47,224 nt of DNA from positions 1-47,224 of the IMG/VR virus record IMGVR_UViG_3300027872_000011; one strand, given 5' to 3'. This DNA is from a virus. A program made the translations under genes and the position numbers. A model generated the notes under the pieces. The model had not been told where the DNA came from. It ran no database searches and saw only the letters and a list, made by a program, of their open reading frames with translations. This document shows positions 1 through 47,224 of this stretch, piece after piece (within the stretch, counting starts at the first letter, position 1; each line of letters starts with the position of its first letter).

Positions 1-126
1 CCACAGATTCGGAGGTGGGTCAACGTTGTCAGCAGGGCCGGGAACTCGCCTATCGGTGAACTGCCTGACATCTGGGACATCGAGTGGCCGGAACTTTACG
101 AGCCCAACATCGTCGAGTTCTCGTCG
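1..126. repeat. Left copy of 126-bp terminal direct repeat (contig overlap)
   Basis: These bases are identical to 47093-47218. The portal reading frame continues across the implied junction, so this looks like assembly overlap of a circular or circularly permuted genome. The 6 bases after the right copy do not match bases 127-132, so the last few bases of the contig are a variant or an error tip. Confidence 0.9.
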
Positions 127-576
127 TCCGTGGCCGCGCTGGCAAACGCTGGCGTGCTGCTGGTCAACAACGGAATCTTCAGCGAGGCTGAGGTCCGGGA
201 CAATGGCACGCTGACCAAGGCCTACCCTCACCAGGACATCACGACCGTCGAGGCAGAGCCGGACGAGACCGAGCCTGAGGGCATCAAGGGAGAGCCGGAG
301 CTCAGTGACATCGACGGTGATGAAGACATTCAGAAGACTGCGCTAAATGGCGCACAATTCTCCGAACTCCGAGAGCTCAGTAAGGACGTGACCGAGGGCG
401 CGCTTCCACTGCAAACGGCAGTCAGGGCGGCGATGTTCGGATTTCAGATGAGCGAGGCGGAGGCACGCGAGATGCTGCAGCCCGCCGCAGACGAGAACGA
501 GAGGAGGCGCGCGGGGAAGACTATCGAGACGCCGCCGATTGAATCCACGCCCGTGCCTGCGACGACCGAGGTCTGA
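1..576 (+). CDS. Portal protein, C-terminal part (continues from 46019)
   Basis: This is the 3' part of the dodecameric portal that forms the DNA entry channel at one capsid vertex. The frame is open from base 1. It joins in frame, through the 126-bp overlap, to the gene starting at 46019, giving a 549-residue protein of the DUF1073 (Phage_portal_3) type. After the core comes an acidic linker (around DETEPEGIKGEPELSD) and then a helical tail around TALNGAQFSELRELS. Similar tails end many phage portals. The stop overlaps the ATG of the next gene (TGATG). I see no Acb1 phosphodiesterase domain at the C-terminus. The function is well supported; the exact junction sequence is not. Confidence 0.88.
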   Translation, partial: PQIRRWVNVVSRAGNSPIGELPDIWDIEWPELYEPNIVEFSSSVAALANAGVLLVNNGIFSEAEVRDNGTLTKAYPHQDITTVEAEPDETEPEGIKGEPELSDIDGDEDIQKTALNGAQFSELRELSKDVTEGALPLQTAVRAAMFGFQMSEAEAREMLQPAADENERRRAGKTIETPPIESTPVPATTEV

Positions 577-1622
577 TGGCCAGCACAGTACGCCGCAAGC
601 GCAAGCCCGCCGGCTCCCCCATCGAGCCCAATCAGCGAGTCGAGGACGGGCATGTTCGATTCATGCGGGGCTGGGCTGCCGTGATGAACCGCATCCAGCG
701 CGAGCACTGGCCTGAGATTCGCAAGTTGGTCGAGCGCGAGCAGAAGCGGCTGGGCACGCGGACTGACGCTGCCCGGCGAGACGCTGAGCCAAAGTCGATC
801 GCATCCGTGAATTCGATAATGGCCGACATGCTCGACGAGTACGTTGCTGAGTTTCGATCGAAGTCCAAGAAGTCCGTCGCTACCGTCGAGGGCACCGAGG
901 TCAAGCTGGAGTCGACATCGAGTGACGCGTGGGCAGCGAACATCGAGTCACTCGTCGACCAAGCGCCGGGACTGACAGCCGGAGACAAAACTCAGGTGAA
1001 CGAATTCCTCATCGACGGCGAGCCCGACATTCCGAAGTCGGTGCGCAGGAAGTGGATTCGAGACCAGCTCGGCCTAGTCGGTGGAAAGCCGCTCAGTCCG
1101 GTCAAGGTCAACGGCAAGTCGATCGAGTCGCTGTCTGGCCGCTCGATGAAGCGCATGAAATCGGTCGTCACGAACGGCATCCTCAACGGCTCGCGAGTCG
1201 AGGGGATAATGAAGAGCCTAGCGGACATCCCTGGCATCACAGCTCGACACGCAGAGACTATCGCCCGCGACCAGGTGGTCAAGCAGAATGGCAAGATGAC
1301 GCGCATTCGCCACGAGGCGCTGCACGTCACACACTACACGTGGCAGAACGTGGGCGATGACCGCGTGCGCAAGACGCATAAGGAGTTCGGCAAAAATGGC
1401 GGTCAAAGGTATAGCTACAAAGAGGGTGCGCCAGGAGGGATAAACCCAGCAGAGGAAGTTCTATGTCGATGCTGGGCCTCCCCTGACCTCGCAGGCGCCC
1501 TCGCGGCAGCGAAGAAGGCGAAGGCCCGGGGCGACATGCGACCGCGGTTGATGAGGCGCCTACGGCCGGACCGGAGGATTCGGGCTCACATTCCTATGGC
1601 GCCGCAATGCCACCACGCGTAG
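576..1622 (+). CDS. Mu gpF-like minor head protein
   Basis: 348 residues. This is a portal-associated minor capsid protein of the Mu F / SPP1 gp7 family, thought to act in head assembly and DNA delivery. The signature half lies at roughly residues 225-300: an ARDQVVKQNG segment, then HYTWQNVGDDRVRKTH, then a Cys-Arg-Cys motif (EVLCRCW) that matches the usual conserved end of the domain. The N-terminal half is basic and helical. The start overlaps the portal stop (TGATG). The last 37 bases overlap the end of an opposing gene (1586-1843), with no terminator between the two converging operons. The basic tail after residue 320 is not typical of the family. Confidence 0.85.
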   Translation: MASTVRRKRKPAGSPIEPNQRVEDGHVRFMRGWAAVMNRIQREHWPEIRKLVEREQKRLGTRTDAARRDAEPKSIASVNSIMADMLDEYVAEFRSKSKKSVATVEGTEVKLESTSSDAWAANIESLVDQAPGLTAGDKTQVNEFLIDGEPDIPKSVRRKWIRDQLGLVGGKPLSPVKVNGKSIESLSGRSMKRMKSVVTNGILNGSRVEGIMKSLADIPGITARHAETIARDQVVKQNGKMTRIRHEALHVTHYTWQNVGDDRVRKTHKEFGKNGGQRYSYKEGAPGGINPAEEVLCRCWASPDLAGALAAAKKAKARGDMRPRLMRRLRPDRRIRAHIPMAPQCHHA

Positions 1623-1843
1623 AGGTGACACCCCTCCAGCACATGCAGCTTGCCGTGCTCCATGTAGTGCGTCGATCGCATTGGCCCGGCATAGTCCAGC
1701 GTACCGAGGCAGCAAGCGCCCATTGCAGGCCAGTCTCCACGCGCTGGCGTGGGTGGCTGCATCACACTGACGCGCCGATAGGCCTTCGAGTTCGCCTGCC
1801 CATGTCGGGGCTTGCAGACCTTGGGCATGGAGCGCCAGCTCAT
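1586..1843 (-). CDS. Hypothetical protein, last gene of the minus operon
   Basis: 85 residues; family not recognised. The start ATG overlaps the stop of the upstream 43-residue gene (ATGA), as throughout this operon. The protein is rich in Met, Cys, His and Trp, with scattered Cys-Cys and WWHC-like spots but no clean zinc motif. Its 3' end runs 37 bases into the opposing minor head gene, so the two transcripts would be antisense there. Coding status rests on the overlap architecture only. Confidence 0.5.
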   Translation of the reverse strand: MSWRSMPKVCKPRHGQANSKAYRRVSVMQPPTPARGDWPAMGACCLGTLDYAGPMRSTHYMEHGKLHVLEGCHLYAWWHCGAIGM

Positions 1844-1944
1844 GCCCCAACCTGCAGAAGAACTCTATCGGCCCCGCGCCAAGCCATCGCAACCTCATCG
1901 ACAGCCAGCAGCGTGGCCAGGTCAGCGTCCGACCATACCGTCGA
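1838..1944. repeat. Direct repeat copy 1 (107 bp)
   Basis: Matches 2666-2772. The first 74 bases are identical and the remaining 33 carry 5 mismatches. Both copies code the same C-terminal peptide on the minus strand and include the start of the following gene. Confidence 0.92.
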
Positions 1945-1971
1945 TATCGACAACACTAACTCGATGTCCAT
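1840..1971 (-). CDS. Truncated paralogue of the 2668-3015 gene
   Basis: 43 residues. The C-terminal 33 residues (from TVWSDADL to LLQVGA) are almost identical to the C-terminus of the 115-residue protein at 2668-3015. The N-terminal part of that protein is missing and replaced by a short new start. The ATG overlaps the stop of the Lar-like gene (TGATG) and its stop overlaps the next ATG (ATGA), so it still sits correctly in the operon. Function unknown. It may be a duplication remnant kept for translational coupling or a functional small protein. Confidence 0.55.
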   Translation of the reverse strand: MDIELVLSISTVWSDADLATLLAVDEVAMAWRGADRVLLQVGA

Positions 1972-2162
1972 CAGCACGGCGCCTTGTTCCATGCCTGAAT
2001 GGCCCCCAGGGAAGTGGGCGACATCGGGCCCTGTGCATCGCACTTGTCGCAGAACGCGGCGTGCTTGGACATGTCATCGAGAGATGCAACTCGCAGCCCT
2101 CCCTCGTCCTTCGCTCCACAGAATGGGCAGTTGTTCAATTTGTTTGGTCTTGAATCATCCAT
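1971..2162 (-). CDS. Lar-like restriction alleviation zinc-ribbon protein
   Basis: 63 residues. It matches the Lar family pattern: CPFCG near residue 12, a middle of about 20 residues, a second CDKC near residue 38 followed by AQGP, and an AIQAWNK ending. The family founder, Rac prophage Lar, reduces cleavage by host type I restriction, and phages often carry such small ribbons. The ATG overlaps the stop of the upstream membrane gene (TGATG). Membership is read from motif spacing; actual anti-restriction activity is inference. Confidence 0.75.
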   Translation of the reverse strand: MDDSRPNKLNNCPFCGAKDEGGLRVASLDDMSKHAAFCDKCDAQGPMSPTSLGAIQAWNKAPC

Positions 2163-2671
2163 CACTCACCCCCGTCCTTCTCAGCAGGCTTCATGCGCCA
2201 CTGTCGACCGCACTTGCATGTCGCGCCCAGCATCTCACCCTCATCCTTGAAGCCATACATCTGACCACACAAACATCGGAGCACCCCAGGCTTGCAGAGT
2301 AGCGGGCTGTCCTTGAGGCGAAGGTCGTCGAGCACATCCCTTCTTCTGCGCCGACGGTCGTCGAGCGCCTCGCCGATTGACGAGCCTGCCCACATGACCG
2401 GGGCTATCACAACGAATAGCGACACGCCGCTGACCAGGAATGCCAAGACGACCAAGGCAGCTGCGACGACCAACCCAAGCATCGCAGCGAACACACCTGC
2501 GACAATGGCTATCGGGCCCCACAGTGGCATCAGGACATCCCAGTAGTCGAGCTGAGGTGCGGTGGTGCAGCGGGCAAACGCAAGGGCTGAGGGAAGGACT
2601 GCCACCCACAGGAACATGAGGAGGAAGCCGCCCATGGACATTCGGATGCTGGCCTTTGATTCCTCGCTCAT
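2162..2671 (-). CDS. Membrane protein with C-terminal zinc ribbon
   Basis: 169 residues. A hydrophobic segment lies at about residues 11-32, followed by a long hydrophobic stretch (about 51-98) that could hold two helices. Next comes a basic run of arginines and then a C-terminal zinc-ribbon candidate with a CLC pair and a CKC pair about 20 residues apart. The start overlaps the upstream stop (ATGA). I do not recognise the family. The arrangement suggests a membrane-anchored protein with a cytoplasmic nucleic-acid- or protein-binding ribbon. It could act in superinfection exclusion or host takeover, but nothing in the sequence decides this. Confidence 0.65.
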   Translation of the reverse strand: MSEESKASIRMSMGGFLLMFLWVAVLPSALAFARCTTAPQLDYWDVLMPLWGPIAIVAGVFAAMLGLVVAAALVVLAFLVSGVSLFVVIAPVMWAGSSIGEALDDRRRRRRDVLDDLRLKDSPLLCKPGVLRCLCGQMYGFKDEGEMLGATCKCGRQWRMKPAEKDGGE

Positions 2672-2772
2672 GCCCCAACCTGCAGAAGAACTCTATCGGC
2701 CCCGCGCCAAGCCATCGCAACCTCATCGACAGCCAGCAGAGTGTCAAGGTCCGCATCCGACCATACCGTCGA
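2666..2772. repeat. Direct repeat copy 2 (107 bp)
   Basis: Partner of 1838-1944. It codes the C-terminus of the 115-residue protein and the first bases of the membrane protein gene. Confidence 0.92.
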
Positions 2773-3015
2773 GAGGGTCACGCCACGGAACCGCATTGGG
2801 TCATTGAGTGGCAGTGTGGGAGTCACAGTGCCGTCGGGCCAGAGGATTGCACGCCTCGACGAGAGCCAGACTCCACCAGCCTCCACGCACCACTGGCGCA
2901 GCATATGACATCGGTCCCACGTGCCACCGACGATGGCTGAGCCGCCGCCGCCAGCACGCTGTCTCAGAAGCCGCACGATGGTGCTGCGTGGCTCGTGCCG
3001 GACGGTGACGCTCAT
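2668..3015 (-). CDS. Hypothetical protein, 115 aa
   Basis: Unrecognised soluble protein. The start at 3015 is chosen because the ATG overlaps the upstream stop (ATGA); a longer reading upstream would overlap the neighbouring gene extensively. It has a basic N-terminus, a GGGG turn and a middle with several Trp and Cys. Its C-terminal 33 residues are duplicated in the 43-residue gene at 1840-1971, which suggests a recent internal duplication in this operon. Confidence 0.6.
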   Translation of the reverse strand: MSVTVRHEPRSTIVRLLRQRAGGGGSAIVGGTWDRCHMLRQWCVEAGGVWLSSRRAILWPDGTVTPTLPLNDPMRFRGVTLSTVWSDADLDTLLAVDEVAMAWRGADRVLLQVGA

Positions 3016-3929
3016 GAGTCGTCCCCCTTGCACGCCGAACACTCTGTCTCGCAGGTGCCTACCCCGAAGTACTTTCGACCGCACGCCCCACAATGCAGCG
3101 ACATCATGGAGTGACCCGCATTCGCCTCGGCAAATCGCAGGTGATTCTCCAGTGCGAGCGCGATGCGGCTCAGGGACTTGTCGTCGATTCGAGCCCCGGA
3201 CTCCGGGTCGATTCGCAGCTTGGCCACTCTCGCCCACGCCTTCTCCTCTGACTCGACGAGCTCAGCCACGCGGGCCTCGACAGTCCTCCAGTACTTGCCA
3301 GCTGCCTCAGGCGTCACGTCTCCAGGGTCCCCCGCGGGCGCACCAGCTAGACCTGACTCGTCTTTCCATTTGGCGACCTCTGCTTCTAGCACGTCATTCT
3401 CGGTGAACTTGCGCGCGTGACATTTGGAATCAGCCATCTGATTTTTCCAATGCTCGACCTCACCCTGCAACCGACCGAGCTCCGCCTTGATGGCACGCGG
3501 CAGCTCCGGGCCGATGTCGGGGCCGTCGACGATGCTGGCGCTGATTTCGTGGAGCTGGGATTCGAGGTCTGTCACGCGCCCTCGCAGCCCCGCCCGGTCA
3601 GTGGTCGCTATCTCGAATGCCTTGAGCACGTCGTTGAACGCGTCAAGCGGAGTCGTGGCCGTGCCATCGCAATCCTGCGAGATGCCCATGATAGCCTCGC
3701 GCTCGTCCTCGATCTCCAATAGCTCCCACGCAAGTGCTGTGAGCGGCGTGGCCTTTAGGGTGGCCGTATCGCATTCTGGCGCTACCTTTGTCAGTATCTC
3801 CATGGCCTGCGACCGGGCGGTCACCTCGACGCCGTGGTGGCAGGAGACCAGCCTATCAGGAACTGGCACGCCGTAATGCGCGGCCCGAATCTTCCATTGC
3901 TCCAGTTGTTCCAGTTGGTCAATATTCAT
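3012..3929 (-). CDS. Coiled-coil protein with C-terminal zinc ribbon
   Basis: 305 residues from the ATG at 3929, which overlaps the lipoprotein stop (ATGA). Three extra upstream residues are possible but less likely. The body is helical, with coiled-coil blocks including GLRGRVTDLESQL and VEARVAELVESEE. The C-terminus has a Cys-rich ribbon (CGACGRKYF, then CETECSAC). The ARVxxLE-type heptad is shared with three other proteins of this operon, which suggests paralogous segments. Function unknown; a DNA-binding or scaffolding role would fit the ribbon but is inference. Confidence 0.65.
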   Translation of the reverse strand: MNIDQLEQLEQWKIRAAHYGVPVPDRLVSCHHGVEVTARSQAMEILTKVAPECDTATLKATPLTALAWELLEIEDEREAIMGISQDCDGTATTPLDAFNDVLKAFEIATTDRAGLRGRVTDLESQLHEISASIVDGPDIGPELPRAIKAELGRLQGEVEHWKNQMADSKCHARKFTENDVLEAEVAKWKDESGLAGAPAGDPGDVTPEAAGKYWRTVEARVAELVESEEKAWARVAKLRIDPESGARIDDKSLSRIALALENHLRFAEANAGHSMMSLHCGACGRKYFGVGTCETECSACKGDDS

Positions 3930-4483
3930 AAGTGGCACTCACTCAATGCACCATCCATGAGCGACCCGCAAGTCGTCGGCGCATTCGACTCGCAGTGATT
4001 CGCAAAACAATCCGCAATCAGCTCCGACCAAACCTCAAGGCATGCCAAGTCGTGCAGCGGGTCGACATCGCACATCCGATACACGCACTCCGCGCGGTCG
4101 ATTCGCGCATCCATCCACCGCCGATTCTGGCACGCGCTCCACTCGCATCCACCAGCCGGCTCCGGGCAGCCCGCGGTGTTCGGCACGATGAGGCACTCGA
4201 CCGGCACCTCGCCACCACACGCGGTCCAGCCAGCGCTGAGGGTCGACTCCGTGTCGTCGATGGGAGTGCTCGTCTCAGGCGTCTCAGTCTCCTCGTGCTG
4301 GCTCGTCTCGTCCGGGGTGTCGAGTATCGTGTCCCAGATGAGCGAGCCCGTATCGAGCTTCGTGTCGATGTGCTCGGGCTGCACGGTGAAGTCAGCTTCG
4401 GTGATGATGGGGACGGACCAGCCGGCGACGGCGTCGGATGGGCTGCAGGCGGTGAGGGCGATGGTCATGAGGAGGGCTCGCAT
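3926..4483 (-). CDS. Predicted phage-encoded lipoprotein
   Basis: 185 residues. The N-terminus is a very short signal peptide ending in an LTAC lipobox (MRALLMTIALTAC), so the Cys should be lipidated and the protein anchored in the host envelope. A Thr/Asp/Glu/Pro-rich linker of about 70 residues follows, then a compact domain with about 12 cysteines, probably disulfide-bonded. The start at 4483 is chosen for the lipobox and overlaps the end of the DUF3850 gene by 19 bases. Phage lipoproteins often block superinfecting phages at the receptor; that role is plausible here but not shown. The linker style resembles lipoproteins of Myxococcota-like hosts. Confidence 0.7.
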   Translation of the reverse strand: MRALLMTIALTACSPSDAVAGWSVPIITEADFTVQPEHIDTKLDTGSLIWDTILDTPDETSQHEETETPETSTPIDDTESTLSAGWTACGGEVPVECLIVPNTAGCPEPAGGCEWSACQNRRWMDARIDRAECVYRMCDVDPLHDLACLEVWSELIADCFANHCESNAPTTCGSLMDGALSECHL

Positions 4484-4791
4484 CCTGGTGGAACCCTGCG
4501 AAGGGTCCCGCATTCCCCCGTGTTGAAGGGCTGCCACCTCGCATCTTGTTGTGTGTGTAATGATATCGACATGGCCACCATTCCAGCCGCCAGCCACGGG
4601 CCTGTCACCATGTACGAGACGATGACTTTGACGGACCTGCCGGTGTAGCGGCCGGCATTAGGGCTCCACTCTCGAAGAAGCAGCGTATCCCACACGCCGA
4701 ACTCGCGGTCATTCTCCCTAAGCTCGAACATCTTGCGCTCGTCGACCACGGCCTGAAAATGTTCGGGCCACGTCTTCAGTTCGTGATGCAT
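4465..4791 (-). CDS. DUF3850 (ASCH-like) RNA-binding-fold protein
   Basis: 108 residues. It shows the DUF3850 pattern: a start HELKTWPEHFQAV, then ERKMFELRENDREF, then DTLLLREWSP and YTGRSVKVIVSYMV. The family belongs to the ASCH/PUA-like superfamily, which binds RNA or modified bases, and is common in phages and mobile elements. The ATG overlaps the upstream stop (TAATG). After about residue 70 the sequence departs from the family and runs into the lipoprotein gene. The biochemical role in phages is unproven. Confidence 0.82.
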   Translation of the reverse strand: MHHELKTWPEHFQAVVDERKMFELRENDREFGVWDTLLLREWSPNAGRYTGRSVKVIVSYMVTGPWLAAGMVAMSISLHTQQDARWQPFNTGECGTLRRVPPGCEPSS

Positions 4792-5273
4792 TATGAATCA
4801 CCCCTGACAATAGCCTTGCGCTTACGCAACTTACCGAACCTAGGCAACCTCGAGCACATCTCGCACAGCCGATGCATGTTATCGCCCGACCCCAGCATCA
4901 CCGTCGCCGGCGTGTTGAGGTGGTGCGCGTCGCCGATGTGAGCATACCGACTCGTGTTCGGATTCCACACACATCCATCGTGACCCCGCTCGGGAACATT
5001 CTCGCTCGGGTTGTCGGATTCTTCCCGGACGAGTGCATTCGCAGGGCGATTGCCCCGCAGGCGGCTGGCAACTGTGCAGCGGACTGCATCGGGTTGGACC
5101 GGCAGTTGCTCGCAGAGCATGGCGACGAGCTCGGCGTTCTCCATCTCGAGCGTGGTCACGCGGGCCTTGAGCGCTCGATTGTCTTCGACCTCTCTGTTGT
5201 ACGCGCGCAGCGTCGCAGACTTTATCACCTCGTCTAGCGGGACAGGTTTTTGCAGGTTTTTAAATTCAGTCAT
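4791..5273 (-). CDS. Coiled-coil protein with Cys-pair tail
   Basis: 160 residues from the ATG at 5273; a GTG one codon upstream is also possible. A good Shine-Dalgarno sequence (AAGGAGG) lies about 10 bases upstream. The N-terminal third has a coiled coil (KARVTTLEMENAELVAML). The remainder is Asn/His-rich and ends with a CEMC pair in a basic stretch. Not recognised. It follows a gap of about 60 bases, one of the few breaks in this overlapping operon, so it has its own ribosome binding site. Confidence 0.62.
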   Translation of the reverse strand: MTEFKNLQKPVPLDEVIKSATLRAYNREVEDNRALKARVTTLEMENAELVAMLCEQLPVQPDAVRCTVASRLRGNRPANALVREESDNPSENVPERGHDGCVWNPNTSRYAHIGDAHHLNTPATVMLGSGDNMHRLCEMCSRLPRFGKLRKRKAIVRGDS

Positions 5274-5334
5274 CACGCCCCTCCCTCCTTGCTATCGACC
5301 TTGCCGTTGAAGAATGGACATGGCCCTATTTTTC

Positions 5335-5685
5335 TCATGGTCGCCTCATTTCAAAGTCCGCGTCCTTCTGAGCCTCGAGCTCCTCCACGCGGGCCCGAAG
5401 GCGCTCGACCTCGGACTGGACCATCGGCTCGCTCATCAGCTTGGCGCTCGGTCCAGCAGCCACCCGCACGACAGCATCGACCGACCTGACGATGAAGTCC
5501 ATGCTCGCAGGCATGGGGCCGTGCGAATCATCCAATCGCAGCGCCTTGGTCAACGCGACGCGAACGGATATTTGCGCGTGCTCGAGCTCGGCAGCGTAAT
5601 CACACGCCATCGAAGCCGTGTCGATGCCATCCTCCATGCACTCGATATCAGCGACGTGGTCCCTCAGTTCAGATAACCTACTCAC
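5335..5685 (-). CDS. Coiled-coil hypothetical protein, 116 aa
   Basis: Small acidic helical protein. A heptad region near the C-terminus (VERLRARVEELEAQ) is related to the coiled coils of its neighbours. The start ATG overlaps the upstream stop (ATGA). No family recognised; it probably oligomerises or partners with the adjacent coiled-coil proteins. Confidence 0.6.
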   Translation of the reverse strand: MSRLSELRDHVADIECMEDGIDTASMACDYAAELEHAQISVRVALTKALRLDDSHGPMPASMDFIVRSVDAVVRVAAGPSAKLMSEPMVQSEVERLRARVEELEAQKDADFEMRRP

Positions 5686-6062
5686 GACCCGGCCTCAAGA
5701 CTAGCCCTGAGGCTCCGAGCGAGGTTCTCATTACGCTCTAAAAGCTGTACATTCTCCTCTTCGAGAACCGCCACGCGGGCCTGCGCGACACCGAATTTCT
5801 GATGCAGCACGATGATCTCGTCAATCGGGCCCTGAAGCATCTCGGGTGCAAACCCAAGCATTCGCTTATTGTTGTCGGCCGCATGCTGGACTGCACGACC
5901 CCACGCCAACTGCATCGCCTCGACGTCCTTGGCCTTGACCTTCTCTGTAGCTTCGAGCACCGCCACGCGGGCCCGGAGCTCTGCGTTTTCTCGCTTCACG
6001 GTCATGATTCCCTCAGCAGCTGCGACGTTCAACGTTAGGTTCATTTCACCTATCTTACTCAT
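5682..6062 (-). CDS. Coiled-coil hypothetical protein, 126 aa
   Basis: The start at 6062 is chosen because the ATG overlaps the zinc-ribbon gene stop (ATGA); a reading from 6107 would overlap that gene by almost 50 bases. It holds two related heptad blocks, ENAELRARVAVLEATEK and QARVAVLEEENVQLLERN, separated by about 60 residues with a helical look. The internal repetition and the likeness to the neighbouring genes point to duplication of one coiled-coil cassette. Function unknown. Confidence 0.62.
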   Translation of the reverse strand: MSKIGEMNLTLNVAAAEGIMTVKRENAELRARVAVLEATEKVKAKDVEAMQLAWGRAVQHAADNNKRMLGFAPEMLQGPIDEIIVLHQKFGVAQARVAVLEEENVQLLERNENLARSLRASLEAGS

Positions 6063-6280
6063 GACTTGCCGACTTTCTTCAGCGCCGCCCTGCAAGACTC
6101 GGAGCACGCGACCCTATCAACGGACGGTCGCCAGCAGGCTTTGCACTCCAGAATGCCGTCGTATGACCAGCCGTCACCCCACTGAGACTCGGAGCCACAG
6201 TGAGTGCACGTCCATATTCGGACGCCGCGGATGACGTTGCTGTGGTCGTCGATCTTGCCATGCCTTCCACAGGTCGCCAT
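6059..6280 (-). CDS. Small zinc-ribbon protein
   Basis: 73 residues. Several Cys pairs or singles are spaced as in zinc ribbons: an N-terminal TCGRHG, then CTHCGS, CKACW and CSESC, enough for two zinc sites. The ATG at 6280 overlaps the stop of the initiator gene (TGATG); a start five codons upstream is possible. It is the first gene after the replication initiator, so it may assist in DNA replication or transcription, but this is inferred from position only. Confidence 0.68.
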   Translation of the reverse strand: MATCGRHGKIDDHSNVIRGVRIWTCTHCGSESQWGDGWSYDGILECKACWRPSVDRVACSESCRAALKKVGKS

Positions 6281-7617
6281 CACCCCACCTCCCAAGGCTT
6301 CCGCCCCGACTTCGCATCCGCCGACCTCTGCTCCGGCGTCGTTGATTTCATGTACTCCGACTTGCGAAGGGACTCGGCGCGAAGCTCATCGTCGGACTTG
6401 ACGCGGGGCTGCACCGTCGACCTGGCCAGCTCCATATCCTTGCGAAACACCCGCTCGGATCGCTGCCGGTCGAGTGATTCCGACAGGGCCTGCGAAGCCC
6501 TCTCGATCTCGATGGGAGGGCTAGTCGGGTCGGGTCGCGGCTGCTTGAGGACGCAGGTCCCAACGCCCGGCTCGACGGTCTTCAGCCCGGACCCGACGAG
6601 CTCCGCGATGGTCGGCTCCGGAGTCACCCCATGCCGCCGGTCATACTCCGCCTGCTGCTCCAGCGGACTCAGCTCCCGCACCGGCTCAGCATCCGCCTGC
6701 GCCCGCCTGGGTAGCGTGTCCTCGCCCCGAGCCCGTCGCAGGTAGACGGCGTTTCGCTCGTCCTCCAGCCAGCCCAGCACGCGCTCCAGCGAGTGTGGTG
6801 CCCACAGCGCGGAGCCGGTCCACCAAACCCACGTCTCGATCTTCCGCTCGGCCGCATCCCAGTTGAGCTCGATCGCCGCCATGAATCGCTCCTCGATGGC
6901 CTCCAGGCTCGGGTAGAGCCCGGACTCGACGACCCGCTCCAGTGCCCGGACGATGGCCTCGACGGCGATGTCGATGGCCTGGACCGTCCCTCGCTTGGGG
7001 CGAACGCATCGTGGGTGCTCGGAGTAGCGCTGGCGCTCGTACTCGTCGATGCGAATTGCGATCGGCCTGAGTGCTGGGTCGCGCTTCGGTCGTCCGGACA
7101 GCGTCGTGATTGGTCGGGTGTCCATCTCGACCTTGACTCCTGGCAGACCAGACTGGCGCGGCCTCCGCGACATTTGGGCCGAGCTGCTCTGATCTGAATT
7201 TAGGTTCTCTTGTTTTAACTTAGATGTAGGAAAGTCGCATGTAGGTCGCATCTGAGTCGCATGTAGGTCGCATGTAGGTCGCATCTGAGTCGCAAAACCT
7301 GACGCCGAGACCAGCGCCACGCGGTACCCGGGCAGCTCTCGACCGCCTGAATCCGGGACCGTCGAGGCCTCGATCCAGCCGCCGGAGCGGAGTCGCCCGA
7401 GCGCCCTGTAATATTGCGATTTGGAGACGCCGAGCTTCGCGCACAGCCACTCCCGCGCAATCCAGACGGCGCCCCGACCAGGCTCGATGATGTGTTCTGC
7501 GCCCCAGGCCTGCATGAGTCGGAGCATCCGGAGAGCGGAGCAGTCACGACCGAGGAGGGTCAGGTCAGCGCAGGGGGTGGACAGTAGGAGGGGAGTGGCG
7601 TACGATGCTGATTGCAT
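6280..7617 (-). CDS. Winged-helix replication initiator-like protein
   Basis: 445 residues. Residues about 30-102 read as a winged helix: VWIAREWLCAKLGVSKSQYY, then RALGRLRSGGWIEAS, then a wing ending GYRVALVS. A hydrophilic linker with an 11-residue tandem repeat (ATQMRPTCDLH) follows. It is encoded by six 11-bp DNA repeats with an adjacent AT-rich tract, the arrangement of a lambda O-type initiator with its origin inside the gene. The C-terminal half has a Trp-rich helical segment (IETWVWWTGSALW) and a long charged tail. I see no polymerase, primase or helicase motif. It is the first gene of the minus operon. I infer origin binding; a transcriptional regulator is the alternative. No clear Shine-Dalgarno sequence precedes the ATG. 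Confidence 0.62.
   Translation of the reverse strand: MQSASYATPLLLSTPCADLTLLGRDCSALRMLRLMQAWGAEHIIEPGRGAVWIAREWLCAKLGVSKSQYYRALGRLRSGGWIEASTVPDSGGRELPGYRVALVSASGFATQMRPTCDLHATQMRPTCDFPTSKLKQENLNSDQSSSAQMSRRPRQSGLPGVKVEMDTRPITTLSGRPKRDPALRPIAIRIDEYERQRYSEHPRCVRPKRGTVQAIDIAVEAIVRALERVVESGLYPSLEAIEERFMAAIELNWDAAERKIETWVWWTGSALWAPHSLERVLGWLEDERNAVYLRRARGEDTLPRRAQADAEPVRELSPLEQQAEYDRRHGVTPEPTIAELVGSGLKTVEPGVGTCVLKQPRPDPTSPPIEIERASQALSESLDRQRSERVFRKDMELARSTVQPRVKSDDELRAESLRKSEYMKSTTPEQRSADAKSGRKPWEVG
7191..7299. other. Candidate replication origin: 11-bp iterons plus AT-rich tract
   Basis: Six consecutive units begin at 7234, 7245, 7256, 7267, 7278 and 7289, exactly 11 bp apart, each starting GTCGCA. 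The first five continue as GTCGCATGTAG or GTCGCATCTGA; the sixth is degenerate. A degenerate seventh unit may precede at 7223. Next to them, 7191-7233 holds 30 A/T of 43 bases in a GC-rich genome. An 11-bp period is one helical turn, so bound proteins would stack on one face. The whole lies inside the putative initiator gene, as in lambda ori within O. Confidence 0.62.
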
Positions 7618-7831
7618 TCGATGGTGTTCTGAGCCCGCGCGAACGGGGTTGGAGGATGGGGCCCGGGGGAGAAATCCCGCCGGGCTTCGTCTTGCATGGT
7701 ACCTGAAGGTCGGAGCCTGCGCTAGTCGTCGCTCGTCGCCGCGAGAATGGCGTCACTCTGACCACGGTCGCGCAGGATGAGACGCTCATGGGTTGCGCTC
7801 CGTCTAACGTGGGTGCACATTGCTTGGCGAG
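7618..7831. promoter_or_regulatory. Divergent intergenic region between minus and plus operons
   Basis: These 214 bases lie between the initiator gene (leftward) and the first plus-strand gene (rightward), so they should contain divergent promoters. No convincing -35/-10 pair stands out. A strong hairpin lies at 7661-7685 (about 10 bp with one bulged G and a GAAA tetraloop). It has no T-run, so it is more likely a leader structure than a terminator. Confidence 0.4.
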
Positions 7832-8065
7832 ATGAGAGTCATCGCCGGGCACACAAAGGGACTTCTGATTGGGACGCTATCGCGGGAGGATTCGGCCGTG
7901 TGGGCTGGACCCAAGACGCCGGATGGCCGCGATCTGGATGAGGTGAGGAAGCGCAATCGTCAGGAGATGCGCCGGAAGCTGAGGGCGAGGAGCTGCGCGG
8001 AGGGCCACATCATGGCGTCGGAGCGGCATGGCGGGTGCATGCTGGACATCATCGAGATTGACTGA
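7832..8065 (+). CDS. Small basic protein with possible Cys/His zinc site
   Basis: 77 residues from the ATG at 7832 (a TTG four codons upstream is also in frame). The centre is strongly basic (RKRNRQEMRRKLRARS), followed by C-x3-H-x6-H-x2-C (CAEGHIMASERHGGC), which could bind zinc. Not recognised. First gene of the rightward accessory block; a nucleic-acid-binding early regulator is possible but unproven. Confidence 0.5.
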   Translation: MRVIAGHTKGLLIGTLSREDSAVWAGPKTPDGRDLDEVRKRNRQEMRRKLRARSCAEGHIMASERHGGCMLDIIEID

Positions 8066-8079
8066 GCGACTGTGCTCAG

Positions 8080-8109
8080 CCAGCCCCGTCCGCGTAGAGC
8101 GTTCGGGGC
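8080..8109 (+). promoter_or_regulatory. Repeated pre-start hairpin, copy 1
   Basis: The outer stem GCCCCG/CGGGGC with an inner CGC/GCG forms a hairpin ending 9 bases before the GTG of the 8119 gene. It is identical over 30 bases to 8562-8591. Another small hairpin (CTGAGC/GCTCAG, 8062-8079) overlaps the preceding stop codon. There is no T-run, so it is not a typical terminator. Confidence 0.6.
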
Positions 8110-8118
8110 CAAAAGATT

Positions 8119-8556
8119 GTGAGCAACAGAAGCATATTGCAAACGTACGAGGCTTGGCGCGATGCCGAGTTTTCCGCAGCTAACATGACACAGGCGGCTG
8201 GCGGGTGCGGCGACCTAGCCGCTAATCTCGCTAGTTGCGAATCCGAGGCCGCCGATTCTCTGCTCACGGACCTTCGAGAGCAAGTACAGAGGGACCTGGG
8301 TGCGAATTGGGAGGCGCCGTGTGGCCGCACTATACAGCCCGCCGGGGCCCCGCGGCCGTCCGTGGCCAAGGTTACGGTCTACACGGGCACGGGGCGTGTA
8401 GTCTGGCATGTCGACGGGGAGTTGGCATTCGTCGGGGGCGGACCCGAGGGTGAATGGGAGCACCAGAATGGGTGGACTGACCAGGACCTCACGGGAATGT
8501 CCGAATGGCCCTCCGAGAGCTCGGATGGAACTACAACGTTCCGGCGTCCCGAATAG
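8119..8556 (+). CDS. Hypothetical protein, 145 aa
   Basis: Starts with GTG, 9 bases after a conserved hairpin; no Shine-Dalgarno sequence other than the G-run in the hairpin arm. The N-terminal half is helical with two Cys. The C-terminal half looks beta-rich with Gly and Trp (VWHVDGELAFVGGG). No family recognised. It is one of three consecutive unknown genes that share the same pre-start hairpin, so the three are probably co-regulated. Confidence 0.5.
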   Translation: MSNRSILQTYEAWRDAEFSAANMTQAAGGCGDLAANLASCESEAADSLLTDLREQVQRDLGANWEAPCGRTIQPAGAPRPSVAKVTVYTGTGRVVWHVDGELAFVGGGPEGEWEHQNGWTDQDLTGMSEWPSESSDGTTTFRRPE

Positions 8557-8561
8557 CCTAC

Positions 8562-8591
8562 CCAGCCCCGTCCGCGTAGAGCGTTCGGGGC
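8562..8591 (+). promoter_or_regulatory. Repeated pre-start hairpin, copy 2
   Basis: Identical over 30 bases to 8080-8109. It ends 12 bases before the ATG of the 8604 gene. Confidence 0.6.
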
Positions 8592-8603
8592 TTGGGGTCG
8601 TAG

Positions 8604-9104
8604 ATGGGCACCTTTTACGACGTCGATGGTGGGTTCGGGGAAATGGACCAGGTAGAGCTAGATAGGACTGCTCTGTCCGGCAGGGCGCTAGACAGCATTG
8701 GCTACGGCTATGCTTGCACGGGCTACCCTGCGCCCCGACATGGGTACGAGATCGTCTGGACCAACCGCCAGGGCATGGGCAACCACGGCACCGCCTACTT
8801 GCGGGGACTCACACCCCGTACCAAGCGCCTGGTCTGGCTGGGCAAGCGTGCTCGGGTGATGCGTCAGCACGGCTGCACAGAGGCGATGGCGGCGGCCATA
8901 CTGCGGGCGAAGTCCGGGACCGAGCGCCCGGTCGTCGACCTGGCTCTCCGCACCTGCCACGATGGGGCTTGGGCCACGTACCCCGGAGTGGGTGGTGGTG
9001 TCTGGCGCTGGGCCGAGCGTGAGTGCTTCGACGCAGAGGGTCTGAGTGCCCCAAGACTGGACCGGGCCTGCACCATCGCCGGGGCACTCCGGGCTGTCAT
9101 CTAG
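8604..9104 (+). CDS. Hypothetical protein, 166 aa
   Basis: Not recognised. The N-terminus is acidic (MGTFYDVDGG). The middle is basic and helical (RTKRLVWLGKRARVMRQHG), followed by a small-residue helix (TEAMAAAILRAKSG). The end is Gly/Trp-rich. The middle could bind nucleic acid. It lies in the three-gene accessory block whose starts each follow a conserved hairpin. Confidence 0.5.
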   Translation: MGTFYDVDGGFGEMDQVELDRTALSGRALDSIGYGYACTGYPAPRHGYEIVWTNRQGMGNHGTAYLRGLTPRTKRLVWLGKRARVMRQHGCTEAMAAAILRAKSGTERPVVDLALRTCHDGAWATYPGVGGGVWRWAERECFDAEGLSAPRLDRACTIAGALRAVI

Positions 9105-9152
9105 CCCGGGCACGCCCCGCACGGCCCAATCCCGTCACCGTCACCGGCACAC

Positions 9153-9181
9153 AGCCCCGCACGAGCAGTCGTGTCGGGGCT
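9153..9181 (+). promoter_or_regulatory. Repeated pre-start hairpin, variant copy 3
   Basis: Same outer stem (AGCCCCG/CGGGGCT) as the two copies upstream but with a different, longer inner stem (CACGA/TCGTG, loop GCAG). It ends 8 bases before the GTG of the 9190 gene. The changed interior still pairs, which supports a selected RNA structure. Confidence 0.58.
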
Positions 9182-9189
9182 AAAGCGGT

Positions 9190-9498
9190 GTGAGCGATTC
9201 AATCGGACACGAAACAATCGGCCAACCCGACGAGACAATCACCGGCGCCAGCGAGCAAGAGATTGCCGCCTCGATAGCCCGTGCGATCGACGCACTATCG
9301 GAGGTCGCCCAATACCTGCCCATCGACACGGCGGTTATGAGCAGGCTGCGAGCGAGCCTCCATGGAGCGTGGCTCCAGCTGCTCGAGGACGTCGGGGTGT
9401 GCAACGACGACGACCTGCTAGACGAGGGTGAGTCCGGCGAGGGTTGGGCCTCGGCCTCGGCGGACGGGACGACCCTGGTCACCGAGCTATCCGAATAG
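9190..9498 (+). CDS. Acidic hypothetical protein, 102 aa
   Basis: GTG start just after the third hairpin. An N-terminal helix (EQEIAASIARAIDALSEVAQYL) and a second helix are followed by a very acidic tail (DDDLLDEGESGEG). It is small and acidic, as DNA mimics or inhibitor proteins often are, but there is no specific match. Its 3' end overlaps the end of the opposing winged-helix gene by 12 bases. Confidence 0.48.
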   Translation: MSDSIGHETIGQPDETITGASEQEIAASIARAIDALSEVAQYLPIDTAVMSRLRASLHGAWLQLLEDVGVCNDDDLLDEGESGEGWASASADGTTLVTELSE

Positions 9499-9978
9499 CG
9501 GGGCCCATCGTTTGGCAGCAGCCCAGGCGCGCGAGCCAATTCGGCGCTTTGGGTGGGCGGCATCGTAGCGGGTGCCGTCAGCGCGCAGAGTCAGGGCGAA
9601 GCCGAGCGCGAAAGTTCGAAGCGGGTCGCGTGCCAGTCTGGTCGGGCGCGATATTGTGACTAGGTAGTTGAGCTTTTCGAGGGCGGTGATGTGGCGTCGG
9701 ATGGTGTTCTCGGCGCAGCCACCGGGGACTCTCAACCCATCGCAGACTAGTGGCACGAACCCATCTTTGTCGGCGAAGGCGTAGCAGACCATAAGGGTGT
9801 GCCGCACACTGGTGAGTAGACCGTCGTCGGCGATGGCCTGGAAAGGTACGTTGACCGAGTTCGGGAGCTCACGTAACATCACCGATGGTGCTAGCACATC
9901 CGTGTGTGTTACACCAATAGGTGCCAGGGGCCGGGCATTGGCGTTGCTCGACCCCTGGCGGGTGACGCCGGGGGCCAC
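9487..9978 (-). CDS. Winged-helix DNA-binding protein
   Basis: 163 residues from the GTG at 9978, or 130 from the ATG at 9879. The core reads as a replication- or regulator-type winged helix: DGLLTSVRHTLMVCYAFADK, then a recognition-helix-like AENTIRRHITALEKLNYLVT, then a basic tail. It is the only minus-strand gene inside the rightward accessory block, a position typical of a transcriptional switch. The short gap to the divergent gene at 10026 holds back-to-back -10-like boxes. With the later start, palindromes at 9880-9897 would form an upstream operator. Target unknown. Confidence 0.6.
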   Translation of the reverse strand: MAPGVTRQGSSNANARPLAPIGVTHTDVLAPSVMLRELPNSVNVPFQAIADDGLLTSVRHTLMVCYAFADKDGFVPLVCDGLRVPGGCAENTIRRHITALEKLNYLVTISRPTRLARDPLRTFALGFALTLRADGTRYDAAHPKRRIGSRAWAAAKRWAPLFG

Positions 9979-10025
9979 TCAAGCGGCGTCGCGGCATAGT
10001 ATCACGGCGAGTAGAGCGCAGTCAT
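9979..10025. promoter_or_regulatory. Candidate divergent overlapping promoters
   Basis: The 47-bp gap contains TAGTAT at 9996-10001 on the plus strand, overlapped by a minus-strand TACTAT. Each is a plausible -10 box for the genes at 10026 (plus) and 9978 (minus). No clear -35 boxes are seen. Confidence 0.35.
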
Positions 10026-10532
10026 ATGCATGAGAAAAAGAAGTACGGAGCCGCGCTGCCTGGCATGGGTCGGGGCGAGAGTTATCGAGATCGACACCGT
10101 AGGGTGCTTCACGTCCGGGAGGTGGAGCCGCAGGGGTCACCGGCTGATGAGTTGGTGAGGCTCGTGGACGAGGGCTACCCGACGCCTGACGCCTGCCCCC
10201 GCACGGAGACTCGCATCATCAGGATGTTCGAGGCTGCGATGGGCGTGTTCGTTGGCAGGGGCTGGGACGACATCGGAGTCTGGCGGGCAGCGACGGAGAT
10301 GACTCTCGTCGAGGCTCCGACTATGGCGACTGCGTCGATCCTGGTCTCCATGGTCAATGAGGCTGATGCGCAGGCGTTGATGGCCAATGGGATGCGCCCG
10401 AAGTACCGGGGCAGGCTGTGGGTCATGGGCCGCGTGACCGATCTGGGGGCCAGCTATGACGCCGCATTCCCCGGTCTCAATGTCCATAATTGGCAATCGC
10501 GCTTGCGCCAGTCTAACGCGGGTGGTAAATGA
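10026..10532 (+). CDS. Hypothetical protein upstream of ERF, 168 aa
   Basis: Not recognised. Basic N-terminus (MHEKKKYG, then RDRHRRVLHVRE), followed by a helical domain (RTETRIIRMFEAAMGVFVG) and a Trp-containing end. The stop overlaps the ATG of the ERF gene (ATGA), so the two are probably translated together and may act together in recombination or replication. Confidence 0.58.
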   Translation: MHEKKKYGAALPGMGRGESYRDRHRRVLHVREVEPQGSPADELVRLVDEGYPTPDACPRTETRIIRMFEAAMGVFVGRGWDDIGVWRAATEMTLVEAPTMATASILVSMVNEADAQALMANGMRPKYRGRLWVMGRVTDLGASYDAAFPGLNVHNWQSRLRQSNAGGK

Positions 10533-11470
10533 CGATGGTGGATGAGTTGGATGAATCCGAAGTTGGACCTGAGGTCATAGTGAGAAACCCGATCGACTGG
10601 CGAGGGCTCGACCCTAGGCTGGCAGCCGCATTGGTTCAGGCCTCGTGCAGCGTGGAGACGGTGGCCAAGGACGCCAAGTCAGGCGAGGGGTACAAGTACG
10701 CAACAACTGCCGCTGTCGTGGCAGCAGCGAGGGCTGCTATGACGGTCGGCAAAATCGCAATGCCACTGGTCAGCTATGAGGTGCGAGACCGATGGTTGCA
10801 TGGGGTGTTCATTCTCATCCATGAGTCGGGTGCGGCGAGCCCCGACATCCATGCTTCGATTCCGCTCGCCACCATTCGCGATCCGGTCAAGGCGGTTGGC
10901 GCGACACTGAGCTACCTGCGAAAGTACCTGACGGCTGCGGTCGTGGGCGTCAGCTGGGACGACCCTGCCGAGGACGTCGACGCGGGCAGGTCAGGCGGAC
11001 AGCAGCAGCGACCACCTCAGAGGCAGCAGTCGAGGCCGTCCCCTCAGCGACAGGCACAGCAACCCAGGCCCGATACGACGAAGACTGCGGGTTCAGTGGA
11101 GCTGTCTCCGGCCATGGAGGCCAAGAAGATGGCGCGCGGGTTCTGGTCTAGGCTCGTCGCTCAGGGCGCGGCCAAGGGCTCGATCATAGAGATCGCCACG
11201 GGTGCGAAGGGGCTTGTCGCTGACGACCTACTGACGTCGCAGTATTACGCCATCAGCTTGCTAGGCAGGGCATCGGTGCTCGCGGTGCAGAAGGACCTGG
11301 AGTTGCCGACTGCAAGTCACGGAGCATTCCTGTCCTTCATGGCGGAACACACGGACTTCACTCCGACGTGGGCCAATGGCGTGATCACGCCGGCTGGAGC
11401 GGAAGCAGACGCAAAATTCCCCGTCGAGAAGTCTGAGCTCGAAGGCCCGCCGGCCGGTAATTCTCGGTAA
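10529..11470 (+). CDS. erf: ERF-family single-strand annealing protein
   Basis: 313 residues. The ERF domain covers about residues 30-150: GYKYATTAAVVAAARAA, then a beta strand pair (VFILIHESGA), and the hallmark KAVGATLSYLRKYLTAAVVG followed by DDPAEDVD. ERF proteins bind ssDNA and promote annealing-type recombination, often circularising or repairing phage DNA. A Gln/Pro/Arg-rich linker at about 157-185 separates a C-terminal domain, a common two-part plan in the family. No companion exonuclease or SSB is recognised nearby. Confidence 0.82.
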   Translation: MTMVDELDESEVGPEVIVRNPIDWRGLDPRLAAALVQASCSVETVAKDAKSGEGYKYATTAAVVAAARAAMTVGKIAMPLVSYEVRDRWLHGVFILIHESGAASPDIHASIPLATIRDPVKAVGATLSYLRKYLTAAVVGVSWDDPAEDVDAGRSGGQQQRPPQRQQSRPSPQRQAQQPRPDTTKTAGSVELSPAMEAKKMARGFWSRLVAQGAAKGSIIEIATGAKGLVADDLLTSQYYAISLLGRASVLAVQKDLELPTASHGAFLSFMAEHTDFTPTWANGVITPAGAEADAKFPVEKSELEGPPAGNSR

Positions 11471-11547
11471 TATCCCGGTTGGCACGCGCTCCCGTGAAAG
11501 ATTACACTGTGTCTGGCACACGATGTGCTCAGCCTGACCAGGGAAAC

Positions 11548-11712
11548 ATGGGAGTCAACGCCATCATCAACGTGCTGCTGAGGCAGAGTGGCAGCACTAT
11601 GTGGATCGCAATGGGACTGGTGATTTGTACGCTCGCGTGGCTGCGAGCCAATCCAGATTGCCCTGAGGCCCAGACCGCTGCCGATACTGGCAGCTCAGAC
11701 ACTGCCATGTAG
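11548..11712 (+). CDS. Small single-span membrane protein
   Basis: 54 residues from the ATG at 11548, with a GGGA ribosome site 4-5 bases upstream. One hydrophobic segment (MWIAMGLVICTLAWL) is followed by an outside-type tail ending in ADTGSSDTAM. LVIC is not a proper lipobox, so a signal anchor is more likely than a lipoprotein. It is the last gene before a terminator. It could be a holin or spanin-like part, but no enzyme is alongside. Confidence 0.5.
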   Translation: MGVNAIINVLLRQSGSTMWIAMGLVICTLAWLRANPDCPEAQTAADTGSSDTAM

Positions 11713-11735
11713 GCAGCTCACGGGGTCACTCACTG

Positions 11736-11761
11736 AGGCCGGGGAAGTCCCGGCCTTTTTC
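11736..11761 (+). terminator. Rho-independent terminator
   Basis: The 8-bp stem AGGCCGGG/CCCGGCCT with loop GAAGT is followed directly by a run of T. It closes the ERF transcription unit. Confidence 0.85.
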
Positions 11762-11980
11762 ATTGGTTGTAGGTGGGCCCGGGATTGCTCCCGGACCCGA
11801 GACTCGCCTGACCTAGGGAGTCACGCCACGCACCGGCTCAGTGGTGCGCGTCGATGCGAGAGGGTACCACCCGAAGGGCAGTCGGCCATGCTGCGCAGAT
11901 CACGTCGGTCGGGTGAGAGTTGAGCGCCTACTAACATTAGCGGTTGATGGATGGCCGTAGGTGTTGCACTAAATAGGTAG
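11762..11980 (+). other. Non-coding gap after terminator
   Basis: Some 220 bases without a supported gene. A second hairpin lies at 11775-11798 (9 bp with one mismatch, loop ATTGCT) with no T-run. The final 40 bases are AT-richer, with TTGATG near 11944 and TAAATA near 11970, which may be a weak promoter for the next gene. Nothing firmer is visible. Confidence 0.4.
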
Positions 11981-12259
11981 ATGAATGCAGCTATCAAGTT
12001 TACCCCGCGCTCCACGCTGTGCCCTGGACAGCCGACCGTCGATGAGATGGAGCGAGAGATTGCGCGGCGCCGGGCAGTGTGGTCAGCGCGTGCTCAGTTT
12101 TCGAAGTTCTATGCGATAGGGAAGGGATGGCCGATGAACCCGGCTTGGCTGTCGAGGGAGCAGGTCGACGAGATTCACGAGCACCCGCAGCATGTTGACC
12201 CTATGGGCTGTGCTGGCGATGAGCGGTTGTTCGAGCTTGGGGTGTATGATGACCAGTGA
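11981..12259 (+). CDS. Hypothetical protein, 92 aa
   Basis: The ATG follows GGTAG. The sequence has a basic helix (EMEREIARRRAVWSARAQFSKFY) and a His-rich segment (EIHEHPQHVD). No family recognised. First gene of the second accessory block; the next gene starts 28 bases downstream with its own Shine-Dalgarno sequence. Confidence 0.55.
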   Translation: MNAAIKFTPRSTLCPGQPTVDEMEREIARRRAVWSARAQFSKFYAIGKGWPMNPAWLSREQVDEIHEHPQHVDPMGCAGDERLFELGVYDDQ

Positions 12260-12287
12260 GAGGGGTCGGACAAGGAGGCTGCGGATA

Positions 12288-12446
12288 ATGGACAAGTGGG
12301 AACTAATGATGCGCAAGAGGGTCATCAGTGTTGCTGTGTCCCTAGGCTGGGAGAATTCTAGAAAGCTCGGCGTGGAGTTCGAGTCAGACGCTGCACTGGA
12401 CTACCTTGACGATGAGGTGCTTGCGCCTCAGAGGAGTGCATGGTGA
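12288..12446 (+). CDS. Small hypothetical protein, 52 aa
   Basis: The start at 12288 is decided by an AAGGAGG Shine-Dalgarno sequence 9 bases upstream; a longer in-frame reading from 12192 would overlap the preceding gene. Short amphipathic protein (MDKWELMMRKRVISVAVSLG, then an acidic end). Function unknown. Confidence 0.55.
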   Translation: MDKWELMMRKRVISVAVSLGWENSRKLGVEFESDAALDYLDDEVLAPQRSAW

Positions 12447-12577
12447 ACAGTGAGATCGAGGCCGTGATTGTGCGGGTGCTGGAGTTGGATGAGGCTGCGG
12501 CTGAGAAGGAGCGAGACGCAGCGCTGGCCGAAGTTCTGCAGCTCAAGCGCGAAATCGCTGAAGAGATGGGGTGTTGA
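12440..12577 (+). CDS. Small coiled-coil protein, 45 aa
   Basis: The ATG at 12440 (or GTG at 12443) overlaps the previous stop, with GAGGAG just upstream. It is almost entirely one charged helix (LELDEAAAEKERDAALAEVL). A 22-base stretch (12506-12527) is repeated with one mismatch at 12742-12763 in the following coiled-coil gene, so the two are related by duplication. Confidence 0.5.
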   Translation: MVNSEIEAVIVRVLELDEAAAEKERDAALAEVLQLKREIAEEMGC

Positions 12578-12579
12578 CC

Positions 12580-12972
12580 ATGATTGACAAAAAAACACTA
12601 GAGCGATGGCGCATGCACGCAGACAACGACGCGCAGGCGGTCTGCGAGAACGCATGTGAGTCCGTGCCAGCCCTACTCGACGAGGTCGATCGGTTGCGTG
12701 AAGGATGGAGAGCATCAGTCACTTGCGCCTGTGAGCTTCGCAAGGAGCGAGACTCAGCGCTGGAGAAGGTGGCGGGACTTGAGGGCCGACTGAAGCAGGT
12801 CGAGTGCGCTCTGCAGCACATTCTAAACGAGAGTGATGCAAGGTCGAAGTTCGAGTGGAGGCATTGTAAGTTGTACCGCAAGCCGTACGAGTCTCCTGAC
12901 ATCAGCAATCATCGCCTCGGGCTGACTGTTACGGTGCCCGAATCGGAGGTGGATTTTAGTGATTGGCTATAG
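12580..12972 (+). CDS. Coiled-coil hypothetical protein, 130 aa
   Basis: The ATG at 12580 follows a GGGG ribosome site and begins 2 bases after the previous stop. Central coiled coil (ELRKERDSALEKVAGLEGRL) with three to four Cys near the N-terminus and a C-terminal non-helical part. Similar coiled-coil-plus-sensor proteins are common phage accessory genes, but I cannot assign a role. Confidence 0.58.
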   Translation: MIDKKTLERWRMHADNDAQAVCENACESVPALLDEVDRLREGWRASVTCACELRKERDSALEKVAGLEGRLKQVECALQHILNESDARSKFEWRHCKLYRKPYESPDISNHRLGLTVTVPESEVDFSDWL

Positions 12973-12996
12973 CATCGGCAGCAAGGATGGCGGGGC

Positions 12997-13230
12997 GTGA
13001 GCGGCTGGAGCGACTACGAGCACTGGCGCAACAAGACCAAGGGCGCCAAGCAAATCGTGATGGGGCACTCGGTCCTCATCAGCATCGTCACCAGCAGCGG
13101 ACGACCCTGGAGTCTCGACGAGTACATCGGCGCGATGCGCAGGGAGTATCGGCACGCGGGCGTGGATTGCCCCGTTGACATCTGCAGGGGTTACGTGAAA
13201 GAGGTGGTGGATAGTGCCTATATTAGATGA
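12997..13230 (+). CDS. Hypothetical protein upstream of helicase loader, 77 aa
   Basis: GTG start; the 3' end overlaps the loader start by 17 bases. Compact protein with a basic helix (DYEHWRNKTKGAKQ), a beta-like SVLISIVTSSG, and a helix with Cys (VDCPVDICRGYVKEVV). The overlap suggests coupling to the loader. It may be a small DNA-binding replication partner, but this is inference. Confidence 0.5.
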   Translation: MSGWSDYEHWRNKTKGAKQIVMGHSVLISIVTSSGRPWSLDEYIGAMRREYRHAGVDCPVDICRGYVKEVVDSAYIR

Positions 13231-13966
13231 ACCTGATGATATGTACCTCACGCCTACCGAGGTGCAGCGCGAGGTGTCGAACTACATGACGGCCCAAGCG
13301 CTGCGCAGCGGCGAGACTCCTGCCGAGATGCTGGCGAGGCCGAACGGTGGGGTATTCCGGGCGCTCGCCCAGATGCGTGTCACTCGCCAGAAGTATCGGC
13401 ACCTGACCGAGTGGACGCCCACTCACAAGAAGAGCGACGACGTCGAGTCCAGGACGGGGTCGATATCGGATTCGGTGCAGAGGACCATCAAGACGAATGC
13501 GGTGGTCGAGGGCGCGGGTGTGCATGGGATGAGGGAGTGGCAGGCGCTCAAGGGCGAGAAGGGTCAGGGGCTGCTGCTGCTCGGTGGCGCGGGCGAGGGC
13601 AAGTCGCTGCATGCTGCGATGCTGCTGGTCGGAAATGCTCTTGAGGTCGAGCGGGAGGGGGTGCATGTTGCCGAGTCGCAGCTCTGCGTGAACATCGGAC
13701 TTCGGAGGGAGCGCGAGCGCGAGGCTGCGATGTCGCCTCTGCAGTCAGCGCCACTGGTCGTCGTCGATCACATGGGGGTTCGCAAGCATCAGAGCGGGTG
13801 GGAGGCCGGCGTGGTTGAGTTCCTCCGGGGTCGGTGGGAGGCTGGGCGCAAGTGCGTGCTGACGTTTCGCGGGGATGTGGGGGCGTTTCGGCGGGTGTAT
13901 GGTGCGGATGGGTGGGCGACGGTCGAGCGGTTCTGCACGGTGATGACGGTTAGGAGGGGGCGGTGA
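13214..13966 (+). CDS. DnaC-like AAA+ helicase loader
   Basis: 250 residues. The Walker A is GGAGEGKS at about 124-131 and the Walker B strand LVVVD is at about 181-185, in the DnaC/IstB-type order, with a DVGAFRRVYG...VERF end that fits the loader's sensor region. Loaders of this family place the replicative helicase on origin DNA. No phage helicase is encoded here, so host DnaB is the likely partner, together with the initiator at 6280-7617. Oddity: the residue after the Walker B Asp is His rather than the usual Glu, which may weaken ATP hydrolysis. GTG start with GAGGTGG upstream. Confidence 0.7.
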   Translation: MPILDEPDDMYLTPTEVQREVSNYMTAQALRSGETPAEMLARPNGGVFRALAQMRVTRQKYRHLTEWTPTHKKSDDVESRTGSISDSVQRTIKTNAVVEGAGVHGMREWQALKGEKGQGLLLLGGAGEGKSLHAAMLLVGNALEVEREGVHVAESQLCVNIGLRREREREAAMSPLQSAPLVVVDHMGVRKHQSGWEAGVVEFLRGRWEAGRKCVLTFRGDVGAFRRVYGADGWATVERFCTVMTVRRGR

Positions 13967-14388
13967 CTGAGTTCAAGCGATGGGGTGATGAGAAGCCGGA
14001 GCTCAATAAGCTGTTCATCATGTGGGAGCAGGGCGACGTCAGTCCTGCATTCTGCAGGTGCCAGGATGATGGCTCGGTTGAGTACGACAGGAGGTCATTG
14101 GGTGCGTGGTCGCCAGAGGTGGACTCCCGCTGGTGCTACGCGCCCGCGCCTCCGGACTGGAGCGAAGCTTTAAGTGGGACTGAACAGTTGGACTTGTCGG
14201 TGCCGCGGGTGTGGGCATCGAGGCCCCGCGCTGAGGGTCATTGGTGCTGGGTCGATGGCAAGTGGTATAGGTTCTGGGCATCGCCAATCAGAACTGGCGA
14301 CATCTTCGTCGGCGGCAATCAGCCGGAGCCAACCGTCGACCCGACCAAGATGGGCGTGCTCAAGACCTGCAGCGAGGTGGACTGGTGA
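13963..14388 (+). CDS. DUF551-like Trp-rich protein
   Basis: 141 residues; GTG start overlapping the loader stop. The opening EFKRWGDEKPELNKLFIMWE, followed by a segment ending in WCYAPAPPDWSEAL, resembles DUF551 proteins (W..A.EKPP, then a beta core, then W.PLPEPP), which are small phage accessory proteins of unknown role. A second half with WCWVDGKWYRFW appears to be a related beta unit. Function unknown. Confidence 0.5.
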   Translation: MTEFKRWGDEKPELNKLFIMWEQGDVSPAFCRCQDDGSVEYDRRSLGAWSPEVDSRWCYAPAPPDWSEALSGTEQLDLSVPRVWASRPRAEGHWCWVDGKWYRFWASPIRTGDIFVGGNQPEPTVDPTKMGVLKTCSEVDW

Positions 14389-14555
14389 TGAAGCCATGGA
14401 TTGCCCTGTACCCACGGCACGGCCGCGTGGGCATGCACTTCGGGCATCACGCCATATTCTGCATGGCCGGTTACTTTTGGGAGGTCATCACCTCACCGTC
14501 GAAGCCGGGCCAGGGGATTCGCAGAGTCGTCCCGCAGGACCGGTGCGATGATTGA
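14388..14555 (+). CDS. Small hypothetical protein, 55 aa
   Basis: The ATG overlaps the previous stop (TGATG). Hydrophobic and aromatic (HFGHHAIFCMAGYFWEVIT), then a basic end. Its stop overlaps the start of the next gene by 8 bases. Coding status is supported by this overlap pattern; function unknown. Confidence 0.45.
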   Translation: MKPWIALYPRHGRVGMHFGHHAIFCMAGYFWEVITSPSKPGQGIRRVVPQDRCDD

Positions 14556-14796
14556 GCACCTCGAAATGCTGCCGTACCTCTACGGGGCCCTGCTGTCGGG
14601 GACGGCTAGCGCGGGGCTGTGGGTTCGCATGGGGCACAGTGACCGGGGACGCGTGGCCCTTGAGGTCGAGGAGTCGGTCGAGATGCTGAGGAGCAAGGTG
14701 GCGAACCTCGTGTTGCTGGCCAAGTTGTCCCGTGAGATTGGCCCTGCACCCGAGACGTCGCCGGAGTCCGAGCGTCCCCGCCACTTCAGTCGCTAG
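14548..14796 (+). CDS. Small membrane/coiled-coil protein, 82 aa
   Basis: The start at 14548 is the first Met compatible with the overlap. An N-terminal hydrophobic stretch (MLPYLYGALLSGTASAGLWV) is followed by a helix (LEVEESVEMLRSKVANLVLL) and a Pro/Ser/Arg tail. It could be a holin-like or inner-membrane protein; it pairs with the next TM-plus-coil gene. Confidence 0.5.
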   Translation: MIEHLEMLPYLYGALLSGTASAGLWVRMGHSDRGRVALEVEESVEMLRSKVANLVLLAKLSREIGPAPETSPESERPRHFSR

Positions 14797-14797
14797 T

Positions 14798-14811
14798 GGT
14801 AGGCTCGTGCC
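14798..14811 (+). promoter_or_regulatory. Putative leaderless promoter box
   Basis: TG-G-TAGGCT (box 14800-14805) lies 6 bases before the ATG at 14812, with no Shine-Dalgarno sequence. Similar boxes precede the genes at 16924, 43323 and 46019. Confidence 0.4.
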
Positions 14812-15168
14812 ATGGCCGACCCAATCCCCGTCATCACCCGCTCCGAAGACGGCGAGGCCGAGATAGGCAGGGCCATCTCGTGGGTCGTGGAGCGTCGCAA
14901 GCTATTCGCCTGGATGGTGACGTTTGCGGTTGGGGGCTGCGGCTCGCTTTGGGTCGGAGTCGAGCACGTGATGCAATTCGCGGAGGAGCGCGTGTTGCGT
15001 CGCCAGGCTGAGTCCGCTCAGGCGAAATCGGTCGAGCGCAATGGGGCGGATGTGCGCGGCCTGACGGCTCGGGTGGTGAGGCTGGAGGGGGTGATGATGG
15101 AGTCGGTCGAGCTGCTGCGCGGCTTGGCACGCGACAACGGCGTCGATTCAGTTTCGAGTGGCAATTGA
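14812..15168 (+). CDS. Single-span membrane protein with coiled coil, 118 aa
   Basis: One membrane span at about residues 32-50 (FAWMVTFAVGGCGSLWVGV) is followed by a coiled coil (NGADVRGLTARVVRLEGVMM). This topology is seen in holins and in inner-membrane phage proteins of unknown role. No endolysin is adjacent. The ATG lacks a ribosome site and follows a TG-TAGGCT box, so the mRNA may be leaderless. Confidence 0.55.
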   Translation: MADPIPVITRSEDGEAEIGRAISWVVERRKLFAWMVTFAVGGCGSLWVGVEHVMQFAEERVLRRQAESAQAKSVERNGADVRGLTARVVRLEGVMMESVELLRGLARDNGVDSVSSGN

Positions 15169-15222
15169 TTGGCGTTGGGTTGCGACCGTGGTATGACGTG
15201 CGTGGAAGATGAGGGGCCACGT

Positions 15223-16158
15223 ATGACAATTGAAGTAATGAGGGTGATTGAGTGTCTTGGCGATGGGCGTATTGAGAGGGTGTTCGAGGGGGACATTGGA
15301 ATCGATGAGGTTCGAGCCCTGCTCGATGCCAAGAATGGCGAGCGATTCAATGATGATGAGTCCCCAGGCGATGAGGTCGCCGAGCGTTTGGAGGGTCACT
15401 CTCGCAGGGCCGTCGACATGGATGCCGAGTCCTGCGATGTGCCGGCATCGAGCATCGCGCCAGATCGAGATGGCCTCACGCAGAGAGCCGAGGAGCTGAG
15501 CGAGCTGAGCGAGCTGGCCAGGAATAGGGGCGAGCTGAGCGAGCTGGCCAGGAATAGGGGCGAGAAGCTCAACTCGATCTTAGGCGCCGTCAGGCTGCTC
15601 GCCGGTGTCCTGGCCAGCGGTGTAAAGATCACGACTTGGTCCAACATCCCCAAGCTGCTCAAGCAGATGATGGCCCGCGCGACCGAGATGCGTGACGAGC
15701 AGGCGGCCGTTGACGGGGAGACGAGCAATCTGCTGAGGGCGCTCAGCCGACTCGGGATTCATCAGTTCTCGGCCGACACCTATGACGACGTCGGGGCTGG
15801 CAGCAAGCGACTGCAGCTGATTGCGCACGACCTCGACATCTTGAAGCGGGACGGAATTCGTCTCACCACTCCGGTTGATGCGTACGTTGATGACTCGCCG
15901 TTCAGCCCCAACTCCGTCCATCGAGGCGACAAGCTGAGTGAGATCGGGAGGCTCCAGAAGAGAATCAGCGGGCAGATGCTGGATCTCGCCACCGAGGACG
16001 GGTTCGTCACGGAGGGGATGGACGCAGTCGAGTCCAGAGCAAGGGTTCTGGAATGGTCCGCCGCGATGGACCGCAATGCCCGACAGGTCCGCGAGATCGA
16101 GCGCCTCGCTGCAATGGACGGCGTCGTCCCGGAGCCACCAGATGCGAGTGATTCCTGA
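15223..16158 (+). CDS. Large hypothetical helical protein, 311 aa
   Basis: The start at 15223 is chosen for a GAGGGG ribosome site; upstream in-frame Met codons exist. The N-terminal region is acidic, with an exact 10-residue tandem repeat (ELSELARNRG twice) made by a 30-bp duplication at 15501-15560. It is followed by a short hydrophobic helix (LNSILGAVRLLAGVLASGV) and long charged helices to the end. No domain recognised. The late accessory position, next to small membrane proteins, makes a lysis or envelope role conceivable but unsupported. Confidence 0.55.
   Translation: MTIEVMRVIECLGDGRIERVFEGDIGIDEVRALLDAKNGERFNDDESPGDEVAERLEGHSRRAVDMDAESCDVPASSIAPDRDGLTQRAEELSELSELARNRGELSELARNRGEKLNSILGAVRLLAGVLASGVKITTWSNIPKLLKQMMARATEMRDEQAAVDGETSNLLRALSRLGIHQFSADTYDDVGAGSKRLQLIAHDLDILKRDGIRLTTPVDAYVDDSPFSPNSVHRGDKLSEIGRLQKRISGQMLDLATEDGFVTEGMDAVESRARVLEWSAAMDRNARQVREIERLAAMDGVVPEPPDASDS
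15501..15560. repeat. Two exact 30-bp tandem repeats
   Basis: Units 15501-15530 and 15531-15560 are identical and in frame, adding ten residues to the 311-residue protein. This looks like a recent slippage duplication. Confidence 0.9.
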
Positions 16159-16579
16159 GCCCGACCCAGGCAAGGACATTTTGGGCCTGGAGCTCAGCCT
16201 GCGAGATGCCCTTGTTGGCAACGATGAGCTGCTCGATCGAGTGCGCACATTCTGCGCTCGGTTCCGCGACCTCGACAATCACCAGCTCAAGACCCGGCGA
16301 GCCAAGGAGTTCAAGCCGCTGGAGCCGTGCATCGTCCGTGGAGGGCCTGGGGTGGTCCTGTCGGTCGGCGTGACCAGGGTCTCAGTGCGGCGCTGGGTCG
16401 CGCCTCACGTGCAGCCAGACGAGCCTATGCCCTGCATAGTCAGGTGGTACACGCCGGCTCAGGTGAGGAAGGTGGGCACGGGCAAGGACTGGGCAGAGTG
16501 GCAGCGCATGATGGGGCTGTGCGGCCACAGCTCTGAGCACTGGACAGCCCGCGACTTCGAGGCGCTGTCCGATGACTGA
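16142..16579 (+). CDS. Hypothetical protein, 145 aa
   Basis: The ATG at 16142 overlaps the end of the preceding gene. A helical N-terminal half (DILGLELSLRDALVG, then DRVRTFCARFRDL) is followed by a beta-looking half (CIVRGGPGVVLSVGVTRVSV) and a Trp-containing end. Not recognised. Its stop overlaps the start of the small membrane gene at 16572. Confidence 0.52.
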   Translation: MRVIPEPDPGKDILGLELSLRDALVGNDELLDRVRTFCARFRDLDNHQLKTRRAKEFKPLEPCIVRGGPGVVLSVGVTRVSVRRWVAPHVQPDEPMPCIVRWYTPAQVRKVGTGKDWAEWQRMMGLCGHSSEHWTARDFEALSDD

Positions 16580-16724
16580 GTACGAGTGGACTCTGGTGCT
16601 CGTGATTCTGAGCTCGGCCATGACCGTGGGGATTATCGTATTCCTGGTCCCGTACCCGCCCTCTCGGCGACGCCGTGTTAGGCGCAATCAAAAGCGCGAA
16701 ATCGGCGCGTCTATACTGAAGTGA
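16572..16724 (+). CDS. Small single-span membrane protein, 50 aa
   Basis: The ATG overlaps the previous coding end. A short N-terminus and one hydrophobic helix (TLVLVILSSAMTVGIIVFLV) are followed by a strongly basic tail (PSRRRRVRRNQKR), predicting an N-out, C-in inner-membrane peptide. The size and charge fit a minimal holin or membrane disruptor. This is the best-placed small lysis candidate, as the last gene before a terminator and the late genes, but there is no direct evidence. Confidence 0.5.
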   Translation: MTEYEWTLVLVILSSAMTVGIIVFLVPYPPSRRRRVRRNQKREIGASILK

Positions 16725-16835
16725 CGCTCATGGCACACGACGTGACAGCCGCGTCATAGGATGCGCAATACATGGAGCTAGGTGGGTGTTTAGCGACCGA
16801 GGTCTGATGGCGAGCTCAGTCGCCTGACTGGCCTC

Positions 16836-16892
16836 GGGCGCTCCGGCACGGACGGGCACAGCCTCGCTCGTCCCGTGTCGGCGCCCATTTTC
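16836..16892 (+). terminator. Rho-independent terminator before late genes
   Basis: The long imperfect stem GGGCG/CGCCC, CCG/CGG, CACGG/CCGTG, ACG/CGT has small bulges and a loop of about 14 bases, and is followed by ATTTT. It separates the accessory block from the structural genes. The other bases of this 199-bp gap show only a small 5-bp hairpin near 16809 and no gene. Confidence 0.7.
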
Positions 16893-16917
16893 CACGCGAC
16901 CTGCACCGTGCTATGCT
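16889..16917 (+). promoter_or_regulatory. Candidate late promoter (leaderless)
   Basis: TTTCCA (16889-16894), a 17-base spacer, and an extended -10 TG-C-TATGCT (box 16912-16917) place the predicted transcript start at or beside the ATG at 16924. No Shine-Dalgarno sequence is present. It sits directly after the terminator and before the long late operon. Confidence 0.55.
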
Positions 16918-16923
16918 CGCGTC

Positions 16924-17169
16924 ATGAGCGGCGACGAGCTGCAGCCTGAGGTGTCGACTTGCCATCTGTGCCAGTGCACGGACGGGTTGGAGACGCACAG
17001 GGGCATGAGACTTTGTCCAGCGTGCATATCTGCGCGAGGGACCGTATGGCGAACTGACCCGGCTCGAAGGGCGAGGTCGATCGCCACTCGGACCAACGCG
17101 ATCGCGGGCGAGTGCAAGCGCGTCAACGGTGCTCGGGCCCGACTGAGGGAGTCACGCCAGAGTGGCTGA
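16924..17169 (+). CDS. Small zinc-finger protein heading the late operon
   Basis: 81 residues. CHLCQC, about 13 residues, then CPACI gives a treble-clef-like four-Cys site at about residues 13-37, followed by a basic helix-rich tail (RTDPARRARSIATRTNAIAG). It resembles small HNH-like or DksA-like zinc proteins but lacks the catalytic His motifs. As first gene of the late operon it may regulate late transcription; this is inference. Its stop overlaps the GTG of the fibre gene. Confidence 0.58.
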   Translation: MSGDELQPEVSTCHLCQCTDGLETHRGMRLCPACISARGTVWRTDPARRARSIATRTNAIAGECKRVNGARARLRESRQSG

Positions 17170-19156
17170 CAAGGCTCCTATCAAGGACCCCGGCGCCCTC
17201 AAGGCGTTCGCTCCGGACGACGTGGCGCTCGTGGGTGGCCTGAAGCGGGTCGCGGGAGACCTGATGTTTCAGGACCCGAACGCGAACGGTGGCTCCCCGC
17301 TGACGCTGTCCGACCTAGCGGCGGCTGGCTCGGGCAATGTGATCTCTCCCGGCGGCGAGGCTGCGGGCAACCTCACCGAGTGGACAGGACCGAATCAGGT
17401 CGGCGACACAGGCGTGGCCACGACCGCGGTCACTGACCACATCGCATCGACTGCCGACCCGCACTCGACGATCGCTCTGGCTGACGCGAGGTACCCGCAG
17501 GTCACGGCCACTCCGTCCGACGACGAGCTCGTGGTGAGTGACGGCACAATCACGAGCCTGGTCGGTGGTGAGGCTCGGCTCAGCGAGACACTGTCCGTCG
17601 GTGTGGTCGGCGACCCTGACGACCTGGTCATCGATGCCGGTGGTGGCAATGTCGACATCGTTGACCATGTCGGCATGTTCAAGGAGAGCGCATCGCTGCT
17701 AGCGAAGGTTCGCAGGCAGGCGGTCTCAGGGCTGACAGCCAACGTCATCCCACTCGACACGCTTCAATACGTCGGCGTCGACTACAATGGAGGCACGCCG
17801 ATCGCCATTGTCACGCCGGAGGACAGCGACTTCAACCTGCTGACACAGTACCCCCTAGCCGCGGTGTCTCGGGATGCTGCCGGCGTCCACATCACGCCCA
17901 TAGTTTTTCCACTCACTGAGTTCAGCACGAAGCTATTGGCCCGCATGCTGGCCACTGAGCCCATCGCCTACGACGAGGGCCTGCTGCTGGCAACGAGTGG
18001 TGGCGGAGGCGCGAACGTCAAGGTCACGGATGGCTCGATATTCGTTCTTCTCAGCCGAAAACAATTCTTCGGACCCGGCGGTCCTTTCGTCGACTTCGAC
18101 ACGTCGGTGTCAGGCACGATCGACGTGTGGACCGGCTCGGTCGGCGGTGCGTTTGGCGTGGCCACGGCGCTCACCCTCTACCCTGACGACCAGTTCAATG
18201 ATGGCACCGCGACGCCCGCGACTCTGAGCAATGGCCGATTCGGGGTCATCTGGTGGTATCTCGACGGCCAGACTGGCGAGGTACTCGGGTTCCTGGGCAC
18301 CTCGAACTCGAACAGTCTCGCGGGTGCTGAGGCCGAGACGGCTCCAGGTCAGGGCGAATTGCCGCCCAGGCTCGTGTCGACGGTGCTGATTGGCCGCTAC
18401 CTCATCACGAAGGGAGTGCCAGCGAGCACGGTTGTCGAGATTGCCTGGGGCGCCAAGTCGTTCTCGGGCACGCCTGTGCAGAGTCACCTGCAGCTATCGG
18501 ACCTGGGGACGGGCGATGCTGGCCACACTGACCTGCAGCTGCGCTCCGAGAAGACCCAGCCATCCGGCTATCCCAGCCTCGACGGCAGCGCGATTGTAGT
18601 CGAGCCGGCTCAGGTCGTGCGCACCACAGATGGACCGACCAACCTCACGGTAGGGTCGATTGCCGACGGCGAGGTTGTGAAGCGCGTGGGGTCGACGCTT
18701 GTGGGTGATGCTAGTGGCGGCGGTGCGACCGAGCAGCCCATCGGGTGCCGGACTCGTACGACGGCGGTCACAGGCCTGAGCACTCTGGCCTCGTTCATTG
18801 CATTCGACCAGGAGGACTCTGACGTCGGCGCTGCTTTCTTCACTTATGCCGCGGGAGTGTTCACCGCACAGAAGACGTTCACCGCTCTCATCTACACCGA
18901 GGGCTCGATGGCGTGGGAGTCGGGCAGTGAGGCCAAGGGCGGTGTCGATATCGTCCTAAACGATAGCCTGAACAAAGGGTTCTCTCGTGGCAATGTCTAC
19001 TCGACGCTGATACAGAATAATCACATGGCCGCTAGCGTGACCATCGACTTTGTGCTGAACGACACACTCAAGATTTACTGGTATACCACCATCGGTGGCA
19101 TGGGCCTGGCGGCCGGAACCCCACGCATCGTCATCATGCCCAAGGAGCTCGTCTGA
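17162..19156 (+). CDS. Tail fibre / receptor-binding protein, 664 aa
   Basis: A long protein rich in Gly, Thr, Ser, Val and Asp. Its N-terminal segment is of fibre type (TLSDLAAAGSGNVISPGGEA, then HIASTADPHSTIALADARYP), the latter a phrase common in phage fibres. The middle is beta-rich, and the C-terminal 120 residues look like a compact beta domain. GTG start overlapping the zinc-finger gene. It is the first of four receptor-side genes placed upstream of the head genes instead of after the baseplate. The exact target cannot be read from the sequence. Confidence 0.6.
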   Translation: MADKAPIKDPGALKAFAPDDVALVGGLKRVAGDLMFQDPNANGGSPLTLSDLAAAGSGNVISPGGEAAGNLTEWTGPNQVGDTGVATTAVTDHIASTADPHSTIALADARYPQVTATPSDDELVVSDGTITSLVGGEARLSETLSVGVVGDPDDLVIDAGGGNVDIVDHVGMFKESASLLAKVRRQAVSGLTANVIPLDTLQYVGVDYNGGTPIAIVTPEDSDFNLLTQYPLAAVSRDAAGVHITPIVFPLTEFSTKLLARMLATEPIAYDEGLLLATSGGGGANVKVTDGSIFVLLSRKQFFGPGGPFVDFDTSVSGTIDVWTGSVGGAFGVATALTLYPDDQFNDGTATPATLSNGRFGVIWWYLDGQTGEVLGFLGTSNSNSLAGAEAETAPGQGELPPRLVSTVLIGRYLITKGVPASTVVEIAWGAKSFSGTPVQSHLQLSDLGTGDAGHTDLQLRSEKTQPSGYPSLDGSAIVVEPAQVVRTTDGPTNLTVGSIADGEVVKRVGSTLVGDASGGGATEQPIGCRTRTTAVTGLSTLASFIAFDQEDSDVGAAFFTYAAGVFTAQKTFTALIYTEGSMAWESGSEAKGGVDIVLNDSLNKGFSRGNVYSTLIQNNHMAASVTIDFVLNDTLKIYWYTTIGGMGLAAGTPRIVIMPKELV

Positions 19157-19791
19157 TGGCGGTTCACAACATACCGGTAGCTGACTTCAATGGCCCATCG
19201 ACGCCCGCGTCGTTCGATGAGTTCATCGCACGCATCAACGCTGACGTGGGCATGACGTCCGTGGCGCTCGACGTGCACTGGAAAGACTACCCAGGTGGCG
19301 CCGACCCCAGCGTGGACATCGAGTTCACCATCGCGCTGACGGCCCCGGAGATCGTCATCGTCGACGCCCTGGCCGCTGCGGTGCCCGGGGACGATGCTCC
19401 GGGAATCGACACGTTCCTGGCGAACTATTCGGCAGACTCGTACTCAGGAGACTTCAAGGACCTGGGCGCCGCCACCACTGCATCGAGCGCGGCGTTCATC
19501 GATCGACTAGACGAGTCGCCTGTCCTTGCTGGTGGCAAGTACAGGATCATCATAACGGCGACCACTGAGGGCACGCTAGGCAACACGGAGACCGATGTGA
19601 GGGTGACCATCGACGGAGTGATCGCCGAGACGCACGCCTCGTTCGGCTCGAACAAATACGTCTATGCTCGCGACCACGTGCTCGCTGCCGGCGCCCGAGA
19701 CATGCTGCTGCAGATTGCGCGCAAGAGTGGTGGCGGTCAGGCGGAGATCAGCGAGTCGACCATTGACTATGTCTGGATTGGGGTAGCCTGA
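19156..19791 (+). CDS. Tail fibre-associated beta-rich protein, 211 aa
   Basis: Starts with ATG sharing its A with the previous stop (TGATG). Residues 19-33 (SFDEFIARINADVGM) closely resemble residues of the C-terminus of the tailspike gene at 20501-22501, suggesting a shared docking or oligomerisation module. The rest is beta-rich and ends in YVWIGVA. Likely a fibre tip or adhesin accessory; no family recognised. Confidence 0.5.
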   Translation: MAVHNIPVADFNGPSTPASFDEFIARINADVGMTSVALDVHWKDYPGGADPSVDIEFTIALTAPEIVIVDALAAAVPGDDAPGIDTFLANYSADSYSGDFKDLGAATTASSAAFIDRLDESPVLAGGKYRIIITATTEGTLGNTETDVRVTIDGVIAETHASFGSNKYVYARDHVLAAGARDMLLQIARKSGGGQAEISESTIDYVWIGVA

Positions 19792-20501
19792 TGGCCATTG
19801 AGATTTTCGACATAGTGAGCGACTTCGGTGGCCAGGCCATCCACACCGACATCCTGCAAGACCGGGTGATCGCGGCTGGTCTGACCGAGTGCGAGTGGGT
19901 CGCCGCCAACTCGCGCGGCAATTCGGGCAAGGTCCAGTTTGAATTCACGACGCAGCTCGACGCGGGGCAGCTGGTGACTCTGGCCGCCGAGGTTGCGGCC
20001 TACCTATCGAGTGAGGCCGACGGGCGCGAGCGTGACCCTGTGGCGGACGGTGTCGCCCTCGACACGCTGGTGGCAGGCAGCGGCGCGCCGGGCAGTGTCA
20101 TGGGCTTGTGGTCCCGGACGACCCCGATGGCAGTCAGCTCGGTCCGCAGCATACTGCAGTTCAATCGACCGGACCTGAGCATGGTGAACATCGTCTACGC
20201 CAACGGAAGGTTCCGGGCGACCTCGCACATCCGGGTGTTTGCTCGGGTCGAGGCGTCGTTCGGCTGGCTGACCGGCACGACCACGGCGCTCATCCTGGAG
20301 CTTGAGCGCAACGCCTCAGACATGAGGGGGCGAGGGAGGGCGGGCTGCAGCTCCACCCACCACGGGCACGTGAGCTGCCAGGGGGTGGCAGAGCTCTGGC
20401 CGAACGACACGCTGACTGCCTACGTGAGCACGAGCGATGGCACGGTGTCCATCGACTCCTACTCACCGAGCATTTCTCTCATCGCCCAGGAGGTCGCATA
20501 G
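19791..20501 (+). CDS. Tail fibre-associated protein, 236 aa
   Basis: ATG overlapping the previous stop. Beta-rich, with a Ser/Gly/Arg central part and a Cys pair with nearby His residues (CSSTHHGHVSC). It lies between two other receptor-side proteins in an overlapping string, so a co-assembled adhesin is likely. Not recognised. Confidence 0.48.
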   Translation: MAIEIFDIVSDFGGQAIHTDILQDRVIAAGLTECEWVAANSRGNSGKVQFEFTTQLDAGQLVTLAAEVAAYLSSEADGRERDPVADGVALDTLVAGSGAPGSVMGLWSRTTPMAVSSVRSILQFNRPDLSMVNIVYANGRFRATSHIRVFARVEASFGWLTGTTTALILELERNASDMRGRGRAGCSSTHHGHVSCQGVAELWPNDTLTAYVSTSDGTVSIDSYSPSISLIAQEVA

Positions 20502-22501
20502 TGGTCGCTTATACATCGGTCGCCGCGGGGCTATGGCACGACTCGGCCTCGTGGTCGCCGTCTGGCATCCCGGTCGACACTGACACCATCACCAATATTC
20601 TGCACGCAATCCGCGCTGAGGCCGACGTCACCGTGGGAGTGGGCACGGGCGTGGCAGTCAACATCGGCGACAACGGCACGCTGACGTTTGCTGCTGACAC
20701 GACCAATCTCATCAAGGGGGGGTTCGCAGCATCGGGCGACATCATGCAGGAGGCGGGCTCTTCGGTCGCCATCGACACGACCGACGACGTGCTGGTCGAG
20801 GTCATGATCGGGACGACGCACGCAGCGTGGAAAGCTAGGGGCACCAAAGAGAACCCGTGCACTCTTGAGTACATCGGGACGGGGTCTCTCAGAGTACGCG
20901 GTCAGTCCTCGCCGGCGGGCTCGGGTCGGATGGACTGCGAGCACCTCACCATTCGCAGGCTCGACAACGAGACGACCTACCCCTCGTTGGGGTACAATCA
21001 GGACGGGTCCGACGTCGACTACCACTACCGTCTGGTCGACTGCACCCTCGACAACGTGCATCAGTTCGCCAGCCTGACGGGCATCACGATCGACACGGCG
21101 CCCTCGACTGGCGTCGTCGAGGTCACTCGATGCAAGTGGATAAACTGCGTAGTCCCTGGCGGGGCCACCGCGAACTGGGCGAACATCAAACCAGAGTCAA
21201 AGCCGGGCATGTCGGTCACATTCGACCAATGCGATTTCGATGCGACCGTCCACTACAGCAACTCTTGGGACGTGGTGACCCGTGGGTGTGTGTTCCGTAA
21301 GGGCTATGTTCTCCGCGACTCGATCGACAACGCCTGGACCCGAGGGTTTCGGGGGGAGTTCTCCGGCAATTTTGTCTATAAGGACAGCAGCACGGCACTG
21401 CTCATCCACTACGGCGACACCATTCGCGGCAACGTGCTAATCGACGACAGTGGGTCGGGAAATCCACACTTCTTTTACCCATTCGGAGGCACAGGTGTAC
21501 TCGACTTCAGCGGCAACGTGCTGTACTCCACCTATGATGGAGTGGGTATCTCGGAGGGCGACGGGGTGTCGCCGCGGGGGCCTGCGTCGGGAACGCAGGC
21601 TGCTAACAGGATAGACATTATAGGCAACTGGGTGATCCCGAACAGAAACGGGCCTGGTGGGGACTCCTCACACACCGCGACCCTATCCACGCTGGTGTTC
21701 GATCTGACCGATAGCTCGTTCAGAATCGTGGGCAATTTCGCCTACAACGGTTCAAGCATGGGGGCTTCGAATGCTAATGAGAGCGAGCTACCAGCTCCAG
21801 GTAGCATTGAGATGTTCCGGTCGAACATCGTGCATGGCCGGGCTTCAGCCGATGGCATGAAGCTAAAGGACTTGGGTTTTGGCGCACCCGCGGACGACTT
21901 CATGGCGGAGACCCACGCCGACACTGAAGAGGTCGCCAACTGGAATGTCGGGTACCTGCTGGCCCCCGGCGACGAGAGTCCGGGCGGAGGGTATGAAAAT
22001 TACCCCCGGTCGGGCGCCGGGCCTTGGGCAGTCGGTACCAACGACACCGATGACGTCGACCCTATGTGCCACGACCTGAGCCGTAACCCCGAGACGTGGG
22101 CGGTCACTCTCACGGCCGCCATGGACCGCATCGGCAGCGGCACGCACACGACGGCCGACCTGATTGCCTACATCGCAGACGGGTGCGCGGTGACGAACCC
22201 GGCGCTCATCGGAGTCGGTCAGAATGGACAGGACCCAGGACCACCCGGCGCGGTCGTGCCGTCGATCGGCACGGCCCCAGTCGAGTATGAGATGGCTCTA
22301 TCGCTGTTCCAGGGCGGGGTGGCCCCCGTATCGTGGGACGAATTCATAGCGCGCGTAAATGCCAACGTGGACATGACTCACCAAATCATCATGCCAGGAG
22401 TGATCGAGAGACTCGGCGTGGTGACTCTGTACCTCGACGGTGAGCCGGACATTGGTGAGATCGATGCCATCGGAACAGAAGCATTCGCAGGCCCGCCATG
22501 A
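20501..22501 (+). CDS. Tailspike with G8-like and beta-helix regions
   Basis: 666 residues, GTG start. Residues about 1-110 (GLWHDSASWSPSGIPVDTDT, then regular short strands) follow the pattern of G8-like domains seen in tailspikes and surface hydrolases. Residues about 110-450 show repeated short beta units with Asn ladders (FSGNFVYKD, IRGNVLIDD, FSGNVLYST, IIGNWVIPN) typical of a right-handed beta-helix. Such spikes often cut host surface polysaccharide; an active site cannot be assigned. The C-terminal 56 residues begin SWDEFIARVNANVDM, echoing the 19156 protein. Confidence 0.62.
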   Translation: MVAYTSVAAGLWHDSASWSPSGIPVDTDTITNILHAIRAEADVTVGVGTGVAVNIGDNGTLTFAADTTNLIKGGFAASGDIMQEAGSSVAIDTTDDVLVEVMIGTTHAAWKARGTKENPCTLEYIGTGSLRVRGQSSPAGSGRMDCEHLTIRRLDNETTYPSLGYNQDGSDVDYHYRLVDCTLDNVHQFASLTGITIDTAPSTGVVEVTRCKWINCVVPGGATANWANIKPESKPGMSVTFDQCDFDATVHYSNSWDVVTRGCVFRKGYVLRDSIDNAWTRGFRGEFSGNFVYKDSSTALLIHYGDTIRGNVLIDDSGSGNPHFFYPFGGTGVLDFSGNVLYSTYDGVGISEGDGVSPRGPASGTQAANRIDIIGNWVIPNRNGPGGDSSHTATLSTLVFDLTDSSFRIVGNFAYNGSSMGASNANESELPAPGSIEMFRSNIVHGRASADGMKLKDLGFGAPADDFMAETHADTEEVANWNVGYLLAPGDESPGGGYENYPRSGAGPWAVGTNDTDDVDPMCHDLSRNPETWAVTLTAAMDRIGSGTHTTADLIAYIADGCAVTNPALIGVGQNGQDPGPPGAVVPSIGTAPVEYEMALSLFQGGVAPVSWDEFIARVNANVDMTHQIIMPGVIERLGVVTLYLDGEPDIGEIDAIGTEAFAGPP

Positions 22502-23781
22502 GTACTAGAGTCGCACGAGTCGACCGCTGGCAGACGCGCCTCGATGCCGACATCCCGCTCGACAGTCGTGGATTCGCGCTGCTCTGGGGCACGGTGATTT
22601 CGGCCGACCAGGTACTCGAGTATGGTCCGCTTGACGGCCACCCCGACGGCCACCTCGAGCTAGTCCCCGAGTCGACTGTGTTCGATGAGGAGGCGATGGC
22701 GACGCTCAAGAACGCGCCCATCACATTCTTGCACCCGCAAGAGCCGGTCAGCGCGGACAACTCCGTGCGACTCACAGTGGGGCACATCGTCGACGTAAAG
22801 CGCGATGGCAACCGACTGAGGGCACTGCATCAGATCGAGGACGCCCAGACCCTGGCCAAGATTCGAGGCGGCGTGGTCGAGCTGTCGCCCGGCTACACGA
22901 CCGAGCTGGAGGACGCGGCAGGGATGCGGACCGACGATGGTCGGACGGTCAATGCAATCCAGCGCGGCCGCGTGTACAATCATCAGGCGGTGGTGCCGGA
23001 GGCGAGGGCCGGCCACGAGAACGCACTATCGATCGACGCCCGGATTCTCCCGGCGGATGGTCTCAGAATCCAAATAAAGGGAGCGATCATGAAGACATTC
23101 AAGAAAGACGGGAAATCATTCGAGGTCGATGAGGCGGTGTTTGACCTCTTGACCGACCTGACCAGCAAACTCACAGGTGGCAGCAAGGGCGACGCCGAGG
23201 GCGATGACCCTCCAGATGATGAGGACGAGGAGGAGGACGGCAAGAAGGGCGACGCCGAGGGCGATGAGGCCTCCGACAAAGCCGAGGACGGCAAGCCTGA
23301 TACTGCCAAGCCCGACGCCCCCCTCACTCCCGCAACCGACAGCAAGCCCATCGACGTGGCAGCTCTGACCAAGTCGATCACCGATGGCGTGCTCAAGGCG
23401 GTCAAGAAGGACCGGTCCGAAGCTCAGGCCTCCGCCACTCGCACCGCGACCATCGTGAACGACGCGCGCAGCGTGCTGCCTCAGAGCTACAGCTTCGAGG
23501 GCAAGTCCGACGCCGACATCATGCGGGCCGCCATCAAGGAGCGCGACCCGGACGCTGTGACTCGGGCCAAGGCGCTCAAGGGCGACGGGCTCCACGGGTT
23601 TTTCACGGCCATAGTTTCCGCAGCCCCGAGGCGCGACAGCTCCGTGCCCGCCAATGCCCCCAAGCACGCCGACGCTCGTGCGATGCATCAGGAGCGAATC
23701 GACGCGGTGGTCGAGTCCGGACTGACGGGCGACTCGGCCGTCAAGTGCGATGCGGTCATGAAGCTCGGGAGAGCAGGATAG
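22498..23781 (+). CDS. DUF2213 prohead protease with C-terminal scaffold
   Basis: 427 residues. The N-terminal half (about 1-185) matches DUF2213: a GFALLWGTVISADQVLEYG opening, an FLHP segment in APITFLHPQEP, the VGHIVDVKRDGNRLRA strand, and VVELSPGYTTEL with later VYNHQAVV. These domains act as capsid maturation proteases next to DUF2184 capsid genes. From residue 198 the sequence becomes an acidic, Lys/Asp/Glu-rich scaffold. An internal ATG at 23089 with an AAGGGAG site could make the scaffold alone. The start overlaps the tailspike stop. Confidence 0.78.
   Translation: MSTRVARVDRWQTRLDADIPLDSRGFALLWGTVISADQVLEYGPLDGHPDGHLELVPESTVFDEEAMATLKNAPITFLHPQEPVSADNSVRLTVGHIVDVKRDGNRLRALHQIEDAQTLAKIRGGVVELSPGYTTELEDAAGMRTDDGRTVNAIQRGRVYNHQAVVPEARAGHENALSIDARILPADGLRIQIKGAIMKTFKKDGKSFEVDEAVFDLLTDLTSKLTGGSKGDAEGDDPPDDEDEEEDGKKGDAEGDEASDKAEDGKPDTAKPDAPLTPATDSKPIDVAALTKSITDGVLKAVKKDRSEAQASATRTATIVNDARSVLPQSYSFEGKSDADIMRAAIKERDPDAVTRAKALKGDGLHGFFTAIVSAAPRRDSSVPANAPKHADARAMHQERIDAVVESGLTGDSAVKCDAVMKLGRAG
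23089..23781 (+). CDS. Putative nested scaffold product (internal start)
   Basis: In-frame ATG at codon 198 of the protease gene, preceded by AAAGGGAG at 6-9 bases. Translation from here gives a 230-residue acidic scaffold without the protease, as lambda Nu3 is nested in C. The first residues (MKTFKKDGKSFEVDEAVFDLL) look like a natural N-terminus. Predicted from the ribosome site and domain boundary only. Confidence 0.45.
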   Translation: MKTFKKDGKSFEVDEAVFDLLTDLTSKLTGGSKGDAEGDDPPDDEDEEEDGKKGDAEGDEASDKAEDGKPDTAKPDAPLTPATDSKPIDVAALTKSITDGVLKAVKKDRSEAQASATRTATIVNDARSVLPQSYSFEGKSDADIMRAAIKERDPDAVTRAKALKGDGLHGFFTAIVSAAPRRDSSVPANAPKHADARAMHQERIDAVVESGLTGDSAVKCDAVMKLGRAG

Positions 23782-23790
23782 GAGCCAGCC

Positions 23791-24639
23791 ATGCTGACAG
23801 GATCAGACTACCAATCACACCTAGGCGACAACCCTCCCGGGACCCTGAGCAACTTCAACCCCGGAGAGTATGGGGAGCCGTACTTCGTTCCCGTCGTTGT
23901 CCAGCAGGACACGCTGACCGTGACGACCGGAGCCGCCGACACCGGGTGGTCAGTGGCCGTGGCAAACGATGCGACCGGCGACGCTATGTCGTTCCTGTTT
24001 GACCCGGTCACTCTTGCCGGAGTGGCATCGGCCACAACTGCCGATGCTGCCCGCTCTCTCATGGAGGCGTGGAACTCGAACCCGCGTGCCCTGGAATTCG
24101 GCCGAGCATCGCTCGACTCAGCGAGTGTGGTGCGCATCATCTACAACGATGACCGAGTGGCCTACACGACCGTGGTCACGCCGGCTGGCGTGGGCGCAGT
24201 GACTGAGGCGATTACCGTCGCCAACGCGGTGACTCAGATCGAGATCGGAACCTTCGCGTTCCGGAACACCAACGCACTCATCAACGCAGGCGCCGACCCA
24301 CTGGCTCTGGTCTCTGCGACCAGTGCCGTGCTCGAGCAATTCGTCGGTGGCGTGGCGCGCAATGGGTCGACGGTAAACCCCGCGACCACGTCCACACTGA
24401 CCTACCCAGTCTACTCTCGCGGGGAATCGGCGCCTGTGGCCCAGAGGGCTCGCATGGCAATTCGCGCGGCCGTGGCAGTGCGAGTGACTGACCCCGTGTC
24501 CGCAGTCACCACAGCCAGCTCAGGCATCCGAGTTGGGTGGCTGACCACCGGCGCCGGCCTGACGCTCACCTCAGGCGTAAAAATCGTGCGCGGTGCACCT
24601 GCAAACGGAATCGCCATCGTCGAGTTCAGCATCGCGTAA
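23791..24639 (+). CDS. Structural cement (capsid decoration) protein
   Basis: 282 residues; GGAG ribosome site ahead of the ATG. It lies between the DUF2213 protease/scaffold and the DUF2184 major capsid gene, the usual place of the structural cement protein in this head type, and it has matching end signatures (FAFRNTNALINAGADPLALV, and a C-terminal VEFSIA). Residues about 38-150 appear to be an extra beta-rich insert (DTLTVTTGAADTGWSVAVAN, a helix with AARSLMEAW, then more strands). The insert resembles modules in the connector, neck and sheath proteins of this phage. Confidence 0.65.
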   Translation: MLTGSDYQSHLGDNPPGTLSNFNPGEYGEPYFVPVVVQQDTLTVTTGAADTGWSVAVANDATGDAMSFLFDPVTLAGVASATTADAARSLMEAWNSNPRALEFGRASLDSASVVRIIYNDDRVAYTTVVTPAGVGAVTEAITVANAVTQIEIGTFAFRNTNALINAGADPLALVSATSAVLEQFVGGVARNGSTVNPATTSTLTYPVYSRGESAPVAQRARMAIRAAVAVRVTDPVSAVTTASSGIRVGWLTTGAGLTLTSGVKIVRGAPANGIAIVEFSIA

Positions 24640-24649
24640 GGAGCAGGCA

Positions 24650-25726
24650 ATGAACGCACATATCAGCATTTTCACCAAAGACCTGGTCCTCGACAGCGTA
24701 CCGAAGGGCTCGTATCGTAGCTCGGCATTCGGCGGTCGATTTCGATCGGATGACGACTTCGCGCAATTCTTGGCGCGAGAGCTAGAGGCGACTCACGTCA
24801 AGACCTTTCGCGCGCCCATGCTGGGCACGCCGCTGGTCGATGGCGCCATCATCCCGATCAAGTCGGACATCGATGAGGGCGCGACGTCGTTCTCTTACGT
24901 GGTCGAGAACGGCACTGGCCAGGCGCAGTGGGAGGACGACTATGCGTCCGGCTCACTGCCAATGGTAGAGGAGTACGCGAAAGAATTCCTCAAGCCGATT
25001 CGAGAGTTCGGCATAGCCTGGCAAATCTCCAAGCGAGAGATGCGGAGCTCGGCCTTCGCCGGACGCGGCGACCTGGGGCAAAAGAAGGCCGCGACCGCGT
25101 TGACTGGCATGAAGCAGTTCGGCGAGTTCGTTGGCATGTACGGCGATGCGAGCCGCGACATGCAGGGGTTCTCGAATCACCCGAACGTGCCCATTCTGGC
25201 GCCGACGTACGACGCGACCGCCGGGTCATCCAGCTGGCTGTTCAAGGCCGGCAACTTGATACAGGCCGATATCGTGGCGATGCAACAGTTGATGCTCGAC
25301 ACGACCAACGGCACTCTGCAGATCGACCGAATGCAGATCCCTGCGCGAGTATGGAAAGCGCTTGGTCGACCGTATCATGTGCAGGGCGTGACCGTTGTCG
25401 CCACCGGAACAACCATCAGGCAGTTCCTCATCGACAGCAACCCCGAGATCACGTTCGGGTCCATGCTGCGGCTTCAGAGAAACAAGTCGGCCGCACCGCC
25501 GCTGACACCAACTGCGCCGCTCACACAGCAGCTGTCAGCCGATCGAGTCGTGGCGTACATGAATAACTCCGATGTCGTGGAGTTCGTTCAGCCCATGGCA
25601 CCGCGGTTCGAGCCCGGTCAAGTGGTCGAGCTGCGAATGAAGCACCCCGGCTCATCGACCACGGGTGGCACCGTGTTCTACCAGGCCAACGGGGCGTGCT
25701 ACATGGACGTTGCGTACGCATCTTAG
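24650..25726 (+). CDS. Major capsid protein (DUF2184 type)
   Basis: 358 residues from the ATG at 24650, which has a strong AAGGAG site; an earlier in-frame reading would overlap the cement gene. It carries the DUF2184 pattern: FAQFLARELEATHVKTF near the start, GATSFSYVVENGTGQAQW, an IAWQISKREMRSSA helix region, and QADIVAMQQLMLDTTN. It ends with ELRMKHPGSSTTGG. It forms the HK97-fold shell, assembled on the scaffold encoded just upstream. No insertion is evident here. Confidence 0.85.
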   Translation: MNAHISIFTKDLVLDSVPKGSYRSSAFGGRFRSDDDFAQFLARELEATHVKTFRAPMLGTPLVDGAIIPIKSDIDEGATSFSYVVENGTGQAQWEDDYASGSLPMVEEYAKEFLKPIREFGIAWQISKREMRSSAFAGRGDLGQKKAATALTGMKQFGEFVGMYGDASRDMQGFSNHPNVPILAPTYDATAGSSSWLFKAGNLIQADIVAMQQLMLDTTNGTLQIDRMQIPARVWKALGRPYHVQGVTVVATGTTIRQFLIDSNPEITFGSMLRLQRNKSAAPPLTPTAPLTQQLSADRVVAYMNNSDVVEFVQPMAPRFEPGQVVELRMKHPGSSTTGGTVFYQANGACYMDVAYAS

Positions 25727-25742
25727 TAGAGTGGGGCCACTC

Positions 25743-26192
25743 ATGACCAAGACAAAAAAAACAAAAGATTCAGATGAAGCCGTGGAGGAATCGGAGGTTG
25801 TTCGCCCTCCGCCCATCGTGCTCAATAACACGCAGGGCCCGCGAATCATCCCGTTCGGAGGCGTGTCAAGTGACGATGGCACGAGTGTCATCGACCTTGA
25901 GAGGATGAAGTTTCACGCCGGGCTAAATGCGCCGAAGGACCCGAGTGAATTCGCCAAGGTCAGCGCGCTCCCATCCTACAAGCAGTGGGTCAAACAGGGC
26001 GTGCTTGAGGAGCTTGAGTCTCTCGACGAAATCCCGGTCGTCGGTAAGGCGGACGATGTCATCATCGAGGCCAGTGCGAGCCGGTCGTCGATGGAGTGGT
26101 GGCTGGCCCATGAGACTCGTTCGAGTGTGAGGACGAAGCTCAAGACCAAGCTCGCCGAGATGAAAAAGCAGCGATTCCCTCAGGAGGACTGA
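25743..26192 (+). CDS. Hypothetical protein after the capsid gene, 149 aa
   Basis: Start at the ATG following the capsid stop. Lys-rich N-terminus (MTKTKKTKDSDEAVEE), then a beta-like part (IVLNNTQGPRIIPFGG) and charged helices to the end. This slot is often filled by a small head or connector protein in related gene orders. I cannot name the family. Confidence 0.55.
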   Translation: MTKTKKTKDSDEAVEESEVVRPPPIVLNNTQGPRIIPFGGVSSDDGTSVIDLERMKFHAGLNAPKDPSEFAKVSALPSYKQWVKQGVLEELESLDEIPVVGKADDVIIEASASRSSMEWWLAHETRSSVRTKLKTKLAEMKKQRFPQED

Positions 26193-26195
26193 GCC

Positions 26196-26408
26196 ATGCC
26201 ACCGACCTACGACCTCGACAACATCTTCACCTACCACTCTCCCAAGGACGGACAGCAGGAGAAGTATCAGGCCATCAGGGCGAAGGCGAAGGAGCTCGCT
26301 GCCTTGATGGGAGACGCTTGCCCTCCATCGCGCGAGCTCGCCCTCGCCCGCACGAACCTGGAGCAAGCGATGTTCTGGGCCAACGCAGCCGTCGCAAGAA
26401 ACGACTAG
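26196..26408 (+). CDS. acb2: Acb2/Tad1-like cyclic-nucleotide sponge
   Basis: 70 residues, essentially two helices. The sequence shows the Acb2 (DUF7681) signature almost end to end: FTYHSPKDGQQEKYQAIR, AKELAALMGDACPPSRE, then LARTNLEQAMFWANAAVAR. Proteins of this family form hexamers that bind cyclic di- and trinucleotides (and some bind Thoeris signals), so they block CBASS-type immunity. It sits inside the head operon between a capsid-proximal gene and the connector, 3 bases after the previous stop and directly before the next ATG. Recognised by motif; ligand range unknown. Confidence 0.8.
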   Translation: MPPTYDLDNIFTYHSPKDGQQEKYQAIRAKAKELAALMGDACPPSRELALARTNLEQAMFWANAAVARND

Positions 26409-27140
26409 ATGGCCCACTCGCCCACCATATGCCCGACCGAGGCGCAGCTGCTGGAGCTGTACCCCGTGTTTCGGGTGACGCCCTACACGACCGGCTTGAA
26501 CGCCTGGACTCTCGTCGTGGGCAGCGTTGCGGCAGGGCCGTACATCGTGACCGTGGACTCGGTGCCGTACGCCTACCCCGCGACCGGTTCCGAGACGATC
26601 GAGGAGTTGCGCGATGCGATCCTGGCCGTGATGGTCGCGGGCACCCACACGAATTGGATGGCCTCAGCATCGAGCACCGACGCTGTGGTCATGACGTCGC
26701 TCGTCGATGGGCGAGGGCTGAGCGTCGCCTCGAACCTCGGGCCCACGGGGGCTGAGATGTCGCTGGCTGAGACCATGGAGCTCACGGGCACCGAGGTCAT
26801 CCACAACGCGCTGTCGTTCGCCGGGTGCCTGGTGTGCGACTGGGGCTGCTCCACCTACGACGCCTGCATGGCTGCTGCTGTGCATTGGCTCAAGATGTGG
26901 GGTCAGGGCCAGACCAAGACTGGCGGGCCTAGCGGGCCGATTGCCAGCATGGGACAGGGGCCGTTCTCGGTCTCGTTCGCGAACAATCAGATGTCGAGCG
27001 GCGCTGACGGCTGGTGGGGCGGCAGTCCCGAGGGGGCGAATTTCCTCATGCTGCGGCGGCAGCAGGGCCCTCAGTTCGTGCGCATGCGAGCCGGTGGCAG
27101 GTGTGCTCCGAGGTCCTACGGTCGGCGAGGCAGCTGGTGA
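26409..27140 (+). CDS. Head-tail connector (DUF4054-like) with inserted domain
   Basis: 243 residues. The N-terminus (CPTEAQLLELYPVF) and C-terminal half (VIHNALSFAGCLVCDW, a helical HWLKMWGQ, then GPIASMGQGPFSVSFA and ANFLMLRRQQ) fit the DUF4054 adaptor that sits under the portal. Between them, residues about 31-124 form an extra domain: AWTLVVGSVAAGPYIVTVDS, a helix SETIEELRDAILAVM, then strands. The closest relatives I see are in the sheath and neck proteins of this same phage. The family normally lacks this insert, so the connector is probably decorated on its outer face. Confidence 0.65.
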   Translation: MAHSPTICPTEAQLLELYPVFRVTPYTTGLNAWTLVVGSVAAGPYIVTVDSVPYAYPATGSETIEELRDAILAVMVAGTHTNWMASASSTDAVVMTSLVDGRGLSVASNLGPTGAEMSLAETMELTGTEVIHNALSFAGCLVCDWGCSTYDACMAAAVHWLKMWGQGQTKTGGPSGPIASMGQGPFSVSFANNQMSSGADGWWGGSPEGANFLMLRRQQGPQFVRMRAGGRCAPRSYGRRGSW

Positions 27141-27676
27141 TGGTCACCGACAATCGCGCAGGCATGGACGAGCTCACGGGCGAGCTCAAGTTCCTGGAGG
27201 CAAACCCGCTGTCGTTCGGCTGGCTGTCGAGGCCAAGTCCGCTGTCGACCGGCGGTGGCACTGGCCGCGGCACTGGAGCCAGCAAGAAGAAGGACGACCG
27301 GGGCAAGAGCACTGAGACCACGGTCGCTCAGGTTGCGCGCGCTCACGAGCTCAGTCTGGGCAACCTGAAGAGCGTGCAGCCACCTCGATCGGTGCTCAAC
27401 GCGACCGTCGCCGAGCACACTGTCGAGATCGAGAGTGCCATCGGGCAGTTCGTCGGACCGGTTATCGCCGGTGAAATCGATGCCAGGACCGGGCTCGGCC
27501 TGCTCGGCGAGTTCATCACTGGGCTGGCCAAGAAGCGCTACCAATCGCAGAAGGGGTTCAAGCCGCTCAGCGAGGAGCGCAAGGCGCAGAAGGTCCGCGC
27601 CGGCAAGTCGGGCGACCAGGCCCGCATCAATACTGGCCAAGAGCTCAACTCTCTGCGATTCAGGATCGGGGACTGA
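27140..27676 (+). CDS. Tail-completion (HK97 gp10-like) protein
   Basis: 178 residues from the ATG overlapping the connector stop (TGATG). Gly/Lys-rich linker near residue 40, then a helical region, and a C-terminal segment KKRYQSQKGFKPLSEERKAQ, followed by INTGQELNSLRFRI. The PLS...KG...TGxxLNSL pattern is that of gp10 / virion-morphogenesis proteins that help join head and tail. Placement between connector and neck genes agrees. Confidence 0.55.
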   Translation: MVTDNRAGMDELTGELKFLEANPLSFGWLSRPSPLSTGGGTGRGTGASKKKDDRGKSTETTVAQVARAHELSLGNLKSVQPPRSVLNATVAEHTVEIESAIGQFVGPVIAGEIDARTGLGLLGEFITGLAKKRYQSQKGFKPLSEERKAQKVRAGKSGDQARINTGQELNSLRFRIGD

Positions 27677-28794
27677 TGGCCGAACCAACACCACCCGACC
27701 TCGGCAATATCTCGAATGCGGCGTTCCTCGCCCTGCCAGACTGGTCGGTCATCGCGACCAACCTAGCCGGCAAGGCCGACACGTTCACGTCTCTCGAGAC
27801 CTGCATCGTCGCGATATTCTACCGCCTCGTTCGCGACAATTTCGAGTACCTCAACGAGGCCCTTGCGTGCCGCATAGACACGCCCCTGAGCCTCGCTGCG
27901 AAGTCGGGCGAGGGCGTTGTGCACTGGACTCCGACGGACTGGCCAGCAGTAGGCCTGACACTCGCGAACATGACGGGCGCAAACCCTGCGCCGGGCATAC
28001 TGTTCAGCTGCAATGGCACGAATCTTGACGACGTTGGCGGGCTCACGCTGAGCGACAACATCGCCGGCGAGCTACTGACCTATGCGGTCGTCAGCGCGCA
28101 GGGGTCGCTGGGCAGCTCACCGGACTACCCGTTTGTTTTCGGGCTTCGCACCCACGCGACTCGATACGTGCACGCCGAGGACACGGCGATCGCCAAGGCG
28201 CAGGACATCGCATACCAGGCGACGTACTCGCTGCCAGAGTGGCCCCAGGACTCTGAGGCAAACATCGTCCTTGCCAAGGTCGCGGACTTCACGAGCGCCA
28301 CCGACACGGGGCCGAGCAATCGCATCGGATTCGAGTTTGGCCTGGGCTCGGCGCCATCAGGACCACCCGGCGTAGGGCCTAGGGATTATGCCCCGTATGT
28401 CCGATGGTATGATTCCGGCGACGTCGAGCAGAAGATTGAGGCCAGCCTACCCACGAGCGGCCCGGTGACATTCTCCCCTGGCAACATCGCCATCACGCCA
28501 GGCCGGCGGGTGACTCTGGGGTTCCATCGATACTTCAACGGCGTGAACTGGTCAGTGATTTTCCTGGTCAACGGCCGCGCGGTCACGACTCAGGTTGGCA
28601 CGCTCGCGGCACCCGACATTGCGGCCGGCGCGAACATTCGACTGCACATCGGCTCAGCCCAGCTCGGCGTGAGCTACACAGGCGGTCCGGTAAACAACGT
28701 CATGGTGTGGGCTAACCCGTCCGACCATGCATCTGTGGCAGCGTCCATGCTGACGGCTTACTCGCGCGGCGAGGGATTCGAGGCGGTGCCGTAA
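27676..28794 (+). CDS. Virion protein with lectin-like C-terminal domain
   Basis: 372 residues; start shares a base with the previous stop. After a helical N-terminus (about 1-70), residues about 230-365 read as a concanavalin/LamG-like beta sandwich (RRVTLGFHRYFNGVNWSVIF, then VNGRAVTTQVG, IRLHIGSAQLG, NNVMVWANPSDH). Such domains bind sugars on virion surfaces. A lectin-like protein in the middle of neck genes is unusual; it may decorate the collar. Function inferred from fold pattern only. Confidence 0.5.
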   Translation: MAEPTPPDLGNISNAAFLALPDWSVIATNLAGKADTFTSLETCIVAIFYRLVRDNFEYLNEALACRIDTPLSLAAKSGEGVVHWTPTDWPAVGLTLANMTGANPAPGILFSCNGTNLDDVGGLTLSDNIAGELLTYAVVSAQGSLGSSPDYPFVFGLRTHATRYVHAEDTAIAKAQDIAYQATYSLPEWPQDSEANIVLAKVADFTSATDTGPSNRIGFEFGLGSAPSGPPGVGPRDYAPYVRWYDSGDVEQKIEASLPTSGPVTFSPGNIAITPGRRVTLGFHRYFNGVNWSVIFLVNGRAVTTQVGTLAAPDIAAGANIRLHIGSAQLGVSYTGGPVNNVMVWANPSDHASVAASMLTAYSRGEGFEAVP

Positions 28795-29198
28795 TGTACC
28801 CGATCGCCGAGATGTTCTGCATCCCCTACTTCTCGCAGTCGGAGGACTCCGGAGGCAGCCCGGGCACGCTATCGGTTTGGAAGCGCGGGGCAAACATCCG
28901 CGTCAACAACCGCAGCGCGCAGGGCCCACTCGTCCCCGTGCTTGGCATCGTCGGCAACATTGCGCCGGCCATCGACACCGACCTCGACATCACTGAGAGC
29001 GCCGGACGCAGGAGCGAGGGGCACCTGGCGGTGACCACCATCGACCGACTTCAGATGGACGACGAGGCTTCTGGTGAGACCTCATGGTTCGTGCTTCACC
29101 GTGGGTGGTACTACCTACTCGAAGAGCAAAACGGCTGGGACTACGCGCACGGCAACGTGTATCGAGCCACCAGGGATAGGCGTCAAAATGGTGTGTAA
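28794..29198 (+). CDS. Putative neck / head-tail stopper protein
   Basis: 134 residues; ATG overlaps the previous stop. Small beta-barrel pattern (GTLSVWKRGANIRV, VLGIVGNIAPAIDTDLDI), then SAGRRSEGHLAVTT and WFVLHRGWYYLLEEQNGW followed by YRATR. The G-R-R-S-E-G, W-hydroxyl-G-x-Y and terminal YR-R features match head-closure proteins of this gene order. The next genes are a small membrane peptide and the tail terminator. Confidence 0.5.
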   Translation: MYPIAEMFCIPYFSQSEDSGGSPGTLSVWKRGANIRVNNRSAQGPLVPVLGIVGNIAPAIDTDLDITESAGRRSEGHLAVTTIDRLQMDDEASGETSWFVLHRGWYYLLEEQNGWDYAHGNVYRATRDRRQNGV

Positions 29199-29319
29199 TG
29201 CGCTCATCGGCCCAGAGTCGGTCTCGATCCTCATTGCCTGCTCGCTGGTCTGCTTTGCTCGGGCATTGTGGCTACTCCTACGAGCCCAGGGCAGCCTGCC
29301 AAACGGGGGGCGTCGGTGA
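29188..29319 (+). CDS. Small membrane peptide, 43 aa
   Basis: ATG at 29188 overlaps the stopper gene end, and its stop abuts the ATG of the terminator gene. One hydrophobic helix (SVSILIACSLVCFARALWLLL) is followed by a short basic tail. An integral membrane peptide among neck genes is odd; it may be a lysis or exclusion factor, or chance. Coding status is supported by the exact junctions. Confidence 0.42.
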   Translation: MVCNALIGPESVSILIACSLVCFARALWLLLRAQGSLPNGGRR

Positions 29320-30153
29320 ATGACCATCGCCCCGTGGAGCTTCGGAATCGACCGCGCCTCTCTCGAGGAGGAGGTCGTGACCCTGTGCGCGACTGTGATG
29401 ACGCAGGCGGTCGACCCGGCGTTGACCCGCGAGAAAATCACGATCGTGGACCAGGGGGCCGGCGGCCCGATGTCGGCTCGGCCGTGCATCAGCATTCTGA
29501 TTTCGTCACCTGTGGGCAGCCCGAGCGCTCTGTCGGTGAACGAGAGGTATTGGCCGGCCAACGAGCAGTGGCTGATTCAGTTCACGGCATCGACCGACGG
29601 CGACTATACGGTCACGGTTCTGGGCGTCGACTACACGGTGACGGCAGTCGGGCTCTCGATCACGGAGTTGCGCGACGCGATGCTGACCGAGATGGGCCTG
29701 AGCTTGCAGTGGGCCACGACGAGCTCGGGCGCGGACTCGATTCAGCTCGACTCGACCGAGCTCAGTCTCCTGCTGGTAGTCTCGACCGACCCCGACTCTA
29801 TCCTCGCGTCGAGGACGATTCTCAACTACTCGAAGCGCGGCCTGACACCTGCACTGCTGCAGGTCAACATCGAGTGCTGGGGCCTGATGAGCATCGAGGC
29901 CCCTTCTTCTCGCCAGTCGGGTCCGACGATGGCGGAGAACCTGCGAGCAGCCTTCATGGACGCGGACCTGAATCAGCCGATGAGGGTGTGTGGGTTCGTG
30001 CCGAACAATGTCCGGGTGCTCGATGGCCCGGAGGTCATCAATCAGCAAACGAACTCCTCGGCGACCTGCCAGCTCGTGGTCAAGGCGACGAGCCGGATGG
30101 ACGTTCAGGTGGCGTCGGGCACGGAAATCAACACCGAAGTTCAGGAAGCATGA
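29320..30153 (+). CDS. Tail terminator (LIC_12616-like) with inserted domain
   Basis: 277 residues. The N-terminal part (IDRASLEEEVVTLCATVM to ARPCISILISS) and the C-terminal part (LQVNIECWGLMSI, AENLRAAFMD, a strand-rich segment, then ATCQLVVKATSRMDVQVASG) fit the neck/terminator family that caps the tail tube. Residues about 80-166 are an insert (WLIQFTASTDGDYTVTVLGV, helix ITELRDAMLTEM, then strands) resembling the inserts in the connector and sheath. Located directly before the sheath gene, as expected. Confidence 0.6.
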   Translation: MTIAPWSFGIDRASLEEEVVTLCATVMTQAVDPALTREKITIVDQGAGGPMSARPCISILISSPVGSPSALSVNERYWPANEQWLIQFTASTDGDYTVTVLGVDYTVTAVGLSITELRDAMLTEMGLSLQWATTSSGADSIQLDSTELSLLLVVSTDPDSILASRTILNYSKRGLTPALLQVNIECWGLMSIEAPSSRQSGPTMAENLRAAFMDADLNQPMRVCGFVPNNVRVLDGPEVINQQTNSSATCQLVVKATSRMDVQVASGTEINTEVQEA

Positions 30154-30160
30154 GCAGCCA

Positions 30161-32536
30161 ATGTCTCTAGACCAATTTGCCCCAGTGCAAGTCACACTCT
30201 CGGCGGCCGCTCCTGAGCTGCCAAACTTCGGCATCAGCGCCCTTCCGCTGGAGCTCACCTCGATCCAGGTCAGCAACTTCCTGGGCCTGAGCGGGGGACT
30301 GTCCACGCTCAGGGTCACGCCGGCGTCATTCGTCGACACTCTCGGGTCGATCGGAGTGACCTCGGCAGAGCTCGCCTGGATCGACGTCACCGATCACTTC
30401 GGAGGCGACCGCAAGCCAGAGGAGGCCTACCTGACTTTCCGCGGCGCGCCTGACCAGGTGCACGCGCAGACGGTCACGCTCAACACGGACGCCGGCTCAG
30501 CCACCCAAGCGCGGGTGGGCGAGTACCGGATCGACGACCTTGAGGGCGGCCCGTATGTTTACAACAGCCTGGGCGCTGCGCAGGCGACCGAGCTGGAGAT
30601 TGCCGATGCGGGCGGTGGCGACGGTGCCACTGGTCGATACATCGTCAGTGACAACGCGGGCAACTCCTACACCTACGAGTCGGGCGGCACGAACCTGTGG
30701 ACCTTCGTCGTGCTCAGCGCGGCGGTCGGGCTCTACACAGCCGTGGCTGAGGGGGTGACCTACTCTTACACCGCGACCGGTGCCGACACGATCCAGAGCA
30801 TCCGCGACGGCATTCTCGCGGACATGAACAACTTGATCGCCCACCCGGGTGGTCATCCCGAGTGGATCAGCAACGTCGTTGGGTCCGACACCATCACGCT
30901 GACCGGGTCTTCGATCGGGCTACAGCTGACCGTGACCTCGAACCTCGGTCCCGGCGGCACCGAGGCCTCGATGACCGAGACGACGCCGCTCGTGGCTGAG
31001 ACCGTGGGCGCAATCGCGGCTGCGATCGACGCGGTCATCACCGGCGTCAACCCGCCCCCGCCCGTCGAGTGGACGACCTCGGTTGCGCTGGGCGTCATCA
31101 CAGCCACGGCACAGGCGGCGTTCGTCGGCATCGACCTGGGCGTCAGGATTGCGGGCCCGGCCCCAGCTGACGCCACGACGACCATCACCGTCGACCACCG
31201 CGAGACCATCGTCACCGTGCTCACGGCCCTCGATGCTGCGATCACCGCGGTCTCGCATCCGACATTCACTCACGCCCTGCTGAGCCCGGTCATCACGATC
31301 ACCGGCGTCGATGCGGGCGTGGCCATACCGGCCAGCGTCTCGTCGCCGTCCGGCAGTCTGGTGCTGCAGGAGACTCAGTCCACGCTGACCCTGCGCAGCT
31401 CGCAGGTCAGTCGGGTCACGATCGTCGCGGAGACGGGGACGGACGCCTACGTTGGCGCCTACACACTGTCGCTGCTCGGTCAGAACCTGATGCACACGGC
31501 GCTCGCGGGCGCGAGTATCACGAGCGTTCGCGATGCGCTTCAGGCGAGCGTCGATCTCAACCTGGGCGCCGAGACTGCGACGCTCGCCCAAGGCACGGAC
31601 GCGCTCGACATCACGATGACCGAGCAGGGCAAGCCTGTGGTGGTCACGCTGACGAGCCCAGGCAGCAACGCAGGTGGCACTGTCGTGCTTCAGACCGCAT
31701 CGTACGGGGCCGTCGATGACTTCGACCGCGCGCTCGACGATGAGGGTGACTGGTATTTCTGGGTCCAGCGTGGGACCGACACCGACATCGAGGTCATCAC
31801 GATCCACGTCGATGACATCGAGGCAGCGACGCCCCGGCGGCACTTCGCCCAGGCATCGGACCAGGGCATCCCAGACGACCCGAGTGCGACCGCGACCGAC
31901 ATTGCGCAGTTCGTCAAGGACACCGGGACCCGGCGCACCTCCATCCTGTGGGACCCCGTGCCGAGCTCCAGTGTGCAGGACCAGCAGGGCGTCGTGCACC
32001 AGTGGGTCGGAGTCGCCTCGACCTACCTGCCCGGCGCAGTGCAATGGCACGCTCTGATTCTCGATGGGCTGTCTGGAGGCCAGAAGCTCACGGGCGCTCA
32101 GGAAGGCGTCATGCGAGACAAGGCAGCGGCGTTCCTGGAGTTCGTCGGGTCGCTCGGTACCGACGGCCAGCGCATCACCAATGGTCCGTACGTGGCCGAC
32201 GGTCGCCAGCAGGACACGGCTCGCGCGCTCGACCAGATTAGAAACAACTACCAGGTGAGCGCGGTCGCACTGCTCGCCGCGTCGGCCATCATCCCGTACA
32301 CTGACCAGGGCATCCAGGTCATCAACGCCATGCTCCAGCAGGTCACGGCGGAGTTGATCACTCAGGGGCTGGTAATCGAAAACTCGTTTCGGTACCTGCC
32401 AACCGGCGCGGTGCCGACGATCGAGGACGCGACGCAGGCGCAGCGTGAGCAAGGGATTTTTCCCACGTTCACCTTCCAAATCAAGATTCAATTGGGAGGA
32501 GTTCAGATCCCGATGCAAATCGAGGTCAGTCAGTAG
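30161..32536 (+). CDS. Tail sheath protein (DUF3383 type), enlarged
   Basis: 791 residues, far larger than the usual roughly 400-500. The ATG at 30161 is the likely start. The N-terminal core (about 1-100) opens VQVTLSAAAPELPNFGI. The C-terminal core (about 517-791) is DUF3383-like: DFDRALDDEGDWYFWVQRG, RTSILWDP, LPGAVQWHALILDGLSG, then IIPYTDQGIQVINAML. Between them lie about 410 residues of repeated beta/helix units, clearest at about 177-275 (LWTFVVLSAAVGLYTAVAEG, helix IQSIRDGILADM) and about 415-513 (helix ITSVRDALQASV). The sheath contracts to drive the tube into the host; the extra units should project outward. Confidence 0.78.
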   Translation: MSLDQFAPVQVTLSAAAPELPNFGISALPLELTSIQVSNFLGLSGGLSTLRVTPASFVDTLGSIGVTSAELAWIDVTDHFGGDRKPEEAYLTFRGAPDQVHAQTVTLNTDAGSATQARVGEYRIDDLEGGPYVYNSLGAAQATELEIADAGGGDGATGRYIVSDNAGNSYTYESGGTNLWTFVVLSAAVGLYTAVAEGVTYSYTATGADTIQSIRDGILADMNNLIAHPGGHPEWISNVVGSDTITLTGSSIGLQLTVTSNLGPGGTEASMTETTPLVAETVGAIAAAIDAVITGVNPPPPVEWTTSVALGVITATAQAAFVGIDLGVRIAGPAPADATTTITVDHRETIVTVLTALDAAITAVSHPTFTHALLSPVITITGVDAGVAIPASVSSPSGSLVLQETQSTLTLRSSQVSRVTIVAETGTDAYVGAYTLSLLGQNLMHTALAGASITSVRDALQASVDLNLGAETATLAQGTDALDITMTEQGKPVVVTLTSPGSNAGGTVVLQTASYGAVDDFDRALDDEGDWYFWVQRGTDTDIEVITIHVDDIEAATPRRHFAQASDQGIPDDPSATATDIAQFVKDTGTRRTSILWDPVPSSSVQDQQGVVHQWVGVASTYLPGAVQWHALILDGLSGGQKLTGAQEGVMRDKAAAFLEFVGSLGTDGQRITNGPYVADGRQQDTARALDQIRNNYQVSAVALLAASAIIPYTDQGIQVINAMLQQVTAELITQGLVIENSFRYLPTGAVPTIEDATQAQREQGIFPTFTFQIKIQLGGVQIPMQIEVSQ

Positions 32537-32545
32537 GGGCTTGCC

Positions 32546-33049
32546 ATGGCACAATCAGCAACAGAAGACATGCTCTCGCTCGCGCTCGTCATCGCGGGCA
32601 TACCTCTCACAGGCTACGCGGGCGGCGGTGCCATCAGGTTCGTCTCGACTCAGCCAGCATTCACCATGAGGGTGGGCGTTGGCGGGCTCGGGTCCTACAC
32701 TCGGATGCTCGACGACTCGGGCACGCTCAGTACTGACCTGCTGCCGACGAGTGACGGCAACGACGTGCTGACTGCGTTCTTCAACTACCAGAAATCGCGG
32801 GCCAACGGCGCGGTCTATGCCGTTTCGCTCATCGATACGACCGGCCGATTCTCGCTGATCACTGGGGCAGGCGTCATCGCGAAGGCGCCTGACATCACAT
32901 TCGGGGACGGCAGCGGCGTGAACACGTGGGACATTCTCGGTGTCAAGTGGTCGCAGGTGACGGGGGGTAGGGGCGCGACTCCGGTCATCACGAACGCCGC
33001 GCAAGTGCCTGACCTCGCCGACATCCCCGGCATTCGCAACGCAGCATAG
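32546..33049 (+). CDS. Tail tube protein (DUF3277 type)
   Basis: 167 residues; ATG shortly after the sheath stop. Pattern of DUF3277 tube subunits: GGGAIRFVSTQPAFTMRVGV, a TLSTDLLPTSDGNDVLTAFF strand-helix, QKSRANGAVYAVSLIDTTGR, then a KAPDITFGDGSG end. Hexamer rings of this protein form the inner tube inside the sheath. The order sheath-tube-chaperones-tape measure is standard. Confidence 0.78.
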   Translation: MAQSATEDMLSLALVIAGIPLTGYAGGGAIRFVSTQPAFTMRVGVGGLGSYTRMLDDSGTLSTDLLPTSDGNDVLTAFFNYQKSRANGAVYAVSLIDTTGRFSLITGAGVIAKAPDITFGDGSGVNTWDILGVKWSQVTGGRGATPVITNAAQVPDLADIPGIRNAA

Positions 33050-33068
33050 ACAGTAGTAGGGGCCACCT

Positions 33069-33680
33069 ATGAACGTCAGTAATATCAACAATCTTCAAAA
33101 AATCCCGATGCTCCGCACGCCAGTGTTCCGCGACATAGAGGTCGCTGGGCAAACCGTGCGAGTGTACAAGCCCAAGGCGCGACAGGCTGTGATTGTGGCG
33201 ACGCGATTGGCCGAGTCGTTCGGAGAGACGATACTTCGAGTGTTCGCCTCGCCGGACGAGGACGTCGAAGTTGTAGGATCTAAGCTTTCCGCGGACGGCC
33301 TGAAGAACATTCTCGCCGCAGGCATGATGCCTGAGGCGATCAAGCGCCTCAGGGAGCTTGGAATTGAGCTCGGGGCAGATCACATGTTCTGGTACTTCGA
33401 GCAGCTACTGGCGGGAAATGTGGAGCTCATGGGCTGTAGGCTTGAGTCGATCGACGACTTCGACGAAGCGCAATTCGGGTTCGAGGAGCTGATTCGCGTG
33501 CTATGGTGCGCGATTGAGCTTGCCATCTACCCTACGTCAGGCGACCCAAGTACCGCCAGTGGGTCGTCGGCTCCGGGACCGGCGGAGGAAAACAAGGCCC
33601 AAACCCAGCCCGTGCCGAGGCCAGACGTCGCAATGAGCAAGGGTGGCCAATCGGTCCCAATGTCCGCCTCTCGTGGCTGA
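33069..33680 (+). CDS. Tail assembly chaperone 1
   Basis: 203 residues; AGGGG site upstream. A helical core (QTVRVYKPKARQAVIVATRL, then FWYFEQLLAGNVELMGC and FGFEELIRVLWCAIEL) is followed by a disordered Ser/Pro/Gln tail. Genes in this slot encode chaperones that bind the tape measure and are often extended by ribosomal frameshifting. The stop overlaps the next ATG (TGATG), and the -1 frame is open from 33518 into the next gene. Confidence 0.6.
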   Translation: MNVSNINNLQKIPMLRTPVFRDIEVAGQTVRVYKPKARQAVIVATRLAESFGETILRVFASPDEDVEVVGSKLSADGLKNILAAGMMPEAIKRLRELGIELGADHMFWYFEQLLAGNVELMGCRLESIDDFDEAQFGFEELIRVLWCAIELAIYPTSGDPSTASGSSAPGPAEENKAQTQPVPRPDVAMSKGGQSVPMSASRG

Positions 33681-33922
33681 TGTGGCGGCCCATCGTCGAG
33701 AAGGTGCTACCGCACTCGGCGATGGACGAGCTCTACCTTGAGGATTTTCTCGACGTGAACGAGGCCATGAGCGTGTTCGGAGACTGCCAAGACCTCGACC
33801 TCAGACCGCCGCCCGACCCGACTGAGATGGGCGGCAATCGCGATAGCGTGCAGATGTCTCGCGCCGACTTCGAGGGCATGTTCGGATCGCTGGGCACGAC
33901 TCAAGGGGCAGACCCAGAATGA
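33680..33922 (+). CDS. Tail assembly chaperone 2 (possible frameshift partner)
   Basis: 80 residues from its own ATG. Opens WRPIVEKVLPHSAMDELYLEDFLDV, then an acidic, Pro-rich stretch. Position and size fit the C-terminal part of a G-T type chaperone. Its frame is -1 to the upstream gene and stays open back to 33518, so a fused product is possible. The 3' end overlaps the tape measure ATG. Confidence 0.52.
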   Translation: MWRPIVEKVLPHSAMDELYLEDFLDVNEAMSVFGDCQDLDLRPPPDPTEMGGNRDSVQMSRADFEGMFGSLGTTQGADPE

Positions 33923-35985
33923 TACTCCGAGAGCTATTCTCCAAAATCTCCATCGACGTTCGCGCGGCGATCTCCGGGCTGAACAAGTTCAACGCGGAGA
34001 TGGATGGGTCTAGCGACAAGCTCGACAAGACGGAGAAGGGCGCCAAGGAGGTCGGCGAGACGCTCGATGATACGGGCAAGAAGGCCGGCACGTTTGGCGA
34101 GAAGCTCGCGGCGTCATTCAAGAAGGGCGCGCGCTCTGCGTTTCAGGCTCGCGCTAAAATCAAGAGTTCTGCCAAGGATATGGGCGAGGCAATGGGGGCG
34201 ACTGCTCTCGCTGTCACAGCTGCGGCTGTAGGGGTCGGGGCGCTCACTGTAGCGTGGGGCGAGAACTCGCTCCAGCTCAGCAACATGTCGAAGATGTATC
34301 AGCTATCCACTGATGACATCCAGGCATTTTCGAAGGCGATGAGCTTCGTCGGTCTTGAGGTCGAGGACGGTCTTGAGGCCATAAGGGAGATGAGACTGCG
34401 GATGGGCGAGGCCAGGCGAGAGGGGGCCTCGCCGCTCAAGGACGCGCTCACGGACCTGGGGATCAGCTTCAATGCATTCCAGGACCTGCCGATGCTCGAC
34501 CAGATGGGCGTGCTCGCAGACCGCCTCTCAGAGGTCACTGATGAGTCGAGGCAAGCCGCGCTACTCGATGAGATAGCTGGCGACGACCTCGCCAAGATCC
34601 TGCCTCTGCTCACTGAGGGGTCGGTGGGAATGCAGGCTCTCATCGACAAGACCAAGGAGCTGAATCTAATTCAGAGCAAGGGGTCGATCGCCGCTGGTGC
34701 GAAGCTGGCCAAGTCTTGGAAGACTGTCACTGCAGTACTGGCGACCGCCCGAGGACTCATCGCCGGTAAGCTGGAGCCCACGGTAAGCTCGATCATCGAT
34801 ACGATTTCGAAGTGGGTCACAGAAAACAGAAAGCTAATCACCGGCAAGCTGGTCGGTTTTCTTGAGCGTCTGGTCAACGTGGCGTCGGACTTCATCCCGG
34901 TCGCAGCTGAGATGGCTGATCATCTTCTCAAGGTCATCGAGCTGCTCGGTGGTGTCGACGGTGCAATCATCGCAGTCGTCGCCTCCATGGCGATTTGGAA
35001 GGCGTCGACATCAACGCTACTAGGTGCCTCGGGGCCGTGGATTGCCGGCTTGATAGCGGTGACTGCCGCTCTGGCCATCTTCAGCAAGAAGGTCGAGGCG
35101 GCCGACAATAAGCTCACAAGGATGGCAGCCAAGAGGCGTCAGGGGCTAGCCTTCCGTCGTCGTGGTGAATTCACTACCCCGGAGCTGGAGGCCGCCGGCG
35201 CTCCGGGGGCCGAGGTGCTACGGCTGGAGAGCAAGCAAAACGAACTCATCAGGCGCAGCGAGGCGCTCGGCGTCGGCGATGATGTCGGGGAGTTTCGCGC
35301 CAAGCAGCTGGCCCTACTTCGCCAGGGTCAGGACATCGGCGGCGCGGGCATAGGCCCCAGCCCGATGCAGGCGGTCAATGAGACCATTCGAGAATTCAGG
35401 AATCTAGAGAAGGAAATCTCGAATCTAGATTCGAGCATCCAAGACCAAATATCACTGATCAACGATGAGAAGGTTCGCGTGTCCAACGTCAAGGCACGCG
35501 AGCGCGCACTGGTCAGCGCCGAGTCCATCAAGGATGAGGAGAAAAAGCGCAAGCGAGTTCGAGAGCTGACCGAGCTGCTGCGTCGAGAGACGATCGACAA
35601 GAAGGGCGCCACCGAGCTTCAGGGCTTGATCTTCGCACTTGGCCTCGATCCAATCGAAGCGCTCGACGACTTCTTCGAGGATGACAAGAAGGGCAAGAAG
35701 GGCAAGGATAAAAAGAAAGAGCCCACCATCGAGGAGCTCGTCGGCCTGGGACCCAAAGGCCTCAAGACAATTTCGGACCTCGTGCCTCAAGGGCAGGGGA
35801 CGACGATCAACAACTTCAGTTTCGACGTCAACGTCGAGTCGCCCGTGGTCAATCAGAGCATCACGCCACCCATGGGCACAAGCCCGCGAGAGGTCGCCAA
35901 CGAGGCGATGGCCATGGCAGGCGATGTCATCGCAGAGCGCTCATCATCTCACCAGCGCGAGCTCATCGCTCAGATGCAAGGCTAA
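33919..35985 (+). CDS. Tail tape measure protein
   Basis: 688 residues. Begins LRELFSKISIDVRAAISGLN, the typical tape measure opening, then long helices. A hydrophobic block lies near 93-112 (MGATALAVTAAAVGVGALTV) and another around 350-390 (AIIAVVASMAIWKAS, GLIAVTAALAIF). Charged coiled coils follow, then a Lys-rich segment near 590 and a beta-like tail. At about 0.15 nm per residue the tail would be near 100 nm (inference). It is the length ruler and later a DNA-injection protein. No lytic domain is recognised. Confidence 0.82.
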   Translation: MILRELFSKISIDVRAAISGLNKFNAEMDGSSDKLDKTEKGAKEVGETLDDTGKKAGTFGEKLAASFKKGARSAFQARAKIKSSAKDMGEAMGATALAVTAAAVGVGALTVAWGENSLQLSNMSKMYQLSTDDIQAFSKAMSFVGLEVEDGLEAIREMRLRMGEARREGASPLKDALTDLGISFNAFQDLPMLDQMGVLADRLSEVTDESRQAALLDEIAGDDLAKILPLLTEGSVGMQALIDKTKELNLIQSKGSIAAGAKLAKSWKTVTAVLATARGLIAGKLEPTVSSIIDTISKWVTENRKLITGKLVGFLERLVNVASDFIPVAAEMADHLLKVIELLGGVDGAIIAVVASMAIWKASTSTLLGASGPWIAGLIAVTAALAIFSKKVEAADNKLTRMAAKRRQGLAFRRRGEFTTPELEAAGAPGAEVLRLESKQNELIRRSEALGVGDDVGEFRAKQLALLRQGQDIGGAGIGPSPMQAVNETIREFRNLEKEISNLDSSIQDQISLINDEKVRVSNVKARERALVSAESIKDEEKKRKRVRELTELLRRETIDKKGATELQGLIFALGLDPIEALDDFFEDDKKGKKGKDKKKEPTIEELVGLGPKGLKTISDLVPQGQGTTINNFSFDVNVESPVVNQSITPPMGTSPREVANEAMAMAGDVIAERSSSHQRELIAQMQG

Positions 35986-36719
35986 TGCCAAGAGTCCAAA
36001 GCGCCACACTCCTGCCCATCGGCTCGGCCCGAATCGGACCCGTCGAGCTCGACTGCGCCCTCGAGGAAACGCACACCTGGCCCAGCTCGGTCACCCGAGT
36101 TCCGGTCGAGTCCGGCGCCACGCGTTCGCAGCACATCGTCGACATGCCCTACACACTGCAGCTCGTGGGCGTGATCTCCGAGTACTCGATCGACCCGCGC
36201 AAGCAGTCGCAGCAAGTCGCCTTGAACCTCGCCAGCTCGCGGGTTCGCGGCTACCAGAACACGGTACCCGGCCAGGCCGCCCGCCGAAATCAGGCGTGGG
36301 ACGCGTTCGACCAAATCTCGGGGAACGCGGCGAGGTACGCCGGGCCGTTCAATCCAGCGAACGCTGTCAAGTTGCATAGCTTGACGCAGGCGCTCTCGTT
36401 CCAGCGGCCCGAGTACTCGTCGAGCGACCAGATGCGCGTCGCCCTCGCCCGCATCCTGGCCCTCAGGGAGTCGCGCGAGCCGTTCGACTACGTCTCGCCG
36501 CTCGGCGTTATCGAGAATTTGGTGTTCGAGAATTTGGAAATCCCCGTCGACCTCTCTGGGGACCTCGTGTTCCGGGCCCGACTGGTCGAATTTGTCGAGA
36601 CTGGCCTGACGCGATCGAGGTCGCTGGCCATCTCACAGGAAGATGCCTCCGGCGAGGCTGCCAACATCGGGTCTAGGACCACGGTCGAGGCGGACTTCCA
36701 AGCGCTACTAGCGAGCTGA
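35985..36719 (+). CDS. Baseplate Dit-like protein
   Basis: 244 residues; ATG overlaps the tape measure stop. Signature stretch VTRVPVESGATRSQHIVDMP followed by YTLQLVGVIS matches the Dit-like N-terminal domain (a segment T..PVE.GA...DHV...P). The C-terminal half is a beta domain (PFDYVSPLGVIENLVFENLE). This links the tail tube and baseplate hub. Following plug, hub and spike genes agree with a simple contractile baseplate. Confidence 0.62.
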   Translation: MPRVQSATLLPIGSARIGPVELDCALEETHTWPSSVTRVPVESGATRSQHIVDMPYTLQLVGVISEYSIDPRKQSQQVALNLASSRVRGYQNTVPGQAARRNQAWDAFDQISGNAARYAGPFNPANAVKLHSLTQALSFQRPEYSSSDQMRVALARILALRESREPFDYVSPLGVIENLVFENLEIPVDLSGDLVFRARLVEFVETGLTRSRSLAISQEDASGEAANIGSRTTVEADFQALLAS

Positions 36720-36720
36720 C

Positions 36721-37101
36721 ATGGCACAGCACGTCATCCAAGGACCCGAGCAGAGCGACAAGCCCGAGTTGCGTTTTGGCGCAGTGATGGGCGGGCGCGA
36801 GTTCGACATGACTCTCGTCTGGCGACCGGAGCAGGAGTTCTGGACCCTCGCCATGGTGACCGCGGGCAACGAGCGCGTGCTCGACAGCATCCGCGTGGTG
36901 GCGAACCTCGACATGCTGCAGCCGTACTCGGACTCTCGCATGCCCCCTGGCCAGCTCATCGCCCACGACACGACGCTCTTACAGCAGCCGCCCGGCCGCA
37001 ACGACTGGCGTGAGCGCCACCGACTGGTCTACGTCGATCCTACTGAGCCCGAGGCCGCCGTCGAGGTCAAGGTTGTCGGTCCGATAGGTGTGCTCGAGTG
37101 A
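36721..37101 (+). CDS. Baseplate plug-like protein
   Basis: 126 residues. Beta-rich: REFDMTLVWRPEQEFWTLAM, then a strand with a turn and a GQLIAHDTTLL stretch before RLVYVDP. The pattern is that of the small plug domain found between Dit and hub in compact myovirus baseplates (the Pam3 plug type). The stop overlaps the hub start. Confidence 0.58.
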   Translation: MAQHVIQGPEQSDKPELRFGAVMGGREFDMTLVWRPEQEFWTLAMVTAGNERVLDSIRVVANLDMLQPYSDSRMPPGQLIAHDTTLLQQPPGRNDWRERHRLVYVDPTEPEAAVEVKVVGPIGVLE

Positions 37102-38111
37102 CATCGAAGCGCATCCCTAGGCGGCGCATCTTCGTCACCTACGACACCGCGCGGGACACCCGGATCTTCGTCAACGACCCGACGCGAGTCGACTCTACAG
37201 AGCTGCACGTCGCGATGTCCTGCACGATGAGTGTCGACCCGCGTCGAAACCGTGGCGCGGTCATCGTGGCAAACCTCGCGGAGCGAACTCGCAACGACCT
37301 CTCAGGCATCATCGAGAGCACGCTTGACCTTCGACGGGACGACCTTCGAGACCTGTTCACGCCCGAGCAGATCGCGGACTCCAGAGTCCTGGTGCGCCCA
37401 CTGCAGAAGACCACGACCATCGAGCTAGGCGGTGGCTACTGCGAGATAGACGCGGGCGAAGACGACCGCGTGGGTCGAGTGTTCGAGGGCGGCGTGTCGC
37501 GCATTCGCTCGGCCAAGAACGGGCCCGAGTGGCACACGCAATTCGAGATCGGCGATGGCCTGACAACTGCGGCGGGCGCCGTCGCAAATCAAGAATTCAA
37601 CGACGGAGCCAAGGTGTTCGACGTCGTGCGGCACATCATCCGATCGCTCGGCCTGAGCATCGGCACGCTGACGCTTCAGCAATTCCAAGACGCCGTCGGC
37701 GCAAACGTCGTGTCACTGCTCCCGCGTGGCTACGTCGCGTCCGGCAGTTCGAACGCGCTGCTCAAGCAACTGCTCGAGCACTCGGGCGCGGAGTGGTTCA
37801 TCGACCGAGGGGTGTTCTACATCGTCAAGAAGGGCCGGCCCATCGACCCGAATCAGGCCCCGGTCGTCGTCGAGCAGGATGTCATGGGCGGCCTGAGGGC
37901 CACACCCGTGCCCATCGACGACAGGGGCATCCGGGCAATATCGGACTTCCGACCGGACGTTCGCATCGGCAGGCTGGTCGAGACTCGGGCGCGCCAGCTC
38001 TCAGGCGTGTGGCGCGCAGATGTGGTAAGACACCAACTCGACAATCGCGCTGGTCGATGGATGACGATGATGACCCTGCGCAAGGTGCCGGAGTTCGATT
38101 TCGATGGCTGA
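37098..38111 (+). CDS. Baseplate hub protein (gp27/protein D-like)
   Basis: 337 residues. N-terminal barrel (LHVAMSCTMSVDPRRNRGAV, IVANLAERTRNDL), a second barrel around VGRVFEGGVSRIRSAKNG and TQFEIGDGLTTAA, and a helix (KVFDVVRHIIRSLGLSIG). The LLKQLLEHSGAEWFIDRGV segment and RQLSGVWRADVVRHQLDNRA complete the tail-hub fold pattern. It forms the trimeric hub that carries the spike encoded by the next gene. Confidence 0.68.
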   Translation: MTSKRIPRRRIFVTYDTARDTRIFVNDPTRVDSTELHVAMSCTMSVDPRRNRGAVIVANLAERTRNDLSGIIESTLDLRRDDLRDLFTPEQIADSRVLVRPLQKTTTIELGGGYCEIDAGEDDRVGRVFEGGVSRIRSAKNGPEWHTQFEIGDGLTTAAGAVANQEFNDGAKVFDVVRHIIRSLGLSIGTLTLQQFQDAVGANVVSLLPRGYVASGSSNALLKQLLEHSGAEWFIDRGVFYIVKKGRPIDPNQAPVVVEQDVMGGLRATPVPIDDRGIRAISDFRPDVRIGRLVETRARQLSGVWRADVVRHQLDNRAGRWMTMMTLRKVPEFDFDG

Positions 38112-38838
38112 GCAGGACAACATAGACGAGCTGGGCGTCATCGAGCTAGCGGTCAGTGTGGCCCTCATGCAGGCCCGGACCATCACCGTGGGCAAGGTGA
38201 TTGCCTACCGGGAGATTGGGCCGCACAAGTCGCCCGTCGTCGATGTACAGATCGGTCCGCTCAAGTTCGCGCGACCCGTCGACGGCCAGGCCTCAGCCAC
38301 CGCGCCCGTGCCAGTCAAGCGGAACGTGCCGGTGGCCAGCATGCAGTCCGGAAATTTCACGATGCGCGCCCAGCTCAGCCCGGGCCAGCACGTGCTCATC
38401 GCCGTCGCCGATCGCGATCTCAACACTTGGATGCAGGGCGACGGCGAGCCGTATCGACCTGGCATACCCGGCGTGGTCCACAACATCAACGACGCCATCG
38501 CGATTCCCGTGCTCATGCCCGAGCAATTCCAATCGAAGGTGCGACCAGGACCGACCGAACTCTACATCGGCGACAACACGGGCGAGGTCTGCTCGGTGCA
38601 GATGAACTCGGCCACCGGCAATGTCACGGTCAAGGCGGCGACCACAGTCAGCGTCGAGGCTCCTGCGGTCTCGATCGGCGATGGGCTGTTCTCGGCCCCG
38701 ATAGCCCGGACCGGCGTCGACTTCGTTGTGGTCCCGCCGGGCGGCGCTGGCGGTTCGTTCCCAATTCTTCCGGGGACAAACCCCGCCCTGCCGATACCGG
38801 TCCCCGGCCCACCATCAGCCCACACTGTGAAAGGGTAG
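38104..38838 (+). CDS. Baseplate spike (gp138-like)
   Basis: 244 residues. The N-terminal OB-fold-like domain shows the gp138 pattern: TITVGKVIAYREIGPHKSPV, VPVASMQSGNFTMRAQLSPG, HVLIAVADRDLNTW and the HNINDAIAIPVL signature. A short beta-helix-like region (VTVKAATTVSVEAPAVSIG) and a Pro/Gly-rich tip follow. It is the membrane-piercing spike. The tip lacks the HxH iron motif seen in some spikes. Confidence 0.72.
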   Translation: MAEQDNIDELGVIELAVSVALMQARTITVGKVIAYREIGPHKSPVVDVQIGPLKFARPVDGQASATAPVPVKRNVPVASMQSGNFTMRAQLSPGQHVLIAVADRDLNTWMQGDGEPYRPGIPGVVHNINDAIAIPVLMPEQFQSKVRPGPTELYIGDNTGEVCSVQMNSATGNVTVKAATTVSVEAPAVSIGDGLFSAPIARTGVDFVVVPPGGAGGSFPILPGTNPALPIPVPGPPSAHTVKG

Positions 38839-38840
38839 CC

Positions 38841-39257
38841 ATGAGTTTGTTCAAGCTAAACGCCAGCGGAGACCTCGACAGGGGCGAGGACGGAGTCGGG
38901 TTCACCCGGGTGAACGGCGTCGAAGAATCTCGGGTGCACCTGGAGACTCGGATGAAGCTCGTTAGAGGCGAGGTCAAGCGCAGCGCCAACGTGGGGGTCG
39001 ACATGCTCTGGGCGCTGCAGCCCGACACGCCCGACACGCACGTCGCCAATCACCTGGCCTCGCTGATGGTCGGCACCCCAGGGGTCACCGACGCGCTCCT
39101 GAAGTACAACTTCGAGGGCCAGACCGGCTCGTTCGATGTGCAGGCCTCGGTCACCTACGACAGCGACAATCAGCGCGAGCGACGGACCGAGCACGAGTCT
39201 TTTCTGCTGAGCTCACCCGACTCTATCGGCGGCATCGGAGGACCCATCAATGGCTGA
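38841..39257 (+). CDS. gp25-like baseplate wedge protein
   Basis: 138 residues from the ATG at 38841 (AAAGGG site upstream). Contains VEESRVHLETRMKLVRGEVK and the helix-turn ANHLASLMVGTPGVTDALLK, then a strand (FDVQASVTYD). This follows the gp25/W fold that begins sheath polymerisation on the baseplate. It overlaps the J-like gene by 8 bases. Confidence 0.65.
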   Translation: MSLFKLNASGDLDRGEDGVGFTRVNGVEESRVHLETRMKLVRGEVKRSANVGVDMLWALQPDTPDTHVANHLASLMVGTPGVTDALLKYNFEGQTGSFDVQASVTYDSDNQRERRTEHESFLLSSPDSIGGIGGPING

Positions 39258-40725
39258 TGACATCGCACCAGGCGGCATCCAAGCGGACCGATACGAGGAC
39301 ACCCGGGCCAAGTTCGAGACCGCGTGGAAGGACGGCTTTGGCCCCAACGCGAACACGGCCAGCGACACGCCCGACGGGCACATCATCGACTGGGGCACCT
39401 CGATGGCTCAGGCGGTCATCGAGCAGAACTCGGCGGCCTACCAGGGTGGCTTCGCTACCACGGCAGGCTCGGTCAACGAGCTAGCCCAGCTCATCGCCCC
39501 GTTCTTCGGCACCGTCCCACGCCAGGCCACGGGCTCTACGGGCTCGGTGCTGTCGTTCGGCGTGGTGGGCACGGTCATCGGCCAGGGCTCGGTGTGCTCG
39601 ACCTCGACGGGCGACCGGTTCGCGATGGACGAGACGCTGACTATCGAGCAGAGCATCTGGATTGCCTACACATTCGGGCCCTCGGTGACGCCCACGTCGG
39701 CTCAAATCACGATCGGGCCGCAGGCTTACAGCGCCTCGTTCGGCGTGGTGGGCACGGGCCTCGAGGTCGCTCAGGCGGCTCAGGGAACTCTCGCCCCCGA
39801 CGCCCAGATCTCGGTGGTCTACGACGCCTACGAGGACGCCAACGGCCTAGGCGTGCTCATCGTCGAGTGCACAGGCATCCTGTCCACCAGCGTCGTCACC
39901 ACGAACTCGGACTCCGAGTTCTGGCGCGGGTCGCTGATGCCGGTGACCAGCGAGGTGCTCGCGGCGATCGAGGCCGAGGCACTCGCAATCACCAGTGTCG
40001 ACACGCCGGCCGCGGGTAATGCGTGGCGCGGCGTGGCCAACCTTGCCAGCGTGACGGTAGGCTCGGATGCTGACACGCAGGCACGCTATCTGCAGCGGCA
40101 CCTCGACACGCTGGGTAAGAATGGGTCGAGCTCGCTCGTGGGCCTGGTCGGTCGGCTGCGCGACGAGGAGAAGAACCCGGGAATCGAGTACGTCGAAATC
40201 TACAACAACCCGACGGGCATGACTGATTCCGAGGGGCGGCCCCTGAAATCCTTCGAGGTCGTGCGAATTGGCGGCGACGCCCAGACGATGGTCAGCATCA
40301 TTTGGGAGAATCACCCACTGGGAATCCAGGCCTGGGGAATCCAGACCTACACGGTCACCGACCCGCGCACGAATCGCGAGCACACAATCCAGATGACCGA
40401 TGCCACCGAGCTGTTCGCTTGGGTCGACGTCGTCATCGTGCCCGGCGAGGGCTTCCCCACGGTCGTGACATCCGACCTCGAGGTCCAGGTCGCCAACGCG
40501 ATTGTCGCTTTCGGCCGGACCCGGGGCATGGGGTTCGACGCCTACCTCAAGGACATATCGAGCTCGTGGCAGCTGGAGGGCGTCAAGTCCTGCACCATCA
40601 CGACAGGCACGACAGGCACCAGCGTGGCCCCAAAGCCCACGTTATCGCCCTCGAACATCGACTGCACTGACCGGCAAATCCTGCGCTGGGATACGGTCCG
40701 GATAGGGGTCGACATCGATGAGTGA
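39250..40725 (+). CDS. Baseplate J-like wedge protein
   Basis: 491 residues. Typical opening ETAWKDGFGPNANTASDTPD and IIDWGTSMAQAVIEQNSAAY, a VNELAQLIAPFFGTVPRQAT helix, then beta domains, and the DADTQARYLQRHLDTLGKNG signature with VTSDLEVQVANAIVAFGRTR near the end. The J family forms the wedge that triggers contraction. The middle has two SFGVVGT-type strands about 60 residues apart, suggesting a duplicated barrel. Confidence 0.78.
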   Translation: MADDIAPGGIQADRYEDTRAKFETAWKDGFGPNANTASDTPDGHIIDWGTSMAQAVIEQNSAAYQGGFATTAGSVNELAQLIAPFFGTVPRQATGSTGSVLSFGVVGTVIGQGSVCSTSTGDRFAMDETLTIEQSIWIAYTFGPSVTPTSAQITIGPQAYSASFGVVGTGLEVAQAAQGTLAPDAQISVVYDAYEDANGLGVLIVECTGILSTSVVTTNSDSEFWRGSLMPVTSEVLAAIEAEALAITSVDTPAAGNAWRGVANLASVTVGSDADTQARYLQRHLDTLGKNGSSSLVGLVGRLRDEEKNPGIEYVEIYNNPTGMTDSEGRPLKSFEVVRIGGDAQTMVSIIWENHPLGIQAWGIQTYTVTDPRTNREHTIQMTDATELFAWVDVVIVPGEGFPTVVTSDLEVQVANAIVAFGRTRGMGFDAYLKDISSSWQLEGVKSCTITTGTTGTSVAPKPTLSPSNIDCTDRQILRWDTVRIGVDIDE

Positions 40726-41386
40726 TTGGGGCGACGAATGGGGCTCACCGTGGGGCTGCCCGTCCGACCCGCCGAGCAAGGTCGAGGACATTTGCCGCCG
40801 GTGGCTGTGGTGGCAATACGACCGCGCCCCCAACATGCGCACAATGTGCGCCATCTTCACGACCATCTTCGCGGAGATCGAGCGCACCGGCCAGCGCGTG
40901 CTGAACACGCGCGGACTCGCTGGTGCCACGGGTGGAGAGCTCGATGCCTGGGGCGTGCTCGTGGGAGTGCAGCGCAACGGCGTGAGCGACAGGCTGCTGC
41001 GCCGAAAGATTCAGGCAGCAGCTCGGGCAGCTCTCGGTGAGGGTCAGCCGCGAGACTTCTTCGACGTCATGATCTTGATCGCGCCGGACTCGAACCCTCG
41101 ATTCTCCGAGGTGTTCCCGGCGTGCGTTCGTATGTTCTTCGACGCCGTGAGCAACGAGGAGAAGGCCATCATCTTCGAGCTGATGAAGCAAGTGCCGGCC
41201 CTCGGGGTCTGTCTGCAGTACGTCGAGACCGACCCCAACGGGCACACCTTCGAGTTCAGCTACCTTGAGTCCGACGTCGGCGTGATGCCGCGCCAGACGT
41301 TCGGCATCGATTTTCATTGGGACTTTTATCCGGACCGCGACATCCCAGCGCAGCAAAAGTCCGGATTCGCATTCCTCGTCGAGTAA
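40718..41386 (+). CDS. DUF2612-like baseplate protein (tail protein I-like)
   Basis: 222 residues. The core RTMCAIFTTIFAEIERTGQR, LAGATGGELDAWGVLVGVQR, then SDRLLRRKIQAAARAALGEG and a VMILIAPDS strand fit the family that attaches fibres to the baseplate wedge. It has a Trp-rich N-terminus (WGDEWGSPWG). It overlaps J upstream and is followed directly by the fibre gene. Confidence 0.65.
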   Translation: MSDWGDEWGSPWGCPSDPPSKVEDICRRWLWWQYDRAPNMRTMCAIFTTIFAEIERTGQRVLNTRGLAGATGGELDAWGVLVGVQRNGVSDRLLRRKIQAAARAALGEGQPRDFFDVMILIAPDSNPRFSEVFPACVRMFFDAVSNEEKAIIFELMKQVPALGVCLQYVETDPNGHTFEFSYLESDVGVMPRQTFGIDFHWDFYPDRDIPAQQKSGFAFLVE

Positions 41387-41389
41387 GCC

Positions 41390-43057
41390 ATGGCCGTCAA
41401 ACCCACACAACAGCCGGAAATCTGGGCGTCAGCCACACTCTACGCGTCGGGCCCGAAGGTAGGTCAGCCGACCAAGGCGTCGAGCGAGGCGGGTGCTGCA
41501 GTCGAGGGCCACAAGCCGGGCCCGACTGAGCCGACTACGGCGAACGAATTCAACATCTTCGAAAACAAGCTGAGCTTGTTTGCGCGCTGGGTGTTCGAGG
41601 GTAGATTCGACAAGGCCGCGGACGCCCACATCGTCGAGACCGATGGTACCGGCCTACTCTCCGCTCGGGCTGCGGACGTCGGCGACTCGACGAGCCCCGG
41701 CCCCTCGCTCAGCGTCAGCCAGTCAAACACCGATTGGGCCGCCAAGATCGACGCGACCGCGGACGGGCTGCAGATCGACGGCGTCTACGCGGCAGCAGCG
41801 AACGCTCAACTGGCGTTCCTCGACACGGACTTGGACAACGCGAACTTGCTGTCGGCCCTGCGCGTCCGGTGCTCAGGCTCCCCGAGCTGTGGTGGCATCA
41901 CCGTCGACGCAATTGCGCAGGGGACCATCGCGGGACAGAGCGTGCTCGCCGGCATCAACGTCACAAATTCGGGTGGCACGGGTGTCCAGGTCCGGACGTC
42001 CGGCTCAGTACAGGACGCCCTTCGCGTCATCAACACGACGAACGGTGGGGTCTCGGCCCGATTTGGGCACGGCAATCTGGAAGCGTCGAACCTGGATGGC
42101 ACGGCCGTCGAGTGCCGCGGTGGCGATGCTGACGGTGACTCCGGGTTCACTGCTGCGGGTGATGGCCTCTTCGCGCACGGTGGCGCACATACGCTCGATG
42201 GTGCGACGGACAAGCCAGCTGGGAACGGCATCACTGCCATCTCAGGCCAGTCGAGCACCATTGTTCCCGGCGGTGCTGCGGTCTACGCCGAGACATTTGG
42301 GACTGCGGCGATCGCCGTCGAGGCGACCCACAACTCGACGGGCGCAACGCTCCCGGTCATCACTGCGACGACGGGGGAGAACGTTGCCGACGGCATCACG
42401 GTCAGCTGCGAGGGCGCAGGCGATGGCGTGCGAATTGCGGCCGAGAACGGCGATGGGTTGAGGGTCACCATGGACCCGAATGGTGGTGGCGACATCGGGC
42501 CGGCCATCCACTGCGACGTGCAGTTCCGACCGACCGTCGTTGCCATCGGCCAGATTTGGCACGAGCAGAGCGGACCGGTCACAAACTGGATGACCGTGCT
42601 CACGGGTACCACTCACGGGTACATCCCGCGCGTGCGCCAGTCCCCGTGCTATGCCCGATCGGCGGTTCAGACTGGGTTTGTTCTATCCGGCGTGCAAGCC
42701 GACCAGGCCATTGGAGCGTCATTCACCTGGGAGCCGGGACTAGAACCCGCCGAGGCCGCTCAAGTTCGTGTCACGATCTGGGGCGAAGTGCAGCTCGATG
42801 CGAGCGCAGGCGGCGTATGCACCCTGGCCGTCCGCGACACGACGGAGGGCGGCAATCCGAAAATCCTGGAGGCATTCAACATTCGAAAACTGGTTGCCGT
42901 TGCCGGAACCGCGACCTATTCCACGACCAAGGCGACCATCTACACGCTGCCCGCAAGCGGGGCTCGCACCTTCGATCTGGTATGGACCGGCGACGCTGGT
43001 GCGGAGTCGGGCAACTTTCGCGGCTACGTCGAGATCGAGCAGATCGCAGGCAGCTAG
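41390..43057 (+). CDS. Tail fibre protein, 555 aa
   Basis: Begins with a baseplate-docking type region (TTANEFNIFENKLSLFARWV), then many short Gly/Ala/Val/Asp repeats (GDGLFAHGG, GNGITAISG, GAAVYAETFG, GDGVRIAAENG, GDGLRVTMD) that suggest a trimeric beta-helical shaft. The last 150 residues form a compact beta domain, probably the receptor-binding tip. It is the last gene of the long late operon and the only fibre beside the baseplate genes. Confidence 0.68.
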   Translation: MAVKPTQQPEIWASATLYASGPKVGQPTKASSEAGAAVEGHKPGPTEPTTANEFNIFENKLSLFARWVFEGRFDKAADAHIVETDGTGLLSARAADVGDSTSPGPSLSVSQSNTDWAAKIDATADGLQIDGVYAAAANAQLAFLDTDLDNANLLSALRVRCSGSPSCGGITVDAIAQGTIAGQSVLAGINVTNSGGTGVQVRTSGSVQDALRVINTTNGGVSARFGHGNLEASNLDGTAVECRGGDADGDSGFTAAGDGLFAHGGAHTLDGATDKPAGNGITAISGQSSTIVPGGAAVYAETFGTAAIAVEATHNSTGATLPVITATTGENVADGITVSCEGAGDGVRIAAENGDGLRVTMDPNGGGDIGPAIHCDVQFRPTVVAIGQIWHEQSGPVTNWMTVLTGTTHGYIPRVRQSPCYARSAVQTGFVLSGVQADQAIGASFTWEPGLEPAEAAQVRVTIWGEVQLDASAGGVCTLAVRDTTEGGNPKILEAFNIRKLVAVAGTATYSTTKATIYTLPASGARTFDLVWTGDAGAESGNFRGYVEIEQIAGS

Positions 43058-43064
43058 ATCAAAG

Positions 43065-43085
43065 TCCCCGTCTTTCCGGGGTGTC
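43065..43085. repeat. Flanking hairpin repeat, copy 1
   Basis: Identical over 21 bases to 43255-43275; stem CCCCG/CGGGG. It begins 7 bases after the tail fibre stop. Confidence 0.85.
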
Positions 43086-43254
43086 CGAGTGTTCGCTTTC
43101 GGCGGGCCCGCCACGCATGCGAGGGCATGGAACACTCAACGTAGCCCTTGCGCAAGGAGCAGGTCTCGAACCTGCCACCATCACTCGCTTGCGAAGTCCG
43201 TCCGGACAGATATCCGCGCGCTGTGCTGGCCCATCCACTTGGGCCCCTGCTAGT

Positions 43255-43275
43255 TCCCCGTCTTTCCGGGGTGTC
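43255..43275. repeat. Flanking hairpin repeat, copy 2
   Basis: Identical over 21 bases to 43065-43085, 190 bases downstream, closing the structured region. Confidence 0.85.
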
Positions 43276-43308
43276 ATCCATACACCCTAGCGTGCCCGCA
43301 CGCAAGCG

Positions 43309-43322
43309 TGTACACTTGCGCG
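43309..43322 (+). promoter_or_regulatory. Putative leaderless promoter box
   Basis: TG-TACACT (box 43311-43316) lies 6 bases before the ATG at 43323, with no Shine-Dalgarno sequence. It matches the boxes at 14798, 16909 and 46005 in form and spacing. Confidence 0.38.
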
Positions 43323-43634
43323 ATGGCCGAGCAACAGCGCGAACCTCGGGGCCACGCCTCACACTTCAGGCCCAAGACCCACAGTCAGGACGCGACCATC
43401 GAGCAGCGCCAGATGTATGTGGACGTGTGCACTGCACTCGCATCGGAGCCAGTGGGTGAGGAGCCAGTACCCCGCGCCGACATGATCTCGGTCTCGTGCC
43501 GGGCTCCGCGATCGGACCGCATCGAGGCCAACGCTCTGGCAGCCAAGCTCGGTCTCACGGCGAACGCGTGCATCCTGACCGCGCTACGATTGGGGTTGGC
43601 GGCGATGTCTGAGGCCGCCAGCGAACGAGGCTGA
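43323..43634 (+). CDS. Ribbon-helix-helix-like protein before terminase
   Basis: 103 residues from the ATG at 43323. The C-terminal 45 residues fit a ribbon-helix-helix: strand DMISVSCRAP, helix SDRIEANALAAKLGLT, helix ANACILTALRLGLAAMSEA. The N-terminal 50 residues are hydrophilic. Being directly between the structured region and the terminase genes, it could bind that region for packaging or transcription control; this is inference. Its stop overlaps the next ATG. Confidence 0.55.
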   Translation: MAEQQREPRGHASHFRPKTHSQDATIEQRQMYVDVCTALASEPVGEEPVPRADMISVSCRAPRSDRIEANALAAKLGLTANACILTALRLGLAAMSEAASERG

Positions 43635-44494
43635 TGGCACGACAGAAGCATGGGGACGCCCCCAAGAAGAAGGCTGCCAGGAAGAAGGCCGGCAAGAAGG
43701 TGGCGAAGGCCGGCAGTTCGCTGCTGGAGCGAGCCGCTGCCAAGAAGCGTGCCAAGGAGGCGGCGGGCACGATGGCCCCTACCCTGGCGCCGCCGAGTAG
43801 GGACAAGCACTACAACACCGACCCCCCCAAAGTGCGGGAGGGCGAGCACCCGGTCGACACGGTGGCTGCGGCGACAAGCAAAGTGCGGGCCAAGACCGGC
43901 GGACCGGCTCGCATGCGCCCACCCGTCGACCGGGAGATATCGCAGTTTAGGCGAGGCCCCCTGAGCCTCGAGGTCATCGACGACACTTGCCGCATGCTGC
44001 GCAACACGTTCCACCGCGAGACCGTCGAGCGCTCGCTGGGTCTGAGCAAGGGTCGGATTGCCAAGTGGATTCGGGCCGGCAAGGCCTCGCGCGAGACGAT
44101 CGAGGCCTGGCACGATCGACACGACACGATGATCATCGACGGGCAGACGACCGAGCAGGTGATCGAGGAGATTGGCAGCGAGCCCGAGTGGAACATGTAT
44201 GCGCTGTTCCACGCATGTGTTCTTGAGGCCGAGGCGTCCGGTGAGCAGAGCGCGGTGAGTGCAATTCACAACGCGGCCATCGGTGTCGACGGGTTGCCAC
44301 CAGATTGGAAGGCTGCGAGCTGGCTGCTGTCGCGGCGGTACAACAAGCGCTGGGGCTCGTACGCCGAGCGGTCGATGGTCGAGGAGGAGGACTCTGTTTT
44401 CGGCGGGGAGAAGACGACCAAGTCCGCGACCGAGCGACTGGCCGAGACGCTCGAGGAGATGTGCTCGCGGAGGCCGTCGGAGCCTGAGGAGTAG
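43634..44494 (+). CDS. terS: Terminase small subunit
   Basis: 286 residues. Lys/Ala-rich basic N-terminus (KKKAARKKAGKKVAKAG), then a helix-turn-helix-like region (VERSLGLSKGRIAKWIRAGK), a helix FHACVLEAEASGEQSAVSAI, and DWKAASWLLSRRYNKRWG, the common ending of small terminases. It recognises the genome end or pac site and feeds the large subunit encoded immediately downstream (stop abuts the next ATG). Acidic C-terminus. Confidence 0.75.
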   Translation: MARQKHGDAPKKKAARKKAGKKVAKAGSSLLERAAAKKRAKEAAGTMAPTLAPPSRDKHYNTDPPKVREGEHPVDTVAAATSKVRAKTGGPARMRPPVDREISQFRRGPLSLEVIDDTCRMLRNTFHRETVERSLGLSKGRIAKWIRAGKASRETIEAWHDRHDTMIIDGQTTEQVIEEIGSEPEWNMYALFHACVLEAEASGEQSAVSAIHNAAIGVDGLPPDWKAASWLLSRRYNKRWGSYAERSMVEEEDSVFGGEKTTKSATERLAETLEEMCSRRPSEPEE

Positions 44495-45997
44495 ATGAGC
44501 CAGAACATCAGCCTCGACCTGCGAGAGCGAATCCTCAAGGCGCTCCCGGGCATCGAGAGGCTGACCGAGGAGGAGCTCAGCCTAGCCTCGATCGCCACGC
44601 TGATGCGAGGCATGACCGCCGCTCGCCGGCGCGTCGTCCTGCGCAAGCTCGGCGACGAACTGTGCGAGAGGCTGTTCGCGGAGTGGGCATTCTGGGCCCG
44701 CGTCAAGCAGCTGTGGGACCCGACATGGAAAGAACTGGTCGTCCTGTGGATGACCGGCCGTGGGTTCGGCAAGACCCGTTGCGGGGCTGAGACGGTCAAC
44801 CTGGTGGCCGAGTACTACCCGGACATGTGCGGTGGTGAGATCGCACTCATCGGGCAGACGGCTACCGACATGCGCGACATCATGGTCGAGGGCAAGTCGG
44901 GCATCATGGCCACTGCCAAGCCATGGTTCGTGCCGGTCTACGAGCCAAGCAAGATGAAAATAACGTGGCCCAATGGCGTGATCGCACGCTTGCGGACAAG
45001 CGAAAAACCCAAGCTGATTCGAGGGCTGTCGGTCGGCCTCGCCTGGTGCGATGAGATTGCGCACTGGTTCGACCCTGAAGAGGCCTGGGGCAACTTGCTG
45101 TTCGCGCTGCGCGAGGGCAACCCATCCCACGTCATAGCCACGACCACGCCGCTGCCAACGAAGTTCGTTCGAGAGCTGGCGGCCGACCCAGGCACCCGGG
45201 TCATCCACGGCACGAGCCACGAGAACGCCGCGCACCTCGATGCGAATTTCTTGCCGAACTTGGAGAAGAAGTTCGGCGGCTCCAAGAAGGGGCGTCAAGA
45301 AATTGGCGGGGAGATTGTCGAGGACAACGAGAACGCCCCGTTCAAGACCGACCACATCGGGCGCATTCGCAGGGACGAGATGCCCAAGCTCGCGCACCTG
45401 GCCGTTGGCATCGACCCAGCGGGCGGCACCACATCGAAGAACTCCGACGAGACCGGCGTCATCGCCATGGGCATCGACATCGATGGCAACCTCTACGTGC
45501 TCGGCGATCGCTCTGCCGACGTGAGCTCGGCGAAGTGGACCGCGCGTGGGGTCGACCTGGCGATGGTGTTGCGCGCCGACTACTCCGTCGACACGGCCGT
45601 GACCATCGTCGGAGAGGTGAACTTCGGTGGCGACATGGTCGAGCGCTGCATCAAGACCACACCGAAGTGGGGCGACTCGGGCCTGCGCTTCGAAGCGGTC
45701 AAGGCATTCGTGGACAAGGCGACGAGGGCCGACCCCATCGCCCTGCAAGCCGAGCTCGGCCGCTACTACCACACCGGGACGGGCACGCAGTACCGGGACC
45801 TTGAGGGGCAGATGACGCAGTTCGACCCGACCCTGCCGCGCAAAAAGCAGGCCAGCCCCGACCGGATGGACGCCATGGTGCACGTCGCCACCTTCCTGCT
45901 CGCCCGCCTGGAGACCGGTGGCAAGCGCATGAAGCAGCTCGACGCGGCACAGATGGCCAAGATTCGGCAGAAGATTGCGAGCGGTTACAGTCGCTGA
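44495..45997 (+). CDS. terL: Terminase large subunit
   Basis: 500 residues. ATPase: Walker A GRGFGKTR at about 88-95, Walker B LAWCDE at about 182-187, and a coupling-type HVIATTTPLP at about 212. Nuclease: first acidic residue in GIDPA near 308, DETG near 317, and the SPDRMDAMVH ending near 455 with the metal-binding Asp. It cuts concatemers and drives DNA into the head through the portal encoded next. All key residues are present, so it should be active. The packaging type cannot be decided by eye. Confidence 0.92.
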   Translation: MSQNISLDLRERILKALPGIERLTEEELSLASIATLMRGMTAARRRVVLRKLGDELCERLFAEWAFWARVKQLWDPTWKELVVLWMTGRGFGKTRCGAETVNLVAEYYPDMCGGEIALIGQTATDMRDIMVEGKSGIMATAKPWFVPVYEPSKMKITWPNGVIARLRTSEKPKLIRGLSVGLAWCDEIAHWFDPEEAWGNLLFALREGNPSHVIATTTPLPTKFVRELAADPGTRVIHGTSHENAAHLDANFLPNLEKKFGGSKKGRQEIGGEIVEDNENAPFKTDHIGRIRRDEMPKLAHLAVGIDPAGGTTSKNSDETGVIAMGIDIDGNLYVLGDRSADVSSAKWTARGVDLAMVLRADYSVDTAVTIVGEVNFGGDMVERCIKTTPKWGDSGLRFEAVKAFVDKATRADPIALQAELGRYYHTGTGTQYRDLEGQMTQFDPTLPRKKQASPDRMDAMVHVATFLLARLETGGKRMKQLDAAQMAKIRQKIASGYSR

Positions 45998-46004
45998 CCG
46001 CGCG

Positions 46005-46018
46005 TGCTACCCTGGGGC
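46005..46018 (+). promoter_or_regulatory. Putative leaderless promoter box before portal
   Basis: TG-C-TACCCT (box 46008-46013) lies 5 bases before the ATG at 46019. It is the weakest of the four similar boxes, and the GGGG just before the ATG might serve as a poor ribosome site. Confidence 0.32.
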
Positions 46019-47224
46019 ATGGCCCGACCCCGGAACTCCGATGGCACGTTTGCATCCAGCGCAGCCATCGCAAGGCGCGATTCGCAGCCGGTGAGGCGCG
46101 GCGACGTCTTCAGTGGTCCCATCACTGGGCTCGGCGGTCACAACTCGAAGACTGCGTGCGACGCCTGGCAGCCTGAGATCGGTCAGGGCCAGCTCACTCA
46201 GGAAAATTCGTTTCGATACCGAGGCCTTGTCCGCCGCGTCGTCACACAGGAGCCGCGCGATGCGATGCGCAAGTCGTGGGGCATCAAGGGGCTCGACCAG
46301 GAAGAGCGAGCTTCGTTCGGGTCGTTCAATCAGAGGCGGCATTTTGATACAAAGTTTACCGAGCTTAGGGAGCTGGCGCGCAAGACGGGTGGAGCCGGCG
46401 GTCTTATGGACATCGACGACGGCAATGGTGGCGACCTGTCAAAGCCCGTCGACTTCAGTAAAATAAGGCGAGTGGGTTCGCTCACGGTCATGGACCGATA
46501 CGAGCTCGATGTCCGCGAGTTCGTCCACAATATAGAGGCAGGTGAGCTCTGGGTCCCCAAGGCCTACTACATGGTGTCGATGGGAAACGCCGAGGTGCAC
46601 CCCAGCCGCATGCTCATCATGCATGGAATCAAGCTCACCAACCGTGAGATGATGATGAACCAGGGATGGGGCGAGTCCTACATCAATGCGATTTGGAAGG
46701 CGCTTAGAGACTATCTGACGACTCACTCGTACCTCGCTGAGGCCGTGACCAGGCTGACGCAAGGGGTTCTCACGATGCCTGCGCTTGAGGGGGCAATGAC
46801 CGGCTGCGATTCCAAGGCGGTAGAAGACCGGATGGAGATGCTCTCTCTTTGGATGAGTGCACTCGGCGACATTGCGCTGACCGGCGACGAGAAATACGAG
46901 GTCGTTCAGCGAGGGTTCAACGGGCTGGCTGATGTAGCCAAGACGTTCTTCGACGCACTTGTTGTCGAGACCGAAATCCCCGCGAGCATCCTCGGCGGCC
47001 AAACTCCGGGCGGCCTCAACACCGGGGAGAATGCGGGCGAGTGGCAGTCGTGGAGCTCTTACCTAGGTGGCGAGCAGACCCGAACATACAACCCACAGAT
47101 TCGGAGGTGGGTCAACGTTGTCAGCAGGGCCGGGAACTCGCCTATCGGTGAACTGCCTGACATCTGGGACATCGAGTGGCCGGAACTTTACGAGCCCAAC
47201 ATCGTCGAGTTCTCGTCGATGTTG
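46019..47224 (+). CDS. Portal protein, N-terminal part (continues at base 1)
   Basis: 402 codons, open to the contig end and continued by 1-576. Recognised as DUF1073/Phage_portal_3: ENSFRYRGLVRRVVTQEPRD early, a wing region, SRMLIMHGIKLTNREMMMNQ and GWGESYINAIWKALRDYLTT. Next come SLWMSALGDIALTGDEKYEV and the EIPASILGGQTPGGLNTGEN segment before the stem. The ATG lies 21 bases after the terminase stop. The last 6 bases disagree with the matching left-end sequence, so the final two codons shown here are doubtful. Confidence 0.88.
   Translation, partial: MARPRNSDGTFASSAAIARRDSQPVRRGDVFSGPITGLGGHNSKTACDAWQPEIGQGQLTQENSFRYRGLVRRVVTQEPRDAMRKSWGIKGLDQEERASFGSFNQRRHFDTKFTELRELARKTGGAGGLMDIDDGNGGDLSKPVDFSKIRRVGSLTVMDRYELDVREFVHNIEAGELWVPKAYYMVSMGNAEVHPSRMLIMHGIKLTNREMMMNQGWGESYINAIWKALRDYLTTHSYLAEAVTRLTQGVLTMPALEGAMTGCDSKAVEDRMEMLSLWMSALGDIALTGDEKYEVVQRGFNGLADVAKTFFDALVVETEIPASILGGQTPGGLNTGENAGEWQSWSSYLGGEQTRTYNPQIRRWVNVVSRAGNSPIGELPDIWDIEWPELYEPNIVEFSSML
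47093..47218. repeat. Right copy of 126-bp terminal direct repeat
   Basis: Exact match to bases 1-126, in the same portal frame. It marks the circular closure of the contig. Confidence 0.9.

What the first reader, a model, noticed from the sequence alone, without database searches (positions are those of the whole stretch)
7191..7299. Lambda-like origin embedded in the initiator gene: six 11-bp iterons beside an AT-rich tract
Seen: units at 7234, 7245, 7256, 7267, 7278 and 7289 with an exact 11-bp period. They sit just after the winged-helix part of the gene in coding order and are followed by a 43-base tract with 30 A/T in a GC-rich genome. Known: lambda O carries its iterons and AT-rich unwinding region in the middle of its own gene. 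Inference: this is the replication origin, bound by the protein it lies in. One full helical turn per unit would line up the bound proteins on one DNA face. The array is not needed for the protein, since it encodes only an 11-residue linker repeat.
Basis: partly seen in the sequence, partly recalled or inferred. Interest (0 to 1): 0.8.

Follow-up and report, generated by a model that had tools for sequence, protein, structure and literature searches.

The report
Phage replication origin inside initiator gene
A GC-rich contractile-tailed phage carries six 11-bp DNA repeats and the most easily melted stretch of its whole genome inside one gene that looks like a replication initiator, which is the layout of a self-encoded replication origin known from lambda, SPP1 and staphylococcal plasmids; here it sits in a protein too divergent for sequence searches to place.

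Summary
Six GTCGCA cores lie at exact 11-bp steps (7234-7289), the only array of four or more copies in the record. The adjacent AT tract (7191-7233) is the least stable 30-, 43- and 60-bp window of all 47 kb. Both lie in ORF 6280-7617(-), the array at codons 107-128, just after a weakly recognised winged helix.

No close relative was found, so I tested the architecture elsewhere. Among 81 initiator-family genes chosen without regard to repeats, 41% carry such arrays (neighbour ORFs 7%); in 12 of 33 the gene's weakest 40-mer starts right after the array (1.35 expected). Of 61 distinct phage 'replisome organizers' chosen by N-domain only, 60 carry 11-bp arrays, typically near codon 104; 42 of the 60 have the weak DNA at the array's end (6.1 expected).

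Best reading: an in-gene replication origin bound by the protein it encodes. It resembles lambda and pSK41 in layout, but its units are 11 bp, head-to-tail and non-palindromic, as in the replisome-organizer class. It is a new member of a known kind. Binding and origin activity are inferred. GC skew agrees but is confounded by gene strand.

The parts
6280..7617 (-). Initiator-like gene, 445 aa; N-terminal winged helix, linker encoded by the array and AT tract, helical C-terminal part
   Evidence: ORF and translation; weak hits to PHROG 391 (O-like), 270 and 428 (replication initiation), E 0.06-0.09, and to HTH_36; codon-position GC pattern of a coding frame in nearly all blocks
7312..7542 (-). 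Predicted winged-helix DNA-binding domain (about residues 26-102)
   Evidence: AF2 topology H26-38, H55-62, H66-75, beta hairpin 80-102, low pLDDT 50; hhalign with the replisome-organizer family in register over the HTH, E 7.6e-4 but probability only 25%
7234..7299 (-). Six head-to-tail 11-bp iterons; gene-strand core TGCGAC, mostly ATGCGAC(CTAC/TCAG)
7223..7233 (-). Possible degenerate seventh unit (GATGTAGGAAA on + strand)
   Evidence: sequence
7191..7233 (.). AT-rich tract, candidate DNA unwinding element; weakest duplex of the record; the gene's weakest 40-mer starts 4 nt after the array in coding order
6613..7170 (-). C-terminal helical region (inferred partner-interaction domain)
   Evidence: AF2 all-helical, low confidence
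13214..13966 (+). DnaC-like helicase loader, candidate partner, about 6 kb from the array
   Evidence: PHROG 3277 E 3e-6
7618..7819 (.). Divergent intergenic region upstream of the initiator gene; contains no GTCGCA or TGCGAC site

Best explanation
Positions 7191-7299 are the phage's replication origin, embedded in its own initiator gene. Inferred mechanism: the N-terminal winged helix binds the six non-palindromic 11-bp units head-to-tail, about one helical turn apart so that the bound copies stay on roughly one face. The bound complex strains the adjacent AT-rich tract, the weakest duplex in the genome, and opens it. The C-terminal part and the DnaC-like loader then bring in a DnaB-type helicase. 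The array encodes a tolerant linker between the protein's two halves, so its DNA can evolve as a binding site. Shown here: the array, the AT tract, their order, and the same layout in recognised initiators. Inferred: binding, opening, loading.
For: Only array of 4 or more copies in 47 kb, directly next to the least stable 30/43/60-bp window of the record. The 11-bp period is incompatible with codon-level selection. Weak hits to O-like initiators with an N-domain in register with the replisome-organizer HTH. DnaC-like loader and Erf in the early region. Architecture test in 81 unselected initiator-family genes: at least 3 copies 41% vs 6.6% of neighbour ORFs vs 4.9% of codon shuffles, at least 4 copies 20% vs 0% vs 0.1%; gene-weakest 40-mer just after the array 12/33 vs 1.35 expected, mirror side 2. 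Replisome-organizer family: 60/61 with 11-bp arrays starting at median nt 311, DUE at the array end 42/60 vs 6.1 expected. Lambda O passes the same DUE test: last iteron ends at gene nt 433, weakest 40-mer at 435. SPP1 oriL lies within gene 38 with direct repeats and a DUE (PMC6316719); pSK41 ori lies within rep (PMC5703833).
Against: No homologue of the protein found in viral contigs, phages or plasmids, so presence or absence of the array in true relatives is untested. HMM and structure support is weak (E 1.1 though top of 579 ORFs; pLDDT 50; Foldseek not significant). The loader gene is 6 kb away and divergent, not adjacent as in lambda O-P. Skew turns at the gene-strand switch.
Confidence: 0.85

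Rival explanations
1. The array is an operator: the winged-helix protein, or another phage regulator, binds it to control transcription of its own gene rather than replication.
For: A DNA-binding protein with an array of sites in its own gene; a second small HTH gene lies at 9487-9978(-).
Against: No GTCGCA/TGCGAC site in the upstream intergenic region; the sites lie over 300 bp inside the gene. It does not explain the weakest DNA of the genome abutting the array, nor the same pairing in recognised initiators.
Confidence: 0.06
2. The repeat is protein-level or slippage: a tandem duplication tolerated in a disordered linker, with no DNA function.
For: It encodes a repetitive linker; the 33-bp superunit appears twice.
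Against: Differences between units fall in the 4-bp spacer while the 6-bp core is invariant in all six. The period is out of frame. The layout recurs at the same place in 60/61 replisome organizers with different cores.
Confidence: 0.05
3. The array is a recombination or packaging site, such as integrase arm sites or terminase sites.
For: GTCGCA 11-bp arrays also occur 36-48 bp from integrase-like ORFs in some bacterial genomes and in non-coding pairs in marine contigs that also carry a terminase-small-like ORF.
Against: No integrase found among the window ORFs scanned; the terminase genes are at 43.6-46 kb, about 8 kb away on the circle; the array lies inside an initiator-like gene with a DUE.
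Confidence: 0.04

Closest known systems
Phage replisome organizers / DnaD-like helicase loaders (PHROG 2514; e.g. Vibrio phage jenny, Cellulophaga phi18:3, Solobacterium SMO_1P); functional prototype SPP1 gp38 with oriL inside gene 38
   Same: Winged-helix-type N-domain followed at once by 11-bp head-to-tail units, then AT-rich DNA, then a C-terminal part. The L007 member has the same ATGCGAC core. SPP1 oriL, direct repeats plus DUE, lies within gene 38 (PMC6316719).
   Different: Window protein is longer (445 vs mostly 200-280 aa) and not significantly similar. Family iterons are mostly (C/T)GACAA(A/G)C(A/G)A-like; the window's score far below the family median (1.6 vs 9.7 bits/unit). In most annotated members a helicase gene follows directly; here none does.
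Phage lambda O / ori-lambda (PF04492)
   Same: Origin in the middle of the initiator gene; iterons followed directly by an AT-rich tract (PMC7466680).
   Different: Lambda: four 18-bp iterons at 20-24 bp steps, P gene adjacent. Window: six 11-bp non-palindromic units, DnaC-like loader 6 kb away, no PF04492 hit.
RepA_N plasmid initiators (pSK41 Rep)
   Same: Winged-helix N-domain binds Rep boxes located centrally in rep; the derived protein there is a dispensable linker; C-domain contacts host replication machinery (PMC5703833).
   Different: No RepA_N Pfam hit for the window protein; RepA_N iterons are mostly semi-palindromic repeats (PMC7145576).
DUF1376 and HTH_36 initiator-like genes of prophages and plasmids
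   Same: 41% of an unselected mixed sample carry in-gene arrays, spacings clustering at 11 and 22-24 bp, weak DNA often at the array end.
   Different: Cores are diverse; the window protein is only a sub-threshold HTH_36 match (E 0.043).

Membership tests
Initiator gene with internal origin (general kind) | Tandem repeats of a candidate initiator-binding site inside the initiator's reading frame | tested here: met
   Six units at 11-bp steps in codons 107-128
Initiator gene with internal origin (general kind) | AT-rich, easily melted DNA beside the repeats | tested here: met
   Weakest 30/43/60-bp window of the record, 4 nt after the array in coding order
Initiator gene with internal origin (general kind) | Initiator binds the repeats and replication starts there | not testable with these tools
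   Needs EMSA and a plasmid or marker-frequency assay
Phage_rep_O / lambda O | Phage_rep_O (PF04492) homology | tested here: not met
   No PF04492 hit; only weak PHROG 391 O-like, E 0.064
Phage_rep_O / lambda O | 18-bp iterons at about two-turn spacing | tested here: not met
   Window 11-bp; lambda steps 20, 24, 23
Replisome organizer / DnaD-like loader (PHROG 2514) | Significant N-domain homology | tested here: inconclusive
   hmmsearch E 1.1, rank 1 of 579 ORFs; hhalign E 7.6e-4, probability 25%, in register
Replisome organizer / DnaD-like loader (PHROG 2514) | 11-bp units right after the N-domain, then weak DNA | tested here: met
   Window lag-11 identity 0.82, lag-33 0.82; family 60/61
Replisome organizer / DnaD-like loader (PHROG 2514) | Helicase or loader gene directly downstream (usual, not universal) | tested here: not met
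   Loader at 13.2 kb on the other strand
RepA_N | RepA_N (PF06970) domain | tested here: not met
   No hit

The most novel reading that the evidence does not exclude
About-one-turn (11-bp and multiples) iteron arrays written into the linker codons of winged-helix initiators, followed at once by an unwinding tract, are a general, fast-evolving origin class across many phages and prophages. The window's initiator is a sequence-unrecognised outlier of that class that still uses a (T/C)GAC-type iteron in the same orientation.
Probability: 0.5. Interest if true: 0.6.

Novelty: new member of a known kind. Interest (0 to 1): 0.45.

Why it matters
It gives a concrete, testable origin and initiator for a phage whose early genes have almost no database matches. 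The accompanying survey shows that out-of-frame 11-bp periodicity in an initiator-like gene, with the gene's weakest DNA at its end, marks a candidate origin without needing homology. That could place candidate origins in many uncultured phages. It also suggests how a linker can carry a fast-changing binding site while the flanking DNA-binding domain stays conserved, which makes iteron/recognition-helix co-evolution testable.

Tried and rejected
Relatives of the window protein, Erf and loader: none, so direct phylogenetic testing of repeat number was impossible; genome relatives cannot be drawn for a virus record. Structure: single-sequence AF2 was low confidence and Foldseek not significant. 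A special 'GTCGCA' origin motif shared by all initiators was considered and dropped. GC skew: cumulative minimum 6947 and purine minimum 7221, but gene strand switches there; one minus-strand ORF right of the array (9487-9978) keeps plus-strand-positive third-position skew, a single hint only. Integrase arm-site reading rejected for lack of an integrase. Rfam: nothing. Literature searches for the iteron sequence or for 11-bp in-gene phage origins found no prior report in the held library; most subscription papers are not held. SPP1 could not be fetched.

Full report
OBSERVATION. The window is a whole IMG/VR virus record of 47,224 bases. No other 6-mer in the record has four or more copies at one period, and 100 Markov-shuffled records never exceed three. 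The 43-base tract 7191-7233 has 30 A/T and is the only region of that composition. In nearest-neighbour stacking energy it is the weakest 30-, 43- and 60-bp window of the whole record. If the weakest window were placed at random, the chance of landing within 60 bp of the array is about 0.25%.

GENE. Array and tract lie in ORF 6280-7617(-), 445 aa. The GC of third codon positions is the highest of the three in nearly every block of this frame and least marked across the array. Hits are weak but coherent: PHROG 391 (O-like), 270 and 428 (replication initiation), and HTH_36, all at the same place. A single-sequence AlphaFold model has the order helix-helix-helix-hairpin of a winged helix, at low confidence. 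The array encodes codons 107-128. Because 11 is not a multiple of 3, the units are read in all three frames. The 6-bp core is invariant while the 4-bp spacers change, so what is repeated is the DNA. The six units are non-palindromic and point the same way.

SURROUNDINGS. An Erf-like annealing protein and a DnaC-like helicase loader lie at 10.5 and 13.2 kb. The rest is a contractile-tailed phage: head protease, capsid, sheath, tape measure, baseplate, terminase. No integrase was found among the ORFs scanned. The record's ends share 126 identical bases, so the genome probably closes to about 47.09 kb. Cumulative GC skew is lowest at 6947 and purine skew at 7221, but gene direction also changes there.

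RELATIVES. No homologue of the initiator, Erf or loader was found. I therefore asked whether the architecture is a property of initiators in general. A first scan for GTCGCATNNNN arrays in viral contigs found 12 loci, six of them (three distinct genes) in other initiator-like genes just after the N-domain. One of these (L007) belongs to the 'replisome organizer' family by tblastn, although its protein is not recognisably related to the window's; the two arrays align core for core.

UNBIASED TEST 1. I took 81 genes by Pfam family only (DUF1376, HTH_36, Phage_rep_O, Phage_rep_org_N). At least three copies of a 7-mer within 130 bp at non-codon spacing occur in 41%, against 6.6% of neighbouring ORFs and 4.9% of codon-shuffled genes; four or more in 20% against 0% and 0.1% (Fisher p 1e-11 and 1.5e-10). 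Spacings cluster at 11 and 22-24 bp. The gene's weakest 40-mer starts within -5 to +30 bp of the array's end in 12 of 33, against 1.35 expected and 2 on the mirror side. Lambda O gives +2 by the same measure and the window +4.

UNBIASED TEST 2. Eleven annotated phage homologues of L007, by PHROGs a DnaD-like loader family, mostly next to helicase genes, show units at 11-bp steps right after the N-domain, more or less degenerate; their cores vary. A viral-contig search by N-domain alone gave 80 loci and 61 distinct genes. Lag-11 identity exceeds the 99% shuffle threshold in 60 of 61, with the array starting at median nucleotide 311. In 42 of those 60 the weakest DNA of the gene starts at the array's end, against 6.1 expected. 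Shuffle statistics ignore relatedness among these genes, but cores differ widely between them. A position weight matrix from these iterons scores the window array as one of the two best places in the record, and far better in gene orientation than reversed (0.76 vs -4.4 bits per unit), though well below the family median.

MECHANISM. The established systems are: lambda O (four 18-bp iterons plus AT tract mid-gene, PMC7466680); SPP1 gp38 (oriL inside gene 38 with direct repeats and a DUE, theta replication reconstituted in vitro, PMC6316719); and pSK41 Rep (winged-helix N-domain binding Rep boxes mid-gene, dispensable linker, PMC5703833). By analogy the window's protein binds its own array, opens 7191-7233, and passes a helicase through the DnaC-like loader. 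The binding, opening and loading steps are inferred.

MEMBERSHIP AND NOVELTY. It works like an in-gene origin. It is not a lambda O family member (no PF04492 match, different iterons), not RepA_N, and its membership of the replisome-organizer family is unresolved (hmmsearch E 1.1, top of 579 ORFs; hhalign E 7.6e-4 at 25% probability). In-gene origins are a known kind, so this is a new member, in an unusually divergent protein. The least documented part is the generality of the 11-bp arrays. The held literature shows no survey of it, but that library is incomplete.

CAVEATS. HTH_36 also matches non-replication regulators, which dilutes test 1. Some loci in each set are near relatives (for example L374/L375, L421/L422). 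Open-end and start-codon choices were automatic. No experiment or read mapping was possible.

Noticed in passing
window 9487-9978 (-): Second small protein with a weak HTH_36 / PHROG 428 (replication initiation) match, 163 aa; no repeat array inside it. Its third-position skew follows the plus strand although it is coded on the minus strand.
   Followed up: partly
window 1-126 and 47093-47218: Exact 126-base repeat at the two ends of the record; the genome is probably complete and closes to about 47.09 kb.
   Followed up: partly
window 8080-8109 and 8562-8591: Identical 30-bp hairpin (CCAGCCCCGTCCGCGTAGAGCGTTCGGGGC) just after two successive ORFs; folds well (z -2.6 and -3.7), no U tract; perhaps a terminator or processing signal.
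   Followed up: partly
window 1838-1944 and 2666-2772: 107-bp direct duplication, 95% identical.
   Followed up: no
window 15500-15564: Perfect 30-bp tandem repeat, 2.2 copies.
   Followed up: no
L136, L139, L144, L201, L224 and similar marine-type contigs: Pairs of converging GTCGCA arrays (about 11-bp period) in non-coding DNA; the same contigs carry a terminase-small-like ORF and another recurrent ORF. Possibly an origin or packaging region of one phage group.
   Followed up: partly
L240, L282, L286, L338, L347: GTCGCA 11-bp arrays 36-48 bp from integrase-like ORFs (L240, L282 and L286 are Lachnospiraceae-type genomes); candidate integrase arm-type sites.
   Followed up: partly
OY282365.1 (L246, L254, L276 and others), JAFEAM contigs (L251, L253, L281), Sphingobium G005: Several to many dispersed TGCGAC 11-bp arrays across single bacterial genomes; function unknown.
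   Followed up: no
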